NCBI RefSeq assembly: GCF_007713735.2
Contig: NZ_VMNW02000035.1
Coordinates: 1 to 64,000, forward strand
Source: Amycolatopsis acidicola
GTDB lineage: Bacteria; Actinomycetota; Actinomycetes; Mycobacteriales; Pseudonocardiaceae
DNA length: 64,000 nt
Direction of reading: 5' to 3'
The translations under genes were made by a program, and so were the position numbers. A model generated the notes under the pieces. That model was given only the letters and a program-made list of their open reading frames with translations, was not told the DNA's origin and searched no databases. This document shows positions 1-64,000 of this stretch, piece after piece (positions within the stretch are counted from its first letter, which is position 1; each line of letters begins with the position of its first letter).

Positions 1-18
1 GCCAAAAGCCGATACCGA

Positions 19-30
19 GAAAGCGCTTTC
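19..30. promoter_or_regulatory. LacI-type operator-like palindrome
   Basis: The 12-bp perfect palindrome GAAAGCGCTTTC lies 26 bp before the GTG start of the first gene. Central-CG palindromes of this shape are typical operators of LacI-family sugar regulators. The controlled gene could be the first gene here or one to the left of the window edge. No LacI gene is in the window, so the assignment is an inference. Confidence 0.4.
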
Positions 31-55
31 ACAAGATCGTTTAGGCTCTCCTCCC

Positions 56-715
56 GTGACGACCCTGTTGATCTACGCCGGGCCGGGGGACGCGGCCGGG
101 GCGGGCACCAGGACCGGCGGGGTACCGCTCGTCCCGCCGGGTTTCACGTGGCCCCACTGCGATTCCTGCGCCGCGCCGATGCTCTTCACCGCACAGATCC
201 GCACCACCGCCGAGGCGACCATCGCTTTGTTTCTCTGTCGACACAATGCCCGGGCTTTTCGGTTCGCCACCTACCGCGTTGCACCGGCGGCCGCGCCGGG
301 GGCCGTCCTGTCGGACGTCTCCGCCATACGCATGGTCGAAGTCGCGAGCAGCTACGAAGAAGCCTGCGACGCCTGGCCACGCCGACGCGACGTGCTGGGC
401 CAACTAGGCGGATCGCCCGCCTGGTCGAGCCACGACGAAACACCCACCTGCGCCGAATGCGGCGAAACCATGGACTTCCTCGCCCAGCTCGAGACCAACC
501 TCGAACCGCGCCTCCAGACCCACGTCGGCACCCGCCTCGACACCGGCCGCGAGACCAGCCTCGAAACCAACCCCGACACCAACCTCGCAACCCGTCGCCA
601 GACCAACCCCGAAACCAACCTCGAACCCGACCTCGAGACCCACGGAAACACCGGCCGCGCCTACATCTTCGCCTGCCCGCACTGCCCCGAAACGGCCTGC
701 CGCTACCAGCGCTGA
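56..715 (+). CDS. Hypothetical zinc-ribbon-like protein with tetrapeptide repeats
   Basis: I do not recognise a named family with certainty. The 219-residue protein starts at GTG. It has two paired-cysteine knuckles (CDSC near residue 35, CAEC near 134) and a third at the C terminus (CPHC near 209), suggesting bound zinc. Between the second and third, residues 144-201 are a degenerate four-residue repeat with Thr at every third position (LETN, LQTH, LDTG, LATR and variants), encoded by a 12-bp DNA repeat. The N-terminal part (VPLVPPGFTWPHC) resembles DUF1963-like proteins, but this is weak. Its 3' end overlaps the convergent SWIM gene by 13 bp. Confidence 0.7.
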   Translation: MTTLLIYAGPGDAAGAGTRTGGVPLVPPGFTWPHCDSCAAPMLFTAQIRTTAEATIALFLCRHNARAFRFATYRVAPAAAPGAVLSDVSAIRMVEVASSYEEACDAWPRRRDVLGQLGGSPAWSSHDETPTCAECGETMDFLAQLETNLEPRLQTHVGTRLDTGRETSLETNPDTNLATRRQTNPETNLEPDLETHGNTGRAYIFACPHCPETACRYQR

Positions 716-1827
716 TCAGCCGTCAACGCGTCGAACGGGTGCGCGTACCCGGGCCCGGCCGGAACACGCCCGTCCGAGGTCCGGCGGAACAGGTACCAGC
801 GCTCATCCCGCCCCAACCGGAGCTGGAGGTCGCCCCGGGTGACCCTGTTACGCCAAACCTTTGTCTCCCCAGGGAAATCCTCCACCGCGGCACGGGCTTC
901 GGCCAACGACATTCCCGGCGGCTGCCACGTCTCCCGAAGCGCGGCCAGGCCACCGCTGCCCGCGGCGCGCCACGCAGCCGCCCACCGGCGGAGCTCGGCG
1001 ACCGGCATCCCCGCGGCCGAGGCCAGCTGACGGACATCGCCGCGGGCGGCTCGGCGCGCCAGATCCTCTTCCGCGGTAAGGGAAAACCCGGCCATACCAC
1101 CCAACAGGTCATAAGCGTGCGCAGCCGCGTCCGCCGCCAGCTGCGACAACACCGAGACCTGCAACGAAGACTCCGCCGGCGGCTCCGTCAGCACGACCGG
1201 CGGGCCGGGAGCGGCAGGCGCTGGCGGCAGCAGAGGCACCGCCGCAACCCGGCGCGCGAAAGCATCCCGCGGCGACAACCCTTGCTCGACAGGAACATCC
1301 CGGACCTGCGCGGGCCGCCGCCGACGCGCCCGCAGCTCCCGCAGCAACGGCTCCCGCGCCCGCCCGCGCAACAGGAACAACACGAACGGATCGGCATCCA
1401 CCTCATCCGCGACCAGGTAACACACCGCGGCGGAATGCTTGCAGGGATCGGCCGAATCCGGGCACGAACACCGCGGCCGCAACTCACCCGGCCCCGGCAG
1501 CAGATCCCCGGCCAGCTCCTCCGGCAACTCCCCGTCCAGCAACGCGGCCGCATGCCCGATCCGCGCGACCACCTTGTCCAGCAACACTTCCCACTGTTCC
1601 GCGGAAAAAACCCGCACCCGCACAGTGACCCGGTACGGCACGGAACGGCTCCCCTGCACCCACGCCCGCACTTCGCCCGCCGTCACGTCGAGCGCGCTCA
1701 CCCGTCCTTTGCGCGCGTACGTGCGCCCGCGCGGCAACCGGTTCGGGTCGAGTTTCGCGCGGCCTTCGAGCGCCTCCGCCCACGCCCGACCCCACCAGGT
1801 CAGGCCGAAATTCCGGCGCGGGGTCAC
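703..1827 (-). CDS. SWIM zinc finger protein
   Basis: The protein has 374 residues. It carries a SWIM finger, CSCPDSADPCKH, near residues 118-130, matching C-x-C-x(n)-C-x-H, a fold used for DNA or protein binding. The N terminus (FGLTWWGRAW) is typical of the actinobacterial SWIM proteins that sit beside SNF2 helicases. The C-terminal half is alanine- and arginine-rich with no catalytic motif. Its GTG start overlaps the helicase stop by 4 bp (GTGA), so it is translated by coupling as the second gene of a two-gene operon. It probably works with that helicase in chromatin remodelling or repair, which is an inference. Confidence 0.87.
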   Translation of the reverse strand: MTPRRNFGLTWWGRAWAEALEGRAKLDPNRLPRGRTYARKGRVSALDVTAGEVRAWVQGSRSVPYRVTVRVRVFSAEQWEVLLDKVVARIGHAAALLDGELPEELAGDLLPGPGELRPRCSCPDSADPCKHSAAVCYLVADEVDADPFVLFLLRGRAREPLLRELRARRRRPAQVRDVPVEQGLSPRDAFARRVAAVPLLPPAPAAPGPPVVLTEPPAESSLQVSVLSQLAADAAAHAYDLLGGMAGFSLTAEEDLARRAARGDVRQLASAAGMPVAELRRWAAAWRAAGSGGLAALRETWQPPGMSLAEARAAVEDFPGETKVWRNRVTRGDLQLRLGRDERWYLFRRTSDGRVPAGPGYAHPFDALTADQRW

Positions 1828-4535
1828 GACTCTCCGAGCCGCACCAGGTCGGCCAGCTGTTCGTCGGACAGCTCGGTGATCCAGTCCTCACCCGCGCCGA
1901 CCACCGACTCGGTGAGCCCGCGCTTGCTTTCCAGCACCGCCGCGATGCGCTCTTCGAGCGTGCCCTCCGCGATCAGCCGGTGCACCTGCACCGGCCTGTC
2001 CTGCCCGATCCGGTAGGCCCGGTCCGTCGCCTGATCCTCCACCGCGGGATTCCACCACCGGTCGTAGTGGATCACGTGCGTGGCCCTCGTGAGGTTCAGC
2101 CCGACGCCACCTGCCTTGAGGGACAACAGGAACACCGGGATATCCCCACCCTGGAATCGTTCGACCAGCTCCTCCCGCCGGCGCGGCGAAGTGGCGCCGG
2201 ACAACAGCTCGACGGGCAGCCCGCGCTCACCGAGCCGCGTGGCCAGCAGCTTGCACAGCTGCACGTACTGGCTGAACACCAGCACGCTCTCCCCCTCGTC
2301 GAGGATCACGTCGAGCAGCTCCTCGAACGCCGCGAGTTTGCCCGAGCGCCCCGTCAGCGGCCCGTCCTGTTTCAAATACTGCGCCGGATGGTTGCAGATC
2401 TGCTTCAGCTCGGTCAGCAGCTTGAGCACCTGCCCGCGCCGCTGCACCCCCTTGGCCTCGCGGATCACCGCCAGGTTCTCCCGCACCACCGCTTCGTACA
2501 ACGTGGCCTGCTCGGTGGTGAGCGGCACGAACCTGTCCGTCTCCGTCTTGCGGGGCAGCTCCGGCGCGATGTCCGGGTCGGTTTTCTTGCGCCGCAACAG
2601 GAATGGCCGGACCGTGGCCGCGAGCCGCTCGGTGCCCGCGCGGTCCCGGTCACGCTCCACCGGGCGCGCGACCGTGCGCCGGAAGTGTTCCAGCGTGCCC
2701 AGCAGCCCCGGCGTCGTCCAGTCCAAAATGGACCAGAGCTCGGTGAGCCTGTTCTCCATCGGCGTGCCGGTGAGCGCCACCCTGGCGTCCGCCGGGATCC
2801 GCCGCAGCTCCTTCGCCGTGACAGACAAGGGATTCTTCACGTGCTGGGCCTCGTCGGCCGCGATCAGCCCCCAGCCGACTTCCGCCAGCGCCTTCCTGTC
2901 CCGGCGCAGCACGCCGTACGTGGCCAGCACCACCTCGTCCGCCGCCACCTCGTCCAGATGCCGCGAACCGCCGTGGAACCGGCGCACCGGAACGTCCGGC
3001 GCGAACTTCGCGAACTCGCGCTCCCAGTTGCCCAGCAACGAAGTGGGGCACAACACCAGCGTCGGCCCGGAACCCGGCCGGTGCAGGTGCAGCGAAATCA
3101 GCTGGATCGTCTTGCCGAGCCCCATATCGTCGGCCAGGATGCCGCCGAGCCCCAGCTCCGTCATCTTCGCGAGCCACCCGAGCCCCGCCCGCTGATACGG
3201 CCGCAGCGTGGCCCGCAACCGGGGCGACGGCTCGACCTCGGCACCCCCTGCCGCGCGAACTCGCTCCAGCAGACCGGACATCGCGGCCGGTGGGGCGAAC
3301 TCCAGCTGCTCCCCGTCGAGCTCCAGAGTTCCTGTCAACGATGCCGCGAGCGCTTCGGCCGCCGTCAGCGACTGGCCCCGGCGGCGCAGTTTCGCCAGCA
3401 TTCCCGGATCCACGCGCACCCACTGGCCGCGCAACCGGACCAGCGGCCGCTTCGCCTCCGCGAGCGCGGCGACCTCCTCCTCGCGCAGCTCCTGCCCGCC
3501 GACGCTGAGCTGCCACGAGAACTTCAGCAGCTCGTTGAGCCGGAAGACACTGCCGCCCTCGCTGCCGGGCGACGGCGTGGCACCCGCCCGCAGCCGCACG
3601 TCGTCGGCGAACAAACCCTTGGGCCACAACACTTCCACCCCGGACCCGCGCAGCGCGCCGCCGAGCAGCTCGACCACCTCGTCGTCACTGAACTCCAGCT
3701 CGCTCGGGGTGGCCGCCTCCAGCGCACGCTTCAGCGGCGGCCACGCTTTCGCCCCGCGACGCAGGCCGAGAAGCAGCTGCGCCTCGACCTGCTCCCCCAT
3801 TCGCGAAAGGACCGCGTCCGGCGCGTCCCACAACGTGGCCGCGTCGATCACCAGGCTCGGGTCCGACACGCTGCGCAACGCGAGCACGCCGACGAAGGTC
3901 TCCTCCTCGCGGACTTCCATCCGCAGCATCAACTGCGCCCCGACAGGCTGCTGCGCCTCCAGCCATTCGACATCCGCCGCGTCCAGCAACGTCGGCTCCG
4001 GCGCGGCGAACGCCGGGCCGCCCGCGACCATTCGCGCCGCGGGCGTGCGCACCAGCACGTCCGCCGTGGCATCCCACAACGCGCGGATCAACGTCTCCGG
4101 TGAGTGCAACCGGATCTTCTTCAACCCCGAAAGCGGCAGCGCATGGGCCTCCGGCGGCAACGCGGCGGCGAGATCCCGCAGCAGCTCCTCGTCCGCCGTC
4201 TCGAGTGGACCGACTCGCCAGGCATCCACCCCGGCCGGGGTGGCCGAGGGCAGCACCCGGCCCCGCGCGATCAGGTTCAGCGCCGCCCGCACCGCGGCCG
4301 AGAACGCGGCTATCGCGGGGCTGGCCTCGTCCTCCACGGCCAGCAGCCCGGGGATCGCCTCGGCCAGTGGCAGCACCCGCGCGTCCACTTTGCCGCGCCG
4401 GAACGCTTTTCCCTTGGGCAGCACCAGCTCGATCGGGCTTTCCCCGGGCACGCCGTCGCCCCACAGCGCGAGGACGCCATCGCGCGGCGGATCGGAGGGC
4501 ACATAGATGGCCCTGGTTTCGGGGGTCAGCTCCAC
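1824..4535 (-). CDS. SNF2-family DEAD/DEAH helicase
   Basis: This 903-residue ATP-dependent DNA translocase has a non-conserved N-terminal domain (about 1-420), then the SNF2 ATPase core. Walker A is DDMGLGKT (about residue 470), motif II is DEAQ in AADEAQHVKN, and the second RecA-like lobe carries FSQY, LSLKAGGVGLNLTRA and a DRAYRIGQ motif VI region near the C terminus. The start is GTG at 4535. The protein resembles mycobacterial HelZ-type helicases. It is the first gene of the pair with the SWIM protein. A role in DNA repair or genome defence is plausible but is not shown by the sequence. Confidence 0.94.
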   Translation of the reverse strand: MELTPETRAIYVPSDPPRDGVLALWGDGVPGESPIELVLPKGKAFRRGKVDARVLPLAEAIPGLLAVEDEASPAIAAFSAAVRAALNLIARGRVLPSATPAGVDAWRVGPLETADEELLRDLAAALPPEAHALPLSGLKKIRLHSPETLIRALWDATADVLVRTPAARMVAGGPAFAAPEPTLLDAADVEWLEAQQPVGAQLMLRMEVREEETFVGVLALRSVSDPSLVIDAATLWDAPDAVLSRMGEQVEAQLLLGLRRGAKAWPPLKRALEAATPSELEFSDDEVVELLGGALRGSGVEVLWPKGLFADDVRLRAGATPSPGSEGGSVFRLNELLKFSWQLSVGGQELREEEVAALAEAKRPLVRLRGQWVRVDPGMLAKLRRRGQSLTAAEALAASLTGTLELDGEQLEFAPPAAMSGLLERVRAAGGAEVEPSPRLRATLRPYQRAGLGWLAKMTELGLGGILADDMGLGKTIQLISLHLHRPGSGPTLVLCPTSLLGNWEREFAKFAPDVPVRRFHGGSRHLDEVAADEVVLATYGVLRRDRKALAEVGWGLIAADEAQHVKNPLSVTAKELRRIPADARVALTGTPMENRLTELWSILDWTTPGLLGTLEHFRRTVARPVERDRDRAGTERLAATVRPFLLRRKKTDPDIAPELPRKTETDRFVPLTTEQATLYEAVVRENLAVIREAKGVQRRGQVLKLLTELKQICNHPAQYLKQDGPLTGRSGKLAAFEELLDVILDEGESVLVFSQYVQLCKLLATRLGERGLPVELLSGATSPRRREELVERFQGGDIPVFLLSLKAGGVGLNLTRATHVIHYDRWWNPAVEDQATDRAYRIGQDRPVQVHRLIAEGTLEERIAAVLESKRGLTESVVGAGEDWITELSDEQLADLVRLGES

Positions 4536-4563
4536 AGGGCCACGATACGAGGCCCCACCGACA

Positions 4564-6609
4564 TTATCGCGGCAGCCCGAGCAACCGCTCCGCCACGACG
4601 TTGCGCAGGATCTGGGTGGACCCGCCGGCGATGCTCAGGCACCTCGTCAGCAGGAACTCGTGCTGGGCCTGCTCGTCGACCACCCCGGAGGGGCCGCGCA
4701 GATCCAGCGCCGCCTCCGCGACGGCCTGCCGGTGGGAGACGCCGAGAAGCTTCCGGACGCTGGACTCCGGGCCAGGATCCTGCCCGGCGAGCCGCTTTTC
4801 CGTGGCCCGCAGGTCGAGCAGCGCGCACGCGGAGCCTTCGGTGACGAGTGCACCGATCCGCTCCAGCTCGGTCACGTCCGGTTCGAGCCCGTCGAGCAGC
4901 TTCTCCACGCCTTCGCCGACCGACGAACCGCTGCCCATCGCCACCCGCTCATTGGCCAGCGTGGTGCGCGCGAGCCGCCAGCCGCCGTTCACCTCGCCGA
5001 CCACCAGCTCGTCGGGCACGAACACGTTCTCCAGGAACACCTCGTTGAACACGGCTTCCCCGGTGATCTCGCGCAGCGGCCGGATTTCGATCCCCGCGCT
5101 GCGCATGTCGACGAGGAAGTACGTGATCCCCTTGTGTTTCGGTGCGTCCGGGTCGGTGCGGGCGAGGCAGATCGCCCAGTCGGCGTCGCGGGCCAGCGAG
5201 GTCCACACCTTCTGCCCCGACAACGACCAGCCACCGTCCACTTTGGTCGCTTTGGTGCGCAGCGACGCGAGGTCCGAGCCCGCGCCCGGTTCGCTGAACA
5301 GCTGACACCACACGATGTCCCCGCGAAGCGTCGCGCCGACGAACCGCTCACGCTGGGCGTCCGTGCCATGCTCCAGGATCGTCGGCGCCGCCCAGGCCCC
5401 GATCACCATGTCCGGCCGCTGCACTCCCGCGTGCTCCAACGCGGCATCGATCACCAGCTGCCGTTGCGCGTCGGCGTCGAGCCCATACGGACGCGGCCAA
5501 TGCGGCATGAGGTAACCGGTTTCGGCGAGCTTCACGCGCTGCTGGTCCGCCGGGAGCGCCGCGATTTCGGCCACCACAGCGGAAACCTCGGGGTCCTCGG
5601 TGATTTCGATGTCCAGCCGGCGCCGCACCCCGGACAACGCCAGCTCCGCCGCGCGCCGCCGCCATCGCCCGGACCCGCCGAGCAGCTGCCGCAGCGAGAC
5701 CGCGCGCCGCAAGTACAAATGCGCGTCGTGCTCCCAGGTGTAGCCGATCCCGCCGAGCACCTGGATGCAGTCCTTCGCGTTGTCCACCGCGGCATCGAGC
5801 GCGCCAGCGGCAGCCACGGCAGCGGCCAGCCGATGCCCCGGCGCGCGGGCCGCGTCCCACGCCAGCGCGGACGCCCTTTCCGCGCGGCACAGCATTTCCG
5901 CGCAGATGTGCTTGATGGCCTGGAAAGAGCCGATGGGTGAGCCGAACTGTTCACGCACCTTCGCGTACTCGCTCGCCGTGCGCACGCACCAGCCCGCGAT
6001 GCCCGACGCCTCGGCCGCGGCCAGCGTCGCCGCCAGCTCCTCTACTGGCGGGTCGTCGAGCACGTACTCGTCCGCCACTTCGGCGCCGTCGAGGTCAAGG
6101 AAGCCGATCCCCCGGGAGAAGTCGAGCGGCGAGGCCTCTTCGACCGGCCGCGGCGGCAGCAGGAACCACACGCTCCGCCCGTCCAGATCCGCCGCGAGCA
6201 GGAGGTGTGTGGAGTCGTCGGCCTCCAGGACCGGACCGGTCCGCCCGCTCAACGAGAGCCCGTTCGGCGTGCGGGTGGCCTTGACCTCGCCGGGCCCGAA
6301 CGCGACCGCCACCTGCGCGCGTCCTTCGGCCAGCGCCGGGGCGAGTTCGCGGGCCGGTACCGACTCCGGCTGCCTGCCCAGCACGAGCCCGGCCAGTGCC
6401 GTCCCGAATACTGGACCCGGCACCAGCGCCGCGGCCGCCTCCTCCAGCCCCGCCGCGAGGTCGACGACCGTGCCGCCCGCGCCGCCCAGCTCGTCGGGCA
6501 AAGCGACCGCGAACAGGCCCAGTTCGGCCAGTTCGCCCCGCCGCCCGCTCGCCCAGGACCGGATCGAATCCGCCAGTGCCCGCTGCTCGGGGGTTACCGC
6601 GATCACCAT
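4564..6609 (-). CDS. fadE34: FadE34-type two-domain acyl-CoA dehydrogenase
   Basis: Two acyl-CoA dehydrogenase halves are fused in one chain of 681 residues. The N-terminal half is about 1-300, and the C-terminal half has the FAD/substrate motifs WCQLFSEPGAGSD and LSGQKVWTS. This size and architecture match M. tuberculosis FadE34, which dehydrogenates the C5 sterol or bile-acid side-chain CoA ester. The gene is divergent from a clear KstR orthologue, the same arrangement as in mycobacteria, and a perfect KstR box lies just upstream. The start is ATG at 6609; GTG at 6618 in the same frame is possible. Neither has a good ribosome site, so the mRNA may be nearly leaderless. Confidence 0.9.
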   Translation of the reverse strand: MVIAVTPEQRALADSIRSWASGRRGELAELGLFAVALPDELGGAGGTVVDLAAGLEEAAAALVPGPVFGTALAGLVLGRQPESVPARELAPALAEGRAQVAVAFGPGEVKATRTPNGLSLSGRTGPVLEADDSTHLLLAADLDGRSVWFLLPPRPVEEASPLDFSRGIGFLDLDGAEVADEYVLDDPPVEELAATLAAAEASGIAGWCVRTASEYAKVREQFGSPIGSFQAIKHICAEMLCRAERASALAWDAARAPGHRLAAAVAAAGALDAAVDNAKDCIQVLGGIGYTWEHDAHLYLRRAVSLRQLLGGSGRWRRRAAELALSGVRRRLDIEITEDPEVSAVVAEIAALPADQQRVKLAETGYLMPHWPRPYGLDADAQRQLVIDAALEHAGVQRPDMVIGAWAAPTILEHGTDAQRERFVGATLRGDIVWCQLFSEPGAGSDLASLRTKATKVDGGWSLSGQKVWTSLARDADWAICLARTDPDAPKHKGITYFLVDMRSAGIEIRPLREITGEAVFNEVFLENVFVPDELVVGEVNGGWRLARTTLANERVAMGSGSSVGEGVEKLLDGLEPDVTELERIGALVTEGSACALLDLRATEKRLAGQDPGPESSVRKLLGVSHRQAVAEAALDLRGPSGVVDEQAQHEFLLTRCLSIAGGSTQILRNVVAERLLGLPR

Positions 6610-6620
6610 GCGGACCACTA

Positions 6621-6634
6621 TAGAACGTGTTTCA
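6621..6634. promoter_or_regulatory. KstR operator
   Basis: TAGAACGTGTTTCA matches every fixed position of the KstR consensus TnnAACnnGTTnnA. It lies between the divergent fadE34 and kstR starts, where KstR would control both genes and itself. In mycobacteria and rhodococci KstR is released by the CoA thioester of a sterol intermediate. Only this one box was noticed in the window. Confidence 0.88.
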
Positions 6635-6703
6635 GTTTTTCCGAAGGAAGTCCGGCAGGTAAGCTACGCGGTGACAGTGGAACAAGTTTCGGAGCAGGGG
6701 TCC

Positions 6704-7336
6704 ATGGCCGGTAAAGCGAAGGTATCCGCCCAGAGCAAGAACGGCGTCGCCGGTGATGAGCTGGGCTCCGCCGCGCAGCGTGACAGGCGCCGGCGCATCA
6801 TCGACGCCACGCTGTCGCTGGCCTCCAAGGGCGGCTACGACGCCGTGCAGATGCGGGCCGTGGCCGAGAAGGCCGACGTGGCGCTCGGCACCCTGTACCG
6901 CTACTTCCCGTCGAAGATCCACCTGCTGGTCTCCGGGCTGGCCAGGGAGTTCGAGCGCGCCAAGGAGAAGATCGAGCGCGGCGCCATCCCCGGCGAGACC
7001 CCGGTCGAGCGGCTGAGCTTCGTGCTCACCCGCAACACCAGGATGATGCAGCGCGACCCGCACCTGACCGAGGCGATGGTGCGCGCGTTCATGTTCGCCG
7101 ACACCACCGCGGCGGCCGAGGTGGAGCAGGTCGGCACGCTGATGGAGGACATGTTCGCCAGGGCGATGCGGATCGACGACCCGTCCCCGCACGATCGCGC
7201 GGTCTTCCACCTGATCGCGGACGTGTGGATGGCTAATCTGGTGGCCTGGGTCACCCGGCGCGCTTCGGCAGCGGACGTGGCGGAGCGGCTGGACCTCTCC
7301 GTGCATCTGCTCCTGGACAGGCATATCGCGGAGTGA
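6704..7336 (+). CDS. kstR: Sterol-catabolism repressor KstR (TetR family)
   Basis: The protein has 210 residues. The N-terminal helix-turn-helix contains SKGGYDAVQMRAVAEKA and VALGTLYRYFPSK, almost identical to mycobacterial KstR. The ligand domain keeps LTEAMVRAFMFAD, DVWMANLVAWVTRRASA and RLDLSVHLL. KstR represses sterol ring and side-chain degradation genes. The reading frame stays open far upstream, but ATG at 6704 is chosen because GGAG lies 9 nt before it and homology begins just after. GTG at 6677 is the alternative. It is divergent from fadE34 with a KstR box between, so autoregulation is expected. Confidence 0.95.
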   Translation: MAGKAKVSAQSKNGVAGDELGSAAQRDRRRRIIDATLSLASKGGYDAVQMRAVAEKADVALGTLYRYFPSKIHLLVSGLAREFERAKEKIERGAIPGETPVERLSFVLTRNTRMMQRDPHLTEAMVRAFMFADTTAAAEVEQVGTLMEDMFARAMRIDDPSPHDRAVFHLIADVWMANLVAWVTRRASAADVAERLDLSVHLLLDRHIAE

Positions 7337-7446
7337 CGCACCCGGGTCACGGATCGTGATCTTGCCTGTGCGCCACCTGTCAACATCCTGAGTATTGCCT
7401 GTAGATCACGAAAATCTGCAACCGGCGCGGGGGTGCCGGGCGTTTC

Positions 7447-8394
7447 ATGATCATGAAGCGCTCTGTGGCCGCCAACGCCGTACTGGGAGCGGTCGCGTTG
7501 GGCGCGGCCACCATGCTGATCGTTTCGGTCACGCAGAACTCCGGCGCCGTCACCACGGCGAGCGTCGCCGTCGCCGCGCCGGCACCCACCACGAGCGCGG
7601 AAGCCCCGTCACTCACCACCCAGAGCACGACGTCGACCACCCCGCCCCCGGCCACGATCTCCGCCGAGCAGGGCGAGGAGATCGCCGAAGCCGTGCAGGC
7701 CGCCGCGCGCAAGAGCGTCTCCAGCGCGAAGGTCGGCATGGAGGTCTACGACCGGGAGACCGATTCGGTCGTCACCAGCCTCAACACCAGCCAGCAGTTC
7801 AACAGCATGTCCGTGGTGAAGCTGCTGATCGCCATCGACATCCTCGCCAGGGACAACTGGGTACTGCCGTCTCAGTCCACTCAGGACCGGATCACGCGCA
7901 TGCTGAGCTACTCCGACGACGCGCTGGCCAGCTCCTTCTGGGTTTCCGGTGGGGGCGACGAGATCATCACCCGTGACGTGAAGCTGATGGGCCTCGGCAG
8001 CGGCACCAGGGCGCCGAGCACCGAAGGCGAATGGGGCGACACGAAGATCACCGCCGCGGACATGGTCACCGTGTACCGCTACCTCGAGGACCAGGTTCCC
8101 CAGCAGGCCCACGATCTGCTGTACAACGCGATGTTCCACGCCGCGACCACCGGCGCGGACGGCACGAACCAGTACTTCGGCATCCCCAACGGGCTGCCCG
8201 GCACGGTCTGGGCGATCAAACAGGGCTGGGGCAGCAGCGGTTCCACCGCGTACTACAACACCACCGGCCTGATCGGACAGGACACGCGTTACGTGGCGAT
8301 CGTGCTGATGTCCGGTTCGCTGGGCAGCTACAGCGCGATGCCCAAGGCGCTGACCAACGCGACGGCGCAGCTCGCGCCCATCTTCAAGACCTGA
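7447..8394 (+). CDS. Exported serine-hydrolase (beta-lactamase-like) protein
   Basis: The 315-residue protein has an N-terminal signal or anchor segment (about 10-40, AVLGAVALGAATMLIVSV), a Thr/Pro/Ala-rich linker to about 75, and a penicillin-binding/beta-lactamase-like domain. The nucleophile motif is SVVK (S-x-x-K) near residue 122. The second motif reads SDD, where S-x-N is usual, and the third reads KQG, where K-T-G or K-S-G is usual. It may therefore not hydrolyse beta-lactams; many actinobacterial homologues have no assigned function. ATG at 7447 or at 7453 could be the start. It stands alone between kstR and the oxidoreductases. Confidence 0.85.
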   Translation: MIMKRSVAANAVLGAVALGAATMLIVSVTQNSGAVTTASVAVAAPAPTTSAEAPSLTTQSTTSTTPPPATISAEQGEEIAEAVQAAARKSVSSAKVGMEVYDRETDSVVTSLNTSQQFNSMSVVKLLIAIDILARDNWVLPSQSTQDRITRMLSYSDDALASSFWVSGGGDEIITRDVKLMGLGSGTRAPSTEGEWGDTKITAADMVTVYRYLEDQVPQQAHDLLYNAMFHAATTGADGTNQYFGIPNGLPGTVWAIKQGWGSSGSTAYYNTTGLIGQDTRYVAIVLMSGSLGSYSAMPKALTNATAQLAPIFKT

Positions 8395-8415
8395 GAAAGG
8401 GGCGCCCGCAACGGC

Positions 8416-9405
8416 TCAGGCGTGCAGCTTCGGCAGCACGTCGCTGCCGAACACCTGCAGGAACTCCTTCTGGTTCCGGCCGACGTTGTGGATGTAGATC
8501 CGGTTGAACCCGGCGTCGACGTAGCGCTGCAACGAGGCGCGGTGCACGTCGGGGTCGGCCGAGATGACCATGCGGCCCTCGAAGTCCTCCTCGCGCACCA
8601 GCTTGGCCATCTGCGCGAAGTCGAACGGCGAGCGGACGTCGGCCTTCGGGAACTTCATGCCGCCGTTGGGCCACTGGTCCATCGCGTTGGCCAGCGCCTC
8701 CTCGTCGGTCGGCGCCCAGGACAGGTGCACCTGCAGCAGCTTCGGCATCGCGTCCGGGTCCTTGCCCGCCTGCTTCGCGCCCTGGCCGAAGTTGTCGAGG
8801 ATCCCCTGCAGCTTCTCGATCGACGCGCCCGGCGTGATCAGCCCGTCGGCCAGCTCGCCCGTCTTGCGCGAGGTGTACGGGCCGGCCGAAGCGATGTACA
8901 CCGGCGGCGGGGTGCCCGGCAGCGTCCACAGCCGGGTGGTGTGCAGTTTGAAGAACTCACCGGAATGCTTGACATCCTTACCGGTGAACAGTTTCCGGAT
9001 GATCTCGAGCGCCTCGAACATCCGGCGCACCCGCTCCGGCGCCTCCGGCCAGTAGCCGCCGATGATGTGCTCGTTGAGCGCCTCGCCGGAGCCGATGCCC
9101 AGCCACGTGCGGCCCGGGTACGTCGCCTCCAGCGTCGCCGCCGCCTGCGCGACCATCGCCGGGTGCAGCCGGAACGAGGGGCAGGTCACGCCAGGGCCCA
9201 GGTCCCCAGTGGTGTTCTCGGCCAGCGACGCCAGCACGCTCCACACGAACGAAGCCTCGCCCTGCTGCGGCACCCACGGCTGGAAGTGGTCCGCCGCCAT
9301 CTGCCCGGAGAACCCGTGCTGCTCGGCCAGCGTGGCCAGCTCGATGGATTCGCGCGGCGAGAACTGTTCCAGCGCCGCCGCCAACCCGATCTGAACGTCA
9401 CTCAC
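8416..9405 (-). CDS. F420-dependent LLM oxidoreductase, glucose-6-phosphate dehydrogenase-like
   Basis: This 329-residue luciferase-like (beta/alpha)8 protein resembles F420-dependent glucose-6-phosphate dehydrogenase along its length. It has EQFSPRE, ADHFQPWVPQQG, TCPSFRLHPAMVAQAAATL, GIGSGEALNEH, PVYIASAGP and a C-terminal ISADPD and IHNVGRNQKEFL. The His in DHFQPW corresponds to the catalytic region of Fgd. Sequence drift in the sugar-phosphate site suggests another substrate is possible. The start is GTG at 9405. It may share a transcript with the two other LLM genes upstream on the same strand. Confidence 0.88.
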   Translation of the reverse strand: MSDVQIGLAAALEQFSPRESIELATLAEQHGFSGQMAADHFQPWVPQQGEASFVWSVLASLAENTTGDLGPGVTCPSFRLHPAMVAQAAATLEATYPGRTWLGIGSGEALNEHIIGGYWPEAPERVRRMFEALEIIRKLFTGKDVKHSGEFFKLHTTRLWTLPGTPPPVYIASAGPYTSRKTGELADGLITPGASIEKLQGILDNFGQGAKQAGKDPDAMPKLLQVHLSWAPTDEEALANAMDQWPNGGMKFPKADVRSPFDFAQMAKLVREEDFEGRMVISADPDVHRASLQRYVDAGFNRIYIHNVGRNQKEFLQVFGSDVLPKLHA

Positions 9406-9436
9406 GACCTCATCAACCTTTCCGAAGTGCGTTAAC

Positions 9437-10252
9437 CTACCGATAAGCGCTGATCAACGCTGCCAGCTCGTCCAGCCGTCGCAGGCTCTCCGAGGCGGGC
9501 TGCGGGGCGAGCGAGAAGGTCACGCGCTCGGCACCGGCCTCGGCGTAAGCGTCCAGCAACCGCGGGTCCGCCCGGACCGAAGTGGCCGTCACCGGGATCC
9601 GGGAATCGCCCAGTAGCGCGAACTGCGCGGGGATCTCGGCCACGTCCGGCACCGCGTTGGGCAGCCAGCCGTCGCCGAGGCGGACGGCACGCGCCGCGGC
9701 CGCCGCGCTGTTGCCGCCGACGTAGACCGGCGGTGCGATTTCCGGTTTGGGCCAGGAGAAAATCGGGTCGAAGTCGACGTACTCGCCGTGGAACTCCGCC
9801 TTGTCGTTCGTCCAGATTTCGCGCAGCGCGGCGATCCGTTCGTCGAGCAGGACGCCACGGGTGCGCGGATCGGTGCCGTGGTTGCGCATCTCCTCCCGGT
9901 TCCAGCCGACGCCGACGCCGTAGACGACCCGTCCGCCGGAGATCAGGCTGAGGCTGGCCACGGATTTCGCCGTGTGGATGACATCCCGCTGGATGAGCAG
10001 GCTGATCCCGGTACCGAGGGTGAGCGTGGACGTGACGGACGCGGCGGCGGCGAGCGCGACAAATGGGTCCACAGCGCGGAAATACGGCCTCGGCAGCTCG
10101 CCACCGGCCGGATACGGACTCTCCCTGCTGACCGGGATGTGGGAGTGCTCGGCGAGGAGCAACGCGTCGAAACCGCGCTCCTCCATGGCTTTCGCCAGTT
10201 CGGGCACCGGCATTCCCTCGTCGGTGCCGAAGGTGGTGATCCCGAGTTTCAC
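9437..10252 (-). CDS. LLM class F420-dependent oxidoreductase (second of tandem pair)
   Basis: The 271-residue luciferase-like protein has LAEHSHIPVSRESPYP, LGTGISLLIQRDVIHTAK, GVGVGWNREEMRNHG and FSWPKPEIAPPVYVGG. These identify the F420-binding LLM subfamily of unassigned substrate found in many copies in actinobacteria. The start is GTG at 10252; it overlaps the stop of the preceding paralogue by 4 bp (GTGA), so the two are translationally coupled. A longer reading frame to 10435 exists but lies inside the upstream gene. The two paralogues share most of their motifs, indicating a tandem duplication. Confidence 0.9.
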   Translation of the reverse strand: MKLGITTFGTDEGMPVPELAKAMEERGFDALLLAEHSHIPVSRESPYPAGGELPRPYFRAVDPFVALAAAASVTSTLTLGTGISLLIQRDVIHTAKSVASLSLISGGRVVYGVGVGWNREEMRNHGTDPRTRGVLLDERIAALREIWTNDKAEFHGEYVDFDPIFSWPKPEIAPPVYVGGNSAAAAARAVRLGDGWLPNAVPDVAEIPAQFALLGDSRIPVTATSVRADPRLLDAYAEAGAERVTFSLAPQPASESLRRLDELAALISAYR

Positions 10253-11076
10253 AGGTCCCTCGCCAGTTCCGCGAGCTCGTCGAGCTTGGTCAGCGTCGCC
10301 GACTCCGGACGCGTGGGGAGCATGAACGTCACCCTGTCCACACCCGCCTCGGCGTACTGCTCGAGCAGCTTCCGGTCCCTTCCCGCGCCGAAGATCGTGA
10401 ACGGCACGTCGGGCCTGCCCTGCTCGGCGAGCCAAGCGCGGACGCGGCGCAGCTCGTCGGGATCGGTGCCCTCACGCGGGAGCCAGCCGTCGCAATGCTT
10501 GAGCAGCCTGTTCAGCGCCGCCGGACTCTCGCCGCCGACGTAGATCGGCGGGTGCGGGCGCTGCACCGGCTTGGGCCAGGAGAAAATCGGGTCGAAGTCG
10601 ATGTGCTTGCCGTGGTACTCGGCCTCGTCCCGGGTCCAGATCGCTTTGAGCGCCTCGAGCTGCTCGTCGATCAGCGCGCCCCGGGTGCGCGGGTCGGTGC
10701 CGTGATTGCGCATCTCCTCCCGGTTCCACCCGACGCCGACGCCGAAGACCACGCGGCCGCCGGAAATCAGGTCGAGGCTCGCGACCTCGTTCGCGGTGTG
10801 AATGAGGTCCCGCTGGATCAGCAGCGCGACACCGGTGCCCAGCAACAGGTTCTCGGTCACCGAAGCCGCCGCCGCGAGCGCCACGAACGGGTCGAGCGTG
10901 CGGTAGTACTTCTCCGGCAGGTCACCGCCGCCCGGGTACGGACTCTCCCGGCTGGCCGGGATGTGCGAATGCTCGGCGAGGAACAGCGAGTCGAAGCCGC
11001 GCTCCTCGAGCGCGCGGCCCAGTCGCGCGGGCCGGATGCCGTCGTCGGTCACGAAGGTGGAGATTCCGAACTTCAT
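10249..11076 (-). CDS. LLM class F420-dependent oxidoreductase (first of tandem pair)
   Basis: The 275-residue paralogue of the downstream gene shares LAEHSHIPASRESPYPGG, LGTGVALLIQRDLIHTAN, FGVGVGWNREEMRNHG and HIDFDPIFSWPKP. It differs mainly after residue 180, where substrate loops lie. The start is ATG at 11076. It leads the LLM cluster and is divergent from the methyltransferase gene, with 61 bp between the starts holding both promoters. The substrate cannot be told from the sequence. Confidence 0.9.
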   Translation of the reverse strand: MKFGISTFVTDDGIRPARLGRALEERGFDSLFLAEHSHIPASRESPYPGGGDLPEKYYRTLDPFVALAAAASVTENLLLGTGVALLIQRDLIHTANEVASLDLISGGRVVFGVGVGWNREEMRNHGTDPRTRGALIDEQLEALKAIWTRDEAEYHGKHIDFDPIFSWPKPVQRPHPPIYVGGESPAALNRLLKHCDGWLPREGTDPDELRRVRAWLAEQGRPDVPFTIFGAGRDRKLLEQYAEAGVDRVTFMLPTRPESATLTKLDELAELARDL

Positions 11077-11137
11077 ATGTCAGCGCAACTCCTCTTCCGG
11101 ACCGCGTATTCCGTGCGGAGGCACTACGCTCGCCGGT

Positions 11138-11797
11138 GTGAGTGCCCCGGATCTCGACTTCGACCAGGTCTACCGCGAGTCGCCGTACGTACCCTGGGTG
11201 ATCGGCGAACCCCAGCCCCTGCTGGTCGAGCTGGAAGCCGCCGGCGAAATCCGCGGCGAAGTGCTCGACGTCGGCTGCGGGCCGGGAGACAACGCGACCT
11301 TCCTCGCGAGTCGCGGGTACCACGTCACCGGCGTCGACGGCTCACGCACCGCGATCGACCGTGCCCGGGCGAAAACGGACGAAGTGGAGTTCGTGGTCGC
11401 CGACGCCACCCGCCTCGACGGGTTCGAGGACCGTTTCGACACGGTGCTCGACAGCGCCCTCTACCACTGTCTCGACGACGACGAGCAGCGCGCCTACGTC
11501 GCCGCGCTGCACCGCGCGTGCCGGCCCGGCGCCACCGTGCACGTGTTCTGCCAGGCCGAACAGCTCGCCGGAATGCCGGGCCCGCGCGTGATTCCCGAGG
11601 ACAACCTCCGCGCGACCTTCACCGTCGCCGGCGGCTGGCGGATCACGCGGCTGGAGAGAGCTTCGTACACCACGTCGATGACCGAGGAGATCCTCGCGCA
11701 GATCCACCCGGAGGCCGTGGGGCGGGTGCCGTTGGATGAGCGGGGAAGGTTCTTGATGCCCGTTTGGCAGGTTGCTGTGGAGTGGGTGGCTTTGTAG
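11138..11797 (+). CDS. Class I SAM-dependent methyltransferase
   Basis: The protein has 219 residues. Motif I is LDVGCGPGDNATFLA (about 45-60), and acidic residue motifs are VTGVDGS and VVADATRLDGF. The DSALYHCLDDDEQRAYVAALHRACRPGA segment is typical of small-molecule methyltransferases of the thiopurine/tellurite-resistance type, so the substrate is unassigned. The start is GTG at 11138. An upstream GGAG lies 17 nt away, which is far, so the start is less certain. It is divergent from the LLM cluster. The gene-free repeat region follows it. Confidence 0.85.
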   Translation: MSAPDLDFDQVYRESPYVPWVIGEPQPLLVELEAAGEIRGEVLDVGCGPGDNATFLASRGYHVTGVDGSRTAIDRARAKTDEVEFVVADATRLDGFEDRFDTVLDSALYHCLDDDEQRAYVAALHRACRPGATVHVFCQAEQLAGMPGPRVIPEDNLRATFTVAGGWRITRLERASYTTSMTEEILAQIHPEAVGRVPLDERGRFLMPVWQVAVEWVAL

Positions 11798-11860
11798 GTC
11801 TTGTTGCTGGGGTGCTGGGCGCGTTGGGTGGCTGGGCCCTTTGGGGGCTGGGCGCGTTGC

Positions 11861-12029
11861 GGCAGCAACGGACGCGCGTGGCCGCGCTGTGTGCACCCAC
11901 CCCCGCCCCGATCGCGCAGTGTTCAACGGTCGCCGCACCGCGTCAAGGCGGGAAAGATGCCTTGACCCGGCACACCGACCGCTGAAGAGCGCTGGGGATC
12001 GGAACGATGGTGGGGTGTGGTCGTGGGAC
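11861..12029 (+). repeat. Intergenic repeat B, copy 1 (structured, about 170 bp)
   Basis: This stretch is highly similar to the reverse complement of 53321-53489. Both share GCAGCAACGGACGCGCGTGG at one edge, CGCGCTGTGTGCACCC, a central hairpin GTCAAGGC-GGGAAAGAT-GCCTTGAC (11942-11966 here) and GCTGGGGATCGG before a TGGTGGGGTGTGGTC-like end. An outer stem, CGGTCG (11927-11932) with CGACCG (11976-11981), encloses the hairpin with symmetric 9-nt internal loops. It has no coding features. It may be a mobile repeat or a structured RNA. Confidence 0.8.
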
Positions 12030-12118
12030 GGCTCGCTTCGCGTTGCCGGGGCCCGGAGCCAAGCGGACGGGCGCTGGTTGGCCCGGGAGGGATGTTGCGG
12101 GAACCCGGCCGCCGACCG

Positions 12119-12350
12119 CTAGTGTCTCGTGATGCTGTCCGGTTTACGTTGTCGTGTTTGCCCGTGCGGTCGGTGAGTTTGCCCGCCGCGTCACCGAGTT
12201 TGCCGGTCCGGTCGCCGAGTTTGCCCACGGCGACAGCGGTCGGCCAACTCGGCGACACCCCGGGCCAACTCGGCGACGCCAGGGGCCAACCCGGCGCCCT
12301 GGCAGGCAAACACACCCGCGCGGAAAGACCACAAGATCACGAGACACTAG
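12119..12350. mobile_element. MITE-like element with 15-bp terminal inverted repeats (family A)
   Basis: The ends are perfect 15-bp inverted repeats, CTAGTGTCTCGTGAT at 12119-12133 and its complement at 12336-12350, each bounded by CTAG. Inside are four direct 21-bp units starting GTGTTTGCC or GAGTTTGCC (12154, 12175, 12196, 12217), then four inverted units (GGCCAACTC or GGCAAACAC at 12242, 12263, 12284, 12305). The whole can fold into a long hairpin. There is no transposase, so it would be non-autonomous. Its right end contains the icmF stop codon TAG. Confidence 0.75.
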
Positions 12351-15300
12351 ATGTTGCGCCGGTATTGGCCGCCTACTTCGAAGAAGGCGTCGGTGATCTG
12401 GCCCAGCGAGCACACGCGGGCGGCGTCCATCAGCACACCGAACACGTTTTCGCCCCGGGTGGCGGCTTCGCGTAGGGCCTTGAGCGCCTGCTCGGCCTCC
12501 GCCTGGTTGCGCTGCTGGAAGTCCGCCAGCCGCGCCAGCTGGGACTCCTTCTCCCCCTCCGTCGCGCGGGCGAGTTCGACCTCGACCTCGTCGTCCTCGG
12601 GGTGCGGGTTGCGGAACGTGTTCACCCCGACGATGGGCAGCGTGCCATCGTGCTTGAGCCGTTCGTACAACATCGACTCATCCTGGATTTTGCCGCGCTG
12701 GTAACCGGTTTCCATCGCACCCAGCACACCGCCGCGCTCCGAGATCCGGTCGAACTCGGTCAGCACCGCTTCCTCGACCAGATCCGTCAGCTCGTCGATG
12801 ATGAACGAGCCCTGCAACGGGTTTTCGTTGCCCGACAGGCCCCATTCCTTGTTGATGATCATCTGGATGGCCATCGCCCGGCGCACCGAGTTCTCGCTCG
12901 GCGTGGTGATCGCCTCGTCGAAAGCGTTGGTGTGCAAGGAGTTCGCGTTGTCGTACAGCGCGCACAACGCCTGCAGCGTGGTGCGGATGTCGTTGAAGCT
13001 CATCTCCTGCGCGTGCAACGAACGCCCCGACGTCTGCACGTGGTACTTCAGCTTCTGCGAGCGCTCGTTCGCGCCGTAGCGCTCCTTCATCGCGGTGGCC
13101 CAGATCCGCCGCGCCACCCGGCCCAGCACCGAGTATTCCGCATCCATCCCGTTGGAGAAGAAGAACGACAGGTTCGGCGCGAACTCGTCGATGTCCATCC
13201 CGCGCGCGAGATACGACTCGACGTAGGTGAACCCATTCGCCAGCGTGAAGGCCAGCTGCGAGATCGGGTTCGCCCCGGCCTCGGCGATATGGTAGCCCGA
13301 AATGGACACCGAGTAGAAGTTCCGCACCCCGTGCTCGATGAACCACTCCTGGATGTCCGCCATCATCCGCAGGCTGAACTCGGTGGAGAAGATGCAGGTG
13401 TTCTGCCCCTGGTCCTCCTTGAGGATGTCCGCCTGCACCGTGCCGCGCACGTTGCGCAGCGTCCACTCGCGCAGCTCCTCCGCCTCCTCGGCCGAGGGCT
13501 CACGACCGTGCTCTTCCTTGAAGGCGGCCAGTTTCTGGTCGATCGCCGTGTTGAGGAAGTACGCCAGGATGGTCGGCGCCGGCCCGTTGATCGTCATCGA
13601 CACCGACGTGCTCGGCGCGGTCAGGTCGAAACCGTCGTAGAGGACCTTCATGTCCTCCAGCGTCGCGATGGAAACCCCGGACGTGCCGACCTTGCCGTAG
13701 ATGTCAGGGCGCGTCGCCGGGTCGTGCCCGTAGAGGGTCACCGAGTCGAACGCGGTGGACAGCCGCTTCGCCGCAGAATCCGCCGACAGGTACTTGAACC
13801 GCCGGTTCGTGCGGAACGCGTCACCCTCGCCGGCGAACATCCGGGCCGGATCCTCACCCTCCCGCTTGAACGGGAAAACCCCGGCGGTGTAAGGAAAGTA
13901 GCCCGGCAGGTTCTCGCGGCGCAGGAACGAGTACAGCTCACCCTGGTCCATGTAGCGCGGCAACGCGACGCGCGGGATCTTGTTGCCCGACAACGTCTCC
14001 CGCCACAGCTGGGTGCGCAGCTCCTTGTCCCGCACCTTGAACACGAGCTCCTCGCCGCGATACGACTCGGCCAGCTCGGCATACTCCGCCAGCAGCTTCC
14101 GCGTTTCTTCGTCCACACGCGACTCGGCCTCGGTGAGCAGTTCGCCGATCGCCTCGGTGTCCGCGCCCGCCCGCTCCAGCGCCTTCTTCGCCGCCGCCAG
14201 CTGGTCACGCTCACGCACCGCTTCGGCCTGCTCCCGCGTGCGCTGGTGGTAGCCACGCACCGTGTCGGAGATGTCGGCGAGGTAGCGCGTGCGCGAGGTC
14301 GGGATGATCGTGCCCGCCCCGGTGGACACCTTGCTCCCGACGTGCGGCAGCGTGCCCGCCGACACCGAAAGACCGCGCTCCGCAAGGGAATCCCGCAGAT
14401 ACTGGTACAGCGCGGTGACCCCGTCGTCGTTGAACTTCGCGGCGCTGGTGCCGAACACCGGCATGTCGTCCGGCGAAGCACCGAACTCCTCGCGGTTGCG
14501 CACCAGCTGACGCGCGACATCGCGGCGAGCGTCCTCCGCGCCGCGTCGCTCGAACTTGTTGATCGCCACCACGTCGGCGAAGTCGAGCATGTCGATCTTC
14601 TCCAGCTGCGACGCGGCGCCGAACTCCGGCGTCATCACGTACAGCGAGCTGTCGACGTAATCCACGATCCCCGCGTCGCCCTGTCCGATCCCCGGCGTCT
14701 CCACGATCACCAGGTCGTAGCCCGCGGCCTTGCACGCCAGGATGGACTCCCGCAGCCCGGTCGGGATCTCGCCGCTCTTCGTCCTCGTTGCCAGGGAACG
14801 GAAATAGACCGGCCCGCCGTCGAGGCTGTTCATCCGGATCCGGTCGCCCAGCAGCGCCCCACCACCGCGCCGCCGCGTCGGGTCCACCGCCAGAACCGCG
14901 ATGCGCACCTTGTCCTGCTGGTCCAGCCGGAAGCGGCGGACGAGCTCGTCGGTGAGCGAGGACTTGCCCGAACCGCCGGTGCCGGTGATGCCCAGGACGG
15001 GAACGGTGCGCTTGCCCGCCGTCTCGGTGATCGCGTCGAGCCAGTCCTGCGGCAGCTGCCCGCCCTGCAGGCGGGTGATCGTGCGCGCCAGCGCCGGTAC
15101 GTCCCCCGAGAGCAGCTGGTCGATCGAGCCGACCTGCTCCGCCGCCAGGTCCGTGTCACAGGACTCGATCATCATGTTGATCATCCCGGGCAGGCCCAGC
15201 TCGAGCCCGTCGTCCGGGGAGAAGATCCGCGCCACGCCGCGGGAGTGCAGCAGCTCGATCTCCTCGCGGACGATGACCCCGCCACCGCCGCCGAAGACCT

Positions 15301-15583
15301 TGATGTGCCCCGCCCCGCGTTCGCGCAGCAGCTCGACCAGATAGCTGAAGTACTCGACGTGGCCGCCCTGATAGGCGCTGATCGCCACGCCTTGGGCGTC
15401 TTCGGCGATCGCGGCCGTGGCGACCTCGTCGACCGAGCGGTTGTGCCCCAGGTGCACGACCTCCGCACCCTGCGCTTGCAGGATCCGGCGCATGATGTTG
15501 ATCGAGGCGTCGTGCCCGTCGAACAGGCTCGACGCCGTCACGAACCGAACCGGGTGGACGGCCTTGTGCAGAGGAGCGTTCAT
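12347..15583 (-). CDS. icmF: Fused isobutyryl-CoA mutase IcmF
   Basis: This 1078-residue adenosylcobalamin enzyme interconverts isobutyryl-CoA and n-butyryl-CoA (some members also act on pivalyl-CoA). Domain order is diagnostic: N-terminal B12-binding domain with DGHDAS (about 24-29), a MeaB-like GTPase with Walker A GTGGSGKSS (about 200) and VETPGIGQGD, then the mutase barrel with YLSADSAAKRLS, YGKVGTSGVS and VSMTINGPAP. The length equals the family norm. The start is ATG at 15583. The gene follows the conservon on the same strand by 69 bp but probably has its own promoter. Its stop lies in the terminal repeat of the adjacent MITE-like element. Confidence 0.96.
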   Translation of the reverse strand: MNAPLHKAVHPVRFVTASSLFDGHDASINIMRRILQAQGAEVVHLGHNRSVDEVATAAIAEDAQGVAISAYQGGHVEYFSYLVELLRERGAGHIKVFGGGGGVIVREEIELLHSRGVARIFSPDDGLELGLPGMINMMIESCDTDLAAEQVGSIDQLLSGDVPALARTITRLQGGQLPQDWLDAITETAGKRTVPVLGITGTGGSGKSSLTDELVRRFRLDQQDKVRIAVLAVDPTRRRGGGALLGDRIRMNSLDGGPVYFRSLATRTKSGEIPTGLRESILACKAAGYDLVIVETPGIGQGDAGIVDYVDSSLYVMTPEFGAASQLEKIDMLDFADVVAINKFERRGAEDARRDVARQLVRNREEFGASPDDMPVFGTSAAKFNDDGVTALYQYLRDSLAERGLSVSAGTLPHVGSKVSTGAGTIIPTSRTRYLADISDTVRGYHQRTREQAEAVRERDQLAAAKKALERAGADTEAIGELLTEAESRVDEETRKLLAEYAELAESYRGEELVFKVRDKELRTQLWRETLSGNKIPRVALPRYMDQGELYSFLRRENLPGYFPYTAGVFPFKREGEDPARMFAGEGDAFRTNRRFKYLSADSAAKRLSTAFDSVTLYGHDPATRPDIYGKVGTSGVSIATLEDMKVLYDGFDLTAPSTSVSMTINGPAPTILAYFLNTAIDQKLAAFKEEHGREPSAEEAEELREWTLRNVRGTVQADILKEDQGQNTCIFSTEFSLRMMADIQEWFIEHGVRNFYSVSISGYHIAEAGANPISQLAFTLANGFTYVESYLARGMDIDEFAPNLSFFFSNGMDAEYSVLGRVARRIWATAMKERYGANERSQKLKYHVQTSGRSLHAQEMSFNDIRTTLQALCALYDNANSLHTNAFDEAITTPSENSVRRAMAIQMIINKEWGLSGNENPLQGSFIIDELTDLVEEAVLTEFDRISERGGVLGAMETGYQRGKIQDESMLYERLKHDGTLPIVGVNTFRNPHPEDDEVEVELARATEGEKESQLARLADFQQRNQAEAEQALKALREAATRGENVFGVLMDAARVCSLGQITDAFFEVGGQYRRNI

Positions 15584-15592
15584 GGCTCCAAA

Positions 15593-15627
15593 ATACTCGG
15601 ACTTCCTACTATTTTAAACCCGAGTAT
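15593..15627 (-). promoter_or_regulatory. Inverted repeat in icmF promoter region
   Basis: ATACTCGG (15593-15600) and CCGAGTAT (15620-15627) form a perfect 8-bp inverted repeat around an AT-rich spacer that includes a TTTAAAAT -10-like run on the minus strand. A second imperfect palindrome, TAGTAGGAAGTCCGAGTA, overlaps it. The site ends 10 bp before the icmF ATG, so a bound regulator would block transcription or translation. The regulator is unknown. Confidence 0.5.
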
Positions 15628-15652
15628 CACCGTGACCGAGGTCACCCGTGTG

Positions 15653-16264
15653 TTACCGCTGGTTGGCGGCCCGCAAGGCGATCCACTGCCGCATCGCGTA
15701 CTCGACCAACGTGATCAGCGTCTGCTTGGTCGATTCCCGGTCCCGCGCGTCGCAGCGCACGATCGGCACGCTCGGATCGATCGCCAGCGCCTCCCGCACA
15801 TCTTCGACCTGGTGATGCATCACCCCGTCGAAGGTGTTGACGCCGATGATGTACGGCAGCCCGCGGTCCTCGAAGAAATCGACCGGGGCGAACGAATCGG
15901 CGAGCCGGCGGGTGTCCGCCAGCACGACCGCGCCGATCGCGCCGCGCACCAGGTCGTCCCACATGAACCAGAACCGCTGCTGGCCCGGGGTACCGAACAG
16001 GTACAGGATGAGATCGGTGTCCAGCGACACGCGCCCGAAGTCCATCGCCACCGTGGTGGTCGACTTGTTGGGCGTCGAATCGAGGTTGTCGATGCCCCGG
16101 CTGGCATCGGTCATCATCGCCTCGGTGGTGAGCGGCACGATTTCGGAGACCGACCCGACGAAGGTCGTCTTGCCCGCACCGAACCCACCGGCGACCACGA
16201 TCTTCGCCGAGGTCATGGTCTGCGGCGCGGCAGGCCGCGGTGCCTTAAAGCCGACGGAGTCCAC
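15653..16264 (-). CDS. cvnD: Conservon GTPase (CvnD type)
   Basis: The small Ras-like GTP-binding protein has 203 residues: P-loop GGFGAGKTT (about 26-34), the switch region LFGTPGQQRFWFMWDDL and the base-recognition motif VNTFDG. It is the fourth member of a conservon, the membrane-associated heterocomplex of histidine kinase-like, roadblock, DUF742 and GTPase proteins known from Streptomyces, where it influences development and antibiotic production. The GTG start at 16264 overlaps cvnC by 20 bp. The order cvnA-B-C-D is intact. Confidence 0.93.
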   Translation of the reverse strand: MDSVGFKAPRPAAPQTMTSAKIVVAGGFGAGKTTFVGSVSEIVPLTTEAMMTDASRGIDNLDSTPNKSTTTVAMDFGRVSLDTDLILYLFGTPGQQRFWFMWDDLVRGAIGAVVLADTRRLADSFAPVDFFEDRGLPYIIGVNTFDGVMHHQVEDVREALAIDPSVPIVRCDARDRESTKQTLITLVEYAMRQWIALRAANQR

Positions 16265-16943
16265 TCAACACCCTTTCCATCAACATGAGATGCGCCTCGG
16301 CGTTGTCGTTGCCGGACACGGTCTTGTGCACGGTGACCAGACCGGCATCGGCCGCGTCACTGATGAGCACCCTCGCCACGCCGACCGGAACCCGCAGCAG
16401 CGCTGCGACCTCCGCGACGGACCGAGGTGTCCGACATTCTTCCACGATCGAGTGATGCTCGATCGGGGCCGTACCCGATTGCAAACGGGCGTCGGCACCG
16501 TCCTTCACGGAGATCAAGGTCTCCAGTTCCAGCAGGTAGCTGGCTTTCGTGCGACCGCCGGTGAGGGCGTAGGGCCGCACCACGGCGGTCTCCTCCTCAC
16601 CGAACCCGGGCTCCGGCCGCAGGGGCCCGCTGTTCACCGCGGGCTCGAACAGCCCGGTGCCCGGCGGGGGCTCGAACAGCCCCGTGCCCTGGTTCGGCTC
16701 GAACTCCGGCCGCGCCGGTGGCGGCGGCAGGGTTTCGGGCGTGCGCGCCGGCGGGGGCGAGGCCTGCTGCGCGGCCTCGTCCTGCTCCGGAGGCGGGGCC
16801 TTGTCGGCCTCGGCCTCCCGGGCTTTCTTCCGCTTCCGGCGGCCGCGCCCCGAATCCAGGGTGAAGCCGTTGAGGACGTCCGCGAAGGTCGCGTCGTCGC
16901 CCTCGTCCGGGGGAGGGGAACCGCTCCCGGGTCCCGTGGTCAT
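16245..16943 (-). CDS. cvnC: DUF742 protein (CvnC type)
   Basis: The protein has 232 residues. The C-terminal 120 residues are a DUF742 domain with VRPYALTGGRTK, LELETLISV and VAEVAALLRVPVGVARVLISD, a winged-helix-like fold. The N-terminal half is a low-complexity Pro/Glu/Ala segment with a basic patch (GRGRRKRKKAREAE), longer than in compact family members. It ends in LMERVLSGLRRL, the common C terminus. It lies 7 bp after cvnB and overlaps cvnD, so it belongs to the conservon operon. Confidence 0.92.
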   Translation of the reverse strand: MTTGPGSGSPPPDEGDDATFADVLNGFTLDSGRGRRKRKKAREAEADKAPPPEQDEAAQQASPPPARTPETLPPPPARPEFEPNQGTGLFEPPPGTGLFEPAVNSGPLRPEPGFGEEETAVVRPYALTGGRTKASYLLELETLISVKDGADARLQSGTAPIEHHSIVEECRTPRSVAEVAALLRVPVGVARVLISDAADAGLVTVHKTVSGNDNAEAHLMLMERVLSGLRRL

Positions 16944-16950
16944 CGCGGCA

Positions 16951-17394
16951 TCATCCCACCGGTTCGCCGATCAGGGCACCACCGGCGCCCTGCAGCTGTG
17001 CCCGCAGTTCCGGCGTGAGGATCTGGCCGACCCGGTCGACGAGCATCGTCATCTCGTAGGCGACCTGACCGATGTCGCAGTTCGGCGCGGCCAGCACCGC
17101 GAGGCAAGAGCCGTCGCTGATGGACATCAGCACCATGATGCCGAGCTCCATCTCCACGACGGTTTCGTTGACGGCGCCGGCTTCGAAGCACCGCGCGGCC
17201 CCCTGCGTCAGGCTCACCAGCCCCGACGCCACCGCGGCGAGCTGGTCGGCACGGTCGAGCGGCAACCTGTTCGACGCGGTCAGCAACAGCCCGTCGGCGG
17301 ATACGACCACCGCGTGGGCCACGCCGGGCACACGTTCGGCGAAGTCGTTGACCAGCCAACCGAACTGGTTCTGTTGTGGCTGCGGCGAGCTCAT
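16951..17394 (-). CDS. cvnB: Roadblock/LC7 protein (CvnB type)
   Basis: The 147-residue roadblock/LC7-domain protein carries FGWLVNDFAERVPGVAHAVVVSADGLLLTAS and, in the second half, GIMVLMSISDGSCLAVLAA. In conservons this subunit binds the GTPase CvnD and may act as its regulator. Its ATG start overlaps the cvnA stop by 4 bp (ATGA), showing coupled translation. Confidence 0.94.
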   Translation of the reverse strand: MSSPQPQQNQFGWLVNDFAERVPGVAHAVVVSADGLLLTASNRLPLDRADQLAAVASGLVSLTQGAARCFEAGAVNETVVEMELGIMVLMSISDGSCLAVLAAPNCDIGQVAYEMTMLVDRVGQILTPELRAQLQGAGGALIGEPVG

Positions 17395-20300
17395 TCACCC
17401 TCCATCTTTTCGTGGTCCGGGTCGGCAGGCTGTCCCGTGCGGTGCCGTCCACGCCGGACACCCGCCTGGAAACTGCTCAACCTGCCACGCACGTCCTGCG
17501 GATCACGCTGGGTTCTCGGCCCCGACGTGGCCGCGGTGGACGCGCTGCCCGGCATCAGTTGTTCCCCCCGACGTCGACGCGGCAGACCTGCCGCCGTGTA
17601 ACCCGACGGCCCGGCTTGCGACACGGTCTGCACCGTCCGGAAGCTTTCGTCCGCCTCGAAGGACCAGGCCGAGTCGTCGACAGACGCGGACTGGCTGTAC
17701 TGCGTGGCTTCCTGCGGCTGCGCGCCTTCTTCGGCGAAGAGGTTCTCCTCCGCGCCCGATTCCGGCTGCTGCCACAGCAAGGCACTCGTCTCGGCTGCGG
17801 CGGCGGCATCCTGCCGCGGACGCCGGCGCGGCAACGGCGCCTGGTCGCCCGGCCCCTCGGCCCCCGGCGTGCGCTGCGGCAGCGGGTTGCGTTGGGGTAG
17901 CTGTGTTTCCGCCTGCTGCTCCGCCGGGTTCCGCTGCGGCAACTGGGTGTCCGCCTGCTGGGCCGCGGGATTCCGCAGCGGCAGCGGGACTTCCGGTTGC
18001 GCCTCGGCCGGACGGCGTTGCGGCAGGCCACCTTCCTGCGGAGCGGCCGGGCGACGCTGCGGCAGCCCGCCTTCGGGCGCCTCGGCCTCCGGCTGGGAAA
18101 GCGCTGTCTCCGGTGCCTCCGCGGCGGGAGTCGGCCGCGGCCTGTCCCTCGGCTGCCGCCGGGGCAGCGGCGAAGGCATGCTCTCCGTCGCCTCTGTCTT
18201 GGCCGCCGCCGTCTCTTCCGGCTGCGGCCAAGCCTGCCGCTGCGGGAGCCCGGACGCGAGACCACGCTGCGGCGCGGCCGATTCCTGGTGCGGCTGCTGG
18301 GTTTCCCCGGGCTTGGCGGCGTGCCGCGCCCGGTTCACGCCCTGCTGGAAGCTGCTCAGCCTGCCGCGGACGTCGGCCGGGTCGCGGACCGGCAGCGGCG
18401 GCGCGGCATCGGCCTTGGCGGGCTGCGCCGGCTCCGGCGTCGCGCTGCCGGGCATGAGCTGCTCGCCCCGGCGCCGCCGGGGCAGGCCGGCTTCGGTGAA
18501 GCTGCTCGGCTCGTGCTGCGAAACCGCTTGCACCGTGCGGAAACTCTCGTCCGCGGCAAAGTCCCAGCCGGTGCTGACCTTCTCCTCGGACACCTCCGCG
18601 GGGGCTTCGTCCGACGCGGCCTCGGAGTCCTGCTCGGACTCGTCGGCCTCGGCCGTCTTCGCCTTCGGGGCAGGCTGCTCGTCGCGGAACCACGCGGAGA
18701 GCGTCTCGTCGAAGATCGGCGTGGTCTCGCGGGTGGGCGGCGGCTCGGGCTTGGGCTCTGCCGCTGCCGCGCTCCACCACTCCGTCAGCGCGCCCGCGCT
18801 CGTGTTCGCCGCGAACAGCGCGGCCCCGCTGGGCAGCTCGCCGTCCTCCAGCTGCGCGGGCGGCTCCGGTTCTTCTTGCGGCGGCGCGGCAAACGCTTCC
18901 GGCTCGGCGGGCGGAGCGGCGGGCTCCGGCGAGCCGTCGGGCCCGATCGGGCTGAACAGCGCCGTGCCGGACACCTCGAGATCCGACGGGGGCCGCGGCG
19001 GCAGCACACCCGAGTGCCCGTTCTGGTTCTGGTTCCACGGGCCCGGGGTGGCCGCACCCTCGCCGAAGCCGGCGGCCGTGGTGCCCGCCAGGCCGGCGAG
19101 CCCGCCGGCGCGACCGGCGCCGTTGACCGTGCGCCGGCGCGGAAGCCCTTGCTGCGGCTGGGAAGTCTCGGCCGGGGTCGGCGCGGGCGCCGACGCCTCC
19201 GGCAGGTCCATGACCAGCTCCGCCGGCACGGTGACGGTGGCGCGGACACCCACGATGTCCTTGCCGCCGTGCAGGGTGACGCCGATGTGGTGGCGCCCGG
19301 CGAGGCGGCCGACCACGAACAGGCCCATCCGCCGCGAGGTGGCGAGGTCGACCGTGGCGGCCTCGGTGAGCCGGGCGTTCGCCTCGGCCACCTCGGCCTC
19401 GTTCATGCCGATGCCCTTGTCCATGATGTCGACCAGCAGCCCGCCGCCGTCCGACACCCGGGTGGACACCGTCACCTGCGTTTCCGGAGCGGAGAACGCG
19501 GTCGCGTTGTCCAGCAGCTCGGCGACGAGGCGCATCAGGTCGCTGGCCGCGTAGCCGACGATCCGCGCCGTGGGCGGGGTCTGCACCTGAACCCGTTGGT
19601 ACTGCTCGATTTCCGAGACCGCGGCGCGCAGCACGTCGGCGGTGGAGACCGGCTGGCCGGACCGGCGGCCCGGCTCCGCGCCGGAGAGCACCATCAGGTT
19701 CTCGTTGTTGCGCCGCATCCGGGTGGCGAGGTGGTCGAGCTGGAACAGCGTGGCCAGCTGGTCCGCGTCCTCCTCGTCCCGCTCCAGCCGCTCGATCAGC
19801 TGCAGCTGCCGCTGCACGAGGCTCTGGCTGCGGCGGGAGAGGTTGACGAACACGCTGGAGTAACCGGTCCGCATCGCGGCCTGCTCGATCGCGAGGCGCA
19901 GCGCCTGGCTGTGCACCGCGTCGAAGGCCTTGGCCACTTCGCCGACTTCGTCCTCGGTGCCGACGACGACCGGGGTGACCTCGGCGTTCTGCTCGCGGCC
20001 TTCCTGAATGTTCTGCACCGCGGCCGGCAGCTGCCGGTCCGCGACGTCCAGCGCGCTGGTGCGCAGCAGGCGCAGCGAACGCAGCAGCTGGCGGGTGATC
20101 AGGAAGACGACCGCGGCGGTGATCACCAGCGCCACGAACAGCAGCACGGCGAGCAGGCCGGCGTCGGTGCCGGAGCTTTCCACCAGGTCCGTGGACGTGC
20201 TGGAGAGCTGGTCGCCCAGCCTGCCGCTGACGTCGCGCAGTGAGTTGACGACGTTGGTGGAAGCGCTTCCCCACTGTTCGGCGGAAATCCCGTCCAGCGC

Positions 20301-21179
20301 GTCCGCGGCGGTGACGCCCTGCGCCGCGAGCACGCTGGAGACGAGCCTGCTGCGGGTGTCGAAGTCCTGGCCGGTGACCGTGCGGTCGAAGTCCTGGCCC
20401 TGCCCGCCGGTGGCGGCGGCGCGGAAGTCCTCGAGCCGGTCGGCGAGCCGCACCTCGGCGGTGCGGAGCTGGTTGAGCTGGGTCGGGGTGAGGTTGCCGC
20501 GGACGATGCCGTAGCCGACCAGCACCTGGGAGGTCGAGACCTCTTCCTTGGCGACCTGCAGATCGTGCAGCGCGTTCGCGGTGCCGCTCAGCGAGGCGTC
20601 GCCCATGCCTGCCACCAGCGAGGTGTCCAGTGACAGCAGCGCGCCGGTCATCGCGGAGTACGCGTCCAGCGCCTGCACCGAGTCCAGCTGGCCGGAGGCG
20701 ACCTGCTGGCGCACCTCGTTCAGCCGGGCCAGCGCGTTGTTCGCCGCCGTGCCCGGCGCGTCGATCGCGTTGTCCAGCTGGGTCACGCGGTTCGTGTCGG
20801 CGCTGATCGGCTGGATCGCCTTGTCCGTCTGCGCCCGCGCCGCGTCCAGCTCCGGCGAGCTGCCGACCGTGCCCTGGGTGAGCAGGTTCGCGGTCTGCGT
20901 GCGCTCCTGCTGCAGGGTGTCGGTCAGCGCCCGCACGTCACCGGAGAGCACGACCAGCCGGTCGATGCGCTCGTAGTCGTTGTTGCGGCCGACCTGGTTG
21001 GTGATGGTGATGCCACCGAGCACCAGCGCGATCACGATCGGCACCAGCGTCACCGCGGCGAGCTTGACCGACAGCCGCCAGTCCCGCCAGCGCATGACGG
21101 CGCGCCATTTCGAGGGTCGTTTCGGCTGCTGGCCCAGCAGCTGTCCGACGGGCACCTGGCCCTGTCCTGCTTCAGTCAC
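17391..21179 (-). CDS. cvnA: Nitrate/nitrite-sensor-type histidine kinase-like protein (CvnA type)
   Basis: The protein has 1262 residues. It has a first membrane helix at about 39-60, an extracytoplasmic NIT-type all-helical sensor to about 340, a second helix (LLAVLLFVALVITAAVVFL), a linker, an H-box LDHLATRMRRNNENL and an HATPase domain with AELLDNATAFSAP. The long C-terminal tail is Pro/Gln-rich with LPQRNP-like repeats. It contains two copies of a module with ESFRTVQ, AGLPRRRRGEQLMPGSA and DVRGRLSSFQ (DNA near 18310-18560 and 17400-17660). The GTG at 21179 is chosen because GGGAG sits 8 nt before it. It leads the conservon operon. Confidence 0.92.
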   Translation of the reverse strand: MTEAGQGQVPVGQLLGQQPKRPSKWRAVMRWRDWRLSVKLAAVTLVPIVIALVLGGITITNQVGRNNDYERIDRLVVLSGDVRALTDTLQQERTQTANLLTQGTVGSSPELDAARAQTDKAIQPISADTNRVTQLDNAIDAPGTAANNALARLNEVRQQVASGQLDSVQALDAYSAMTGALLSLDTSLVAGMGDASLSGTANALHDLQVAKEEVSTSQVLVGYGIVRGNLTPTQLNQLRTAEVRLADRLEDFRAAATGGQGQDFDRTVTGQDFDTRSRLVSSVLAAQGVTAADALDGISAEQWGSASTNVVNSLRDVSGRLGDQLSSTSTDLVESSGTDAGLLAVLLFVALVITAAVVFLITRQLLRSLRLLRTSALDVADRQLPAAVQNIQEGREQNAEVTPVVVGTEDEVGEVAKAFDAVHSQALRLAIEQAAMRTGYSSVFVNLSRRSQSLVQRQLQLIERLERDEEDADQLATLFQLDHLATRMRRNNENLMVLSGAEPGRRSGQPVSTADVLRAAVSEIEQYQRVQVQTPPTARIVGYAASDLMRLVAELLDNATAFSAPETQVTVSTRVSDGGGLLVDIMDKGIGMNEAEVAEANARLTEAATVDLATSRRMGLFVVGRLAGRHHIGVTLHGGKDIVGVRATVTVPAELVMDLPEASAPAPTPAETSQPQQGLPRRRTVNGAGRAGGLAGLAGTTAAGFGEGAATPGPWNQNQNGHSGVLPPRPPSDLEVSGTALFSPIGPDGSPEPAAPPAEPEAFAAPPQEEPEPPAQLEDGELPSGAALFAANTSAGALTEWWSAAAAEPKPEPPPTRETTPIFDETLSAWFRDEQPAPKAKTAEADESEQDSEAASDEAPAEVSEEKVSTGWDFAADESFRTVQAVSQHEPSSFTEAGLPRRRRGEQLMPGSATPEPAQPAKADAAPPLPVRDPADVRGRLSSFQQGVNRARHAAKPGETQQPHQESAAPQRGLASGLPQRQAWPQPEETAAAKTEATESMPSPLPRRQPRDRPRPTPAAEAPETALSQPEAEAPEGGLPQRRPAAPQEGGLPQRRPAEAQPEVPLPLRNPAAQQADTQLPQRNPAEQQAETQLPQRNPLPQRTPGAEGPGDQAPLPRRRPRQDAAAAAETSALLWQQPESGAEENLFAEEGAQPQEATQYSQSASVDDSAWSFEADESFRTVQTVSQAGPSGYTAAGLPRRRRGEQLMPGSASTAATSGPRTQRDPQDVRGRLSSFQAGVRRGRHRTGQPADPDHEKMEGE

Positions 21180-22036
21180 GAAAGTGACTCCCTGTCCGGC
21201 GTGTTCTGGTGCGCGTCCGTGGCTCGCGGGCGCCGACCGTACGGGAACGGCGACCGCGCGCGGCACGACTCTGCCATCCTTCGCCTCAGCCGCATGGTTC
21301 TCCTCGTCACCGGTACAACGACCACGTTGCCTGCCTGTGCGTGCCCGGTCCCCGCCGGCCGCACCTCGCCCGTCCTCACCGGCCCGGCGCCCCGTGCATG
21401 ATGCGATGTGCAGGACTGCTGGGACAAGATCGGTTACCTTCGATCACGGTGAGTCAACTTGGCCGTGAAAGCGTACACCAATCGGGACCCGGTCGACCGC
21501 ACCGGAAAAAGTGCTCTCGACCTGCGGGAATACCGGTAGTGACAGGGGGTTGACACCGGGGTCGCCGGGTCACTCGTCCTCCGCCGCGGATCCGGTTACG
21601 ACACTTCCGGACCACTCCTTACCGCTGTCACCCACACAGCGCAGGGATCGCCTGCGCACCGTCGGAAACTCATACTGAACGTACCGGCCCGGCCGGGGTT
21701 ACCAGAGAATAACGCCCGATCTCGTGGCTTTTTGGCACTGGGCCAATCATGGCCGTTTTCCGGTGAAATGTCGGTTACCGGAGTGCGTTTCCCGCGTTTT
21801 CTCCTGGCCCCGTGAGATCTTGAACATCGTGTAAAAACTTCCATTCCGGCGCCATGATCACAACGTGTCACCGGATTTGCAAAAGCACCAGCAAATTGTC
21901 GCCCGATCGGTGCAGAGAGCGCGGCAAACGGCCGGATCCGTGTTCACGGAGTAAGGCCCGGCCTGGCGTCGGAGAGGCGACCCGCCGGTAGTTACAGTGT
22001 CGCCTCCAAGGTTCGCCAGCTCGCCGGGAGGCAGCC
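21180..22036. other. 857-bp gene-free divergent promoter region
   Basis: The stretch lies between the divergent cvnA and DUF485 starts. Several short reading frames exist, but none has a ribosome site with typical codon use or a recognisable product. The part from 21700 to 21900 is less GC-rich than the genes and is the likely place for promoters. A strong ribosome site, GGGAGGCAG, precedes the ATG at 22037. I see no repeat or RNA structure I can name. Confidence 0.5.
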
Positions 22037-22450
22037 ATGCAGAACGTGGTCCCGAGTAGTTCCACGACCAGAAACCCCGCCGGGGAGACCGGCCAGATGC
22101 CGGTCTTGTTCGATACCCAGGACGAGACCCAGCGGGCGAGAAAGCGCATTCAACACGACTACATCGCCATCCAGCGTGGGCCCGAGTTCCAGTCGCTGCG
22201 CAGCCGTTTCCGCCGGTTCGTGTTCCCGATGAGCGCTTTGTTCGTGGTCTGGTACCTCGTCTACGTGCTGCTCGCGGCGTACGCGCACGGTTTCATGAGC
22301 ATCCGGGTCTTCGGCGAAATCAACATCGCGATGATCATGGGCGTGCTCCAGTTCGTGTCCACCGGCCTGATCACCTGGGCCTACCTGCGGTTCGCGAAGC
22401 GCAGGCTCGACCCCGAGGTGGACCGGGTGCGGCAGCAGGCAGGAGTCTGA
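22037..22450 (+). CDS. DUF485 membrane protein
   Basis: The protein has 137 residues. A soluble N-terminal stretch of about 60 residues is followed by two membrane helices (FVFPMSALFVVWYLVYVLLAAYA and NIAMIMGVLQFVSTGLITWAYL) and a basic tail. DUF485 proteins are the small partners encoded directly before acetate/pyruvate-type sodium:solute symporters, as here with a 3-bp gap. They are thought to assist or regulate the transporter. Confidence 0.93.
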   Translation: MQNVVPSSSTTRNPAGETGQMPVLFDTQDETQRARKRIQHDYIAIQRGPEFQSLRSRFRRFVFPMSALFVVWYLVYVLLAAYAHGFMSIRVFGEINIAMIMGVLQFVSTGLITWAYLRFAKRRLDPEVDRVRQQAGV

Positions 22451-22453
22451 CGG

Positions 22454-24052
22454 ATGATCACCACGCTCGCCGCCGAGAGCGAGAAGTCGACCAGCAACCC
22501 GATCCTGAACACCGTGGTGTTCGCCCTGTTCGTCGCGATCACGCTGTTCGTGGTCTACCGGGTCAGCAACCGCACCAACTCCCGCTCCGACTACTACGCC
22601 GCGGGCAGTGTGTTCACCGGGCGGCAGAACGGGATCGCGCTCTCCGGGGACTTCCTCTCCGCCGCTTCGTTCCTCGGCATCGCCGGTGCGATCGCGGTGC
22701 ACGGCTACGACGGGTTCCTCTACTCCATCGGCTTTCTCGTCGCCTGGCTCGTCGACCTGCTGCTGATCGCGGAACTGCTGCGGAACACCGGGCGGTTCAC
22801 GATGGGCGACGTGCTCAGCTTCCGGATGAAGCAGCGCCCAGTGCGCGCCGCGGCGGCCACGTCCACGCTGGTGATCTCGCTGTTCTACATGCTCGCGCAG
22901 ATGGCGGGCGCCGGCGGCCTGATCGCCCTGCTGCTCAACATCCACGGCGGGTTCGGGCAGGCGCTGATCATCGGCGTCGTCGGCCTGGTGATGGTGGTCT
23001 ACGTGCTGGTCGGCGGGATGAAGGGCACCACGTGGGTGCAGATCATCAAGGCCAGCATCCTGATCGTCTCCGTCGTGCTGATGACGGTGTTCCTGTTCGG
23101 CAAGTTCGGGTTCAGCCTGTCCAACCTGCTGAACACGGCCGCCTACAACAGCCCGATGGGCGACAAGCTCCTCGAGCCCGGCGGCCAGTACGGCGCCAGC
23201 GGCACCACCAAGCTCGACTTCGTCTCGCTCGCCGTGGCGCTGATCCTCGGCGCGGCCGCGCTGCCGCACGTGCTGATGCGCTTCTACACGGTGCCGAACT
23301 CGCACGAAGCGCGCCGTTCCGTGGTGTGGGCGACGGCCTGCATGTTCGTGTTCTACCTGTGCACGCTGGTGATCGGTTTCGGGGCCACCGCGCTGGTCGG
23401 CACGAAGGAGATCAAGAGCGCGCCGGGCGGTGAGAACTCCGCGGCGCCGCTGCTGGCGCTGCACATCGGCGGCACGCTGCTGCTGGGCATCGTCGCGGCG
23501 GTCGCGTTCGCGACGATCCTCGCCGTGGTCGCCGGGCTGACCATCACCGCGTCCGCCTCGTTCGCGCACGACGTGTACGCCAACGTGTTCAAGCACGGCA
23601 ACGCCGACCCGGTGGACGAGGTGAAGGTCGCGCGGATGACGGCGGTGGGCATCGGCCTGCTCGCGATCGTCGGCGGCATCCTCGCCAACGGGCAGAACAT
23701 CGCGTTCCTGGTGGCGCTGGCCTTCGCGGTCGCCGCGTCGGCGAACCTGTCCACCCTGCTGTACTCGCTGTTCTGGAAACGGTTCAACACGACGGGCACG
23801 CTGTGGGGCATCTACGGCGGGCTGATCGCCTGCCTGGTGCTGGTCGTCTTCTCGCCGGTGGTCTCCGGTGAGGCCGATTCGATCATCAAGGGCATCGACT
23901 TCCACTGGTTCCCGCTGAAGAACCCGGGCCTGGTGTCGATCCCGTTCTCGTTCCTGTGCGGGTTCGTCGGCACGCTCGTCGGCAAGGACAAGGCCGACCC
24001 GCGCAAGCACGCCGAGATGGAGGTGCGTTCGCTCACCGGCATCGGGTCGTGA
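22454..24052 (+). CDS. Sodium:solute symporter, ActP-like
   Basis: The 532-residue SSS-family transporter has about 13 membrane helices. Conserved features are SDYYAAGSVFTGRQNGIALSGD at the first helices, LSAASFLGIAGA, LPHVLMRFYTVP and ASASFAHDVYANVFK. These match ActP/MctC-type monocarboxylate (acetate, pyruvate, propionate) symporters. It follows DUF485 by 3 bp and precedes the polyamine genes by 10 bp, so all five may share a transcript. The substrate is inferred from family, and its link to polyamines is unexplained. Confidence 0.92.
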   Translation: MITTLAAESEKSTSNPILNTVVFALFVAITLFVVYRVSNRTNSRSDYYAAGSVFTGRQNGIALSGDFLSAASFLGIAGAIAVHGYDGFLYSIGFLVAWLVDLLLIAELLRNTGRFTMGDVLSFRMKQRPVRAAAATSTLVISLFYMLAQMAGAGGLIALLLNIHGGFGQALIIGVVGLVMVVYVLVGGMKGTTWVQIIKASILIVSVVLMTVFLFGKFGFSLSNLLNTAAYNSPMGDKLLEPGGQYGASGTTKLDFVSLAVALILGAAALPHVLMRFYTVPNSHEARRSVVWATACMFVFYLCTLVIGFGATALVGTKEIKSAPGGENSAAPLLALHIGGTLLLGIVAAVAFATILAVVAGLTITASASFAHDVYANVFKHGNADPVDEVKVARMTAVGIGLLAIVGGILANGQNIAFLVALAFAVAASANLSTLLYSLFWKRFNTTGTLWGIYGGLIACLVLVVFSPVVSGEADSIIKGIDFHWFPLKNPGLVSIPFSFLCGFVGTLVGKDKADPRKHAEMEVRSLTGIGS

Positions 24053-24062
24053 GAATGGAGCG

Positions 24063-25181
24063 GTGAGCCACGAACGAATCCACCGCTTCCTCGCCGAGCA
24101 CCGGCCGCCGACGCCCTGTCTGGTCGTCGACACCGAAGAAGTCACCGCGCGCGTGCGGGAGTTCGCTTCAGGACTCCCGCACGCGCGTTTGCGTTACGCG
24201 GTCAAGGCGAACCCGGAGCCGGCGGTGCTGCGCGCGGTGCTCGCCGCGGGCGGCGGGTTCGACGTGGCGAGCCCGGCGGAGGTGACGGCCTGTCTCGACG
24301 CGGGTGCCGCGCCGGAGGTCTTGTCCTACGGCAGCACGATCAAGAAGCCGGCCGACATCGCGTTCGCTTTCGGCTGTGGGGTAAGGGAATTCACCACGGA
24401 CGCGGCGTCCGATGTGGACCATCTCGCCGAGCACGCCCCGGGGTCGGCGGTGTCGGTGCGGGTGCTGGTGGACGCCCCGGCTTCGGCGACCCCGTTCGGC
24501 CGTAAGTTCGGCTGCGCGCCGGGGGAAGCGGTGGCGCTGCTGACCAAAGCGGCCGAACTCGGCCTCGACCCCGCCGGGCTGGCGTTCCACGTCGGTTCAC
24601 AGCAGCTGGACGTCACGGCGTGGGAGGCCGGGATCTCCACCACGGCAAAGCTTTTCGCCGAGCTTGCCGCCGCCGGGATCAAGCCGCGGTGGCTGAACAT
24701 CGGCGGCGGGTTCGGGCACTCCTACCGCGAAAGCGCGCCCCCGCTGAGCGCGTACTTCGCCGCCGTCCGCGGCGCGCTGGACGCGTACTTTCCTGATAGC
24801 GCACCGGAACTCGTGCTGGAGCCGGGCCGGGCGATCGTCGCCGGCGCCGGCCTGATCCGGACCGAGGTCGTGCTCGTCGCCTGGCGCGGCGAGCATCGCT
24901 GGGTGTACCTCGACATCGGCCGGTACAACGGCTTGGCGGAGACGGAGAACGAAGCGATCCACTACCGCCTCGACGCCGCCGGCGAGCGGGGGCCGGTCGT
25001 GCTCGCCGGGCCGACGTGCGATGGTGACGACGTGCTGTACCAACACACCCCCTGCGAACTGCCGCTCGCACTGGCCCCGGGCGACCGGCTCGACATCCTC
25101 GACGCCGGCGCGTACACGGCCAGCTACTCCTCGGTGTCGTTCAACGGGATCGAGCCGCTGCGGACGTACTGCCTTGACTGA
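24063..25181 (+). CDS. Ornithine/lysine decarboxylase-like PLP enzyme (fold III)
   Basis: This 372-residue enzyme of the eukaryotic-ornithine-decarboxylase fold has the PLP lysine in YAVKANP (about 44), the phosphate-binding glycine loop LNIGGGFG (about 218), EPGRAIVAGAG, and the partner-subunit catalytic cysteine in GPTCDGDD (about 319). In ornithine decarboxylase this cysteine and Asp act across the dimer interface. With speD and speE directly downstream, putrescine formation from ornithine is the natural reading; lysine or diaminopimelate-type substrates are less likely. The start is GTG at 24063. Confidence 0.9.
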   Translation: MSHERIHRFLAEHRPPTPCLVVDTEEVTARVREFASGLPHARLRYAVKANPEPAVLRAVLAAGGGFDVASPAEVTACLDAGAAPEVLSYGSTIKKPADIAFAFGCGVREFTTDAASDVDHLAEHAPGSAVSVRVLVDAPASATPFGRKFGCAPGEAVALLTKAAELGLDPAGLAFHVGSQQLDVTAWEAGISTTAKLFAELAAAGIKPRWLNIGGGFGHSYRESAPPLSAYFAAVRGALDAYFPDSAPELVLEPGRAIVAGAGLIRTEVVLVAWRGEHRWVYLDIGRYNGLAETENEAIHYRLDAAGERGPVVLAGPTCDGDDVLYQHTPCELPLALAPGDRLDILDAGAYTASYSSVSFNGIEPLRTYCLD

Positions 25182-25182
25182 G

Positions 25183-25539
25183 GTGGGGGCGTTCGCCGGC
25201 CGCCACGTGCTGGCCGAACTGGACGGGATCGCCGCGAACCTGCTGGACGATCCGGCGTTCCTGCAAGAGACGCTGGCCACCGCGGTGACCGAAGCCGGGG
25301 CGACGGTGTGCGAAGTGGTGGCGCACCGCTTCGCGCCGCACGGCGTCACTGTGCTGGCGCTGCTGGCCGAGTCGCACGCGTCGATCCACACCTATCCCGA
25401 GATCGGCGCTGCCTTCGCGGATGTGTTCACCTGTGGCGCGAAAGCCGATCCGGAAAAGGCCATCCGGTTGCTGGCCGAGGCGCTGGGCACCGATTCGGTG
25501 CGGATGTCGGCCGTCGAACGCGGGAAGGTGCGTGGCTGA
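25183..25539 (+). CDS. speD: S-adenosylmethionine decarboxylase proenzyme SpeD
   Basis: The 118-residue prokaryotic AdoMetDC has the self-cleavage motif ESHASIHTYPE, with the pyruvoyl-forming Ser at about residue 64, and the family features GRHVLAEL near the N terminus, HRFAPHGVT and FTCG. It makes decarboxylated AdoMet, the aminopropyl donor for spermidine. The start is uncertain: GTG at 25183, 1 bp after the decarboxylase stop, or TTG at 25174, overlapping it. The stop overlaps the speE start by 1 bp. Confidence 0.94.
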   Translation: MGAFAGRHVLAELDGIAANLLDDPAFLQETLATAVTEAGATVCEVVAHRFAPHGVTVLALLAESHASIHTYPEIGAAFADVFTCGAKADPEKAIRLLAEALGTDSVRMSAVERGKVRG

Positions 25540-26393
25540 TGCGGATCGAGGAGCCACTCGGCCCCGGGCTCACCCGGCTCTGGGAGGTCGGGGAGGTGCT
25601 GTGCGAACTGCGCACGGACTTCCAGCAGCTGGTGATCGGCCGGACCGCGCAAGGCATTTCGCTGTTCTGCGACTCGGAACGGCAGAGCACCGAAGCCACC
25701 CAGCTCACCTACCACGAGGCGCTGATGGTGCCGCCGATGCTGCTCGCCGACCGGCTGCGGCGGGTGCTGATCATCGGCTCCAGCGAGGGTGTGGCCAGTC
25801 AGCTCGCCGTGGCCGCGGGCGCGGAAACCGTAGACCACGTGGACATCGACCGGGCGGCGGTGCATGCGTGCGCCGAGCATCTGCCGTACGGCTACACGCC
25901 GGACGAGCTGGCGGCGGCCGAACGCGGTGAGGGGCCGGTGCGCGTCCACTACCGGGACGGCTGGGAGTTCCTCGCCGCTGCCGAACCCGGCTACGACGTG
26001 GTCGTCATCGACCTGCCGGACGAGAACGACGACGCCGAAGCGCAGCACAATCGCTTGTACGGCAAGGAGTTCCTGCTCCGCTGCACGGAGGTGCTGGCGC
26101 CCGGCGGCGTGGTCTGCAGCCAGGCCGGCTGCCCGACGATGTGGCGCAACGAGACGCTGATCAGCGCCTGGCGCCGGTTCAAAACGGCGTTGGGGACAGT
26201 CCTCTATTACGGCTCGGACGAGCACGAATGGGCTTTCCTCTCCGGCCGCGCCGACGACGCCACCCCGGACCTCGCCGCGAGGCTGGCCGGGCTGCCCTAC
26301 CGCCCCGAGACGATCGACGCCGTCGCGCTGCGCGGCAACACCGTGCCGCCGCGGCTGGTCAGAGCTTCCGCCCCTCCTCGACCCGGTGCGTGA
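25539..26393 (+). CDS. speE: Spermidine synthase (polyamine aminopropyltransferase)
   Basis: The 284-residue Rossmann-fold aminopropyltransferase has the N-terminal strand domain with QGISLFCDSERQSTEATQLTYHEAL, equivalent to the substrate-binding LDG/DEFxYHE region. Then come VLIIGSSEGVASQLA (where GGGDG is usual), VDHVDIDRAAV and VVIDLPDENDDAEAQ. The altered glycine motif and the PDEND segment place it with the divergent actinobacterial SpeE group, so substrate preference may differ. The ATG start overlaps the speD stop (TGATG). It is convergent with the DUF3817 gene with 35 bp of overlap. Confidence 0.9.
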   Translation: MRIEEPLGPGLTRLWEVGEVLCELRTDFQQLVIGRTAQGISLFCDSERQSTEATQLTYHEALMVPPMLLADRLRRVLIIGSSEGVASQLAVAAGAETVDHVDIDRAAVHACAEHLPYGYTPDELAAAERGEGPVRVHYRDGWEFLAAAEPGYDVVVIDLPDENDDAEAQHNRLYGKEFLLRCTEVLAPGGVVCSQAGCPTMWRNETLISAWRRFKTALGTVLYYGSDEHEWAFLSGRADDATPDLAARLAGLPYRPETIDAVALRGNTVPPRLVRASAPPRPGA

Positions 26394-26712
26394 CGGCGCG
26401 CTCGGCCACGAAGGAGAGAAACGGGATCGTGCCGGCCAGCAGCACGAGCACGGTGCCCTTGATCGACCAGCGGGCCTTGAGCGCGAGATCGACGGCCAGC
26501 ACGAGGTACACCATGTAGAACACGCCATGGGTGACGCCGGCCCAGCTCATCATGCCCGGGGAGTCGGCCGCGTACTTGAGGATGAACGCGGCGGTCAGGC
26601 ACAGCAGCGCCACACCGGTGGCGTACGCCAGCACCCGGTAGCGGATCAACGGACCCCGAAGCGGCGCCGCGACCTTCGCCGGGGCACCCTCGCGCTCTTC
26701 CGTGCTCACCAT
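26359..26712 (-). CDS. DUF3817 membrane protein
   Basis: The 117-residue protein has three to four membrane helices. YRVLAYATGVALLCLTAAFILKY, GVTHGVFYMVYLVLAVDLAL and KGTVLVLLAGTIPFLSFVAERAV define the DUF3817 family of small actinobacterial membrane proteins of unknown function. The related M. tuberculosis gene lies next to a small lipoprotein/membrane gene, as here. It follows the next gene upstream on the minus strand by 13 bp. Confidence 0.88.
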   Translation of the reverse strand: MVSTEEREGAPAKVAAPLRGPLIRYRVLAYATGVALLCLTAAFILKYAADSPGMMSWAGVTHGVFYMVYLVLAVDLALKARWSIKGTVLVLLAGTIPFLSFVAERAVTHRVEEGRKL

Positions 26713-26725
26713 TCGGGCCTTCTCT

Positions 26726-27139
26726 CTAGCGGTCTTGTTGGTCTCGCGCGTTGAGCTCGGCGAGGTAGCGGTTGTACGCGTCCAGCTCGTCCTCGCCCTC
26801 GTGCACCCGCAGAACAGGTTTGGGCGCGCGCGGCTTCGGCAGCTTCGGCTCGGGCGCCTTGACCGGCTCAGGCTGCGCCACCTCTTGCGCCGCCCCGTCC
26901 CGCGCCGCCGCGTCCTGGGCCGCGGCCTCCTGCCGCAGCTTGCGGATGCGCAGCACCATGAACGCCGGGAACAGCCCGAACAGCGGCCACTGCAGCACGT
27001 ATCCGAGGTTCTGGAAGGTGCCGCTGGCCGATTCGAACCTGCCCCACTGCCACCACGCCAGCCCGCAGCAGACGATCAGGCTGAGCAAGCACAGCGCGCC
27101 GATCGAGAGGCGTTTAGGCGTGAGGAACCCGGCTGGCAC
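26726..27139 (-). CDS. Small two-helix membrane protein
   Basis: The 137-residue protein has two hydrophobic helices (LSIGALCLLSLIVCCGLAWWQWG and LQWPLFGLFPAFMVLRI), then a charged Ala/Pro/Lys-rich cytoplasmic tail ending HEGEDELDAYNRYLAELNARD. It resembles the actinobacterial protein encoded next to DUF3817 genes (LprD-like in mycobacteria). The function is unknown. It is in probable operon with the DUF3817 gene. Confidence 0.85.
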   Translation of the reverse strand: MPAGFLTPKRLSIGALCLLSLIVCCGLAWWQWGRFESASGTFQNLGYVLQWPLFGLFPAFMVLRIRKLRQEAAAQDAAARDGAAQEVAQPEPVKAPEPKLPKPRAPKPVLRVHEGEDELDAYNRYLAELNARDQQDR

Positions 27140-27163
27140 GCCTTCGACGCTAGCACTCCCGGG

Positions 27164-28084
27164 TCAGGAGACCTTGACTACCTGGGCGGCCTTGGCGTAG
27201 GAATCCGCCAGCCCGAACACCTTCTGCGCGTATTCGACCGAATTGTTGTAGGACAGGATCCCGTTCCACCAGCCCTGCGCGCTGGACATGTCCCGGCCGC
27301 CCGCGCACAGGTACTTCGCGGCGGCCAACGCGGCCGCGTCGATCTGCTGCGGGTCGTAGCCGCCGCCCCATTTCGCCCAGGTGCTGGGGATGAACTGCAT
27401 CGGCCCGACCGCGCGGTCGTAGTTCGGGTCGCCGTCGAACCGGCCGCCGTCGGTGTCCGGGATGGCCTGCACCCCGGCGGAGCCGTCCAGCGGCACGCCG
27501 ACGATCGCCTTCGACGGGCGGCCGTCGGACTGCAGTACGGCGCCGCCGTACTGACCGTGGTTGGACTCGATGCGCCCGATACCGGCGAGCGTGGCCCACG
27601 AGATCTTGCACGAGGGCTGGCTGTCGCGGAGCGCGAGTTCGGCGTTGCCGTAGCCGATCAGCGCCCTGGCCGGGATGCCGGTCACCTGGGAAACCTGGTC
27701 CGCCCATTTGGACAGCAGGTTCGTGCCCGACTGCTTGGTCTGCTGCTGTTGTGGTTGCTGCGGCTGTTGCGTCGCGGCGACCGGCGCGCCGGCGATGGTG
27801 GCGTTCACCGGGGCCGTCGAGCCTGGCTCGACGTCGGCCGCGGCCACCTGCAACGCGGGGATATCGGTAGTGGTCGGCCCGGCCTCGGGGGTGCTGGCCC
27901 GGGTGGTCACCCAGACCCCGGCTCCCGCGAGCGCCAGCACGGCGACCACGATGCCGAGCCTGCCGAGTGCGGCGACTCCCGCCGGCCGCGGCTTGCGCGG
28001 CTCAGCCGGGGAATCGCTTTCCGCCTTTTCCGCTTCGGCCGAGGGCACGTCGGCGACTTCCTGCTCAGTGTCCTCGGTGCCCAA
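27164..28084 (-). CDS. Lytic murein transglycosylase
   Basis: The 306-residue membrane-anchored peptidoglycan lyase has one helix at about 50-68 (GIVVAVLALAGAGVWVTT), a Gln/Pro-rich linker with QQPQQPQQQQ, then an SLT/MltB-type domain. The catalytic Glu is in GIGRIESNHGQYGG (about residue 193), followed by AVGPMQFIPSTWAKWG and AAKYLCAGGRDM. It cleaves glycan strands to 1,6-anhydro-muramyl ends. The acidic N-terminal tail is cytoplasmic. Confidence 0.93.
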   Translation of the reverse strand: MGTEDTEQEVADVPSAEAEKAESDSPAEPRKPRPAGVAALGRLGIVVAVLALAGAGVWVTTRASTPEAGPTTTDIPALQVAAADVEPGSTAPVNATIAGAPVAATQQPQQPQQQQTKQSGTNLLSKWADQVSQVTGIPARALIGYGNAELALRDSQPSCKISWATLAGIGRIESNHGQYGGAVLQSDGRPSKAIVGVPLDGSAGVQAIPDTDGGRFDGDPNYDRAVGPMQFIPSTWAKWGGGYDPQQIDAAALAAAKYLCAGGRDMSSAQGWWNGILSYNNSVEYAQKVFGLADSYAKAAQVVKVS

Positions 28085-28191
28085 AATCCAGCCCTTCCGG
28101 CGACGGCGTCTAGCGGATCAACGACCGCCCACCCCGCCAAGTTACTGATCCGGCCACAAGTAGGCGGAAACGGGGCCGCGCGCGAAAGGGG

Positions 28192-28674
28192 TCAGCTGGC
28201 CTTCTGCTGCCGGGAGAGACGAGCGACACACCACGCGGGCGCGCTGCCGCGCCGCAGGTGCTGCAGCACCGTCATCGGGCCGAGCCTGCGGCTCAGGTCC
28301 GACGGCGTGAGCCCCGCCGCCCGGTAGTCGAGCGCGCGCTGGTCCAGCGGGCTGATCCCGGCGTCCCACCACTGCTCGGCTTCGGCGACGTCGCCGATCA
28401 TCTGCCACCAGCCCGCCGCGGCGGCGAGCAGCTCGTGCGGGACCTCCGGCAGCCGGGAGCTCATGGCGTCCAGGTAGTCCGGGTCCGCCGAGGTGACCGG
28501 GGCCCAGGTGCTGGCGCCGCCCCTGGCGCGCTGACCGGGAATCCCTGGCGGTTGCGGTGCGTCGGCGAGCCAAGCGGAGGTGATCGCGTCGATCTCCCGC
28601 TCTTCGGCCGTCTGTTCGTCGCGTTCGGCAGCCCACTGCCGAATCACCGCATCAACTCCGGGATCTCCGGTCAT
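28192..28674 (-). CDS. Hypothetical protein
   Basis: I do not recognise this 160-residue soluble protein. It is acidic at the N terminus and has tryptophans in its middle (AAAAGWWQMIGDVAEAEQWWDAG). The ATG at 28674 is chosen because AGGAGG sits 5 nt upstream; the frame stays open to 28791. It stands alone between the transglycosylase and a gene-free stretch. Confidence 0.78.
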   Translation of the reverse strand: MTGDPGVDAVIRQWAAERDEQTAEEREIDAITSAWLADAPQPPGIPGQRARGGASTWAPVTSADPDYLDAMSSRLPEVPHELLAAAAGWWQMIGDVAEAEQWWDAGISPLDQRALDYRAAGLTPSDLSRRLGPMTVLQHLRRGSAPAWCVARLSRQQKAS

Positions 28675-28992
28675 CCCTGCCTCCTTGTGCCCCAACTGAC
28701 AAGTTCTGACATCGAACCGCGATGATCGAGCGATCGAGGCGTCCCGGCCGGCTCGAGCACCCAGAACCAGCTGGTCACGCGCTGTGAGCACCGTAGGGGC
28801 ATTTCCGGCCGGGACGCCAGAGGTTCAAGCGCACGAATTCGGCGACCAGCACTTTAATCGCGCATATCCACCCGGATGGTCGAATCAAGGACTTCAAATT
28901 CTGGGATTTGTCACTATCCGTAGTGAATTGTCCGGCGCGCGGAAAGAGCCGGCACCGCGGCTCGGCGGTGCCGGAAAGGTATCCGGGTGGGG
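28675..28992. other. Gene-free stretch of 318 bp
   Basis: It lies between two minus-strand genes and holds no convincing reading frame, repeat or RNA fold. The segment near 28840-28930 is relatively AT-rich and probably carries the promoter of the hypothetical gene ending at 28192. Confidence 0.4.
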
Positions 28993-29223
28993 TCAGGAGA
29001 ACAGTGCGCGCACGAAGGTCACGATCGCCTCCGCGCCGTCCCGCAGCCAGCCGAGCACGTTGTGCACCACGTCGGCGGACTGGTTGGGCTTGGTGATCAG
29101 GAAGAACAACACGAGCGCGACGACGGCGACGATGAGGATCTTCTTGGCGTTCGCCGACATGCGCTCCATCCGTTCCGGGTCCGCGACCGGGTTCACACCT
29201 GGCCGGCTGGGATTACGCGTCAT
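28993..29223 (-). CDS. Small single-helix membrane protein
   Basis: The 76-residue protein has one membrane helix (KKILIVAVVALVLFFLIT) in its middle, and its C terminus could form an amphipathic helix (VVHNVLGWLRDGAEAIVTFVRALF). Similar small proteins are frequent in Pseudonocardiaceae but have no assigned role. The ATG at 29223 is preferred to TTG at 29283. Confidence 0.72.
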   Translation of the reverse strand: MTRNPSRPGVNPVADPERMERMSANAKKILIVAVVALVLFFLITKPNQSADVVHNVLGWLRDGAEAIVTFVRALFS

Positions 29224-29396
29224 CCTGCCCGGGAAGAGCACTTTCCACCACGGCTTCACCCTGATGGCTGCACCCTGTGACAATGCGTGCCCGATCCGGA
29301 CACTGACACCCTAAGAGACCGGCATGGTTCTCCCCCACCCGACACGCGAGGTGAACGCGGTGTGGTGGACACCCGCACGGGTGCCCACCACTCCGA

Positions 29397-30539
29397 TCAG
29401 GCGATGACCTCCCCCGTCCGCAGCCCCTCCACCGCGTCGCTGCCGTAGCCCAGTTCGGCGAGGACTTCGGCGGTGTCCTCGCCGCGTTCGTGCGGCGCTT
29501 CCGGCGTTTCCGGCGGGGTACGGTCGAAGCGCGGTGCGGGTGCGGGCTGCTTCAACCCGCCGATCTCGACGAACGTGCCGCGGGCGGCGTTGTGCGGGTG
29601 ATCCGCCGCCTCCCACGGGCTCAGCACCGGCGTCAGGCAGGCGTCCGTGCCCTCGGCCCGCGCGACCAGCTCGTCGCGCGGGTACTTCGCGACCGCCGCG
29701 GCCACGATCTCGCGCAGCCGCGGCCATTGCGCGGGATCGAGGTGCACCGGCAGGTCCTGGTCTTCCAGGCCGAGCACCTTCACCAGATCGCCCCAGAACC
29801 GCATCTCGATCGCCCCGACGGCGACGTACTTGCCATCGGCGGTCTCGTAGGTGTCGTAGAACGGGGCGCCGCCGTCGAGCATGTTGGTGCCGCGCTCGCC
29901 GGGCCAGACCCCGGCCGCCCGCATCCCGTGCAGCTGGGTGGTGAGCAGCGCGGCCCCGTCGACCATCGCCGCGTCCACCACCTGCCCCTTGCCCGAGGAC
30001 GTGCGTTCGTAGAGTGCGGACATGATGCCCATCGCCAGCAGCATCCCGCCGCCCGCGAAGTCGGCCACGAGGTTCAGCGGTGGCACCGGCTTCTCCCCGG
30101 CGCGCCCGATGGGTTCGAGCGCGCCGGCGATCCCGGCGTAGTTGATGTCGTGCCCGGCAGCCGATGCCAGCGGGCCGTCCTGGCCCCAGCCGGTGACCCG
30201 GCCGTAGACCAGCCGCGGATTGCGGGCGTGCACCTGCTCGGGACCGAGCCCCATCCGCTCGGCCACCCCCGGCCGGAAGCCCTCGATCAGCACGTCGGAT
30301 CGCTCGGCGAGACGCAGCACGACCTCCACGCCCTCGGGCTTCTTCGTGTCCACGCCGATCGTGCGGCGCCCGCGCGTCAGCGGGTCACCGGGGATCGACA
30401 GCACGTCCGCGCCTGGGCGGGCACGGTCGACGCGGACCACGTCGGCGCCGAGGTCGGCGAGCATGGTGGCGGCGAACGGCGCCGGGGCCAGCCCGGCGAG
30501 TTCGACGACTTTCAGGCCACTGAGCGGACCCGGCTTCAT
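29397..30539 (-). CDS. mcr: Alpha-methylacyl-CoA racemase (CaiB/BaiF family)
   Basis: This 380-residue enzyme of the class III CoA-transferase fold closely resembles M. tuberculosis MCR. The catalytic His is in AGHDINY, the Asp in NLVADFAGGG, and the Glu region in VAVGAIEMRFWG. DGGAPFYDTYE and DACLTPVLS are also kept. It epimerises the alpha-methyl centre of branched-chain and sterol-side-chain CoA esters so that beta-oxidation can continue. The ATG at 30539 has GGGG about 8 nt before it. It lies 12 bp after the acyl-CoA dehydrogenase and forms an operon with it. Confidence 0.92.
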   Translation of the reverse strand: MKPGPLSGLKVVELAGLAPAPFAATMLADLGADVVRVDRARPGADVLSIPGDPLTRGRRTIGVDTKKPEGVEVVLRLAERSDVLIEGFRPGVAERMGLGPEQVHARNPRLVYGRVTGWGQDGPLASAAGHDINYAGIAGALEPIGRAGEKPVPPLNLVADFAGGGMLLAMGIMSALYERTSSGKGQVVDAAMVDGAALLTTQLHGMRAAGVWPGERGTNMLDGGAPFYDTYETADGKYVAVGAIEMRFWGDLVKVLGLEDQDLPVHLDPAQWPRLREIVAAAVAKYPRDELVARAEGTDACLTPVLSPWEAADHPHNAARGTFVEIGGLKQPAPAPRFDRTPPETPEAPHERGEDTAEVLAELGYGSDAVEGLRTGEVIA

Positions 30540-30551
30540 CGGCAAAGCCCC

Positions 30552-31700
30552 TTACAGCGTGCGGGAAATGATTTCCTTCATGATTTCGCTCGTACCGCCG
30601 AAAATGCGCGAAATACGCAGATCGGTCCAGGCCCTGGCGATCGGGTACTCGGTCATGTAGCCGTAGCCGCCGAACAGCTGCAGGCAGTCGTCGACCACCT
30701 TGTTGACCCGCTCCGTGGTCCACAGCTTCGCCATCGCGGCGCCCTGCACGTCCAGCTCGCCCTTGAGGTGGCGCTCGATGCACTGGTCGAGGAACGCGCG
30801 TGAGACCGCGGCCTCGGTGGCCGCCTCGGCGAGCTTGAACTTGGTGTTCTGGAAGTTGAACACCGGGCGGCCGAAAGCGGTGCGGTCCTTGGTGTAGTCG
30901 ATCGTCATGTCGACCGCGCCCTGCAGCGCCGCGACGGCGGTGACCGCGATGATCAGCCGCTCCTGCGGCAGCTGCAGCATCATCTGGACGAAGCCCTGCC
31001 CCTCCTGCTCACCGAGCAGGTTCGCGGCGGGCACGCGCACGTCGTCGAAGAACAGCTCCGCGGTGTCCTGCCCCTTGAGCCCGACCTTGTCGAGCACGCG
31101 GCCGCGGCGGAAGCCCGGGGTGTCGGTCGGCACGCCGATCAGCGAGACGCCCTGCGCACCCGCGTCCGGGTCGGTCTTGACCGCCAGCACCACGAGGTCT
31201 GCGAGCGCGCCGTTGGTGATGAAGGTCTTGGCGCCGTTGATGACGTAGTAGTCCCCGTCGCGGACGGCGCGGGTCTTGATGTTCTGCAGATCCGAACCGG
31301 TGCCCGGCTCGGTCATCCCGATGGCGCCGACCATCTCGCCGCTGGCGAACTTCGGCAGCCACTCCTTCTTCTTCTCTTCGGAGGCATAGTGCAACAGGTA
31401 GTGCGCCACGATCCCGTTGTGCACGGACACGCCCCACGCGCCGTCGCCGGAGCGCGCCTGCTCCTCGTAGAGCACAGCCTCGTGCGCGAAGGTGCCGCCA
31501 CCGCCGCCGTACTCCTCGGGAATGGAGAGCGCGAGCAGGCCGACCTCGCCGGCCTTGTTCCACAGCTCGCGGTCGACCTGCTTCTGCTCGGTCCAGCGCT
31601 CCTGGTTCGGGACGAGCTCCTTCTGGCAGAAACTCCTGGCCAGTTCCCGGAAGTCGTCCAGCTCCCCGGCCCAGGCGCTCTTCGGCAGTTGCAGTGGCAC
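30552..31700 (-). CDS. Acyl-CoA dehydrogenase
   Basis: The 382-residue single-domain flavoenzyme has the FAD/substrate motifs IGMTEPGTGSDLQNIKTRA and INGAKTFITNG. It also has the C-terminal LFGGYGYMTEYPIARAWTD and the signature RISRIFGGTSEIMKEIISR. It introduces the 2,3-double bond in acyl-CoA chains. The start is GTG at 31700 with GGAGG 8 nt upstream. It is first in an operon with the racemase and divergent from a TetR gene, which is the likely regulator. A preference for branched or long chains is inferred from the racemase partner. Confidence 0.93.
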   Translation of the reverse strand: MPLQLPKSAWAGELDDFRELARSFCQKELVPNQERWTEQKQVDRELWNKAGEVGLLALSIPEEYGGGGGTFAHEAVLYEEQARSGDGAWGVSVHNGIVAHYLLHYASEEKKKEWLPKFASGEMVGAIGMTEPGTGSDLQNIKTRAVRDGDYYVINGAKTFITNGALADLVVLAVKTDPDAGAQGVSLIGVPTDTPGFRRGRVLDKVGLKGQDTAELFFDDVRVPAANLLGEQEGQGFVQMMLQLPQERLIIAVTAVAALQGAVDMTIDYTKDRTAFGRPVFNFQNTKFKLAEAATEAAVSRAFLDQCIERHLKGELDVQGAAMAKLWTTERVNKVVDDCLQLFGGYGYMTEYPIARAWTDLRISRIFGGTSEIMKEIISRTL

Positions 31701-31745
31701 GGCGCCGCCTCCTAGAAAACATTACGCTTGGAAGGTAAGTTCTAC

Positions 31746-31763
31746 CCGGAATGTACATGCCGG
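31746..31763. promoter_or_regulatory. Near-perfect palindrome, candidate TetR operator
   Basis: CCGGAATGTACATGCCGG is an 18-bp palindrome with one mismatched pair, placed between the divergent acyl-CoA dehydrogenase and TetR starts. TetR regulators usually bind such sites in divergent promoters. A second palindrome, TACCGCCGGTA (31767-31777), follows 3 bp later. Confidence 0.55.
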
Positions 31764-31766
31764 TCG

Positions 31767-31777
31767 TACCGCCGGTA
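31767..31777. promoter_or_regulatory. Palindrome TACCGCCGGTA shared with the 33.6 kb promoter
   Basis: This 11-bp palindrome lies 20 bp before the TetR GTG. Its reverse complement, TACCGGCGGTA, occurs at 33627-33637 upstream of the aldehyde dehydrogenase. A shared regulator for both promoters is an inference. Confidence 0.45.
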
Positions 31778-31797
31778 AAGGCGACCGAGGAGACGTC

Positions 31798-32403
31798 GTG
31801 ACGCAGCCCCGCGGCCACCGCACCCAGGCGGAACGGCGCGAGCAGACGAGGAAGGCCCTGCTCGACGCGACGATCGACTGCCTCGTCGAACTCGGCTACG
31901 CGCGCACCTCGATGCAGGAGATCTCCGTCCGCGCCGGGGTGTCCAAAGGCGCGGCGCAGCACCATTTCGCGGACAAGGCCGAGCTGATGGCCGCCGCGGT
32001 CGAGCACCTGACGAACAAGCGGATGGCGGAGCTGGCGGAGTCGCTCGGCGCCCTGCCGCACGGGGTCGCCGCCATCCCGGCCGCGATCGACACGTTGTGG
32101 GCAGGCTATTCGGGCGCGCTGGCCACCGCGTCGACCGAACTGTGGGTGGCCGCGCGCACCGATCCCGCACTGCGGGCCGCGATCCGCCCGGTCGACCGGG
32201 CACTGGGCCGGGCCGCGCTGGAGCGCATCCGCGAGCTGACCGCCGACCTGCCGCCCGAGCGCACGGAGCTGCTGTTCTGGCTCACCGTGAACCTGACCCG
32301 CGGGCTCGCGCTGGACGCCGAGCTCGGCGGCGCGCCTGCCCGGCGCAAGCAGCTGCTCGAGGAGTGGAAGCGCGTCGCCGTCGCGCAGGCGAACGGAAAG
32401 TAG
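31798..32403 (+). CDS. TetR-family regulator
   Basis: The protein has 201 residues. The helix-turn-helix is DATIDCLVELGYARTSMQEI plus VRAGVSKGAAQHHFADKAEL; the ligand domain is alpha-helical and Leu/Ala-rich. The GTG at 31798 is chosen from a much longer open frame, because GAGGAG lies 6-10 nt upstream and homology starts there. It is divergent from the acyl-CoA dehydrogenase/racemase operon and probably represses it in response to an acyl-CoA ligand. A strong hairpin follows the stop. Confidence 0.9.
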   Translation: MTQPRGHRTQAERREQTRKALLDATIDCLVELGYARTSMQEISVRAGVSKGAAQHHFADKAELMAAAVEHLTNKRMAELAESLGALPHGVAAIPAAIDTLWAGYSGALATASTELWVAARTDPALRAAIRPVDRALGRAALERIRELTADLPPERTELLFWLTVNLTRGLALDAELGGAPARRKQLLEEWKRVAVAQANGK

Positions 32404-32409
32404 GCCGGC

Positions 32410-32440
32410 GGGCCGACCCGGCCCTCACGCGGGTCGGCCC
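32410..32440 (+). terminator. Hairpin terminator after the TetR gene
   Basis: GGGCCGACCCG (32410-32420) pairs fully with CGGGTCGGCCC (32430-32440) around a 9-nt loop. The hairpin starts 7 nt after the stop. No T-run follows, as is common in high-GC actinobacteria. Confidence 0.75.
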
Positions 32441-32572
32441 TGGCCACTCGATGAGACGGGCAGAACTGCGTAATGTGACGGCTGGTCGCGAAAAGATCTC
32501 ACTCCACTGGGGGAGGAAACGCTCCCCTCGTTCGCTTCGTCCCATGATGAGAAGGCGAAGGAGTCCACTCTG

Positions 32573-33607
32573 ATGAGTACCGGATCGTTTCCCCAGCCCC
32601 AGTTCCCCGGATACGCGAAACCTCGGCGCGCGCCGCGGATGGCTGCCATGGCGGGCGGCGCGCTGGCCGTCGTTTCGGCGGCGCTACTCGTCGTCGGCAC
32701 TTTCCTCCCGCTGAGCAAGGTCACCCAGGCCTCGTCCGGCGGCAGGCAACAGGAATCGACCGTCACCGGCTGGGCCCGGACCTTCGATCCGCCGCTGACC
32801 GGCTCGCTCGCGGAGTTCTATTCGAAGGCCCACACCGCGCTCGTCGGCATTCCGCTCTCCGCGATCGCGCTCCTGCTGGTGATCGGCGCTGTGCTGGCGT
32901 TTCTGGGCGCCCGCGGCTCGCGGGTGGTGCTGTTCTCGGGGACGGCGGCCGCGCTGGCCGCCGTCCTGATGCTGGGAGCGGAGCTGGAATCGCTGCTCAG
33001 CTACAACGACGCCGACCCGGACGCCAGCACCGCCGCGAGGTACGAGATCGGCCTCGGTGCGTGGCTCGTCGCGGGTGGGGCCGCGCTCTCCCTGATCGCG
33101 GTGATCGTGGCTGCACAGCGCGGAAACCCGGCGTCGGCCGCGGGGGATGTGACGCCGCCTCAGGGCTTCCCGGCGCCGGTGCAGCAACAACCCCAGTACC
33201 CGCCGCGGCCGCCGTATCAGCAGTACGCCCCGCCGCCGCAGTACCCGCCGCGGCAGCAGCAGCCCTACCCGCAGACGCCGCCCCCGCCCCAGCAGCCTCC
33301 CGCTCCGCAGCAACAGCAAGCGCCGCAGCAACCTGGCTCGCCGGAGCAGTTCGCTCCGCAGCCGCCTGGCGCGCGGGAACAACCCGCCCCGCAACCGTCC
33401 GCCTCGCAGGAGCAGTTCGCGCCGCAGCCTGGCGCGCGGGAGCAGTTCACGTCGCAGCCGCCCGCCTCGCAGGAGCAGTCGGATCTGGAGTCGCTGCGCG
33501 GGCATTTCGCGTCCCAGGACGAGCCCGCCGGGGAGACCCAGCGCCAGCCGTATCCGTCGCAGGATCCGGCGCAGCCGAACCGTCCGCAGGAGCCACCCCA
33601 GACCTGA
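32573..33607 (+). CDS. Four-helix membrane protein with Pro/Gln-rich tail
   Basis: The protein has 344 residues. Membrane helices are at about 24-46, 92-113, 117-137 and 160-182. An extracytoplasmic loop (47-90) carries TGWARTFDPP. From about 190 to the end it is low-complexity Pro/Gln with YPPR and repeated AREQ, ASQEQFAPQP blocks, probably cytoplasmic. I do not recognise a function; similar proteins with disordered tails occur across actinobacteria. The ATG follows a GGAG site. Confidence 0.82.
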   Translation: MSTGSFPQPQFPGYAKPRRAPRMAAMAGGALAVVSAALLVVGTFLPLSKVTQASSGGRQQESTVTGWARTFDPPLTGSLAEFYSKAHTALVGIPLSAIALLLVIGAVLAFLGARGSRVVLFSGTAAALAAVLMLGAELESLLSYNDADPDASTAARYEIGLGAWLVAGGAALSLIAVIVAAQRGNPASAAGDVTPPQGFPAPVQQQPQYPPRPPYQQYAPPPQYPPRQQQPYPQTPPPPQQPPAPQQQQAPQQPGSPEQFAPQPPGAREQPAPQPSASQEQFAPQPGAREQFTSQPPASQEQSDLESLRGHFASQDEPAGETQRQPYPSQDPAQPNRPQEPPQT

Positions 33608-33624
33608 GCCGACCCCTCCCTCCG

Positions 33625-33639
33625 CATACCGGCGGTATG
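33625..33639. promoter_or_regulatory. Palindrome before the aldehyde dehydrogenase
   Basis: CATACC-GGC-GGTATG is a perfect inverted repeat 40 bp before the aldehyde dehydrogenase ATG. Its core, TACCGGCGGTA, is the reverse complement of the palindrome at 31767-31777 next to the TetR gene. It is a candidate operator. Confidence 0.5.
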
Positions 33640-33679
33640 GTGTACTCGTCGGTAACTCAGCGCGCCAACGGAGGGGCCC

Positions 33680-35284
33680 ATGACGAGCACAGCCGCGACC
33701 ACCGGTCAGGAAGCGAACCGTCCGACCACGATCGGCGGAGTCGTCGGGGCGCCTTCGGCTGCCAGGGCCGCGCAGCTCGTCCGCCGGGCGGCCGGCGGGC
33801 AGGACTCCGCGCCCGTGGAGTCGCGCGCGCCGTTCACGGGGCTGCCGACAGCGACGCTCCCGCAAGCGACCGACGCCGAAGTGCGTCGGGTGTTCGGCGA
33901 AGCCCGCGAGGCCCAACGCGCGTGGGCGGCGCTCCCGGCGCGGGAACGCCAGCACGTGCTGACCCGGTTGCACGACCTGATCCTGCGGCGCCAGGACGAG
34001 ATCCTCGACCTCATCCAGCTGGAGGCGGGTAAATCCCGGATCGACGCCTTCGACGAGGTGAGCGCGACGGCGCTGGTCGCGGGCTACTACGGCAAGCACA
34101 GCGCCAAGCTCCTCGCGCCGAAGCGGGTCGCCGGCGTGATCCCGTTCCTGACCAAGGCCGGTCAGCTGCGCCACCCGAAGGGCGTCGTGGGCGTGATCTC
34201 GCCGTGGAACTACCCGCTGGCGCTGACGTCGATGGATGTGTTCCCGGCCCTGGCCGCGGGCAACGCCGTGGTGCAGAAGCCGGATAACCAGACCGCGCTT
34301 TCCGCGCTCTGGCTGCACGAACTCGCCGAGGAAGCGGGGTTGCCCGCCGGGGTGTGGCGGATCGTGCTGGGCCGGGGTTCGCAGATCGGTGACGCGCTCG
34401 TGGCGGAGTCGGATTACCTGTGCTTCACCGGATCCACGCCGACGGGCAAGGACCTCGCCGGGAAGGTGGCGCCACGGCTGACCGGGTTTTCGCTGGAGCT
34501 GGGCGGAAAGAACCCGATGATCGTGCTGCCGGACGCGTCCGCCGGCCGGGCCGCCACGGGTGCGGTCACCGCGTGTTTCTCCTCCGCGGGGCAGCTTTGT
34601 GTTTCGGTGGAACGGATCTACGTGCACGAGAGCATCCGGGAGGAGTTCACCAAGGCGTTCGTCGCGAAGACCGAAGCGCTGCGCCTCGGCGGTGAACTCG
34701 GCTATGGGGCCGACATGGGTTCGCTCACCTCGGAAAGCCAGCTGCGCTCGGTTGCGGCGCACGTGGAGGACGCGCGTTCGAAGGGCGCCACGGTGCTGAC
34801 CGGCGGCCGGGCGCGGCCGGACCTGGGACCGCTGTTCTACGAGCCGACCGTGCTGGCCGACGTCACCCCGGACATGCGGCTCTACGCCGAGGAAACCTTC
34901 GGGCCCGTCGTGTCCATCTACCCCTACACCGACGTCGAAGACGCGATCGCGCTCGCCAACGAGACGGAGTACGGATTGAACGCGAGCGTGTTCACCGGCG
35001 ACTCGTCGGCGGGCTGGGCGGTGGCCGCGCGGCTGAAGGCGGGCACGGTCAACGTCAACGAGGGTTACGCGGCCACGTTTGGCACCGTCGCGCTGCCGAT
35101 GGGCGGGATGAAGGACTCCGGGTACGGCCGCCGCAACGGCGCCGAAGGACTGCTGAAGTACACCGAGGTGCAGTCGATCGCCCAGCAGCGCGGCCTCCGC
35201 CTGCGCCCGCCGCGGCTCGTCCCGCCGCGGCTGTGGGCGCGCGGCATGACCAGCGGCCTGCGCTTCCTGCGCCGCATCCGCTGA
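33680..35284 (+). CDS. Succinate-semialdehyde dehydrogenase (GabD2-like)
   Basis: The 534-residue NAD(P)-dependent aldehyde dehydrogenase has VISPWNYPLAL, the cofactor lysine in VVQKPDNQTA, FTGSTPTGK, the catalytic Glu in LELGGKNP and the nucleophile Cys in SSAGQLCVSVERIYV. The whole resembles mycobacterial GabD2, which oxidises succinic semialdehyde to succinate. It is slightly longer at the N terminus (about 30 residues). The ATG has GGAGGGG 4-10 nt upstream. Other aldehydes are possible, as is common in the family. Confidence 0.92.
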   Translation: MTSTAATTGQEANRPTTIGGVVGAPSAARAAQLVRRAAGGQDSAPVESRAPFTGLPTATLPQATDAEVRRVFGEAREAQRAWAALPARERQHVLTRLHDLILRRQDEILDLIQLEAGKSRIDAFDEVSATALVAGYYGKHSAKLLAPKRVAGVIPFLTKAGQLRHPKGVVGVISPWNYPLALTSMDVFPALAAGNAVVQKPDNQTALSALWLHELAEEAGLPAGVWRIVLGRGSQIGDALVAESDYLCFTGSTPTGKDLAGKVAPRLTGFSLELGGKNPMIVLPDASAGRAATGAVTACFSSAGQLCVSVERIYVHESIREEFTKAFVAKTEALRLGGELGYGADMGSLTSESQLRSVAAHVEDARSKGATVLTGGRARPDLGPLFYEPTVLADVTPDMRLYAEETFGPVVSIYPYTDVEDAIALANETEYGLNASVFTGDSSAGWAVAARLKAGTVNVNEGYAATFGTVALPMGGMKDSGYGRRNGAEGLLKYTEVQSIAQQRGLRLRPPRLVPPRLWARGMTSGLRFLRRIR

Positions 35285-35291
35285 GCCCCGA

Positions 35292-35318
35292 CGCTCCCGG
35301 GCCACGTGCCCGGGAGCG
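35292..35318 (+). terminator. Terminator hairpin after the aldehyde dehydrogenase
   Basis: CGCTCCCGGGC (35292-35302) pairs fully with GCCCGGGAGCG (35308-35318) around CACGT, 8 nt after the stop codon. No T-run follows. Confidence 0.75.
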
Positions 35319-35327
35319 CCCGCCGCC

Positions 35328-35576
35328 GTGTTGGCCCCTCCCGCTGGCGTGTTGGCCCCTCCCGCTGGCGTGTTGGCCCCTCCCGCTGGCGTGTCCGCCC
35401 CTCCCGGCGGCGTGTTGGCCAGTCCCGGCTGTGCGTTGGCTCGCCCGCGGGTACTCGGTCCCGTCGTCCGGGCGAACGCGCCGACGCGCCGAGCCAACAC
35501 ACGAACGCGCCCAGCCAACACATCAACCTGGGCGGCCAACACATCGACGCGAGCGGCCAACACGGGCTCCGGGCGT
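35328..35576. repeat. Symmetrical 21-bp repeat array (family A, second copy)
   Basis: Six direct units begin with GTGTTGGC or a variant at 35328, 35349, 35370, 35391, 35412 and 35433, exactly 21 bp apart. Five inverted units carrying GCCAACAC or a variant follow at 35472, 35493, 35514, 35535 and 35556, also 21 bp apart. The arrangement matches the element at 12119-12350, but no terminal inverted repeat is seen here. The array ends about 20 bp before the stop of the LAL gene. Confidence 0.85.
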
Positions 35577-35594
35577 CCTGGGCGCCCGGAAGCT

Positions 35595-38500
35595 CTACAC
35601 CCGCAACGTGGATGGGCTCGTGGGGCGCATCAGCAGGCCGCGGTCATACGCGATCGCTACTGCTTCGGCGCGGCGGGTGGCTCCGAGTTTCGCCATCACG
35701 CGGGACAGGTGGACGCTCACCGTCTTCTCGCTGATGTACAGCTCCTCGCCCACCTGCCTGTTGGTCCGGCCCAGCGCGACGCGCTCCAGCACCGCTCGCT
35801 CCCGCTCGGTGAGCGGGTCCACCACATCGCGCCGCGGCTCGTTCTCGACGCCCGGCAGTTCTATCCTCGCGCGCCGCGCCAGCTCGCGGATCGCATCGCG
35901 CAAAGGCAAGGCGCGCAAGCGTTCCGCGACCTCGTGCGCCTTCCCCAACTCCTCCGCGGCGCGCTCCGTCTCGGACGCGGCGAGCAGCGCCTCGGCATGC
36001 TGCCAGCGGCAGAACGCCTCCTCGTACACCGCGCCGTACCCGAAGGCCTCCACGGCTTCCGCCCACAGCTTGGGATCCGCGGCCCCTTCGAGACCGGTCG
36101 CCATCGCCTCCGCGCGCGCCGCCCACGCCCGGCCCTCCGGCCCGAGCCGCCCGGCCCGCGGGCGCCCGTGCTCGGCCGCGTACCGCACGCGCTCCAACTC
36201 CTCCCGACCGACCTGGACCGCCCCCGCGAGCGCGGCCTCGTCCCCCTTGATCCGGGCTTCGGCGGCCAGCGCGACCGCGGACGCGAGCGCCAGCGCGCCC
36301 AGCCTGATGCCGCTCAGCAGGTAACCCTCGTCCAGCGCGCTCATGAAGCTCGCGGCTTCCTGCGCGCGCTTGATCGCCTTCGCGTGATCTCCTTGCCAGT
36401 ACGCCATTTCCGCACCCGCGCCGCCCGACGCGAGCGCCGTCAGCGGCTCACCCCGCCAATGCGGCCGCAGCTCGGCCAGCAGCTTCTCCGCCGCCGCGAA
36501 CCGGCCGCGGGCCACCACGATCGGCAGCCACGAAGCCGACATCCGCGCGGCGAGCGTGCTCGAAACCCCGCGCGCGGGCGAACCCGTCGCCGTCTCCATC
36601 GGCCAGTCACCACTGAAGTAACAGAGCAGCAGATGCCGCGCCCGCAACTCCAGCCCGTACGCGCTCCAGATCAGGCCCGCCTGCTCGGCCCGCTCGATAC
36701 CGCGTTCGTAGACTTCAATCGCCTTGCGGATCTCGCCCTGGTCCTCGTAACTGAACCCGAGGAAGCACACCGCCCGCAGCTCGACGTTGAGCGCATCCGC
36801 CTCGCGCGCCTTGCTTTCGGCCTCTTTCAGCCGGGCACGCGCTTCCTCGAAATCCGCGGCGTTGTCCGCGAGGGCGCCGAGCGTGATCAGCGCCGAAGCC
36901 TCCGCGCCCGAGGCACCGACCTGCCGCGCGTCGGCCACCGCCGTGCGGGCGCTCCAGTACGAGTCCTCCCAGCGGTCGACGCTGCGCATGATCGCCGCCC
37001 TCGTGGCGAGCACCCACGCCCTGGTCTTGCTGACCTCCGATTCGGCCACCAGATCCCACGCCTTGCCGACCGCCTCGACGGCGAGCTCGATGGCGCCCTC
37101 GGTGTTCATCGCGGCCTCGGCCAGCCGCCGCCACGTCTTGACCGCCCGATCGCCGTCGATCTCCGGCGTCAACGCCTGCACCGCCGAGCGCGCGTACGCC
37201 ACCGCCCGTTCGGGCTCCCCCGACGTGCCCGCGAAGTACGAAGCCTCGTGCAGCAGGCGCAGCTCGTCGACCTCCGTGGGTTTGTCCGCATCGGCCACGA
37301 CGTCCCAGATTTCCAGCGCCTGCTCGACATGCCGCAACGCCGCGCCCGGCGCGCCGAGCCGCTCGGCCTCATCGGCCGCGCTCAGCAGCGCGGGCAGCGC
37401 CGTGGTGACGTCGCGGCTCTGCAGGCTGTGGTACGCCAGCTTCGCGTCATGCCCGCGGCCCTGCGGCGTGCGCTTGATCCGGCCCGCGTACGCCGCGTGC
37501 ATCCGCGTGCGCTCGCCCGGCAGCAAATCCCCATACACCGCTTCGGAAAGCAACGCGTGCCGGAAGGTGTACGCCCCCTTCTCGACGACCAGGACGTGAT
37601 GCTGCACTGCTTCGCGCAGCGCCTCGTCCAGCTCGTCCTCCCCGAGCCCGGAGACCTCGGCGAGCGCGGCGTGCGAGACCGACTCGCCCGCCACCGCGAT
37701 GGCCCGCAGCACCCGGCGCGCGTCCGGCGACAGCCTTTCCAGCCTGGCCAGGAGAACCTCGGCCAGCCCGGCAGGCAGGTTCTCGGACTCCGCGCAGGAA
37801 GCCAGCAGCTCCTCGGCGAAGAAGGGGTTGCCCTCCGAACGCTCCACGACGTCGGCTATCACCTCGGGCGAGAGCGGCCCTTCGGCCAGCGCCTCCACGA
37901 ACGCACGCGCGTCGGCGTCCTTCAACGGCTGCAACGCCACCTGCGTGACGGTGGGCAGCCGGACCAGCTCGACGAGCAGCGCGCGCAGCGGATGCCTCCG
38001 GTGCACGTCCTCCTCGCGATAGCTGGCCACCACGAACAACCGCTGCGCCCGGAGCCGGGAAACCAGGAACGACAACAGGTTCCGCGTGGACCCGTCCGCC
38101 CAGTGCAGATCTTCCAGCACCAGCAGCACCGGCCGGTGCTCGGCGATCTCGCTGAGCACCGCGAGCACCGCGTCGAACAGCTGGAGCTGGCCGAGGTCCT
38201 GCTCGGGGCGGGCCCGGCGCGGCACCTCGTGCTCGGAGCTGACGGGCACGAACTCCGAACTCGACAGCGGGCCCGCCTGCGCCATCGGCAGCAGCCTGCC
38301 CAATGCCGGCCGGATCCGCACCGCCTCGGTGATCGCCGCGTCCTCCGCGGTGGCGAGCGGCCCGAGCGCTTCGGCGAACGGGAGGTACGGCAGGCCGCCC
38401 TCGCGCACGTCGAGACAGCGGCCGGTGAGCACGAGCGCGCCCCGGCCGCCCGCGAACTCGGCCAGTTCCGCCAGCAGCCTGGTCTTGCCGACTCCCGCGT

Positions 38501-38627
38501 CCCCGGCGAGCAGCGCCGCTCCGGCCTCCCCGCGCTCGGCGCGGGTGAAGCCGGAGCGGAGCCTGCGCATCTCCTCGACGCGCGCGACCAACGGGATACC
38601 GGAACCTAATCGGGGCACGAGACGCAT
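35595..38627 (-). CDS. LAL-type (LuxR) transcriptional regulator
   Basis: The 1010-residue large ATP-binding LuxR regulator has Walker A GDAGVGKTRLL near residue 42, Walker B-like VLLVLEDLHWADGSTRNLL near 165, a long alpha-helical TPR-like middle (about 350-920) and a C-terminal LuxR helix-turn-helix, LTERERAVLERVALGRTNRQ with SEKTVSVHLSRVMAKLG. Such proteins activate catabolic or specialised-metabolite genes in response to an unknown ligand. No obvious target operon is adjacent. The start is ATG at 38627; the 3' end borders the repeat array. Confidence 0.93.
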   Translation of the reverse strand: MRLVPRLGSGIPLVARVEEMRRLRSGFTRAERGEAGAALLAGDAGVGKTRLLAELAEFAGGRGALVLTGRCLDVREGGLPYLPFAEALGPLATAEDAAITEAVRIRPALGRLLPMAQAGPLSSSEFVPVSSEHEVPRRARPEQDLGQLQLFDAVLAVLSEIAEHRPVLLVLEDLHWADGSTRNLLSFLVSRLRAQRLFVVASYREEDVHRRHPLRALLVELVRLPTVTQVALQPLKDADARAFVEALAEGPLSPEVIADVVERSEGNPFFAEELLASCAESENLPAGLAEVLLARLERLSPDARRVLRAIAVAGESVSHAALAEVSGLGEDELDEALREAVQHHVLVVEKGAYTFRHALLSEAVYGDLLPGERTRMHAAYAGRIKRTPQGRGHDAKLAYHSLQSRDVTTALPALLSAADEAERLGAPGAALRHVEQALEIWDVVADADKPTEVDELRLLHEASYFAGTSGEPERAVAYARSAVQALTPEIDGDRAVKTWRRLAEAAMNTEGAIELAVEAVGKAWDLVAESEVSKTRAWVLATRAAIMRSVDRWEDSYWSARTAVADARQVGASGAEASALITLGALADNAADFEEARARLKEAESKAREADALNVELRAVCFLGFSYEDQGEIRKAIEVYERGIERAEQAGLIWSAYGLELRARHLLLCYFSGDWPMETATGSPARGVSSTLAARMSASWLPIVVARGRFAAAEKLLAELRPHWRGEPLTALASGGAGAEMAYWQGDHAKAIKRAQEAASFMSALDEGYLLSGIRLGALALASAVALAAEARIKGDEAALAGAVQVGREELERVRYAAEHGRPRAGRLGPEGRAWAARAEAMATGLEGAADPKLWAEAVEAFGYGAVYEEAFCRWQHAEALLAASETERAAEELGKAHEVAERLRALPLRDAIRELARRARIELPGVENEPRRDVVDPLTERERAVLERVALGRTNRQVGEELYISEKTVSVHLSRVMAKLGATRRAEAVAIAYDRGLLMRPTSPSTLRV

Positions 38628-38725
38628 TGTTCCCTACCCCACCGACAATTCCGCAGTCGTTTTCGTCCTGCCCTGAGCGAACCGCGCCCCGGCACGGCCA
38701 CCCGGCCCTCGTCGCACGATGTCTC

Positions 38726-38920
38726 TTAGCGCGCCCGGGCCCCGGACAGGGCCGTCTCTTCGTGACCCGGGCGCCGCTGTTCCGGCACCGTCACCTCGGG
38801 GATCCTTCTGCCGAGCCGCCATCGGCGCCGGGCACTGGCCGGCCGCCCCGCGCGGAAGTTCATCTCGGTCCGGTACGCCACCTCGGCCTGCACCGCGTCG
38901 AAGATCCAGTCGTTGCGCAT
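38726..38920 (-). CDS. Small conserved hypothetical protein
   Basis: This 64-residue protein begins MRNDWIFDAVQAEVAYRTE, an N terminus seen in small Pseudonocardiaceae proteins of unknown role; the rest is very Arg-rich (SARRRWRLGRRI). A purine-rich ribosome site (GAGGGACGGAAG) precedes the ATG. It lies upstream of and is oriented with the LAL gene. No domain is recognised. Confidence 0.6.
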   Translation of the reverse strand: MRNDWIFDAVQAEVAYRTEMNFRAGRPASARRRWRLGRRIPEVTVPEQRRPGHEETALSGARAR

Positions 38921-39020
38921 CTTCCGTCCCTCATCTCTGCGTGGTTCTCCTGCGAACCTCAGAGTCGTCCTGAGGGCGGTGCCCCGGCATCGGAAGATCA
39001 GGCAGTCCCGGACGCGAAAA

Positions 39021-39064
39021 GACCCCTTACCCCGCTTTGCCCCTGCTCAGCGGTGTAAGGGGTC
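39021..39064 (-). terminator. Intrinsic terminator of the XRE/DUF397 operon
   Basis: GACCCCTTAC (39021-39030) pairs with GTAAGGGGTC (39055-39064). The stem continues with CCGCT and AGCGG after one mismatch. On the minus strand the hairpin is followed by TCTTTTCG, a short T-run, and it begins 13 nt after the DUF397 stop. Confidence 0.85.
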
Positions 39065-39077
39065 CTCAGCTGGTCCC

Positions 39078-39269
39078 TCAGGCGCGGCCGACGGCGCCCA
39101 GCAGGCCCGCCCAGCCGCGCGGCGACACGCTCAGCGCGCCGGCGTCCGGGTTCTTGGAATCGCGCACGCCCACCCGCTCGGCGAACAGCGCCACCTCGAC
39201 ACAGTCGTTGCCGCCACCGCTGTGGCTGCTCTTGCGCCAGACCGGCGCGGGAAATTCCACTTCCGGCAT
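39078..39269 (-). CDS. DUF397 protein
   Basis: The 63-residue DUF397 protein has WRKSSHSGGGNDCVEVA and VGVRDSKNPDAGALSVS. These small proteins are encoded beside DUF5753 helix-turn-helix regulators (WhiJ-like/Scr1-like pairs in Streptomyces), where they antagonise or modify the regulator. The ATG at 39269 is preferred over the longer frame to 39323 since GGGGAGA directly precedes it. It is 60 bp after the XRE gene, in the same operon. Confidence 0.92.
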   Translation of the reverse strand: MPEVEFPAPVWRKSSHSGGGNDCVEVALFAERVGVRDSKNPDAGALSVSPRGWAGLLGAVGRA

Positions 39270-39329
39270 TCTCCCCACTCCTTCACTACGGCTCTTGATT
39301 GTTTTCGATGTGGGTTGGAACATCCCGCC

Positions 39330-40181
39330 TCAGGCGGAATATCGTTCCGCGGCCGCGGCGATCACGGCTACCGAGTCGTCCGGTTTCAGTGCCGCTGCAC
39401 GCAAATGATCGAACATCAGCGAATATCGGCGCACATCGGGGGGCAGTTCCAGGAAGAAACCACCCGAAGTGCTGTCGACGTACACGACGTCGGGATCGGC
39501 CTGCTCGGGGAAACCGAGGATCAGGAACGGCCCCTCCATGCCGGGGTGCGCGCCGGCGCCGAACGGCACCACCTGGATGGTGACGTGGGGCAGCTGCGCC
39601 AGATCCAGCAGCCGGGCCGCCTGTTTCGCCATCACCTCGGGGCCGCCGACCACGCGGTGCAGCACCGCTTCGTCGACCACCGCCCAGTATTCGGGCGGAC
39701 TCGGGTCCGAAAGCAGCTGCTGGCGCGCGGTGCGCGCGGCCACGCGTTTCTCGATGTCCGCTTCGTCCGCATCGGGACGCATCGCCCTGATCACCGCGCG
39801 GGCGTAGGTCTCGGTCTGCAGCAGACCGGGCACCAGCAGCGCCTGGAACGCGCGCAGCGAACTGGCATCGGCTTCCAGCCCGACGAAAGTCCCGGTGAAC
39901 ACTTCCTTGTAGGCGTGCCACCAGCCCGGTTTGCAGGCCTCGCGCGCCAGCTGCACCAGCGCCTCGCGCTCGTCACCGGTGAGGCCGTACAGCTCGAGCA
40001 TGTCCCTGGCGTCACGCGGGGTGACCCCGACGTGCCCGGTCTCGATTCTGCTCACCTTGGAGGCGGAGCATTCGAGCTTCTCGCCGACCTCGTCGATCGT
40101 CAGGTCCGCGGCTTCGCGGAGCCGGCGCAGCTCGCTCGCCAGCCGCCGCCTCCGAATGGTGGGACCCTGACCCCGTTTCAC
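39330..40181 (-). CDS. XRE-family regulator with DUF5753 domain
   Basis: The protein has 283 residues. The N-terminal helix-turn-helix has RRLREAADLTIDEVGEKL and CSASKVSRIETGHVGVTPRD. The C-terminal DUF5753 domain has PGLLQTETYARAVIRA, EYWAVVDEAVLHR and VTIQVVPFGAG, ending in LRAAALKPDDSVAVI. The GTG at 40181 is chosen for the GGAGG about 8 nt before it; the frame continues to 40241. These regulators pair with DUF397 proteins and influence development in Streptomyces. Confidence 0.93.
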   Translation of the reverse strand: MKRGQGPTIRRRRLASELRRLREAADLTIDEVGEKLECSASKVSRIETGHVGVTPRDARDMLELYGLTGDEREALVQLAREACKPGWWHAYKEVFTGTFVGLEADASSLRAFQALLVPGLLQTETYARAVIRAMRPDADEADIEKRVAARTARQQLLSDPSPPEYWAVVDEAVLHRVVGGPEVMAKQAARLLDLAQLPHVTIQVVPFGAGAHPGMEGPFLILGFPEQADPDVVYVDSTSGGFFLELPPDVRRYSLMFDHLRAAALKPDDSVAVIAAAAERYSA

Positions 40182-40406
40182 TCCACTACCTCCAAGGTCG
40201 CGCCATTCCCCCCGGACCGATTGTTCAGCGACGGGGTCCATCTAACCAGCCGATTCGCATTTCAGTACGCGTCCAACCCACCCCTATGGGTTACTTTCGC
40301 CGTAATGAGCCCCCTGCAAATTGCACAATGCGCATGTACGCTGGCATCCTGCGTGGATCCGAGACGCGTATTCCGATCAGCAGAACGCGGCACCAGAGGA
40401 GGCGGC

Positions 40407-40775
40407 GTGCTCGACAGCGAGGCCATCGCCGGACCGTTGCAAGTGTCGGTGCACCAGCGACTGGACGATCTCGCCCGCTCGGCAGGACTGGCCGACGAGG
40501 AGCACGCCACGGAGCTGGCCCGGCGCGAGATTCCCTTGCTCGTACAGGCTTTGCGGGCCGTGCTGGCCGCGCACGAGCCGGACGCGCGCGGCCGCTGCCG
40601 GATCTGCCGCGGCCAGTCCGCGCGCAGGCTGTTCCGCCGCGGGAACCGCATGCCGTGCCGCGCCTACCTCGCCGTGCAGCTGCGGCTGGGCACCATCGAG
40701 GCGGCGTTCCCGCAGCACCGGCACAGCAAGCACCACCACCATCGCCGGGCCACGCACTTGCACTCGGTGAGTTGA
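40407..40775 (+). CDS. Hypothetical Cys-containing protein
   Basis: The 122-residue protein has an N-terminal helical part (VSVHQRLDDLARSAGLADEE), then RGRCRICRGQSARRLFRRG and MPCRAYLAVQLRLG, three cysteines that may bind metal, and a histidine-rich tail (HRHSKHHHHRRATHLH). The GTG at 40407 has GGAGG 5 nt upstream. It is divergent from the XRE/DUF397 pair with 225 bp between; such genes commonly neighbour these pairs. The function is unknown. Confidence 0.75.
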   Translation: MLDSEAIAGPLQVSVHQRLDDLARSAGLADEEHATELARREIPLLVQALRAVLAAHEPDARGRCRICRGQSARRLFRRGNRMPCRAYLAVQLRLGTIEAAFPQHRHSKHHHHRRATHLHSVS

Positions 40776-40786
40776 CGTGGCGCCCC

Positions 40787-41692
40787 TCACGGCACCCGCA
40801 GCAGGCCCTCCTGGACCACGGTCGCGATGTGCGTCCCGTCGGCCGCGAAGAACCGCCCCTCGGCCAGTGCCCTGGCGCCCGAAGCGCTCGGCGAGGCCGT
40901 GTCGTAGAGGAACCATTCGTCGGCGCGGAACGGGCGGTGGAACCACAATGCGTGATCGAGGCTCGCGCCCATCACGTCGTCCAGCTCCCAGTAGACGTTG
41001 TGCCGCGCCAGCGGCGAATCCAGCAACGTCATGTCCGAGGCGTAGGTCAGCACGCAGACCTGCAGCAGGTCCGCGTCCGGCAGCTTCCCGTCCGCGCGCA
41101 TCCAGACCTGGTTGCGCTCGCTGGGCCGCCCGCTTTCGCGGGTGACCCACGGCGGGTCGTTGACGTAGCGGATGTCGATCGGCCGCGGCATCGCCCTGCT
41201 GCCGCCGAGCGCGGGGTAACCCGCTATCCGCTCGGCGAACGTCGGCAGGGTCTCCGGGGCGGGCACGTCCGGCATCGGCTCCTGGTGCTCGATGCCCGGT
41301 TCCCGGATCTGGAACGACGCCGACAGCGCGAAAATCGCCTTGCCGTGCTGGATCGCGACGACGCGCCGCGTGGTGAACGAGCGGCCGTCGCGGATGCGGT
41401 CCACCTCGTAGACGATCGGCACGCTCGGGTCGCCGCCGCGGATGAAGTACGCGTGCAGCGAGTGCACCTTCCGCTCGCTGGGCACCGTGCGCCCGGCGGC
41501 GACCAGCGCCTGCCCGGCGACCTGGCCGCCGAACACCCGCACCGGCGAATGCGCCGGGCTCACGCCGCGGTAGATGTTCTCGTCGATCCGCTCCAGGTCG
41601 AGCAGGGCGACCAGGCGGTCGAGGACGACCTGCCCGCCCAGCTCCCCGGCGACGTCGAGATCCGCCGCGGCGCCCCGGGCTACCTCAGTCAT
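40787..41692 (-). CDS. tesB: Acyl-CoA thioesterase II
   Basis: The 301-residue double-hotdog thioesterase has RVFGGQVAGQALVAA, KVHSLHAYFIRGGD, FTTRRVVAIQHGKAIFALSASFQ and, in the second hotdog, ASLDHALWFHRPFRADEWFLYD, which contains the catalytic Asp region. It hydrolyses medium- and long-chain acyl-CoA to free acid and CoA. It lies 22 bp after pyruvate kinase on the same strand; a pykA-tesB neighbourhood is also seen in mycobacteria. Confidence 0.95.
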   Translation of the reverse strand: MTEVARGAAADLDVAGELGGQVVLDRLVALLDLERIDENIYRGVSPAHSPVRVFGGQVAGQALVAAGRTVPSERKVHSLHAYFIRGGDPSVPIVYEVDRIRDGRSFTTRRVVAIQHGKAIFALSASFQIREPGIEHQEPMPDVPAPETLPTFAERIAGYPALGGSRAMPRPIDIRYVNDPPWVTRESGRPSERNQVWMRADGKLPDADLLQVCVLTYASDMTLLDSPLARHNVYWELDDVMGASLDHALWFHRPFRADEWFLYDTASPSASGARALAEGRFFAADGTHIATVVQEGLLRVP

Positions 41693-41714
41693 GAACCGAA
41701 CTCTAAGCGACGAA

Positions 41715-43145
41715 TCAGGCGTGGTCGTCTTCGCCGAGCCGGTGCACGCGGATCAGGTTGGTGGTACCGATCGTGCCCGGCGGCGAACCGGCGACGATGA
41801 CGACGAGATCGCCCGGCTGGTACCGGTCCATCTCCAGCATCGCGTGGTCGACCTGCCGGATCATCTGGTCGGTCGAGTCCACCTTCGGCACGATGTGCGT
41901 GTTCGTACCCCACGTCATCGACAGCTGGGCCCGCACGCTCTCCTCGGGGGTGAACGCGAGCAGCGGCAGCCGGGTGTGCAGCCGGGCCAGCCGGCGCACG
42001 GTGTCGCCGGACTGCGTGAAGGCGACCAGCGCCTTGGCGTTCAGCCGCTCACCGATGTCCCTCGCCGCGTAGGAGATGACGCCCCGCTTCGTCCGCGGCA
42101 CGTGCGACAGCGGCGGCACCGCGAGCGAGTCGGCCTCGACGGCCTCGACGATGCGGCCCATGGTCTCGACCGTCTCGACCGGATAGCGGCCCACACTGGT
42201 CTCGCCCGAGAGCATCACCGCGTCGGCCCCGTCGAGCACCGCGTTGGCCACGTCGGAGGTCTCGGCGCGGGTCGGGCGCGAGTTGTTGATCATCGAATCG
42301 AGCATCTGGGTGGCCACGATGACCGGCTTGGCGTTCTCCCGCGCGATCTGGATGGCGCGCTTCTGCACCAGCGGCACCTGCTCCAGCGGCAGCTCCACGC
42401 CGAGGTCACCACGGGCGACCATCACGCCGTCGAAGGCCAGCACGATCGCCTCGAGGTTGTAGACGGCCTCGGGCTTCTCCAGCTTGGCGACGACCGGCAG
42501 CCTGCCCTTGCCGACCCGGTCCATCACCTGGTGCACCAGGTCGATGTCGGCCGGGGAGCGGACGAACGACAGCGCGATGAAGTCCACGCCCAGTTCGAGC
42601 GCGAACTCCAGGTCCTCGATGTCCTTTTCGGACAGTGCGGGCACGGAGACATCCATGCCGGGCAGCGAGACGCCCTTGTTGTTGCTGACCGGGCCGCCTT
42701 CGGTGACCTCGCAGACCACGTCCGGACCCTCGACGCCCTTGACCACGAGACCGACCTTGCCGTCGTCGACGAGCAGCCTGTCCCCCGGCTTGGCGTCCCT
42801 TGCCAGGCCCTTGTACGTGGTGGAAACCCGGTCGTGGGTGCCCGCGACGTCCTCGACGGTGATCCGGACGACGTCGCCGTTGCGCCATTCCACCGGCCCG
42901 CCGGCGAACGTGCCGAGCCGGATCTTGGGACCTTGCAGATCGGCGAGAATGCCGACCGCGCGCCCCGTTTCGGCAGCCGCGTCCCGGATCAGGTCGTAGA
43001 CCTGCTTGTGGTCGCCATGGCTGCCGTGGCTGAAGTTCATCCTCGCGACGTCCATTCCGGCGTCTACGAGGGCCCGCACCTTCTCCGCCGTGGCGGTGGC
43101 AGGGCCTAGCGTACAAACGATCTTCGCGCGTCGGCTCACGTTCAT
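41715..43145 (-). CDS. pyk: Pyruvate kinase
   Basis: The 476-residue enzyme makes pyruvate and ATP from phosphoenolpyruvate and ADP. It has [13 protein letters not shown] at the N terminus, ARMNFSHG, the active-site lysine region [36 protein letters not shown] and [16 protein letters not shown]. The ATG at 43145 gives the usual length; an in-frame ATG at 43169 would add eight residues. It is first in a probable pair with tesB. Confidence 0.97.
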
Positions 43146-43208
43146 ACAGGGTAGACCCTCGCGGCCCATCCGTCTGTACCGATCCCGAGAACGAGTCAGT
43201 CGTCCGGG

Positions 43209-43874
43209 TTACCTTCGCGGTTTTTCGCTGAGGCCGACGTGGTCACGGGCCCATTCGTTGAAGTCGCGAACCTGCCGCCATGCCTTGCGCACCCGGTCCA
43301 GGCAGGCGCGTTCGTGCAGCGTGTCGTCCGGGTCCCAGGCGCGCACGGCGTACAGCGAGCGATGCCGGAGCAGTTCGATCCGGGGGTGGTCCTCGGCGTA
43401 GCCACGCGGTTTCGTCCGCAGCCGGTCACCCTTGATCTCCCAGCCGGCCCTGCGGAGTTTCGCGAGAATTCCTTCCAGCGCCTTGCCTTGCACGTCGGTG
43501 TCGACGGCCTGGCGGAACCGGGCCAGCTGATCGGACTGGAGGTGGAAGCACCCTCCGCCGACGCGGAGGCCCGCGGTGGACAGCTCGACGTAGTAGGCGC
43601 CGCCGCCGCGGCCCGGCTCGATCACCCCGCCGCAATGCGTCTTGTACGGCGTTTTGTCCTTGGCGAAGCGCACGTCGCGGTACGGCCGGAAGACCTTCCC
43701 CTCACCGAAGCCCGGGCCGAACTCGGGCGTCAACTCGGCGAGCAGCGCTTCCATCGGGGCGCGGACGTCCTCCTTGTAGGTCTTGACGTTGTCGTCCCAG
43801 TACGGCTTGGAATTGTCGGCGACGAGCCCGTCGTAGAACTCGACGGCGTACTCCCCGAACCCCTCGAACTTCAC
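43209..43874 (-). CDS. DUF2461 (TIGR02453) protein
   Basis: The 221-residue protein has NSKPYWDDNVKTYKEDVRAPM, FRPYRDVRFAKDKTPYKTHCG, GGAYYVELSTAGLRVGGGCF and DRLRTKPRGYAEDHPRIELLRHRS, the signature of DUF2461. The role is unknown in bacteria; fungal relatives are Srs2-associated-like proteins of uncertain function. The GTG at 43874 is chosen; the open frame upstream to 44210 is antisense to the next gene. Confidence 0.9.
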   Translation of the reverse strand: MKFEGFGEYAVEFYDGLVADNSKPYWDDNVKTYKEDVRAPMEALLAELTPEFGPGFGEGKVFRPYRDVRFAKDKTPYKTHCGGVIEPGRGGGAYYVELSTAGLRVGGGCFHLQSDQLARFRQAVDTDVQGKALEGILAKLRRAGWEIKGDRLRTKPRGYAEDHPRIELLRHRSLYAVRAWDPDDTLHERACLDRVRKAWRQVRDFNEWARDHVGLSEKPRR

Positions 43875-43976
43875 CCGGCAAACGATAACGCGGGTGTCAC
43901 CGGTACGGGGGACCGGCGGTTTGCCACGCGCGGCGGGCGGGGTACGGCAAGGGCATCCGAGCGAAGGGAGTCGCGG

Positions 43977-44177
43977 ATGAACCTGTTCGACAAGGCCAAG
44001 GAAGCCCTCGGCAAGCACCCGGACCAGGCGAACCAGGGCATCGACAAGGTCGCGGACGCCGCCAAGGACAAGTGGGGCGGCCACGGCGAGCAGATCGACA
44101 AGGCGGCCGAGAAGGCGAAGGGGTTCGCCCAGCAGCAGGGCGGCCAGGAAGAGCCGCCGCCCCCGCCGCCCGCCTGA
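43977..44177 (+). CDS. MT0933-type antitoxin-like small protein
   Basis: The 66-residue charged helical protein, NLFDKAKEALGKHPDQANQG then KVADAAKDKWGGHGEQIDKA, resembles the MT0933_antitox family. It ends in EEPPPPPPA. GGGAG lies 7 nt before the ATG. No toxin gene is adjacent, and most of these proteins are better seen as small stress-type helical proteins than as proven antitoxins. Confidence 0.8.
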   Translation: MNLFDKAKEALGKHPDQANQGIDKVADAAKDKWGGHGEQIDKAAEKAKGFAQQQGGQEEPPPPPPA

Positions 44178-44187
44178 CCGCGTGAAC

Positions 44188-44225
44188 GAAGCCGGTTTCC
44201 CCGTGCGCACGGGGAAACCGGCTTC
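44188..44225. terminator. Bidirectional terminator hairpin
   Basis: GAAGCCGGTTTCCCCGTG and CACGGGGAAACCGGCTTC form a perfect 18-bp stem between the convergent small protein (stop at 44177) and chitinase (stop at 44235). It ends with TTCTTCGT on the plus strand and can serve both genes. Confidence 0.9.
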
Positions 44226-44234
44226 TTCGTGTCG

Positions 44235-45431
44235 CTACCTGCTCATCGCGGTGATCAGCTCGCCGTCGGCGGTGTCACCGGAGAGCTCCCAGAAGAACGC
44301 GCCGCCCAGCCCCTGTGTGCGGGCGTAGCTCGTCTTCCCCGCGATCGTGTCCGGGGTGTCGTAGCTCCACCATTCGCCACCACAGGAGGCATACGCGGTG
44401 CCCGCGACGGTTCCCGTTGCGGGACAACGGGTTTTGAGCACCTTGTAGTCCTCGATCCCGGCCTCGTACTTGCCCGGCGCCGCCCCGGTGGCCGTGCCGC
44501 CCGGCGCCGCCTGTGTCACCCCTGTCCAGCCGCGGCCGTAGAACCCTATGCCCAGCAACATCTTTCCGGCCGGAACACCCTTCGCCTTCAGCTTCTGGAT
44601 CGCCGCGTCGGCGTAGAAGCCCGCGGTGGGGATGCCGTCGTAGGAGTTCAGCGGGGAATGCGGGGCCGTCGGGCCGTTCGCCGCCCATGCGCCGAAGTAG
44701 TCGTAGGTCATCACGTTGTACCAGTCGACATACTGCGCCGCGCCGCCGTAGTCGGCCGCGTCGATCTTGCCGCCGTTCGTGCCGTCGGCGGTGATGGCGG
44801 CGGTGACCAGCTCGCTGCCGAACCTCGAGCGCAGCGCGGACATCAGCTTCGGGAACGCCTCGGCACCGCTGCTGTCACAGGAAAGCCCGCAGGCGTTGGG
44901 GTACTCCCAGTCGATGTCGATCCCGTCGAACACGCCGTCCCAGCGCGGATCGTGCAGCAGGTTGTAGCAGGAGTCGGCGAAGGCGGCCGGGTTCTGCGCG
45001 GCCTGCGTGAAGCCCGAGGACCACGTCCAGCCGCCGAACGAGTAGATCACCTTGAGCCCGGAGTGCATCGCCTTGAGCCGCTTGAGCTGGCCGAAGTTCC
45101 CGCGCAGCGCGCCGTTGTCCCAGGTGTCGGAGACTCCGTCCACACTGCCCGCGGCGTCGTAGTACTTGTCATAGGCGGCGTAGGTGTCGCCGATCGCGCA
45201 CTGCCCGTTCGTCACGTTGCCGAACGCGTAGTTCAGGTGCGTGAGTTTTCCCGCGGACCCACTGGTCTCGATGTTCTTGACCTGGTAGTTGCGGTCGTAG
45301 ACGCCCCACTCGGTGAAGTAGCCCATCACCTTGCCCACCGGCGCGGACGAGGCGGGCGGCGCGAACGAGAGCATCGTGAGCACGGCCGCGAGAACCCCCG
45401 CGGCACCGAGTAGTTTGCGGCGTAAGGACAT
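44235..45431 (-). CDS. Secreted family 18 chitinase
   Basis: The 398-residue glycoside hydrolase family 18 enzyme has a signal peptide of about 30 residues (RRKLLGAAGVLAAVLTMLSF, cleavage near SSA). The catalytic motif DGIDIDWEYP is near residue 163 (DxxDxDxE, Glu as acid), with SFGGWTWSSGF and NVMTYDYFGAW completing the site. No chitin-binding domain is present. It releases chito-oligosaccharides outside the cell. A strong GGGAGGA ribosome site precedes the ATG, and two DasR-like sites lie 48-80 bp upstream, so induction by N-acetylglucosamine metabolism is expected. Confidence 0.95.
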   Translation of the reverse strand: MSLRRKLLGAAGVLAAVLTMLSFAPPASSAPVGKVMGYFTEWGVYDRNYQVKNIETSGSAGKLTHLNYAFGNVTNGQCAIGDTYAAYDKYYDAAGSVDGVSDTWDNGALRGNFGQLKRLKAMHSGLKVIYSFGGWTWSSGFTQAAQNPAAFADSCYNLLHDPRWDGVFDGIDIDWEYPNACGLSCDSSGAEAFPKLMSALRSRFGSELVTAAITADGTNGGKIDAADYGGAAQYVDWYNVMTYDYFGAWAANGPTAPHSPLNSYDGIPTAGFYADAAIQKLKAKGVPAGKMLLGIGFYGRGWTGVTQAAPGGTATGAAPGKYEAGIEDYKVLKTRCPATGTVAGTAYASCGGEWWSYDTPDTIAGKTSYARTQGLGGAFFWELSGDTADGELITAMSR

Positions 45432-45478
45432 GCTTTCCTCCCGGACCCTGGTGCGGAGGGGGACGAAAGCACCGTAAA

Positions 45479-45490
45479 TGGACTAGACCA
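45479..45490. promoter_or_regulatory. DasR-like site 1 (chitinase promoter)
   Basis: TGGACTAGACCA differs at one position from the 12-bp core TGGTCTAGACCA of dre sites bound by DasR before Streptomyces chitinase genes. It pairs with the second site 21 bp away, two helical turns. Confidence 0.7.
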
Positions 45491-45499
45491 TGTGTCGAA

Positions 45500-45511
45500 A
45501 GGTCTAGTCCA
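45500..45511. promoter_or_regulatory. DasR-like site 2 (chitinase promoter)
   Basis: AGGTCTAGTCCA reads TGGACTAGACCT on the chitinase strand, and the flanking AGTG also fits the 16-bp dre consensus. Together with site 1 it forms an 11-bp inverted repeat around an 11-bp spacer. Confidence 0.7.
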
Positions 45512-45707
45512 CTATTCCCTACGAAGGTAGGGCGGCGGGGTGGTGTCACCTGAGCCTTCGACGAGCACCCGCCGAGGGGCAAGTACCAGCTGACAGCCGA
45601 AGGCGCCGCCCCCGGAAAGTGCATACTTGGCAACCGCCCGCGGGGTGTTGCCGTCGCCGTGGTCTTCTCGCGACCGGGCGCGAACCCGGCGGCCGACGAG
45701 CCGATGC

Positions 45708-45735
45708 CACGGTGGGACTGGCCTGTCCCACCGTG
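45708..45735 (-). terminator. Terminator hairpin after pfkA
   Basis: CACGGTGGGAC (45708-45718) pairs with GTCCCACCGTG (45725-45735) around TGGCCT, starting 12 nt after the pfkA stop. Confidence 0.75.
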
Positions 45736-45747
45736 GCGACCGGAGGC

Positions 45748-46773
45748 TCAGCCGAAGAAGACTTCGGCCTCTTCGTAGCGCTCCGCCGGCACCGTCTTGA
45801 GCTCGGCGGTGGCTTCGGCCAGCTTGACGCGCACGATGTCGGTGCCGCGCAGCGCGACCATCGTGCCGAAGTCGCCGTCGGTCACCGCGTCCACGGCGTG
45901 CAGCCCGAACCGGGTGGCGAGCACCCTGTCGTACGCCGTCGGAGTGCCGCCGCGCTGGACGTGCCCGAGCACCACGGCGCGGGACTCCTTGCCGGTGCGG
46001 ACGGCGATCTCGTCGGCCAGCCAAGTGCCGATGCCGCCGAGCCGCACGTGCCCGAACGCGTCCTTCTCACCGGTCTTGAGCACCTCGGCGCCGCCCTCGG
46101 GCAGCGCGCCCTCGGCGACCACGATGATCGGCGCGTACATCCGCTCGAACCGGCGCTCCACCCACTCGGTGACCTGGTCGACCGAGAACGGGCGCTCCGG
46201 CACCAGGATCACGTTCGCGCCGCCGGCGAGCCCGGAGTGCAGCGCGATCCAGCCCGCGTGCCTGCCCATCACCTCGACCACGAGCGCGCGGAAATGCGAT
46301 TCGGCGGTGGTGCGCAGCCTGTCGATGGCCTCGGTGGCGATGTGCACCGCGGTGTCGAAACCGAAGGTGTAGTCGGTGGCCGCGAGGTCGTTGTCGATCG
46401 TCTTCGGCACCCCGACGACGCCGACCCCGTCGTCGGTCAGCTTCTTCGCGACGCCGAGGGTGTCTTCGCCGCCGATCGCGATCAGCGCGTCGATCTTCTG
46501 CTCGGCCAGCACCGACTTGATCTTGTCGACGCCGCCGTCTTCCTTATACGGGTTGGTCCGGGAAGAACCCAGGATCGTGCCGCCCCTGGTGAGGATCTCC
46601 TCCACGTCGGCGAGGCCGAGCGGCCTGCTCTCGCCGGTCATCGGCCCGCGCCAGCCGCTGCGGAAACCGACCACGTCCCAGCCGTGCACCTCGATGCCCT
46701 TGCGGACGACCGCACGGATCACCGCGTTGAGGCCGGGGCAGTCACCACCGCCGGTCAGGACCCCCACTCGCAT
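45748..46773 (-). CDS. pfkA: ATP- or PPi-type 6-phosphofructokinase
   Basis: This 341-residue phosphofructokinase has the N-terminal nucleotide loop RVGVLTGGGDCPGLNAVIRA, GGTILGSSRTNP, IGGEDTLGVA, the active-site PKTIDNDLAATDYTFGFDTA, MGRHAGWIA and HVQRGGTPTAYDR. GGED in place of GGDGS and PKTID are typical of the actinobacterial group, where both ATP- and PPi-dependent forms occur, so the phosphate donor is not settled. The ATG at 46773 is chosen as the family start. Confidence 0.95.
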   Translation of the reverse strand: MRVGVLTGGGDCPGLNAVIRAVVRKGIEVHGWDVVGFRSGWRGPMTGESRPLGLADVEEILTRGGTILGSSRTNPYKEDGGVDKIKSVLAEQKIDALIAIGGEDTLGVAKKLTDDGVGVVGVPKTIDNDLAATDYTFGFDTAVHIATEAIDRLRTTAESHFRALVVEVMGRHAGWIALHSGLAGGANVILVPERPFSVDQVTEWVERRFERMYAPIIVVAEGALPEGGAEVLKTGEKDAFGHVRLGGIGTWLADEIAVRTGKESRAVVLGHVQRGGTPTAYDRVLATRFGLHAVDAVTDGDFGTMVALRGTDIVRVKLAEATAELKTVPAERYEEAEVFFG

Positions 46774-46880
46774 CCCATCAGCCCTTTCGAAAGTTGTCAC
46801 AGGTCACACTTCTCCCCGTCAGCGTAGCCGTGGTCACCCTTGATCGGTAAAGCGGAGGCGCGCTTGGTAGGGTCGTCGGC

Positions 46881-46949
46881 GTGCAGCGGTATTTCTGGTT
46901 TAGCGGGCCGGCCCTGGGTGGGCCAGCCGGCGAGATCGCCGCGCGCTGA
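46881..46949 (+). CDS. Aromatic leader peptide before DAHP synthase
   Basis: The 22-codon open frame starts with GTG, has AGGG 8 nt upstream and reads MQRYFWFSGPALGG then PAGEIAAR and TGA. Tyr-Phe-Trp-Phe at codons 4-7 is the hallmark of a ribosome-sensed attenuator for aromatic amino acid synthesis. It ends 75 bp before the DAHP synthase ATG. A comparable leader (aroR) is known before aroF in Corynebacterium. When charged aromatic tRNAs are scarce, stalling at codons 4-7 would change the downstream fold and allow expression. Confidence 0.85.
   Translation: MQRYFWFSGPALGGPAGEIAAR
46907..46931 (+). promoter_or_regulatory. Leader-peptide internal hairpin
   Basis: GCCGGC (46907-46912) pairs with GCCGGC (46926-46931) within the leader coding region, only 6 nt after the aromatic codons. 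A ribosome stalled at those codons would cover or open it, freeing the 3' arm to pair with GCCGG at 46961-46965. Confidence 0.55.
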
Positions 46950-46950
46950 A

Positions 46951-46986
46951 CCACCCTCGAGCCGGAAGACAGACCGGCTCGGGTGG
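46951..46986 (+). promoter_or_regulatory. Attenuator hairpin before DAHP synthase
   Basis: CCACC-CT-CGAGCCGG (46951-46965) pairs with CCGGCTCG-GGTGG (46974-46986), leaving a 2-nt bulge and an 8-nt loop. It directly follows the leader stop codon. There is no T-run, which is usual for actinobacterial attenuators. It could stop transcription or sequester the downstream start. Confidence 0.65.
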
Positions 46987-47024
46987 CAAGACCGCGGGCC
47001 GGTCGGGAAAGGACCAGTCCCGCC

Positions 47025-48089
47025 ATGCCGATCACCGCAGGCCCCGCCGAAATCCTCGACAACCAGCGCACCGCCGGGATCAGCCCGCTGATCCCGCCTT
47101 CGCTGCTGCGCCAGGAACATCCGATGGACGCCGCCGTCGCGAAAACCGTGGCACAGGGCCGTTCCGCGACCGTCGACATTCTCAACGGCACCGACGAAAG
47201 GCTGCTCGTCGTGGTCGGGCCGTGCTCGGTGCACGACCCGGAGGCGGCCGTCGACTACGCGATCCGGCTCGCGGAGAAGGCGGACCAGCTGCGCGACAGG
47301 CTGCACGTGATCATGCGGGTGTACTTCGAGAAGCCGCGCACCACGCTGGGCTGGAAGGGCCTGATCAACGACCCGGCGCTGGACGGCTCGTACGCGGTCA
47401 ACCAGGGCCTGCGGATGGCCAGGAAGCTGCTGCTCGACATCTCCGCGCTCGGCCTGCCGGTGGGCTGCGAGTTCCTCGACCCGATCACCCCGCAGTTCAT
47501 CGCCGACATCGTCAGCTGGGGTTCGATCGGCGCGCGCACCGCGGCCAGCCAGGTGCACCGCCAGCTGTGCAGCGCGCTGTCGATGCCGGTGGGGATCAAG
47601 AACTCCACCGAGGGCGACGTGCAGGTGGCCGTGGACGCCACCCGCGCCGCCGCGGCCAGCCACGTGTTCCCCGGCATCAACGCCGACGGGCTCGCGGCGC
47701 TGATCACCACCTCCGGCAACCCGGACTGCCACGTGATCCTGCGCGGCAGCGCGGCAGGCCCCAACTACGACAGCGAGACGGTCAGCGACACGCTGGCCCG
47801 GCTGCGCAAGGCGGAGCTGCCGGAACGGGTGCTCATCGACGCCTCCCACGGCAACAGCGGCAAGGACCACGTGCGCCAGGCCGGGGTCGTCGAAGAGGTG
47901 GCGAACCGGATCGGCGCCGGTGAGGGGATCACCGGCGTGATGCTGGAGTCCTTCCTCGAGGCCGGGCGGCAGGATCTGGTGCTGGGCAAGGCTTCCGAGC
48001 TGACCTACGGGCAGTCGATCACCGACGCCTGCATGGACTGGCCCACCACGGCCGGTCTCCTGGACACGCTGGCGGCGGCGGTGCGCTGA
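47025..48089 (+). CDS. aroG: 3-deoxy-7-phosphoheptulonate synthase (type I)
   Basis: The 354-residue enzyme joins phosphoenolpyruvate and erythrose 4-phosphate, the first step of the shikimate pathway. It is the AroG/AroF type: VVVGPCSVHDPEAA, VIMRVYFEKPRTTLGWKGL, GCEFLDPITPQF, GARTAASQVHRQL, GIKNSTEGD, VILRGS and IDASHGNSGKDH carry the metal and substrate ligands. The ATG at 47025 is preceded by GGGAAAGGA. Expression is probably controlled by the aromatic leader peptide upstream. Confidence 0.96.
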   Translation: MPITAGPAEILDNQRTAGISPLIPPSLLRQEHPMDAAVAKTVAQGRSATVDILNGTDERLLVVVGPCSVHDPEAAVDYAIRLAEKADQLRDRLHVIMRVYFEKPRTTLGWKGLINDPALDGSYAVNQGLRMARKLLLDISALGLPVGCEFLDPITPQFIADIVSWGSIGARTAASQVHRQLCSALSMPVGIKNSTEGDVQVAVDATRAAAASHVFPGINADGLAALITTSGNPDCHVILRGSAAGPNYDSETVSDTLARLRKAELPERVLIDASHGNSGKDHVRQAGVVEEVANRIGAGEGITGVMLESFLEAGRQDLVLGKASELTYGQSITDACMDWPTTAGLLDTLAAAVR

Positions 48090-48097
48090 CAGCGTGC

Positions 48098-48124
48098 GGG
48101 GCACCCTCGGCGCGAGGGTGCCCC
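48098..48124. terminator. Bidirectional terminator hairpin
   Basis: GGGGCACCCTC (48098-48108) pairs fully with GAGGGTGCCCC (48114-48124) around GGCGC between the convergent DAHP synthase (stop 48089) and RNase AS (stop 48130) genes. Confidence 0.85.
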
Positions 48125-48129
48125 GATGC

Positions 48130-48621
48130 TCAGCGGCGGTTCTTCAGCGCCGCGTCGATCACGTGCCAGCGCTCGAGGTTGTGCTTGGCGTCGGCGAGCG
48201 CGTCGTGCGCGTCGCTCGGCGGCGAGGGCAGCTTCGGCTTGCCCGCGTCCTCCCAGCGCTGGCGCAGGTCACGGGTGAAGCGGGGCAACTGGCGCGGCAG
48301 CGCGGGCATGGCGCCCCACAACTGCGCGAGCGCCACGTGGTCATACGCCGCGTACCAGGCCCACAGTTCGATTCCGCCCGGCGGCTTGCCGAAGAACTCC
48401 AGCAGGTCGGCGCGGATCCGCTCCCGGCTTCGCCACGCCTTGTCCGCGGGCGAGGGCAGTTTCGGCAGTACGTTGTCGCGCACCCACTGGCCTGCGCGGC
48501 CGGGGTCGAAATCGGTCGAAACCGCGTAGAACTCCCTGCCCCGCTCGTCCACGACACCGATCGAAACCAGATCGATCGTCACGCCGTCCTCGATGAATTC
48601 GGTGTCGTAGAAGAATCGCAC
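48130..48621 (-). CDS. RNase AS (3'-5' exoribonuclease, DEDD type)
   Basis: The 163-residue protein resembles M. tuberculosis Rv2179c (RNase AS), a DEDD exonuclease acting on adenylate-containing RNA. Visible acidic residues: D6 and E8 in FFYDTEF, the AWYAAYDHVAL segment, and HDALADAKHNLERW near the C terminus. In M. tuberculosis it also adjoins a DAHP synthase gene. The ATG is at 48621. It lies 21 bp after the acyltransferase gene on the same strand. Confidence 0.92.
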   Translation of the reverse strand: MRFFYDTEFIEDGVTIDLVSIGVVDERGREFYAVSTDFDPGRAGQWVRDNVLPKLPSPADKAWRSRERIRADLLEFFGKPPGGIELWAWYAAYDHVALAQLWGAMPALPRQLPRFTRDLRQRWEDAGKPKLPSPPSDAHDALADAKHNLERWHVIDAALKNRR

Positions 48622-48642
48622 CGAAGCACCTTAGGGCCTTGG

Positions 48643-49404
48643 CTACCCGGCCTTCGTCTCCGGTACCCGGTCGGCGTCCGCGACGGCGGCCTGCGACGGC
48701 ACATCCGGGCGCACGCCCGCCTGCTCCGCGGCGATCAGCTCCTTCGCCCGCGCGGCGTAGATGTCCACGTACTCCTGACCGGAGAGCTCCATCAGCGCGT
48801 ACATGATCTCGTCGGTGATCGAGCGCTCGATGAACCTGTCCCCGGACAGCCCGTCGTAGCGGGAGAAGTCCAGCGGGGCGCCGAAGCGGATCTCCAGCCG
48901 GCGCGGCCACCACATCTTGGAGCCGATCGGGTTGACCTTGTCCGTGCCGATCATCGCGACCGGGATGACCGGCACCCCGGCCTCGAGCGCGATCCTGGCG
49001 ACCCCGGTCTTGCCCTTGTGCAGCCTGCCGTCCGGCGAGCGGGTGCCCTCCGGGTAGATGCCGAGGAGGTTGCCTTCGCGCAGCAGCCGGATCGCGGTGT
49101 CGAGCGCGGCCTGCGCGGCGCTGCCGCCGGAGCGGTCGATCGGGATCTGGCCGACGCCGGTGAAGAACCACTTCTTCAGCCGGCCCTTGAGCCCCTTCTC
49201 GGTGAAGTACTCCGACTTGGCCGGGAACGTGACCCGCCGGGGTACCCGCAGCGGCATGAAGAACGAGTCCGCGACCGCGAGGTGGTTGCTGGCCAGTATC
49301 GCGCCGCCACGGTCGGGGATGTTCTCCTGGCCGGTGACCTTGGTCGGCCACAGCGTCTTGAGGATCGGGCCGAGCAGCACCCACTTCAGCAACCGATACA
49401 GCAC
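48643..49404 (-). CDS. plsC: 1-acyl-sn-glycerol-3-phosphate acyltransferase
   Basis: This 253-residue PlsC-family acyltransferase has the catalytic NHLAVADSFF (H-x4-D), the glycerol-phosphate binding TGVGQIPIDRSGGS and FPEG-like IYPEGTRSPDGRLHKGKTG, and VPVIPVAMIGTDKV. A hydrophobic N-terminal helix places it at the membrane. It transfers acyl chains in phospholipid synthesis. The start is GTG at 49404. The RNase AS-acyltransferase neighbourhood is conserved in mycobacteria. Confidence 0.93.
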   Translation of the reverse strand: MLYRLLKWVLLGPILKTLWPTKVTGQENIPDRGGAILASNHLAVADSFFMPLRVPRRVTFPAKSEYFTEKGLKGRLKKWFFTGVGQIPIDRSGGSAAQAALDTAIRLLREGNLLGIYPEGTRSPDGRLHKGKTGVARIALEAGVPVIPVAMIGTDKVNPIGSKMWWPRRLEIRFGAPLDFSRYDGLSGDRFIERSITDEIMYALMELSGQEYVDIYAARAKELIAAEQAGVRPDVPSQAAVADADRVPETKAG

Positions 49405-49584
49405 AGCGACATGCCCTCCCGCCTGGCCCGGATCGCTCGGCTGATCCAGAGTACGAACCGTGACGGGCAGAACACAACGGCAACCTCCCCGTTGCGCGTG
49501 ATGTCACAGGGCCGGGAGGCATGTGACAACGGCCGCCCGCGTGGGACGATGGGTGCCGTCGGGACGAGGAGTAAGGCGGTCACC

Positions 49585-50340
49585 ATGCCCGTACTCGCCG
49601 GTGCGGAACCCTTCTCGCACACCGGGTCTGGCGAGACCGGGGTGCTGTTGTGCCATGGCTTCACCGGCACCCCGCAGAGCATGCGCCCGTGGGGTGAGCA
49701 CCTCGCCGCGCTGGGTCACGGCGTGCGCTGCCCCCGGCTGCCAGGGCACGGCACGAGCTGGCAGGAGCTGAACAAGACCACCTGGCAGGACTGGTACGCC
49801 TGCGTCCGGGCCGAACTGCTCGGGCTGCGCGAGAACCACCCGACTGTGTTCGTGTTCGGGCTGTCCATGGGCGGCACGCTCGCGCTGCGGCTGGCGGAGG
49901 AGTTCGGCGAGCAGATCGCCGGGCTGGTGCTGGTCAACCCCTCGGTCACCACGCTGCGCCGCGACGCGAAGCTGCTGCCGGTGCTCGGCCGTGTGCTGCC
50001 TTCGGTGCCCGCGATCGCCAACGACATCGCGAAGCAGGGAGTCACTGAACTGGCGTACGACCGCACCCCGGTCCGTGCCGCCGCGAGCCTCGCTCAGCTG
50101 TGGCGCGTGGTGCGGGCCGACCTGCCGAAGGTGACTCAGCCGCTACTGTTGTTCCGGTCCGTCGTTGACCACGTCGTGGAGCCGGTGAACGCGCGTCTCG
50201 TCCTCGACGGGGTGCGCAGCAGGCAGACCACGGAAGTGCTGCTGGAGCACAGTTTCCACGTGGCGACGCTGGACAACGACGCGCCACTGATCTTCCGGCG
50301 CGGCAGCGAGTTCATAGCAGAGCAGGTGGGGTCCCGATGA
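49585..50340 (+). CDS. Alpha/beta hydrolase (carboxylesterase)
   Basis: The 251-residue Est30-type carboxylesterase/monoacylglycerol lipase has the oxyanion region LLCHGFTGTPQSM, nucleophile elbow GLSMGG (Ser about 95), acid in RSVVDHVVEP and base in LEHSFHVATLDND. It hydrolyses short carboxyl esters or monoglycerides. The ATG at 49585 is preferred; an in-frame ATG at 49549 would add 12 residues. Its stop overlaps the next gene's start (ATGA). Confidence 0.92.
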   Translation: MPVLAGAEPFSHTGSGETGVLLCHGFTGTPQSMRPWGEHLAALGHGVRCPRLPGHGTSWQELNKTTWQDWYACVRAELLGLRENHPTVFVFGLSMGGTLALRLAEEFGEQIAGLVLVNPSVTTLRRDAKLLPVLGRVLPSVPAIANDIAKQGVTELAYDRTPVRAAASLAQLWRVVRADLPKVTQPLLLFRSVVDHVVEPVNARLVLDGVRSRQTTEVLLEHSFHVATLDNDAPLIFRRGSEFIAEQVGSR

Positions 50341-50822
50341 GCGCGCACGGCACAGACCCGGAGGACGTGGACGCGACGTTCGCGGCGATCGTCGCGGACC
50401 TCCGGGCGGAGGGGGTCGGCGAGTTCGCCGACGAAGAACCGCTCGACCTGCCAGCCGAGCCCAAGCCCGAGAGGAAGGCGCCGCCGGCCGATCCCCAGCC
50501 GGAGCCCGAAACTTCCTGGCGCACCGGGGGCCCTGGCTGGGAGGACACGGTGCTGGGCGACGAGCCCGCGGACGACGACGAGCACTACGTGCCGCCGGAG
50601 CCGCCGCCGCTGCCGCGGCCGGGCAAGGGCGCGTTCATCGTGCTGCTGTTCTTCCTGATCGGGCTGTTCCTGCTGATCGCGCCGGGGCTGATCGGGATCA
50701 GCGCTTCGCTGGGCACGCCGCTGGGGATCCTTTCGCTCGCCACCGCGATCGCCCTGTTGCTGCTGCGGGTCAAGCAGGGCCCGCCCGACGGCGCCGACCC
50801 GAGCAACGGCGCGCAGGTCTGA
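50337..50822 (+). CDS. Two-helix membrane protein with acidic N terminus
   Basis: The protein has 161 residues. The first 95 are acidic and Pro-rich and hydrophilic, then come two adjacent helices (AFIVLLFFLIGLFLLIAPGL and LGTPLGILSLATAIALLLL) and a short tail. No named family is recognised. It is coupled by ATGA to the esterase upstream and directly followed by the ligase gene, so it is part of the same operon. Confidence 0.82.
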   Translation: MSAHGTDPEDVDATFAAIVADLRAEGVGEFADEEPLDLPAEPKPERKAPPADPQPEPETSWRTGGPGWEDTVLGDEPADDDEHYVPPEPPPLPRPGKGAFIVLLFFLIGLFLLIAPGLIGISASLGTPLGILSLATAIALLLLRVKQGPPDGADPSNGAQV

Positions 50823-51962
50823 ATGCACCTGGACTTCCGGCCGTCCCGGCGCTCCACCGTCGGGGCCGAATGGGAGCTGGCACTGGTCGACCGTCGCAGC
50901 GGTGAGCTGCGCTCGGTGGCCGAGCAGATCCTCGAAGCCGTGCGCGACGGGCGCGAGGAGCATCCCAAGATCAAACAGGAGCTGCTGCTCAACACGATCG
51001 AGATCATCACCGGGGTATGCCGCACGGTCGGTGAGGCGACGGCCGACCTGGCGGGTTCGCTGGACGAGGTGCACGCGGTGACCGACCCGCTCGGGGTCGA
51101 GCTGTGCTGCGCTGGCACGCACCCGTTTTCCTCGTGGTACCAGCAGAAAGTGACGGACAAGGCGCGGTATCAGAAGCTGATCGAGCGCACCCGGTGGTGG
51201 GGCAGGCAGATGCTCATCTACGGGGTGCACGTGCATGTCGGGCTCGACCACCGGGACAAGGTGCTGCCGGTGCTCGACGCGCTGCTCAACTACGCGCCGC
51301 ACCTGCAGGCGCTCTCGGCGTCCTCGCCGTACTGGGGCGCGGAGGACACCGGGTACGCCTCGAACCGGGCGCTGATGTTCCAGCAGCTGCCGACCGCCGG
51401 GCTGCCGTTCCAGTTCCGCGAGTGGGCGGAGCTCGAGGGCTACGTCGACGACATGTTCAAGACCGGCGTGATCGACGCCTTTTCCGAGATCCGCTGGGAC
51501 ATCCGGCCCGCCCCGCATTTCGGCACGATCGAGATGCGGGTGTGCGACGGGCTGCCCACGCTGGAGGAGGTCGGCACGATCGCCGCGCTGACCCAGTGTC
51601 TGGTGGACGATTTCAGCGAGCGCCTCGACAACGGCGAACAGCTGCCGACCCTGCCGCCGTGGCACGTGCAGGAGAACAAGTGGCGCGCCGCCCGGTATGG
51701 GCTGGACGCGATCATCATCCTGAACGCGGCCGGGGACGAGCGGCTGGTCACCGACGATCTCGCCGATCTGCTGGAGCGGCTGGAGCCGGTCGCGCGGCGG
51801 CTCGGGTGCGTGGCGGAGCTGCGCGGGGTGGAGACGATCCTGAAGTACGGCGCGAGCTACCAGCGGCAGCGGGCCGTGGCGCGCGAGTACAACGGGAGTC
51901 TCAAGGCCGTGGTGGCTTCGCTGGTAGCCGAAATGCGGGACGGGATCGCGCGGGACCGGTAG
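50823..51962 (+). CDS. YbdK-type carboxylate-amine ligase (glutamate-cysteine ligase 2 family)
   Basis: This 379-residue GCS2-family enzyme has GAEWELALVD, KQELLLNTIEIITGVCRT, AGTHPFSSWYQQ, IYGVHVHVGL, SSPYWGAEDTGYASNRAL, APHFGTIEMRVCDG and ENKWRAARYG, all conserved in YbdK. It ligates glutamate to an amine such as cysteine. Actinobacteria use mycothiol, so the physiological product is uncertain. The ATG follows the previous stop directly. Confidence 0.93.
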   Translation: MHLDFRPSRRSTVGAEWELALVDRRSGELRSVAEQILEAVRDGREEHPKIKQELLLNTIEIITGVCRTVGEATADLAGSLDEVHAVTDPLGVELCCAGTHPFSSWYQQKVTDKARYQKLIERTRWWGRQMLIYGVHVHVGLDHRDKVLPVLDALLNYAPHLQALSASSPYWGAEDTGYASNRALMFQQLPTAGLPFQFREWAELEGYVDDMFKTGVIDAFSEIRWDIRPAPHFGTIEMRVCDGLPTLEEVGTIAALTQCLVDDFSERLDNGEQLPTLPPWHVQENKWRAARYGLDAIIILNAAGDERLVTDDLADLLERLEPVARRLGCVAELRGVETILKYGASYQRQRAVAREYNGSLKAVVASLVAEMRDGIARDR

Positions 51963-51987
51963 GGGGCGCGGCTCGATTCTGTGTCGG

Positions 51988-52004
51988 AAGCGGCGGAGCC
52001 GCTT
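51988..52004 (+). terminator. Short hairpin after the ligase gene
   Basis: AAGCGGC-GGA-GCCGCTT forms a 7-bp stem with a tight loop 26 nt after the stop codon. It is a candidate terminator in the 189-bp gap before glycerate kinase; there is no T-run. Confidence 0.4.
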
Positions 52005-52151
52005 GCTGTGGGCCGTGCGCTTGCACCGCCGGGGGTTTGAATCGGTGGAGCCGCGCGCAGCGCGTCCGTTGAGGGTGGTGGCGGGCGACGGGAGGGGCCG
52101 CTACCCGCACCGTCACGCAAACCACTTTGAAAGATTCTCTAGTCTCGGCTC

Positions 52152-53246
52152 ATGTCGAAGGTCGTCATTGCCCCGGACAAGTTCAAGGGGTCCTTGCCCG
52201 CCAAGGAGGTCGCGGACGCGATCGCCGCCGGGTTGCGGGGGGCGGTGCCCGGGGTCGAGACGGCGGAGTGCCCGATCGCCGACGGGGGTGACGGCACGGT
52301 GGCGGCCGCGGTGGCCGCGGGGTTCGCGTTCGTGCCGGCCGTGGCGACCGGGCCGACGGGTGAGCCGGTCGAGACGGGCTACGCGCGGCAGGGAAACACG
52401 GCGATCGTCGAGCTGGCAGCGGTTTCCGGGTTGAGCCGCCTGCCCGGCGGAGTGCTCGCGCCGTTGACGTCGAGCACGCTCGGGGTGGGCGAGCTCATCG
52501 CGCACGCGCTCGCGGCGGGCTGCCGGAAGATCGTGATCGGGCTCGGTGGCAGCGCGAGCACCGACGGCGGGTCGGGTTTGGTCCGTGGCCTCGGCGCGCG
52601 ACTCCTCGACGCGGACGGCGCGGAGATTTCCCTTGGCGGGCAAGCACTTCCCGACCTCGCGCGGGTGGACCTGAGCGAAATGGACCTCCACGGCGCGGAG
52701 TTCGTGGTGGCGAGCGACGTCGACAACCCACTGCTGGGCGAGCACGGCGCCGCCGCGATTTACGGGCCGCAGAAGGGTGCGTCGCCGGAGGATGTGGCGG
52801 CGCTGGACTCGGCGTTGCGGCACTTCGCAGAGCTGGTCGACCCGAGCTTCGCCGACGCGCCCGGCGCGGGCGCGGCAGGCGGCACGGGGTACGCGTGCCT
52901 GGCGATCCTCGGCGCGTCCTTCCGCGCGGGCATCGACGTCGTGCTGGAAATGACGGCCTTCGCGGAAAAACTGGCCGGGGCGGACCTCGTGATCACCGGC
53001 GAAGGATCCTTCGACGAACAGACCCTGCACGGCAAGGGCCCGGCCGGAATCGCCGCGCAGGCGGGAGAAACCCCCGTCGTGGCGATGGCCGGGCACACGT
53101 CCTTGCCGCCGGAAGTGTTGCGCGCCAACGGCTTCGCGGCGGCCTACGCGCTGACCGACATCGAGCCGGACGTCGGCCGCTGCATGACCGACACCGCCGA
53201 ACTGCTGGAGCAGCTGGCCGCGCGGGTGGCCAAGGACTGGCTCTGA
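52152..53246 (+). CDS. glxK: Glycerate kinase
   Basis: The 364-residue class II glycerate kinase (GarK/GlxK) has VIAPDKFKGSLPAKEVADAI, IADGGDGTV, GLGGSASTDGGSGLVRGLG, SDVDNPLLGEHGAAAIYGPQKGA, LVITGEGSFDEQTLHGKGP and the C-terminal TAELLEQLAARVAKDW. It phosphorylates glycerate for entry into glycolysis. The ATG is at 52152. It stands alone, and its downstream flank is the repeat cluster. Confidence 0.95.
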   Translation: MSKVVIAPDKFKGSLPAKEVADAIAAGLRGAVPGVETAECPIADGGDGTVAAAVAAGFAFVPAVATGPTGEPVETGYARQGNTAIVELAAVSGLSRLPGGVLAPLTSSTLGVGELIAHALAAGCRKIVIGLGGSASTDGGSGLVRGLGARLLDADGAEISLGGQALPDLARVDLSEMDLHGAEFVVASDVDNPLLGEHGAAAIYGPQKGASPEDVAALDSALRHFAELVDPSFADAPGAGAAGGTGYACLAILGASFRAGIDVVLEMTAFAEKLAGADLVITGEGSFDEQTLHGKGPAGIAAQAGETPVVAMAGHTSLPPEVLRANGFAAAYALTDIEPDVGRCMTDTAELLEQLAARVAKDWL

Positions 53247-53320
53247 AGGCGCGACCCACGGCAAAACCCGAGCCACCCGCACCACGCACTCCACCGCCAC
53301 CCGGCACCGAAAGCCGGGAA

Positions 53321-53489
53321 CACCCACCGACCACACCCCTCCACCGCCCCGATCCCCAGCCCGTCCTTGCGATCTTGGCGCTGGGTCAAGGCATCTTTCC
53401 CGCCTTGACGCGGCGGCAAGATCGCGAACACTCACAGATCGGGGCGGTGGTGGGGTGCACACAGCGCGGCCACGCGCGTCCGTTGCTGC
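53321..53489 (-). repeat. Intergenic repeat B, copy 2
   Basis: This is the reverse-oriented counterpart of 11861-12029. The central hairpin GTCAAGGC-ATCTTTCCC-GCCTTGAC is at 53385-53409. It is enclosed by GCGATCTTG (53369-53377) and CAAGATCGC (53417-53425), a 9-bp stem with symmetric 7-nt internal loops. The outer stem sequence differs from copy 1 but pairing is kept. It lies between the convergent glycerate kinase and metallo-hydrolase genes. Confidence 0.8.
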
Positions 53490-53573
53490 CCCAACGCACG
53501 CCATCACCTAAGCTGCTGCCCCAACGCACGCCACCACCTAAGCTGCTGCCCCAACGCACGCGACCGCCTAAGC
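53484..53573 (-). repeat. Three 30-bp tandem repeats across a stop codon (family C)
   Basis: Three units of 30 bp start with TGCTGCCCCAACGCACG at 53484, 53514 and 53544 and end CCTAAGC. On the minus strand each unit carries GCT TAG, the last codons of the metallo-hydrolase, so three TAG stops follow in frame at 10-codon spacing. The outermost unit abuts repeat B. Confidence 0.85.
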
Positions 53574-54275
53574 GAACATCGTCTTCCACTCGTCCAGGTT
53601 TCGGGGCCGGTAGACGAAGTTGTTCTCCCGCACGGAAGACAGCGCGGCGGACGGGGCGGCCGAGTACTGGTGCCCCGGGAAAACCGTCGGGTCGCCCGGC
53701 AGCTCCGCGAGCGCACGCAGGCTGTGGTACATCGCCTCGGCGTCACCGCCGGGGAAGTCCGTACGACCACAGCCTTCGAGGAACAGCGTGTCCCCCGCGA
53801 CAAGCCTGTCGTCGAGCAGGAAGCACTGGCTCCCTGGCGTGTGCCCCGGCGTGTGCAGCAGCCGGATGGGGATGTCGCCGACCTGGACGACGTCGTCGTG
53901 GTCGTGCGCGGTGATATCGGTGGCCGAGAGCCCGGTGACCCGCTGCACCCACTCGCTCTCGTTGCGGTTCACGTGCACCGGCACGGGTTCGCGCGCCAGC
54001 AGCTCGGCGAGCCCGGCCAGGGTGAAGCCCATCATGCTGCCGCCGACGTGGTCGGGGTGGTGGTGCGTGGCGAGCACGCCGGTGAGCCGCATGTCGTCGG
54101 CCGCGAGCACGTCCAGCAGGTCGCCGACCGCGTAGGCCGGGTCGACGAGCACGGCCTCCCTGGTCTCCCGATCGCCGATCAGGTAGGCGAAGTTGACCAT
54201 CTGGGTGGCGATCGGGTCGCCGACGGCGAAGTCGCGGCCGGAGAGCAGCTGGCGGAAGTACAGGCGGTCGGACAT
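53568..54275 (-). CDS. Metallo-beta-lactamase-fold hydrolase (glyoxalase II-like)
   Basis: The 235-residue protein has the zinc motif THHHPDHVGG (about 71-80), LHTPGHTPGSQCFLL, VAGDTLFLEGCGRTDFPGG and FPGHQY, the metal ligands of glyoxalase II/persulfide-dioxygenase-type enzymes. Family members hydrolyse S-acyl thiols or oxidise persulfides; the exact substrate is open. It is 18 bp after the DUF427 gene. Its stop codon lies in the first unit of a 30-bp tandem repeat. Confidence 0.92.
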   Translation of the reverse strand: MSDRLYFRQLLSGRDFAVGDPIATQMVNFAYLIGDRETREAVLVDPAYAVGDLLDVLAADDMRLTGVLATHHHPDHVGGSMMGFTLAGLAELLAREPVPVHVNRNESEWVQRVTGLSATDITAHDHDDVVQVGDIPIRLLHTPGHTPGSQCFLLDDRLVAGDTLFLEGCGRTDFPGGDAEAMYHSLRALAELPGDPTVFPGHQYSAAPSAALSSVRENNFVYRPRNLDEWKTMFA

Positions 54276-54293
54276 GCCCCGAGGGTAGAGGGT

Positions 54294-55025
54294 TCAGCTG
54301 AACGGGGTGCGCGGGCGCTCCTGCCGGACCCCGTCGACGAACACGTCCACCTTCTCGTCGTAGAAGCAGACCAGGCCCTGCACCTTCTGGCTCTCCGGCA
54401 CCGGCGCGCGGTAGAACCAGGCGATGTCCTCGTGCAGTTTCCCGCCTGCCCGCACGGAGTAGTACGACGCCTCGCCCTTGTACGGGCAGCGCGTGACCGT
54501 TTCGCTGGGCTCGGTCAGGTCCAGCCGCACGTCCGTCTTCGGCAGGTAGTACCGGGTGGGCAGGCCTGTCTCGAAAAGCAGCCGCGGATTGCTCGACTCC
54601 GCCACGGTTTCGCCGTCGATCTCGATGCGGACGTGCCGCGAGCTGGCGAGCACGTCGACGCGCTTGTGCGGGTCGCGGGGGTGGACGAAGATCTCCTCGT
54701 CCTCCTCGAACCAGCCGTCCATCGCGGCGAAGTCGAACCTTACGTAGCCGCGCAACTCCGCTGTGTCGTATTCGGCGGCCGCGCCGGGAGCTTCCCTGTC
54801 GCCGACCTTCACCGTCGACAGCGCCGCGTCGCCCAGCCGCTCGGAATGCCTCGTCTCCCCCGTCGCGACCAGCACGTCGGCCACGTCCTCGCGGGGGATG
54901 TAGTAGGCCGGGTAGTACGGGATTTCCCAGACCAGCAACGGCCGCGTGGTGTCGGCGACGAACTGCCCGCCGAAGAGCACCCGGACGCGTTTCGGCCCTT
55001 GTTCGACTCGCACGGACTCGCTCAC
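54294..55025 (-). CDS. DUF427 protein (two tandem domains)
   Basis: The 243-residue protein contains two DUF427 domains. The first has GQFVADTTRPLLVWEIPYYPAYYIPREDV and the second GETVAESSNPRLLFETGLPTRYYLPKTDV with CPYKGEASYYSV and DIAWFYRAPVPE. DUF427 is a small beta-barrel of unknown function, frequent in actinobacteria. The GTG at 55025 is chosen; the frame continues upstream antisense to nothing recognisable. It lies 20 bp after the TetR gene. Confidence 0.9.
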   Translation of the reverse strand: MSESVRVEQGPKRVRVLFGGQFVADTTRPLLVWEIPYYPAYYIPREDVADVLVATGETRHSERLGDAALSTVKVGDREAPGAAAEYDTAELRGYVRFDFAAMDGWFEEDEEIFVHPRDPHKRVDVLASSRHVRIEIDGETVAESSNPRLLFETGLPTRYYLPKTDVRLDLTEPSETVTRCPYKGEASYYSVRAGGKLHEDIAWFYRAPVPESQKVQGLVCFYDEKVDVFVDGVRQERPRTPFS

Positions 55026-55045
55026 GAAAGCACCTGCCTTCTGTT

Positions 55046-55636
55046 TCAGGGCGTGTAGCGGACGATGAGGTCGCGGGCCATCGCCTTGGCCCGCCGGGCC
55101 GCATCGGCGTCGCCCTCGGCGGCGGAGACGATGGAGCCCTTCATCAGGATGTGCCAGGAGTGCGCGAATTCGCCAGGCTCGCGCAGCCCGGCTTCCTCGG
55201 CCAGCGCGCGCACGATGGCGCGGATGGTGCCGAGGTGCGCGATGCACGCCTGGCCCAGCGGGTGTCCCGGCCCCATTTCCAGCAGCACGTTGATGAACGA
55301 GCAGGCGTCGAACTCCTCGGGACGGCGGAACCACTCGTCGAACACGTCGAAGATGGCCAGCAGCCTGCCCTCGGCCGTCTCGCCGCGGCGGCGGGCCTCG
55401 GCCTCGATGTAACCCCGGGTCCAGCGCTGCTCACGCTGTTCGAGGAACGCCAGGACCAGGGCGTCCTTCGAGGCGAAATGCCGGTACAGGGTGGCCTTGG
55501 CGACCCCGGACCGCGCGATGACCTCGTCGACCCCCACGTCCCGGACACCCCGCCAGGCGAACAGCTCGTACGCCGCCGCCAGTATCCGCTCCCGCGGCTC
55601 GAGGCTGGTGCCCTGCGTGGCGCTTTCGGTAGTCAT
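55046..55636 (-). CDS. TetR-family regulator
   Basis: The protein has 196 residues. The helix-turn-helix is AAYELFAWRGVRDVGVDEVI with SGVAKATLYRHFASKDALV, and the C-terminal domain resembles TetR_C regulators of oxidoreductase and DUF427 operons (EFDACSFINVLLEMG, HSWHILMKGSIVSA). It heads a run with DUF427 and the metallo-hydrolase and probably controls it. folD ends 42 bp upstream. Confidence 0.9.
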   Translation of the reverse strand: MTTESATQGTSLEPRERILAAAYELFAWRGVRDVGVDEVIARSGVAKATLYRHFASKDALVLAFLEQREQRWTRGYIEAEARRRGETAEGRLLAIFDVFDEWFRRPEEFDACSFINVLLEMGPGHPLGQACIAHLGTIRAIVRALAEEAGLREPGEFAHSWHILMKGSIVSAAEGDADAARRAKAMARDLIVRYTP

Positions 55637-55678
55637 CGTCCTTTCATCGTAACCGCTGGTGCCGGTTACCGAAGTGGA

Positions 55679-56515
55679 TCAGTCCATTGTGGATTCCGCG
55701 GCGGTCACCGTCTGTGCCAGCAGCACGGCGATGGTGGTGGGGCCGACGCCGCCCGGCACCGGGGTGATCAGGCTCGCCCGCTCCGCGGCCTCGGCGAAGG
55801 CGACATCGCCGACATTGCCGGGGTTGTACCCCGCGTCGACCACCACCGCGCCGGGTTTGATCCACGAGCCGCGCACGAACTCCGGCCGCCCCACGGCGGC
55901 GACCACGAGGTCGGCCGACCGCACGATCGACGGCAGGTCCGCGGTGCGCGAATGGCAGACGGTGACCGTCGCATGGCGGGCGAGCAGGAGCATGGCGACC
56001 GGCTTGCCGAGGATCGGACTGCGGCCGATCACCACCGCGTGCCTGCCTTCGATCCCGACCTCGTACGCGTCCAGCAGCCGCATGATGCCGCCCGGCGTGC
56101 ACGACTCGAAACCCGGCAGCCCGAACGACATGGCGGCGAAGGAGTGCATCGTGACGCCGTCGACGTCCTTGCCCGGCGCGATCGCCTCGAAGGCGGCGCG
56201 CTCGTCGATTCCGGCCGGGACCGGGTGCTGCAGCAGGATTCCGTCCACCCCGGGGTCCGCGGACAGCTCGCCGATCACCCGCACCAAACCGGCTGTCGTG
56301 GTGGTGGCGGGCAACGGCACGTGCCGTGACTCGATTCCCGCCTGGCGGCACCGGTTCCGCTTCATCCGCACATACGTCACCGAAGCCGGATCCTCGCCCA
56401 CCAGAACCGTGGCGAGACACGGCTTCCGCCCCGCGGCGGCCTCGAACGCGGCCGCGCGCCGGCCGGCGTCGGCGACGATTTCCTTGGCGAGTTCGGTACC
56501 GGACATCAGGGCCAT
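55679..56515 (-). CDS. folD: Methylenetetrahydrofolate dehydrogenase/cyclohydrolase
   Basis: The 278-residue bifunctional enzyme interconverts 5,10-methylene- and 10-formyl-tetrahydrofolate. It has VGEDPASVTYVRMKRNRC (catalytic Lys region), DGILLQHPVPAGID, PGKDVDGVT, VVIGRSPILGKPVAMLLL (NADP site), TVTVCHSRTADL and VPGGVGPTTIAVLL. The ATG at 56515 has AGGAG 7 nt upstream. A ZTP/pfl riboswitch occupies the leader, so it should be induced when 10-formyl-THF is short and ZTP accumulates. Confidence 0.96.
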   Translation of the reverse strand: MALMSGTELAKEIVADAGRRAAAFEAAAGRKPCLATVLVGEDPASVTYVRMKRNRCRQAGIESRHVPLPATTTTAGLVRVIGELSADPGVDGILLQHPVPAGIDERAAFEAIAPGKDVDGVTMHSFAAMSFGLPGFESCTPGGIMRLLDAYEVGIEGRHAVVIGRSPILGKPVAMLLLARHATVTVCHSRTADLPSIVRSADLVVAAVGRPEFVRGSWIKPGAVVVDAGYNPGNVGDVAFAEAAERASLITPVPGGVGPTTIAVLLAQTVTAAESTMD

Positions 56516-56540
56516 CGGGCGCTCCTCGATCGTCGGGATC

Positions 56541-56609
56541 GCCCAGGCGTGCGGCTCGTCGCAGGACCGCTCCCCGGTGGTGCCCCACCCGAACGCCAGT
56601 CACGGCCCA
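56541..56609 (-). ncRNA. ZTP (pfl motif) riboswitch before folD
   Basis: Read on the minus strand, the 102-bp leader has the conserved blocks of the pfl motif in order: CCGTGACTGGCG, a GGTGG hairpin with CACCACCGGGGAGCG, then a variable linker and GCCGCACGCCTGGGC. This class senses ZTP/ZMP and commonly controls folD, purH and glyA. The last block ends about 15 nt before the folD ribosome site, so folding can affect translation. Confidence 0.9.
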
Positions 56610-56617
56610 TGCCGAGC

Positions 56618-57253
56618 CTACCCCGGCACCGCCCGCAGATCGTCGACCAGCGCGGAGTAAGCGCTGTCCCGGTCCGGTGCGCGCAGCACCGCCGACGGGT
56701 GGACGGTGGCGAGGGCGTGCGCCGGGTGGCCGCCCAGATCTTCGGGCGCGGACAACAGTTCTCCGCGCGACTCGGTCACCTTGAACGAAGTGCCCATGAC
56801 CGCCTGCGCCGCGGTCGCGCCCAGCAGGACGACGACTTCCGGTTGCAGCGCACCGAACTCCGCCAGCAGCCACGGACGGCAGGCCACCACTTCGGTGCGC
56901 GAAGGCTTCTTGTGGATGCGCTGCTTTCCGCCCTCGGCGCGGGTGAACTTGAAGTGCTTGACCGCGTTGGTCACGTAGACCTCACTTCGGTCGATACCCG
57001 CCTCGGCGAGCGCGCGGTCCAGCAGCTTCCCGGCCGGTCCGACGAACGGCTCGCCCGCGCGGTCTTCCTTGTCCCCGGGCTGTTCGCCCAGCAACACGAT
57101 GCGCGCGTTCTCCGGCCCCGCACCGAAAACCGTCTGCGTCGCGTCCTCGTACAGGCCGCAACCACGACAGGAACGGGACGCCTCCCGCAGCCGCGCCAGC
57201 TCCTTGCCTGCCGGCACGAACCGGGAGGCGTCCCGCCGCTCGGTGGTCGTCAT
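56618..57253 (-). CDS. udgX: UdgX-type uracil-DNA glycosylase
   Basis: The 211-residue family 4-related enzyme has CRGCGLY and VVACRPW (Fe-S ligands), VLLGEQPGDKEDRAGEPFVGPAGKLLDRA and TNAVKHFKFT. The UdgX-specific loop KQRIHKKPS carries the His that, in M. smegmatis UdgX, bonds covalently to the abasic site after uracil removal. The C-terminal ATVHPSAVLR motif is kept. Length and order match UdgX closely. The ATG start overlaps the SRPBCC gene stop by 4 bp. Confidence 0.94.
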   Translation of the reverse strand: MTTTERRDASRFVPAGKELARLREASRSCRGCGLYEDATQTVFGAGPENARIVLLGEQPGDKEDRAGEPFVGPAGKLLDRALAEAGIDRSEVYVTNAVKHFKFTRAEGGKQRIHKKPSRTEVVACRPWLLAEFGALQPEVVVLLGATAAQAVMGTSFKVTESRGELLSAPEDLGGHPAHALATVHPSAVLRAPDRDSAYSALVDDLRAVPG

Positions 57254-57711
57254 CCCGGAGGCCGTTCGACCTCACCGCGCCAGGAGCCGGTCTCCTGGCC
57301 GTGATGCTCGATGAACTCCTTGAAGCGCCTGAGATCGCCGTTGACCCGGCGGTCGAGCACGCCCAGTTTGTCGGCGGCGTTCTCGGCGAAACCGTCCGGG
57401 TCGATGTCCATCTGCGCGGTCACCCGCGTACTGCCCTCGCCGAGCCGGTGGAAGGTGATCACCCCGGCGTGGTTCGGGCCGCTGTCGGAGCGCCACGCGA
57501 CCCGCTCGTCGGGATGCTGCTCGGTGATCGTCGCGTCGAATTCCCGTTGTACGTTCCCGATTCTGGTCACCCAGTGCAGATGCGTGTCGTCGAGCTGGCG
57601 GATCTCCGCCACGCCTTCCATGAAGCGCGGGAAGGACTCGAACTGGGTCCACTGGTTGTAGGCCGTGCGCACCGGCACGTTCACGTCGACCGTCTCGGTG
57701 ATGGTGCTCAT
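57250..57711 (-). CDS. SRPBCC family (polyketide cyclase-like) protein
   Basis: The 153-residue START/Bet v1-like protein, TVDVNVPVRTAYNQWTQFES then FPRFMEGV and WVTRIGNVQREFDATIT, belongs to the cyclase/dehydrase family (COG5637). Such proteins bind hydrophobic ligands in a helix-grip cavity; this group has no known reaction. It is coupled by ATGA to udgX, an unusual partner, so a DNA-damage or stress link is possible but unproven. Confidence 0.88.
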   Translation of the reverse strand: MSTITETVDVNVPVRTAYNQWTQFESFPRFMEGVAEIRQLDDTHLHWVTRIGNVQREFDATITEQHPDERVAWRSDSGPNHAGVITFHRLGEGSTRVTAQMDIDPDGFAENAADKLGVLDRRVNGDLRRFKEFIEHHGQETGSWRGEVERPPG

Positions 57712-57766
57712 CTCTGCTTCGCTCCTTCCTCTTTTGCACCATCCGGGTACCTCGGCGCGAGCGGGG

Positions 57767-58429
57767 CTACACGTTCGTGAGGCGCGCCAGCACGGACTCG
57801 AGGTACTCGCGGGTGCGGGCCAGCGGCTCCGGCGGGTTCTGCACCGCGGCCACCAGCCCTTCGGCGAGCTCGCGCAGTTTGACGTTGCCGCGCTGCGAAG
57901 CGCTGGTGAGCAGCTCGAAGGCGGTGGCCGAATCGCAGCCGTAGCCGAGCATGATCATCCCCTTGGCCTGCTCGATTCCGGCCCGCGACGCCATCGCGCG
58001 CTGCAGCCCGGCCGCTTCCCCGGCAAGCTCGGACAGCTGCTCGGCCTCGCGCAGCCGGGCGCTCGTCAGGTCGACGTAGTAGCCGTGGATCTTCGCGAGA
58101 CCCGCCTCGTCCTGGTCGACGGCGCCGACCACGACCACGGCCCGCGTGACCCCGTCGGCGGCGGCGATGCGCTGCTGAGCGCTGAACGGCTCCCCGGTGC
58201 GCCGCGCGCGCTCGAAGACCTCGCTCAGCTGGGGCCGGTCACCGGGGTGCCCGTGTTCGGCGAACAGCTCGGGTCCCGGGGACACCGCGCCCGGCCGGTA
58301 GCCGTACATCCGGTAGATCTCCGGTGACCAGGACCAGGTCCCGGCCCGGACGTCCCAGTGGTACATGCCGACCTGGTCGGCACTTTGCCCCGAGGGCAGC
58401 GCGGAGAGTGGATCCGGCTTGGTGGTCAT
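57767..58429 (-). CDS. PAS-ANTAR RNA-binding antiterminator regulator
   Basis: The protein has 220 residues. The N-terminal PAS domain (MYHWDVRAGTWSWSPEIYRMYGY) is followed by a short coiled helix and a C-terminal ANTAR domain (QRAMASRAGIEQAKGMIMLGY, then ATAFELLTSASQRGNVKLRELAE). ANTAR proteins bind dual-hairpin RNA to prevent termination. The ATG at 58429 is chosen for the GGAG about 10 nt upstream. The signal sensed is unknown. Confidence 0.93.
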   Translation of the reverse strand: MTTKPDPLSALPSGQSADQVGMYHWDVRAGTWSWSPEIYRMYGYRPGAVSPGPELFAEHGHPGDRPQLSEVFERARRTGEPFSAQQRIAAADGVTRAVVVVGAVDQDEAGLAKIHGYYVDLTSARLREAEQLSELAGEAAGLQRAMASRAGIEQAKGMIMLGYGCDSATAFELLTSASQRGNVKLRELAEGLVAAVQNPPEPLARTREYLESVLARLTNV

Positions 58430-58583
58430 GCGCAGACGGCTCCTGTGCGAAATCGAGATCGACACGGGTGCCACGCTGCTGGACAATCCCAGGTCGCCAG
58501 ATCATAGCCGGGAGATCGTCAGGCCTTGCACGGTGATCACCGGACATCCTGGCGCCCGGGGCTCACCCGGCCGAAGCGGGGGC

Positions 58584-58970
58584 TCAGCCGTCGAGCCAGC
58601 CGTGGTCGGTGATGAGGTCGAGCACCGTCCGGCGGACCCGGAGCAGCTGCTCCGCCGTCAGCGTCGGGACGCCGGCGAGCAGCGCCTCGGTGAGCTCCTC
58701 GCGGAACTCGAAACCCGAGGCGGGGTAGTCGGCCGGCTCGCCGGGCCGCACCCCCCGCACCACCCGGACGTTGGACGCCTTGGGCCCGCGCTCGCCATCC
58801 TCCACAGTGAACTCGACGACCGCGCCGGCCGCGATCAGCCGTTTGTCCACGTCCAGGTCGTTGACGTGGACGAAAACGTCCTCACCGCCACCGTCCGGCG
58901 CCACGAACCCATACCCGCGAATCTCGTCGAAACGGACGACTTTTCCCGTGACCACAATGAATCCCGTCAT
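58584..58970 (-). CDS. Cold-shock domain protein with C-terminal extension
   Basis: The protein has 128 residues. The cold-shock fold at the N terminus has GKVVRFDEIRGYGFVAPDGGGEDVFVHVNDL, with both RNP motifs, and VEFTVEDGERGPKASNV. A further 60 residues form a helical tail (LTEALLAGVPTLTAEQLLRVRR), as in mycobacterial long CSPs. It binds single-stranded nucleic acid. The start is ATG at 58970; GTG at 58955 is possible. Confidence 0.9.
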   Translation of the reverse strand: MTGFIVVTGKVVRFDEIRGYGFVAPDGGGEDVFVHVNDLDVDKRLIAAGAVVEFTVEDGERGPKASNVRVVRGVRPGEPADYPASGFEFREELTEALLAGVPTLTAEQLLRVRRTVLDLITDHGWLDG

Positions 58971-59079
58971 CGAACCCGGCCGGAGCCGTCCGGCGCGAAC
59001 ATCGCGCCAAACTACCGCCTCGCCACCCGCGCGCACAATCGGCGGGTACCGATCAGCCGAACCGGGGTACCCGGCGGTC

Positions 59080-59346
59080 ATGAAACTGCTCTACAAACCA
59101 CTCAGCCTGGCCATCAGCGCGCTCGGCGGCGTGCTCGCGGGCATGGTGTTCAAGAAGTCCTGGCAGGCCATCTCGGGTGAGCCGGAGGCACCGAAGGCGA
59201 CCTCGACCGAGCACCGCGTCCGCGAGGTGCTGCTCGCCGCCGCGCTGCAGGGCGCGATCTTCGGCGTGATCAAGGCCGCGCTCGACCGCGGCGGCGCCGA
59301 AGCCTACGAGCGCACCACGGGCAAGAAGCTGGAGAAGAAGAAGTAG
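59080..59346 (+). CDS. DUF4235 membrane protein
   Basis: The 88-residue protein has two membrane segments (PLSLAISALGGVLAGMVFKK and VLLAAALQGAIFGVIKAA), separated by a short acidic loop, and a Lys-rich end. It matches DUF4235, a small actinobacterial membrane family of unknown function. It is divergent from the cold-shock gene and convergent with the PucR gene with 2 bp between stops. Confidence 0.9.
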   Translation: MKLLYKPLSLAISALGGVLAGMVFKKSWQAISGEPEAPKATSTEHRVREVLLAAALQGAIFGVIKAALDRGGAEAYERTTGKKLEKKK

Positions 59347-59348
59347 CC

Positions 59349-60533
59349 TCACCGGCCGCCGGCGTCGGGGAACATGGTCAGCGCGCGCAGCGCCGTGCCC
59401 AGTTCCGTGACGTCGGCCGGGTCGGTCAGCGAACGGCCGAGCTGGTCGGTGATCCGCTTGAGCCGGTGCCGCACCGTGTTCGGGTGGCAGTAGACGCGCT
59501 CCGCGACCAGTTTCGTCGAGCCGCGGCAGTCGAACCAGGCCCGCAGGGTCAGCAGCAGCACGTCCCGGTCTTCGCACGCCAGCAACGGATCGAGGACTTC
59601 GCGCGCCAGCTGGGCGGACGCCGCCGGATCACTCGCCACCAGCCCGGCCAGCGGCGATTCGGCGAACTGCGCGAGACCCGGATGGCCGGGGCTGAGCCCG
59701 GCGAGCGCGACCCGCGCCAGATGCAGCGCGCGGGCCGTCCCGGCGAGCCCGGTGAACTCGGGGCTCACCCCGACCCGGGCGATGGCGTTCTCCTCCAGCA
59801 GCTTGGTGATCAGCCGCGTGGCGCCCGGCCCGTGCACCGACACCACACCCATCTGCAGGTCCGGGGTGAGCCGCCACGCCGACGCCAGATGATGTTCACG
59901 CAGCGTGTTTTCGATGCCTGGCAAGGCTTCCTGGCCCAGTCCCGGGGTTTCCGCGGCCACCACGACGTACGTGCCGTCGACCGACATCTCCAGCAGCCGC
60001 GCGATCTCCCACAGCGTGCCCTCGGTCGCGATGCCGCCCGCGAACAGCGCTTCCACCAGAGCGAGCCGCTTTTCGTAGCGGGAGCGCAGAAGGTCGGCGA
60101 CCGAGTCGCGGTAGGCCACGGTGAGCGCCTCGGTGTAGTCGTCCATCAGCGCCCAGATCGCGGTGGTCGCGGCCACCAGCGCGGGCTGGTCCCGGCCGGT
60201 CAGCGTCACGAACCGTTGCCACACCTCGATGAACCCGATCCGGAAGGCACGGAGGAGCTCCGGGAGCGGCGCTCCCTGGCGTGCCCGCTCCTGTCCCGTC
60301 GCGACCGCCCTGGAGAGGTCCGGAGTGTCCGGTTCGGAGAGTGAGCGAAGCAGGAAGTCCAGATTTTCCACACAGGACACGCGAAGGTCCTCATGCGACA
60401 CGAACTGTTCCTCGCGGTATACCGCCATTTCGGTGACGATCCGGTCGAACGTGCGGCCGGCCAGTTCCGCCAGACCCGGCCACGCCGCGGCCGCGAGCCC
60501 GGCCACGGCGGGTTCGGCTCCGTGGAAACGCAT
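59349..60533 (-). CDS. PucR-family transcriptional regulator
   Basis: The protein has 394 residues. The N-terminal RsbRD-like helical domain (TFDRIVTEMAVYREEQFVSHED) and a GGDEF-like middle are followed by the PucR helix-turn-helix LRAWFDCRGSTKLVAERVYC with HPNTVRHRLKRITDQLGRSL. Such regulators respond to purines, amino acids or aromatic compounds. The ATG at 60533 is used. It lies beside the molybdenum hydroxylase genes and may regulate them. Confidence 0.92.
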   Translation of the reverse strand: MRFHGAEPAVAGLAAAAWPGLAELAGRTFDRIVTEMAVYREEQFVSHEDLRVSCVENLDFLLRSLSEPDTPDLSRAVATGQERARQGAPLPELLRAFRIGFIEVWQRFVTLTGRDQPALVAATTAIWALMDDYTEALTVAYRDSVADLLRSRYEKRLALVEALFAGGIATEGTLWEIARLLEMSVDGTYVVVAAETPGLGQEALPGIENTLREHHLASAWRLTPDLQMGVVSVHGPGATRLITKLLEENAIARVGVSPEFTGLAGTARALHLARVALAGLSPGHPGLAQFAESPLAGLVASDPAASAQLAREVLDPLLACEDRDVLLLTLRAWFDCRGSTKLVAERVYCHPNTVRHRLKRITDQLGRSLTDPADVTELGTALRALTMFPDAGGR

Positions 60534-60614
60534 GGCCGCACCCCACCCTGTCGCTGCGGGCCTCCCCGTCGAGACGCCGGAGCCGTATTGAACCCCAGCG
60601 GGCGCGGCGACGGC

Positions 60615-60651
60615 AAAACGTCCCGCACCTGCGGAAGATGCGGGACGTTTT
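60615..60651 (-). terminator. Terminator of the hydroxylase operon
   Basis: AAAACGTCCCGCA (60615-60627) pairs fully with TGCGGGACGTTTT (60639-60651), a 13-bp stem with an 11-nt loop, 15 nt after the small-subunit stop. On the minus strand it ends in TTTTGCCG. Confidence 0.85.
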
Positions 60652-60666
60652 CGCCGAATTCGCGGG

Positions 60667-61143
60667 TTACATCTGTCCTTGCGCCGTCTTGATGGCTTCC
60701 CTGATGCGGAAGTAGGTGCCGCAGCGGCAGATGTTGCGGATCTCGTCGAAATCGTCGTCGCCGAGTTCGCGGCCTTCGGCCTTGGCGGCACGCACCTTGG
60801 CCACCGCCGCCATGATCTGTCCCGGCTGGCAGTAGCCACACTGCGCGACGTCGTGTTCCAGCCAGGCTTCCTGCATCGGGTGCAGCGCACCGCTTTCCGC
60901 GTCCGCGAGGCCTTCGATGGTGGTGACCTCGTCGGTGGCCTTGATGTCGGACACCGGCACCGAGCACGGGTTGAACGCCTTGCCGTTGATGTGCGAGGTG
61001 CACGCCTTGCAGACGTTCAGCCCGCAGCCGTACTTGGGGCCGGTGACGCCGAGCAGGTCACGCAGCACCCACAGCAGGCGCACGTTGTCCTCGGTGTCCA
61101 CAGTGACCTGTTTGCCGTTGAGCACGAAAGTATGTTGGGGCAC
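60667..61143 (-). CDS. 2Fe-2S subunit of molybdenum hydroxylase
   Basis: The 158-residue small subunit of the xanthine oxidase family (isoquinoline 1-oxidoreductase alpha type) has an N-terminal plant-type cluster GCGLNVCKACTSHINGK and a C-terminal cluster with CGYCQPGQIMA and NICRCGTYFRIREAI. It passes electrons from the Mo site to an outside acceptor. The start is GTG at 61143 with AAGGA upstream. It follows the large subunit by 11 bp. Confidence 0.93.
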   Translation of the reverse strand: MPQHTFVLNGKQVTVDTEDNVRLLWVLRDLLGVTGPKYGCGLNVCKACTSHINGKAFNPCSVPVSDIKATDEVTTIEGLADAESGALHPMQEAWLEHDVAQCGYCQPGQIMAAVAKVRAAKAEGRELGDDDFDEIRNICRCGTYFRIREAIKTAQGQM

Positions 61144-61154
61144 GGGAGGAATCC

Positions 61155-63464
61155 TTACGAGACGTAGGAGAGGCCGTCGGTGGGCGAGTCCGGGATGGAC
61201 GGCACGCGCGGCAGTGGCTCGAAGCTGAGCGTGCCGTGGTTGACCGGGAAGCTGGTCGGCATCTTCCCCACCGCCCTGGCGTAGGCGCAGGCGACCGCGG
61301 CGAACGAGCTCGCGACACCGAGTTCGCCGGCGCCGCCGGGTTCCCCGTTGGCCGGCATCACGAAGATCTCCATCTCCGGCGGGGTGTTCCACTGTCGCGT
61401 GTAGAAGAAGTTGTCCCAGCTGCCTTCCAGCGGCAGCCCCTTGTCGATGTGCAGGCTTTCGGTGAGCGCGAGCCCGATGCCGTCGTTGATGCAGCCCATC
61501 ATCTGCGCTTCCAGCCCGCGCGGGTTGATCGGCAGCCCGGCGTCCACGGCCATGAACACCTTGGTGACCCGCGGCCCGGTGACCCCGTCGCGAACCTTGC
61601 GGTTGACCGTTTCCGGGCGGCAGTCGATCTCCACGAGCACCGCGCTGCAGCTCTTGTACTCGGCGTGGAACCCGATGCCCTGCGCCATTCCGGCGGGCAG
61701 CTGCCTGCCCCACTGCCCCGCCTGCGCCACCTTGTCCAAGGCCGCGCGGTGGCGCTCGTCCTTGAAGAAGGAGCGCCGGAACGCCAACGGGTCCTGGCCC
61801 ATCTTCGCGGCCAGCTGGTCGACGATCAGCTCGCGGGCGCACACCACGTTGGGCGAGTACACGTTGCGCATGCTGGAGGTGTGGAACTTCAGCGGCACCT
61901 CGTTGAGCAGCTGCGTGGTGGCCCCGAAGTTGTACGGCATCGACTGGGACAGCTCGAACACCGTCTGGGAGAAGCCGATGTCGCCGACCGGGAGCTTCGC
62001 CGCGACCGCGGTGAGCAGCTCGCCGAGGCCGTGCCCGAAGTCGGTGGTGACGCTGGTGTGCCGCTGCTCGTAGCTGACCACGTTGCCCAGCGCGTAGTTC
62101 ACCCGCACCCGGGACAGCGACATCGGGTGCGTGCGCCCGTGCCGGAAGTCGTCGGTGCGGTGCCACATCAGCTTGACCGGTTTGCCGACCTTCTTCGAGA
62201 TCTCCGCGGCCTCGAGCGCCGCGTCGCCGAAGAGCTTGCGGCCGAACGAACCGCCGCCCTGCATGACGTGCACCTTCACCGCCGTCACCGGCAGGCCGAG
62301 CATCGTCGCGATCTCTTCCTGCGCCGTGATCGGCGCCTTCAGCCCGGACCAGATCTCCGCGCTGTCCGGCCGCACGTCGGCGACCGCGCAGTTGGTTTCC
62401 AGCGCGCTGTTGCTGGCGAAGGCGAACACGAAGTCCGCCTCGATCGAGCTGGTCAGCACCGGTGGCACGGCCAGTGGCAGTGTCGCGGCCTGGAGCTTCT
62501 TCAGCACCGTGTCGTCCGACTCGGCGTCCACCGGGCCAGGGCCCCAGTTCACCTGGAGCGCGCGCACGGCGTCCATGCAGTGCGTGATCGTCTTCCCGCG
62601 CACGGCCACGCCGGAGGAGATCACCACGACGTCGGTGATCCCCGGCATGGCCTTCACCGCGGCCAGGTTGCGCACCGACTTCACGGTGCCGCCGATCGTC
62701 GGCGGGCGGCAGACCATCGCGGGCAGCGCGTCCGGGATCTGCAGGTCCATCGTGAACTGCTTCTTGCCGGTGACCGCGTCACGGGCGTCGATGCGGTTCT
62801 GCGGAGTGCCGACGATCTTGAACTTCGCGGCGTCCTTCGGCTGCGCGGACACCTCTTCGGTGCGGCTGCTCGCGGCGGCCTCGGCCAGCGAACCGAACGT
62901 CGCGCTGCGGCCCGAACCGCGGATCACTCCATTTTGGACGGTCAGGGCGGAGGCGGGCACGCCCCACTGGCCCGCCGCCGTGGACAGCAGCCGGGCACGC
63001 GCGATCGCGGCGGCCGTGCGCACCGGGTCGTACAGCGAGCGCACGGAGTTCGAACCGCCGGTGAGCTGGTTGAACAGCAGTTCGGGGCGGGCGTCGGCGA
63101 GGGTGACGTGCACCTTCTCCAGCGGTACGTCCATTTCCTCGGCGATCAGCATCGCGATGGTGGTGGTGATGCCCTGGCCGACCTCGGCCCGCGGCACCGC
63201 GAAGGACACCGTGTCGTCACGGTTGACCTGGATCGCGATCAGGTTGGAGGTCGGCATCGCGGCGAGGCTCAACGCGTCGCCGAGGTCGAGGATGTCGGCG
63301 GGCTCGGGCGGGGACGGGATCGCGGCCGCGGCTTCGGGTGGGGCGAGCGTGTCGGCCCCGAGGCGGGCGGCGACAGCGAGGGTGGGGGCGGCCAGCAGGT
63401 AACCGAGGAACCGGCGACGTTGCAACCCCTCGGCCCCGGCTGGCGATCGGCGCTGATCGACCAT
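61155..63464 (-). CDS. Molybdopterin subunit of aldehyde/isoquinoline oxidoreductase, Tat-exported
   Basis: This 769-residue large subunit, IorB-like, has a Tat signal (QRRRFLGYLLAAPTLAVAA), so the complex is exported folded. Then come PRAEVGQGITTTIAMLIAEE, VMQGGGSFGRKLFGDAALEA, GIGFHAEYKS, and PGGAGELGVASSFAAVACA with the catalytic Glu region near the C terminus. The two-subunit form without an FAD subunit is typical of isoquinoline 1-oxidoreductase and related aldehyde dehydrogenases that donate to cytochrome. The substrate is unknown. The ATG at 63464 follows AAGGA. Confidence 0.93.
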   Translation of the reverse strand: MVDQRRSPAGAEGLQRRRFLGYLLAAPTLAVAARLGADTLAPPEAAAAIPSPPEPADILDLGDALSLAAMPTSNLIAIQVNRDDTVSFAVPRAEVGQGITTTIAMLIAEEMDVPLEKVHVTLADARPELLFNQLTGGSNSVRSLYDPVRTAAAIARARLLSTAAGQWGVPASALTVQNGVIRGSGRSATFGSLAEAAASSRTEEVSAQPKDAAKFKIVGTPQNRIDARDAVTGKKQFTMDLQIPDALPAMVCRPPTIGGTVKSVRNLAAVKAMPGITDVVVISSGVAVRGKTITHCMDAVRALQVNWGPGPVDAESDDTVLKKLQAATLPLAVPPVLTSSIEADFVFAFASNSALETNCAVADVRPDSAEIWSGLKAPITAQEEIATMLGLPVTAVKVHVMQGGGSFGRKLFGDAALEAAEISKKVGKPVKLMWHRTDDFRHGRTHPMSLSRVRVNYALGNVVSYEQRHTSVTTDFGHGLGELLTAVAAKLPVGDIGFSQTVFELSQSMPYNFGATTQLLNEVPLKFHTSSMRNVYSPNVVCARELIVDQLAAKMGQDPLAFRRSFFKDERHRAALDKVAQAGQWGRQLPAGMAQGIGFHAEYKSCSAVLVEIDCRPETVNRKVRDGVTGPRVTKVFMAVDAGLPINPRGLEAQMMGCINDGIGLALTESLHIDKGLPLEGSWDNFFYTRQWNTPPEMEIFVMPANGEPGGAGELGVASSFAAVACAYARAVGKMPTSFPVNHGTLSFEPLPRVPSIPDSPTDGLSYVS

Positions 63465-63593
63465 CACGGTCCTTCCAAGCGAGACGTGAATTTCACGCGA
63501 GATTAGGAAGGACGGCGGATTGCGGTCAACGCAAAGTAGCCGATCGGCGCGATCTCTGTGACGAGACCACAGCGAAGCACCACAAAACTGTGA

Positions 63594-63626
63594 CGCCCCC
63601 ACAGCCAAACGTCGGCTGTGGGGGCG
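63594..63626 (-). terminator. Terminator of the alcohol dehydrogenase gene
   Basis: CGCCCCCACAGCC (63594-63606) pairs fully with GGCTGTGGGGGCG (63614-63626) around AAACGTC, 17 nt after the dehydrogenase stop on the minus strand. TCACAGTTTTGTGG follows. Confidence 0.85.
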
Positions 63627-63642
63627 TACTCGGGGACCGGGC

Positions 63643-64000
63643 TCAGTCCGCGGAGTGCATGATCACGCCGCGGATGTTCTTGCCGTCCCGGAGATCCTGG
63701 TACCCCTCGTTCACTTCCTCCAACGTGTAGCGGCGGGTGACGAGCTCGTCGAGTTTGATCGCGCCCGCCTGGTACAGCCGCAGGATGCGGACGATGTCGT
63801 ACTGCGGGTTCGCCGAGCCGAACAGCGTGCCCTTGATCGTCTTCTCGAACAGGGTCATCACGCCGCCGGAGACGTGCACCGTCAGCTTCTCCGGGTTGGC
63901 CAGGCCGGTGATGACCACCGTGCCGCCCTTGCCGACCGCGTTGAACGCCTGGGTGACGACGTCCTCGTCCACGGTGCCGACGGTGATCAGCGCCTGGTCG
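63643..64000 (-). CDS. Zinc-type alcohol dehydrogenase, C-terminal part (cut by window edge)
   Basis: The last 118 residues of a medium-chain dehydrogenase run off the window end. FNAVGKGGTVVITGLANPEK, FEKTIKGTLFGSANPQYDI and LYQAGAIKLDELVTRRYTLEEVNEGYQDL match the NDMA-dependent/mycothiol-type alcohol dehydrogenases of actinobacteria. The catalytic zinc and most of the cofactor site lie outside the window. It is on the same strand as the molybdenum hydroxylase operon, but a terminator separates them. Confidence 0.9.
   Translation of the reverse strand, partial: DQALITVGTVDEDVVTQAFNAVGKGGTVVITGLANPEKLTVHVSGGVMTLFEKTIKGTLFGSANPQYDIVRILRLYQAGAIKLDELVTRRYTLEEVNEGYQDLRDGKNIRGVIMHSAD

Follow-up and report, generated by a model that had tools for sequence, protein, structure and literature searches.

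The locus at 11861-12029 raises the question of how a non-coding sequence of roughly 170 bp can change in its stem and yet keep its pairing, and what kind of element would do so. We address it in the window, i.e. the whole analyzed stretch of 64,000 nucleotides from Amycolatopsis acidicola. An earlier interpretation of the letters alone, here called the sequence-only reading, had placed one copy at 11861-12029 and a second, inverted one at 53321-53489, and both copies are indeed present there in opposite orientation. Self-comparison of the window recovers them as the inverted pairs 11938-12023/53328-53413 (80%) and 11839-11909/53442-53512 (82%). The inner hairpin GTCAAGGCGGGAAAGATGCCTTGAC is identical between the copies (11942-11966 and 53385-53409), and the outer stems likewise have the sequences that had been claimed, CGGTCG/CGACCG in copy 1 and GCGATCTTG/CAAGATCGC in copy 2. 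The symmetric internal loops of 9 and 7 nt hold as spacer lengths per side, but parts of these spacers pair too. Both copies fold better than shuffled sequences (z -3.73 and -8.08), with none of 200 shuffles as good for either copy. The repeat, which we term element B, exceeds its earlier description. Its core comprises 155 bases (11866-12020 and 53331-53485) and contains a hairpin of about 130 nt together with a small GC hairpin, arranged in three tiers: an outer stem, a hypervariable paired middle stem X and a near-invariant tip. In the orientation of the sequence-only reading, the layout is the small GC hairpin, the outer stem ACCC.CC...GCCCCGATC to GATCGG...GGGGTGTGG, an asymmetric internal loop, stem X and the tip, which reads GTCAAGGC..GGAAAG..CCTTGAC. 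The strands given for the two cores below are those favored by the wobble comparison described further on.

11866-12020, minus strand favored (reading orientation plus): core of element B copy 1, matched by model R1 with 149.8 bits in the reading orientation
11874-11887, no strand: small GC hairpin GCGCG...CGCGC adjoining the main hairpin; helix 1 is invariant in 29/29 aligned copies
11895-11913, no strand: low-coordinate arm of the outer stem, C-rich, with the end CCCCGATC (fold and consensus structure)
11923-11941, no strand: low-coordinate arm of the hypervariable middle stem X (sequence and arm-pair comparison)
11942-11966, no strand: near-invariant tip hairpin GTCAAGGC-loop-GCCTTGAC, with 28 exact matches and one with a single mismatch in the source genome
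11967-11985, no strand: high-coordinate arm of stem X (sequence and arm-pair comparison)
11994-12020, no strand: high-coordinate arm of the outer stem, GGGGATCGG...GGTGGGGTGTGG (fold and consensus structure)
12021-12060, no strand: flanking small repeat module of the GGCTCGCTTCGCGTTGCCGGG type, present beside other copies too (source-genome copies aligned by eye)
53331-53485, plus strand favored (reading orientation minus): core of element B copy 2, matched by model R1 with 175.1 bits
53366-53428, no strand: copy 2 stem X arms (53366-53384 and 53410-53428) with the tip hairpin (53385-53409) between them (sequence and tip match)

Other members of the genus keep the outer stem and the tip and carry different X sequences; some of them have a branched tip loop instead, in which GTCAAG...CTTGAC is retained. 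Further repeats lie close to the window copies. The junction of copy 1 also contains, at 12117-12350, a distinct inverted-repeat element (about 230 bp, ends CTAGTGTCTCGTGAT...ATCACGAGACACTAG), which is perhaps the element A of the sequence-only reading. A short repeat of the GCTGCCCCAACGCACGCC..CACCTAA type adjoins copy 2 in about three tandem units at approximately 53487-53570. Short hairpin modules of the CCCGGCAACGAAAGCCGGG and GGCAACGCGAAGCGAGCC types recur beside many copies of the source genome, e.g. L064 and L073, and form mosaics. Such mosaics of short modules resemble BIMEs.

The change of sequence with kept pairing, which had been proposed from two copies, is borne out over many. RNAalifold analysis of 29 distinct full-length copies from the source genome yields 41 pairs, 10 of which show two-sided changes. 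Within the consensus structure, 97.3% of the cells are paired compared to 92.2% in shuffles, and the covariation score of 0.147 exceeds both the shuffled control (0.056) and the control with slid partners (at most 0.063). From all fetched loci we collected 120 distinct X arm pairs, of which 118 are genuine after removal of two chance hits of the pattern scan in Bacillota MAGs (L201 and L232), the arms of which do not pair. At least 10 of 16 positions are paired in 117 of these 118. The sole failing pair, L224, is a genuine copy with unpaired arms of different types and was left out by the 10-of-16 filter; many copies with an unpaired stem, which the sequence-only reading had named as the finding that would speak against it, were not seen. 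On a nearest-neighbor tree of the remaining 117 arm pairs we count 66 two-sided changes from one Watson-Crick pair to another, with 23 of the 116 edges skipped for carrying more than six differences each.

The mismatches that do occur in X are distributed unevenly between the strands. Viewed in the strand of the sequence-only reading, 83 cells are A.C or C.A and 9 are G.T or T.G, and in the complementary strand the 83 become G.U wobbles. The same tree gives, for the complementary strand, 47 one-sided changes to G.U, 6 to A.C and 24 to other mismatches, and the excess is visible in both transition classes (GC-GU 25 and AU-GU 22, GC-AC 4 and AU-AC 2). When the X arms are folded alone, the complementary strand is the more stable one in 109 of 139 distinct copies, less stable in 26 and equal in 4; for the whole element, the reading strand is predicted to be the more stable one in 91 of the 139, with 47 opposite and 1 equal. 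A plain C-to-T strand bias was considered as sole cause of the asymmetry and rejected, as AU-GU exceeds AU-AC by 22 to 2, although the unpaired columns lean the same way (changes to A in 13 of 29 G columns and to T in 3 of 18 C columns). A mutational strand bias of some degree is possible, for which these unpaired columns give a mild hint. Since one-sided changes to G.U far outnumber those to A.C only when the complementary strand is folded, selection appears to act on the fold of this one strand, opposite to that of the sequence-only reading. The preference fits either RNA or single-stranded DNA.

Element B is dispersed well beyond the window. In the source genome (9.47 Mb, 195 contigs) we obtained 98 model matches, which correspond to 59 distinct places after merging of opposite-strand overlaps; this search scored 150 of 13476 first-look candidates, and weak copies may be missing. 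Contig ends lie no more than 60 bp away from 23 of the 59 places, and some of the pieces there may belong pairwise to a single split copy, which leaves the count with an uncertainty of several copies; the same proximity indicates that the element explains many of the short-read assembly breaks. Model R1 finds matches in 16 of 19 sampled genomes of the genus, and model R2 in 58 of 200 genomes and 17 of 46 genera of the family, each count including the source genome. Carriers among the matches listed are many Amycolatopsis species, Umezawaea endophytica, an Actinokineospora and Halosaccharopolyspora lacisalsi, and records near to the source genome may be missing among them. The tips are similar in most family-level matches inspected, which were found by the model and not by exact pattern; a scan of named genomes, comprising at least 113 stretches, was chosen by the tip pattern and cannot show tip conservation. 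At the class level, 7 of 394 genomes match including the source genome, and the matches in 6 of the 393 others (G302, G223, G260, G282, G294 and G505) are mostly weak. All six show the same layout by eye, and we regard them as unconfirmed with the exception of G260 (E 2e-11). Filtering was stricter at the family and class levels, and the number of candidates scored in each genome was small (16 and 8, respectively).

To place the copies relative to genes, neighbors were called with a purpose-built codon-score gene finder. In the window, genes converge on both copies.

11138-11797, plus strand: methyltransferase-domain gene converging on copy 1 (gene finder, Pfam PF13649)
12347-15583, minus strand: fused methylmalonyl-CoA mutase/MeaB/B12-binding gene on the opposite flank of copy 1, likewise converging on it (gene finder, Pfam)
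52152-53246, plus strand: glycerate kinase gene converging on copy 2 (gene finder, Pfam)
53568-54275, minus strand: metallo-beta-lactamase-fold gene converging on copy 2 (gene finder, Pfam)

Among the source-genome copies with both neighbors called, 21 of 29 are convergent, 8 tandem and none divergent, while 26 of 55 rows are without a called neighbor. The background, taken from 400 kb of the source genome plus the window, is 59 convergent among 369 gene pairs, or 9 among 67 gaps of at least 200 bp, and against the latter the enrichment is strong (p 7e-13). Other members of the genus show the same tendency with 19 of 24 copies convergent and 1 divergent, as do the named genomes with 23 of 47 convergent and 6 divergent, compared to 55 of 399 gene pairs in their background (79 matches in 78 loci of at least 113 stretches). 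The sequence-only reading had counted random placement with decay as evidence against function. The first part does not apply, as placement in convergent gaps is non-random, and the second applies in part, since some copies carry central deletions. Full outer stems with deleted centers occur inside contigs (L113, L117, L118, L121 and a second copy of L115) and near contig ends (L114, L116, L120 and L123).

Orthologous junctions give insight into gain and turnover. At the copy-2 junction, between the glycerate kinase and the metallo-beta-lactamase-fold gene, the tip motif is absent in the 18 relatives having the kinase, in 7 of which the two genes overlap by 4 bp. At the copy-1 junction, between the methyltransferase and the fused methylmalonyl-CoA mutase gene, no tip motif was found in the 6 relatives examined, and the gap measures 3-141 bp in these compared to 549 bp here. 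Because the junctions of relatives are without them, both window copies look like gains, with the restriction that the junction searches relied on the tip pattern and could miss decayed copies. The flanks at gain junctions are a mosaic of other repeats in which no target duplication is readable. At the junction between the DAHP synthase and Rv2179c-like genes, G005, G008, G014 and G015 carry the element in one shared orientation, each with its own, mostly paired X, and G006 carries it the other way round. Twelve genomes have no copy there, and in G017 the sequence stops at a contig end. Strong simple hairpins are found instead at this junction in several of the 12 genomes without a copy at the site (the source genome, G002, G003 and G004). 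In the window itself, a simple GC hairpin lies at 48090-48129, at the convergent DAHP-synthase junction where four relatives have element B. Elements with different X also occupy other orthologous sites (L087/L101, L128/L178), and at a further one the element is inverted (L157 compared to L176/L220/L265). The shared occupation of several orthologous sites by more than one species shows that copies stay in place for long rather than moving often. Unrelated repeats or hairpins were additionally seen in the same convergent gaps of other species (L278, L285, L332, L346 and others).

We consider it probable, with moderate confidence, that element B is one family of non-autonomous mobile hairpins in the Pseudonocardiaceae, REPIN/ERIC/MITE-like, which is tolerated or co-opted at gene 3' ends. 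The substrate would be a folded single strand of defined polarity, either a transcript or single-stranded DNA exposed in replication or transcription. An enzyme recognizing the outer stem and the tip would act on this folded strand and copy or move the element, and X may be a spacer with pairing as its only requirement. Copies landing in coding or promoter DNA would be lost, and those between convergent 3' ends would survive, where the hairpin may block transcription as a substitute for the simple GC hairpin that relatives have at the same junction. Several observations count against this reading: none of the candidate mobilizing enzymes considered tracks the element, neither a terminal inverted repeat nor a target duplication was established, the energy of the whole element favors the other strand, the unpaired columns leave room for a mutational strand bias, and the orthologous sites shared between species speak for long residence.

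An unlikely alternative makes the barrier the reason for existence of the element, namely a host-useful bidirectional barrier that would terminate transcription, or insulate it, in the gap between facing genes and is kept locus by locus. The strong convergent enrichment agrees with it, as do the simple hairpins at the DAHP-synthase junction of genomes without the element there and the sites that remain occupied across species with differing X or even in opposite orientation. However, a symmetric role does not predict the one-strand wobble preference, and tandem contexts show no orientation preference, with the favored strand being sense in 17 and antisense in 13 cases (source-genome, genus and named-genome copies), which also led us to reject a role as 3'UTR of the sense gene. 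By eye, three source-genome copies (L052, L055 and L081) lie beyond a canonical terminator already present between gene and element, and a U-tract after the hairpin was seen on neither side of the source-genome copies. Copies with central deletions moreover persist, and the available part of a pneumococcal study reads the convergent enrichment of other enriched repeats and IS elements as tolerance (PMC3049150).

Rather doubtful in our view is an RNA-level mobile element, in which the favored strand would be transcribed from within and its fold copied to new sites by an actinobacterial enzyme, SINE-like or RNA-guided, without RAYT or IS605; the fixed tip would be its recognition site and X free under pairing alone. 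Improbable is also a structured non-coding RNA that would exist in many copies spread by duplication, have a promoter of its own and work in trans or as a scaffold, with the invariant tip loop CUUUCCC of the favored strand as its putative active site. Besides the wobble preference and the covariation, this proposal can draw on the tip, which is near-invariant in the source-genome copies and similar in most family-level matches inspected, but the orientation of the copies is independent of their neighbors and individual copies are dispensable. Element B further matches no Rfam family at gathering score, the only such match in the window being a ZMP/ZTP riboswitch at 56534-56613 on the minus strand (51.3 bits), upstream of the gene 55679-56515 (minus strand). 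Lax Rfam searches, which covered two copies, stayed below threshold. A full-length model match of the Streptomyces sRNA Scr3202 (RF02833) to the favored strand of copy 1 is at chance level (17.0 bits compared to a gathering score of 52, E 3.7), and mir-9223, a generic long hairpin, reached 30.1 of 53 bits (E 1.6e-4).

It is highly improbable that the pairing is kept by arm-to-arm correction, i.e. template switching or cruciform gene conversion in a quasi-palindrome, and not by selection. Traces of such a process may be seen in L110, in which the tip is inverted between near-perfect arms, and in L227, a perfect palindrome with one arm copying the other that lies 50 bp from a contig end and may be an assembly artefact. 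Correction of this kind is strand-symmetric, yet the mismatches are G.U on one strand (83 to 9 cells, 47 to 6 events), and fixed unpaired internal loops and a first-position mismatch survive in many copies.

A true REPIN mobilized by RAYT, or an IS200/IS605-derived element, can hardly be meant here in spite of the like anatomy with conserved ends and a variable paired interior with compensatory changes (PMC3116915), since 18 of 19 genus genomes, the source genome among them, lack both PF01797 and PF07282, and no GTAG-tagged REP hairpin pair was recognized by eye at the ends of the source-genome copies. The Y1 transposase domain (PF01797) and the TnpB-type domain (PF07282) each occur in one of the 19 genus genomes, G013, which is element-free, and we thus rejected both RAYT/REP mobilization and an IS605-type TnpB as mover. 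The corresponding loci L287 and L344 (G013:C9) form the only IS605-like TnpA/TnpB pair among the 19. A resident reverse transcriptase (PF00078) is present in 8 of 19 genomes and was rejected as well; since it is missing in eight element-bearing genomes (G004, G005, G006, G008, G011, G014, G015 and G016), it is without association to the element.

Non-autonomous mobile hairpins, our preferred reading, bear on a wider question. Dispersed palindromes are common in bacteria, but rarely is it evident in which form, double-stranded DNA, single-stranded DNA or RNA, their fold is important, or what moves them. Element B offers more than 100 distinct stems of a single architecture, with a polarity signal by which folding of one strand can be told apart from symmetric DNA effects, and its orthologous junctions with and without the element make these questions directly testable where the RAYT answer does not apply.

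When compared to known systems, for which we drew on the accessible parts of the cited sources, element B shares features with several. A published description of the element itself was not found in the literature searched, most subscription journals lying outside its reach. The SPRITE repeats of Streptococcus pneumoniae are likewise small dispersed hairpins with strong enrichment at convergent 3' ends and possible co-option as terminators, but are AT-rich and have a duplex of 18 bp followed by a U-rich tract (PMC3049150). Element B is in contrast GC-rich and longer, is without a U-tract and covaries across genera. ERIC sequences, from an unrelated taxon, are compared here by anatomy, and differ from element B with its variable X and fixed tip. 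They are imperfect palindromes of 100-odd bp like element B and have no known transposase either. Tens of intergenic copies are a further common trait (PMC10969869). The CGTC-tagged REPs are palindromic, without dedicated transposase and often downstream of genes, but consist of single stems of 8-9 bp with loops of 4-5 nt, and the accessible portion of their description mentions neither actinobacteria nor Streptomyces nor Amycolatopsis (PMC3733652). Of the MITE characteristics, element B is short, non-coding, multicopy and polymorphic in position, and the junction comparisons established neither terminal inverted repeats nor a target duplication. REPINs, i.e. REP doublets forming hairpins, resemble it as dispersed extragenic hairpins with conserved blocks and a less conserved paired interior, the spacers of which show compensatory changes in Pseudomonas, and their fold is thought to act as single-stranded DNA or mRNA (PMC3116915). 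Element B differs from them as one larger three-tier hairpin with a near-invariant tip, and the Y1 transposase/RAYT is missing in 18 of 19 genus genomes. We file it outside the REPIN, ERIC, MITE sensu stricto and terminator classes, as an element of the dispersed palindromic kind.
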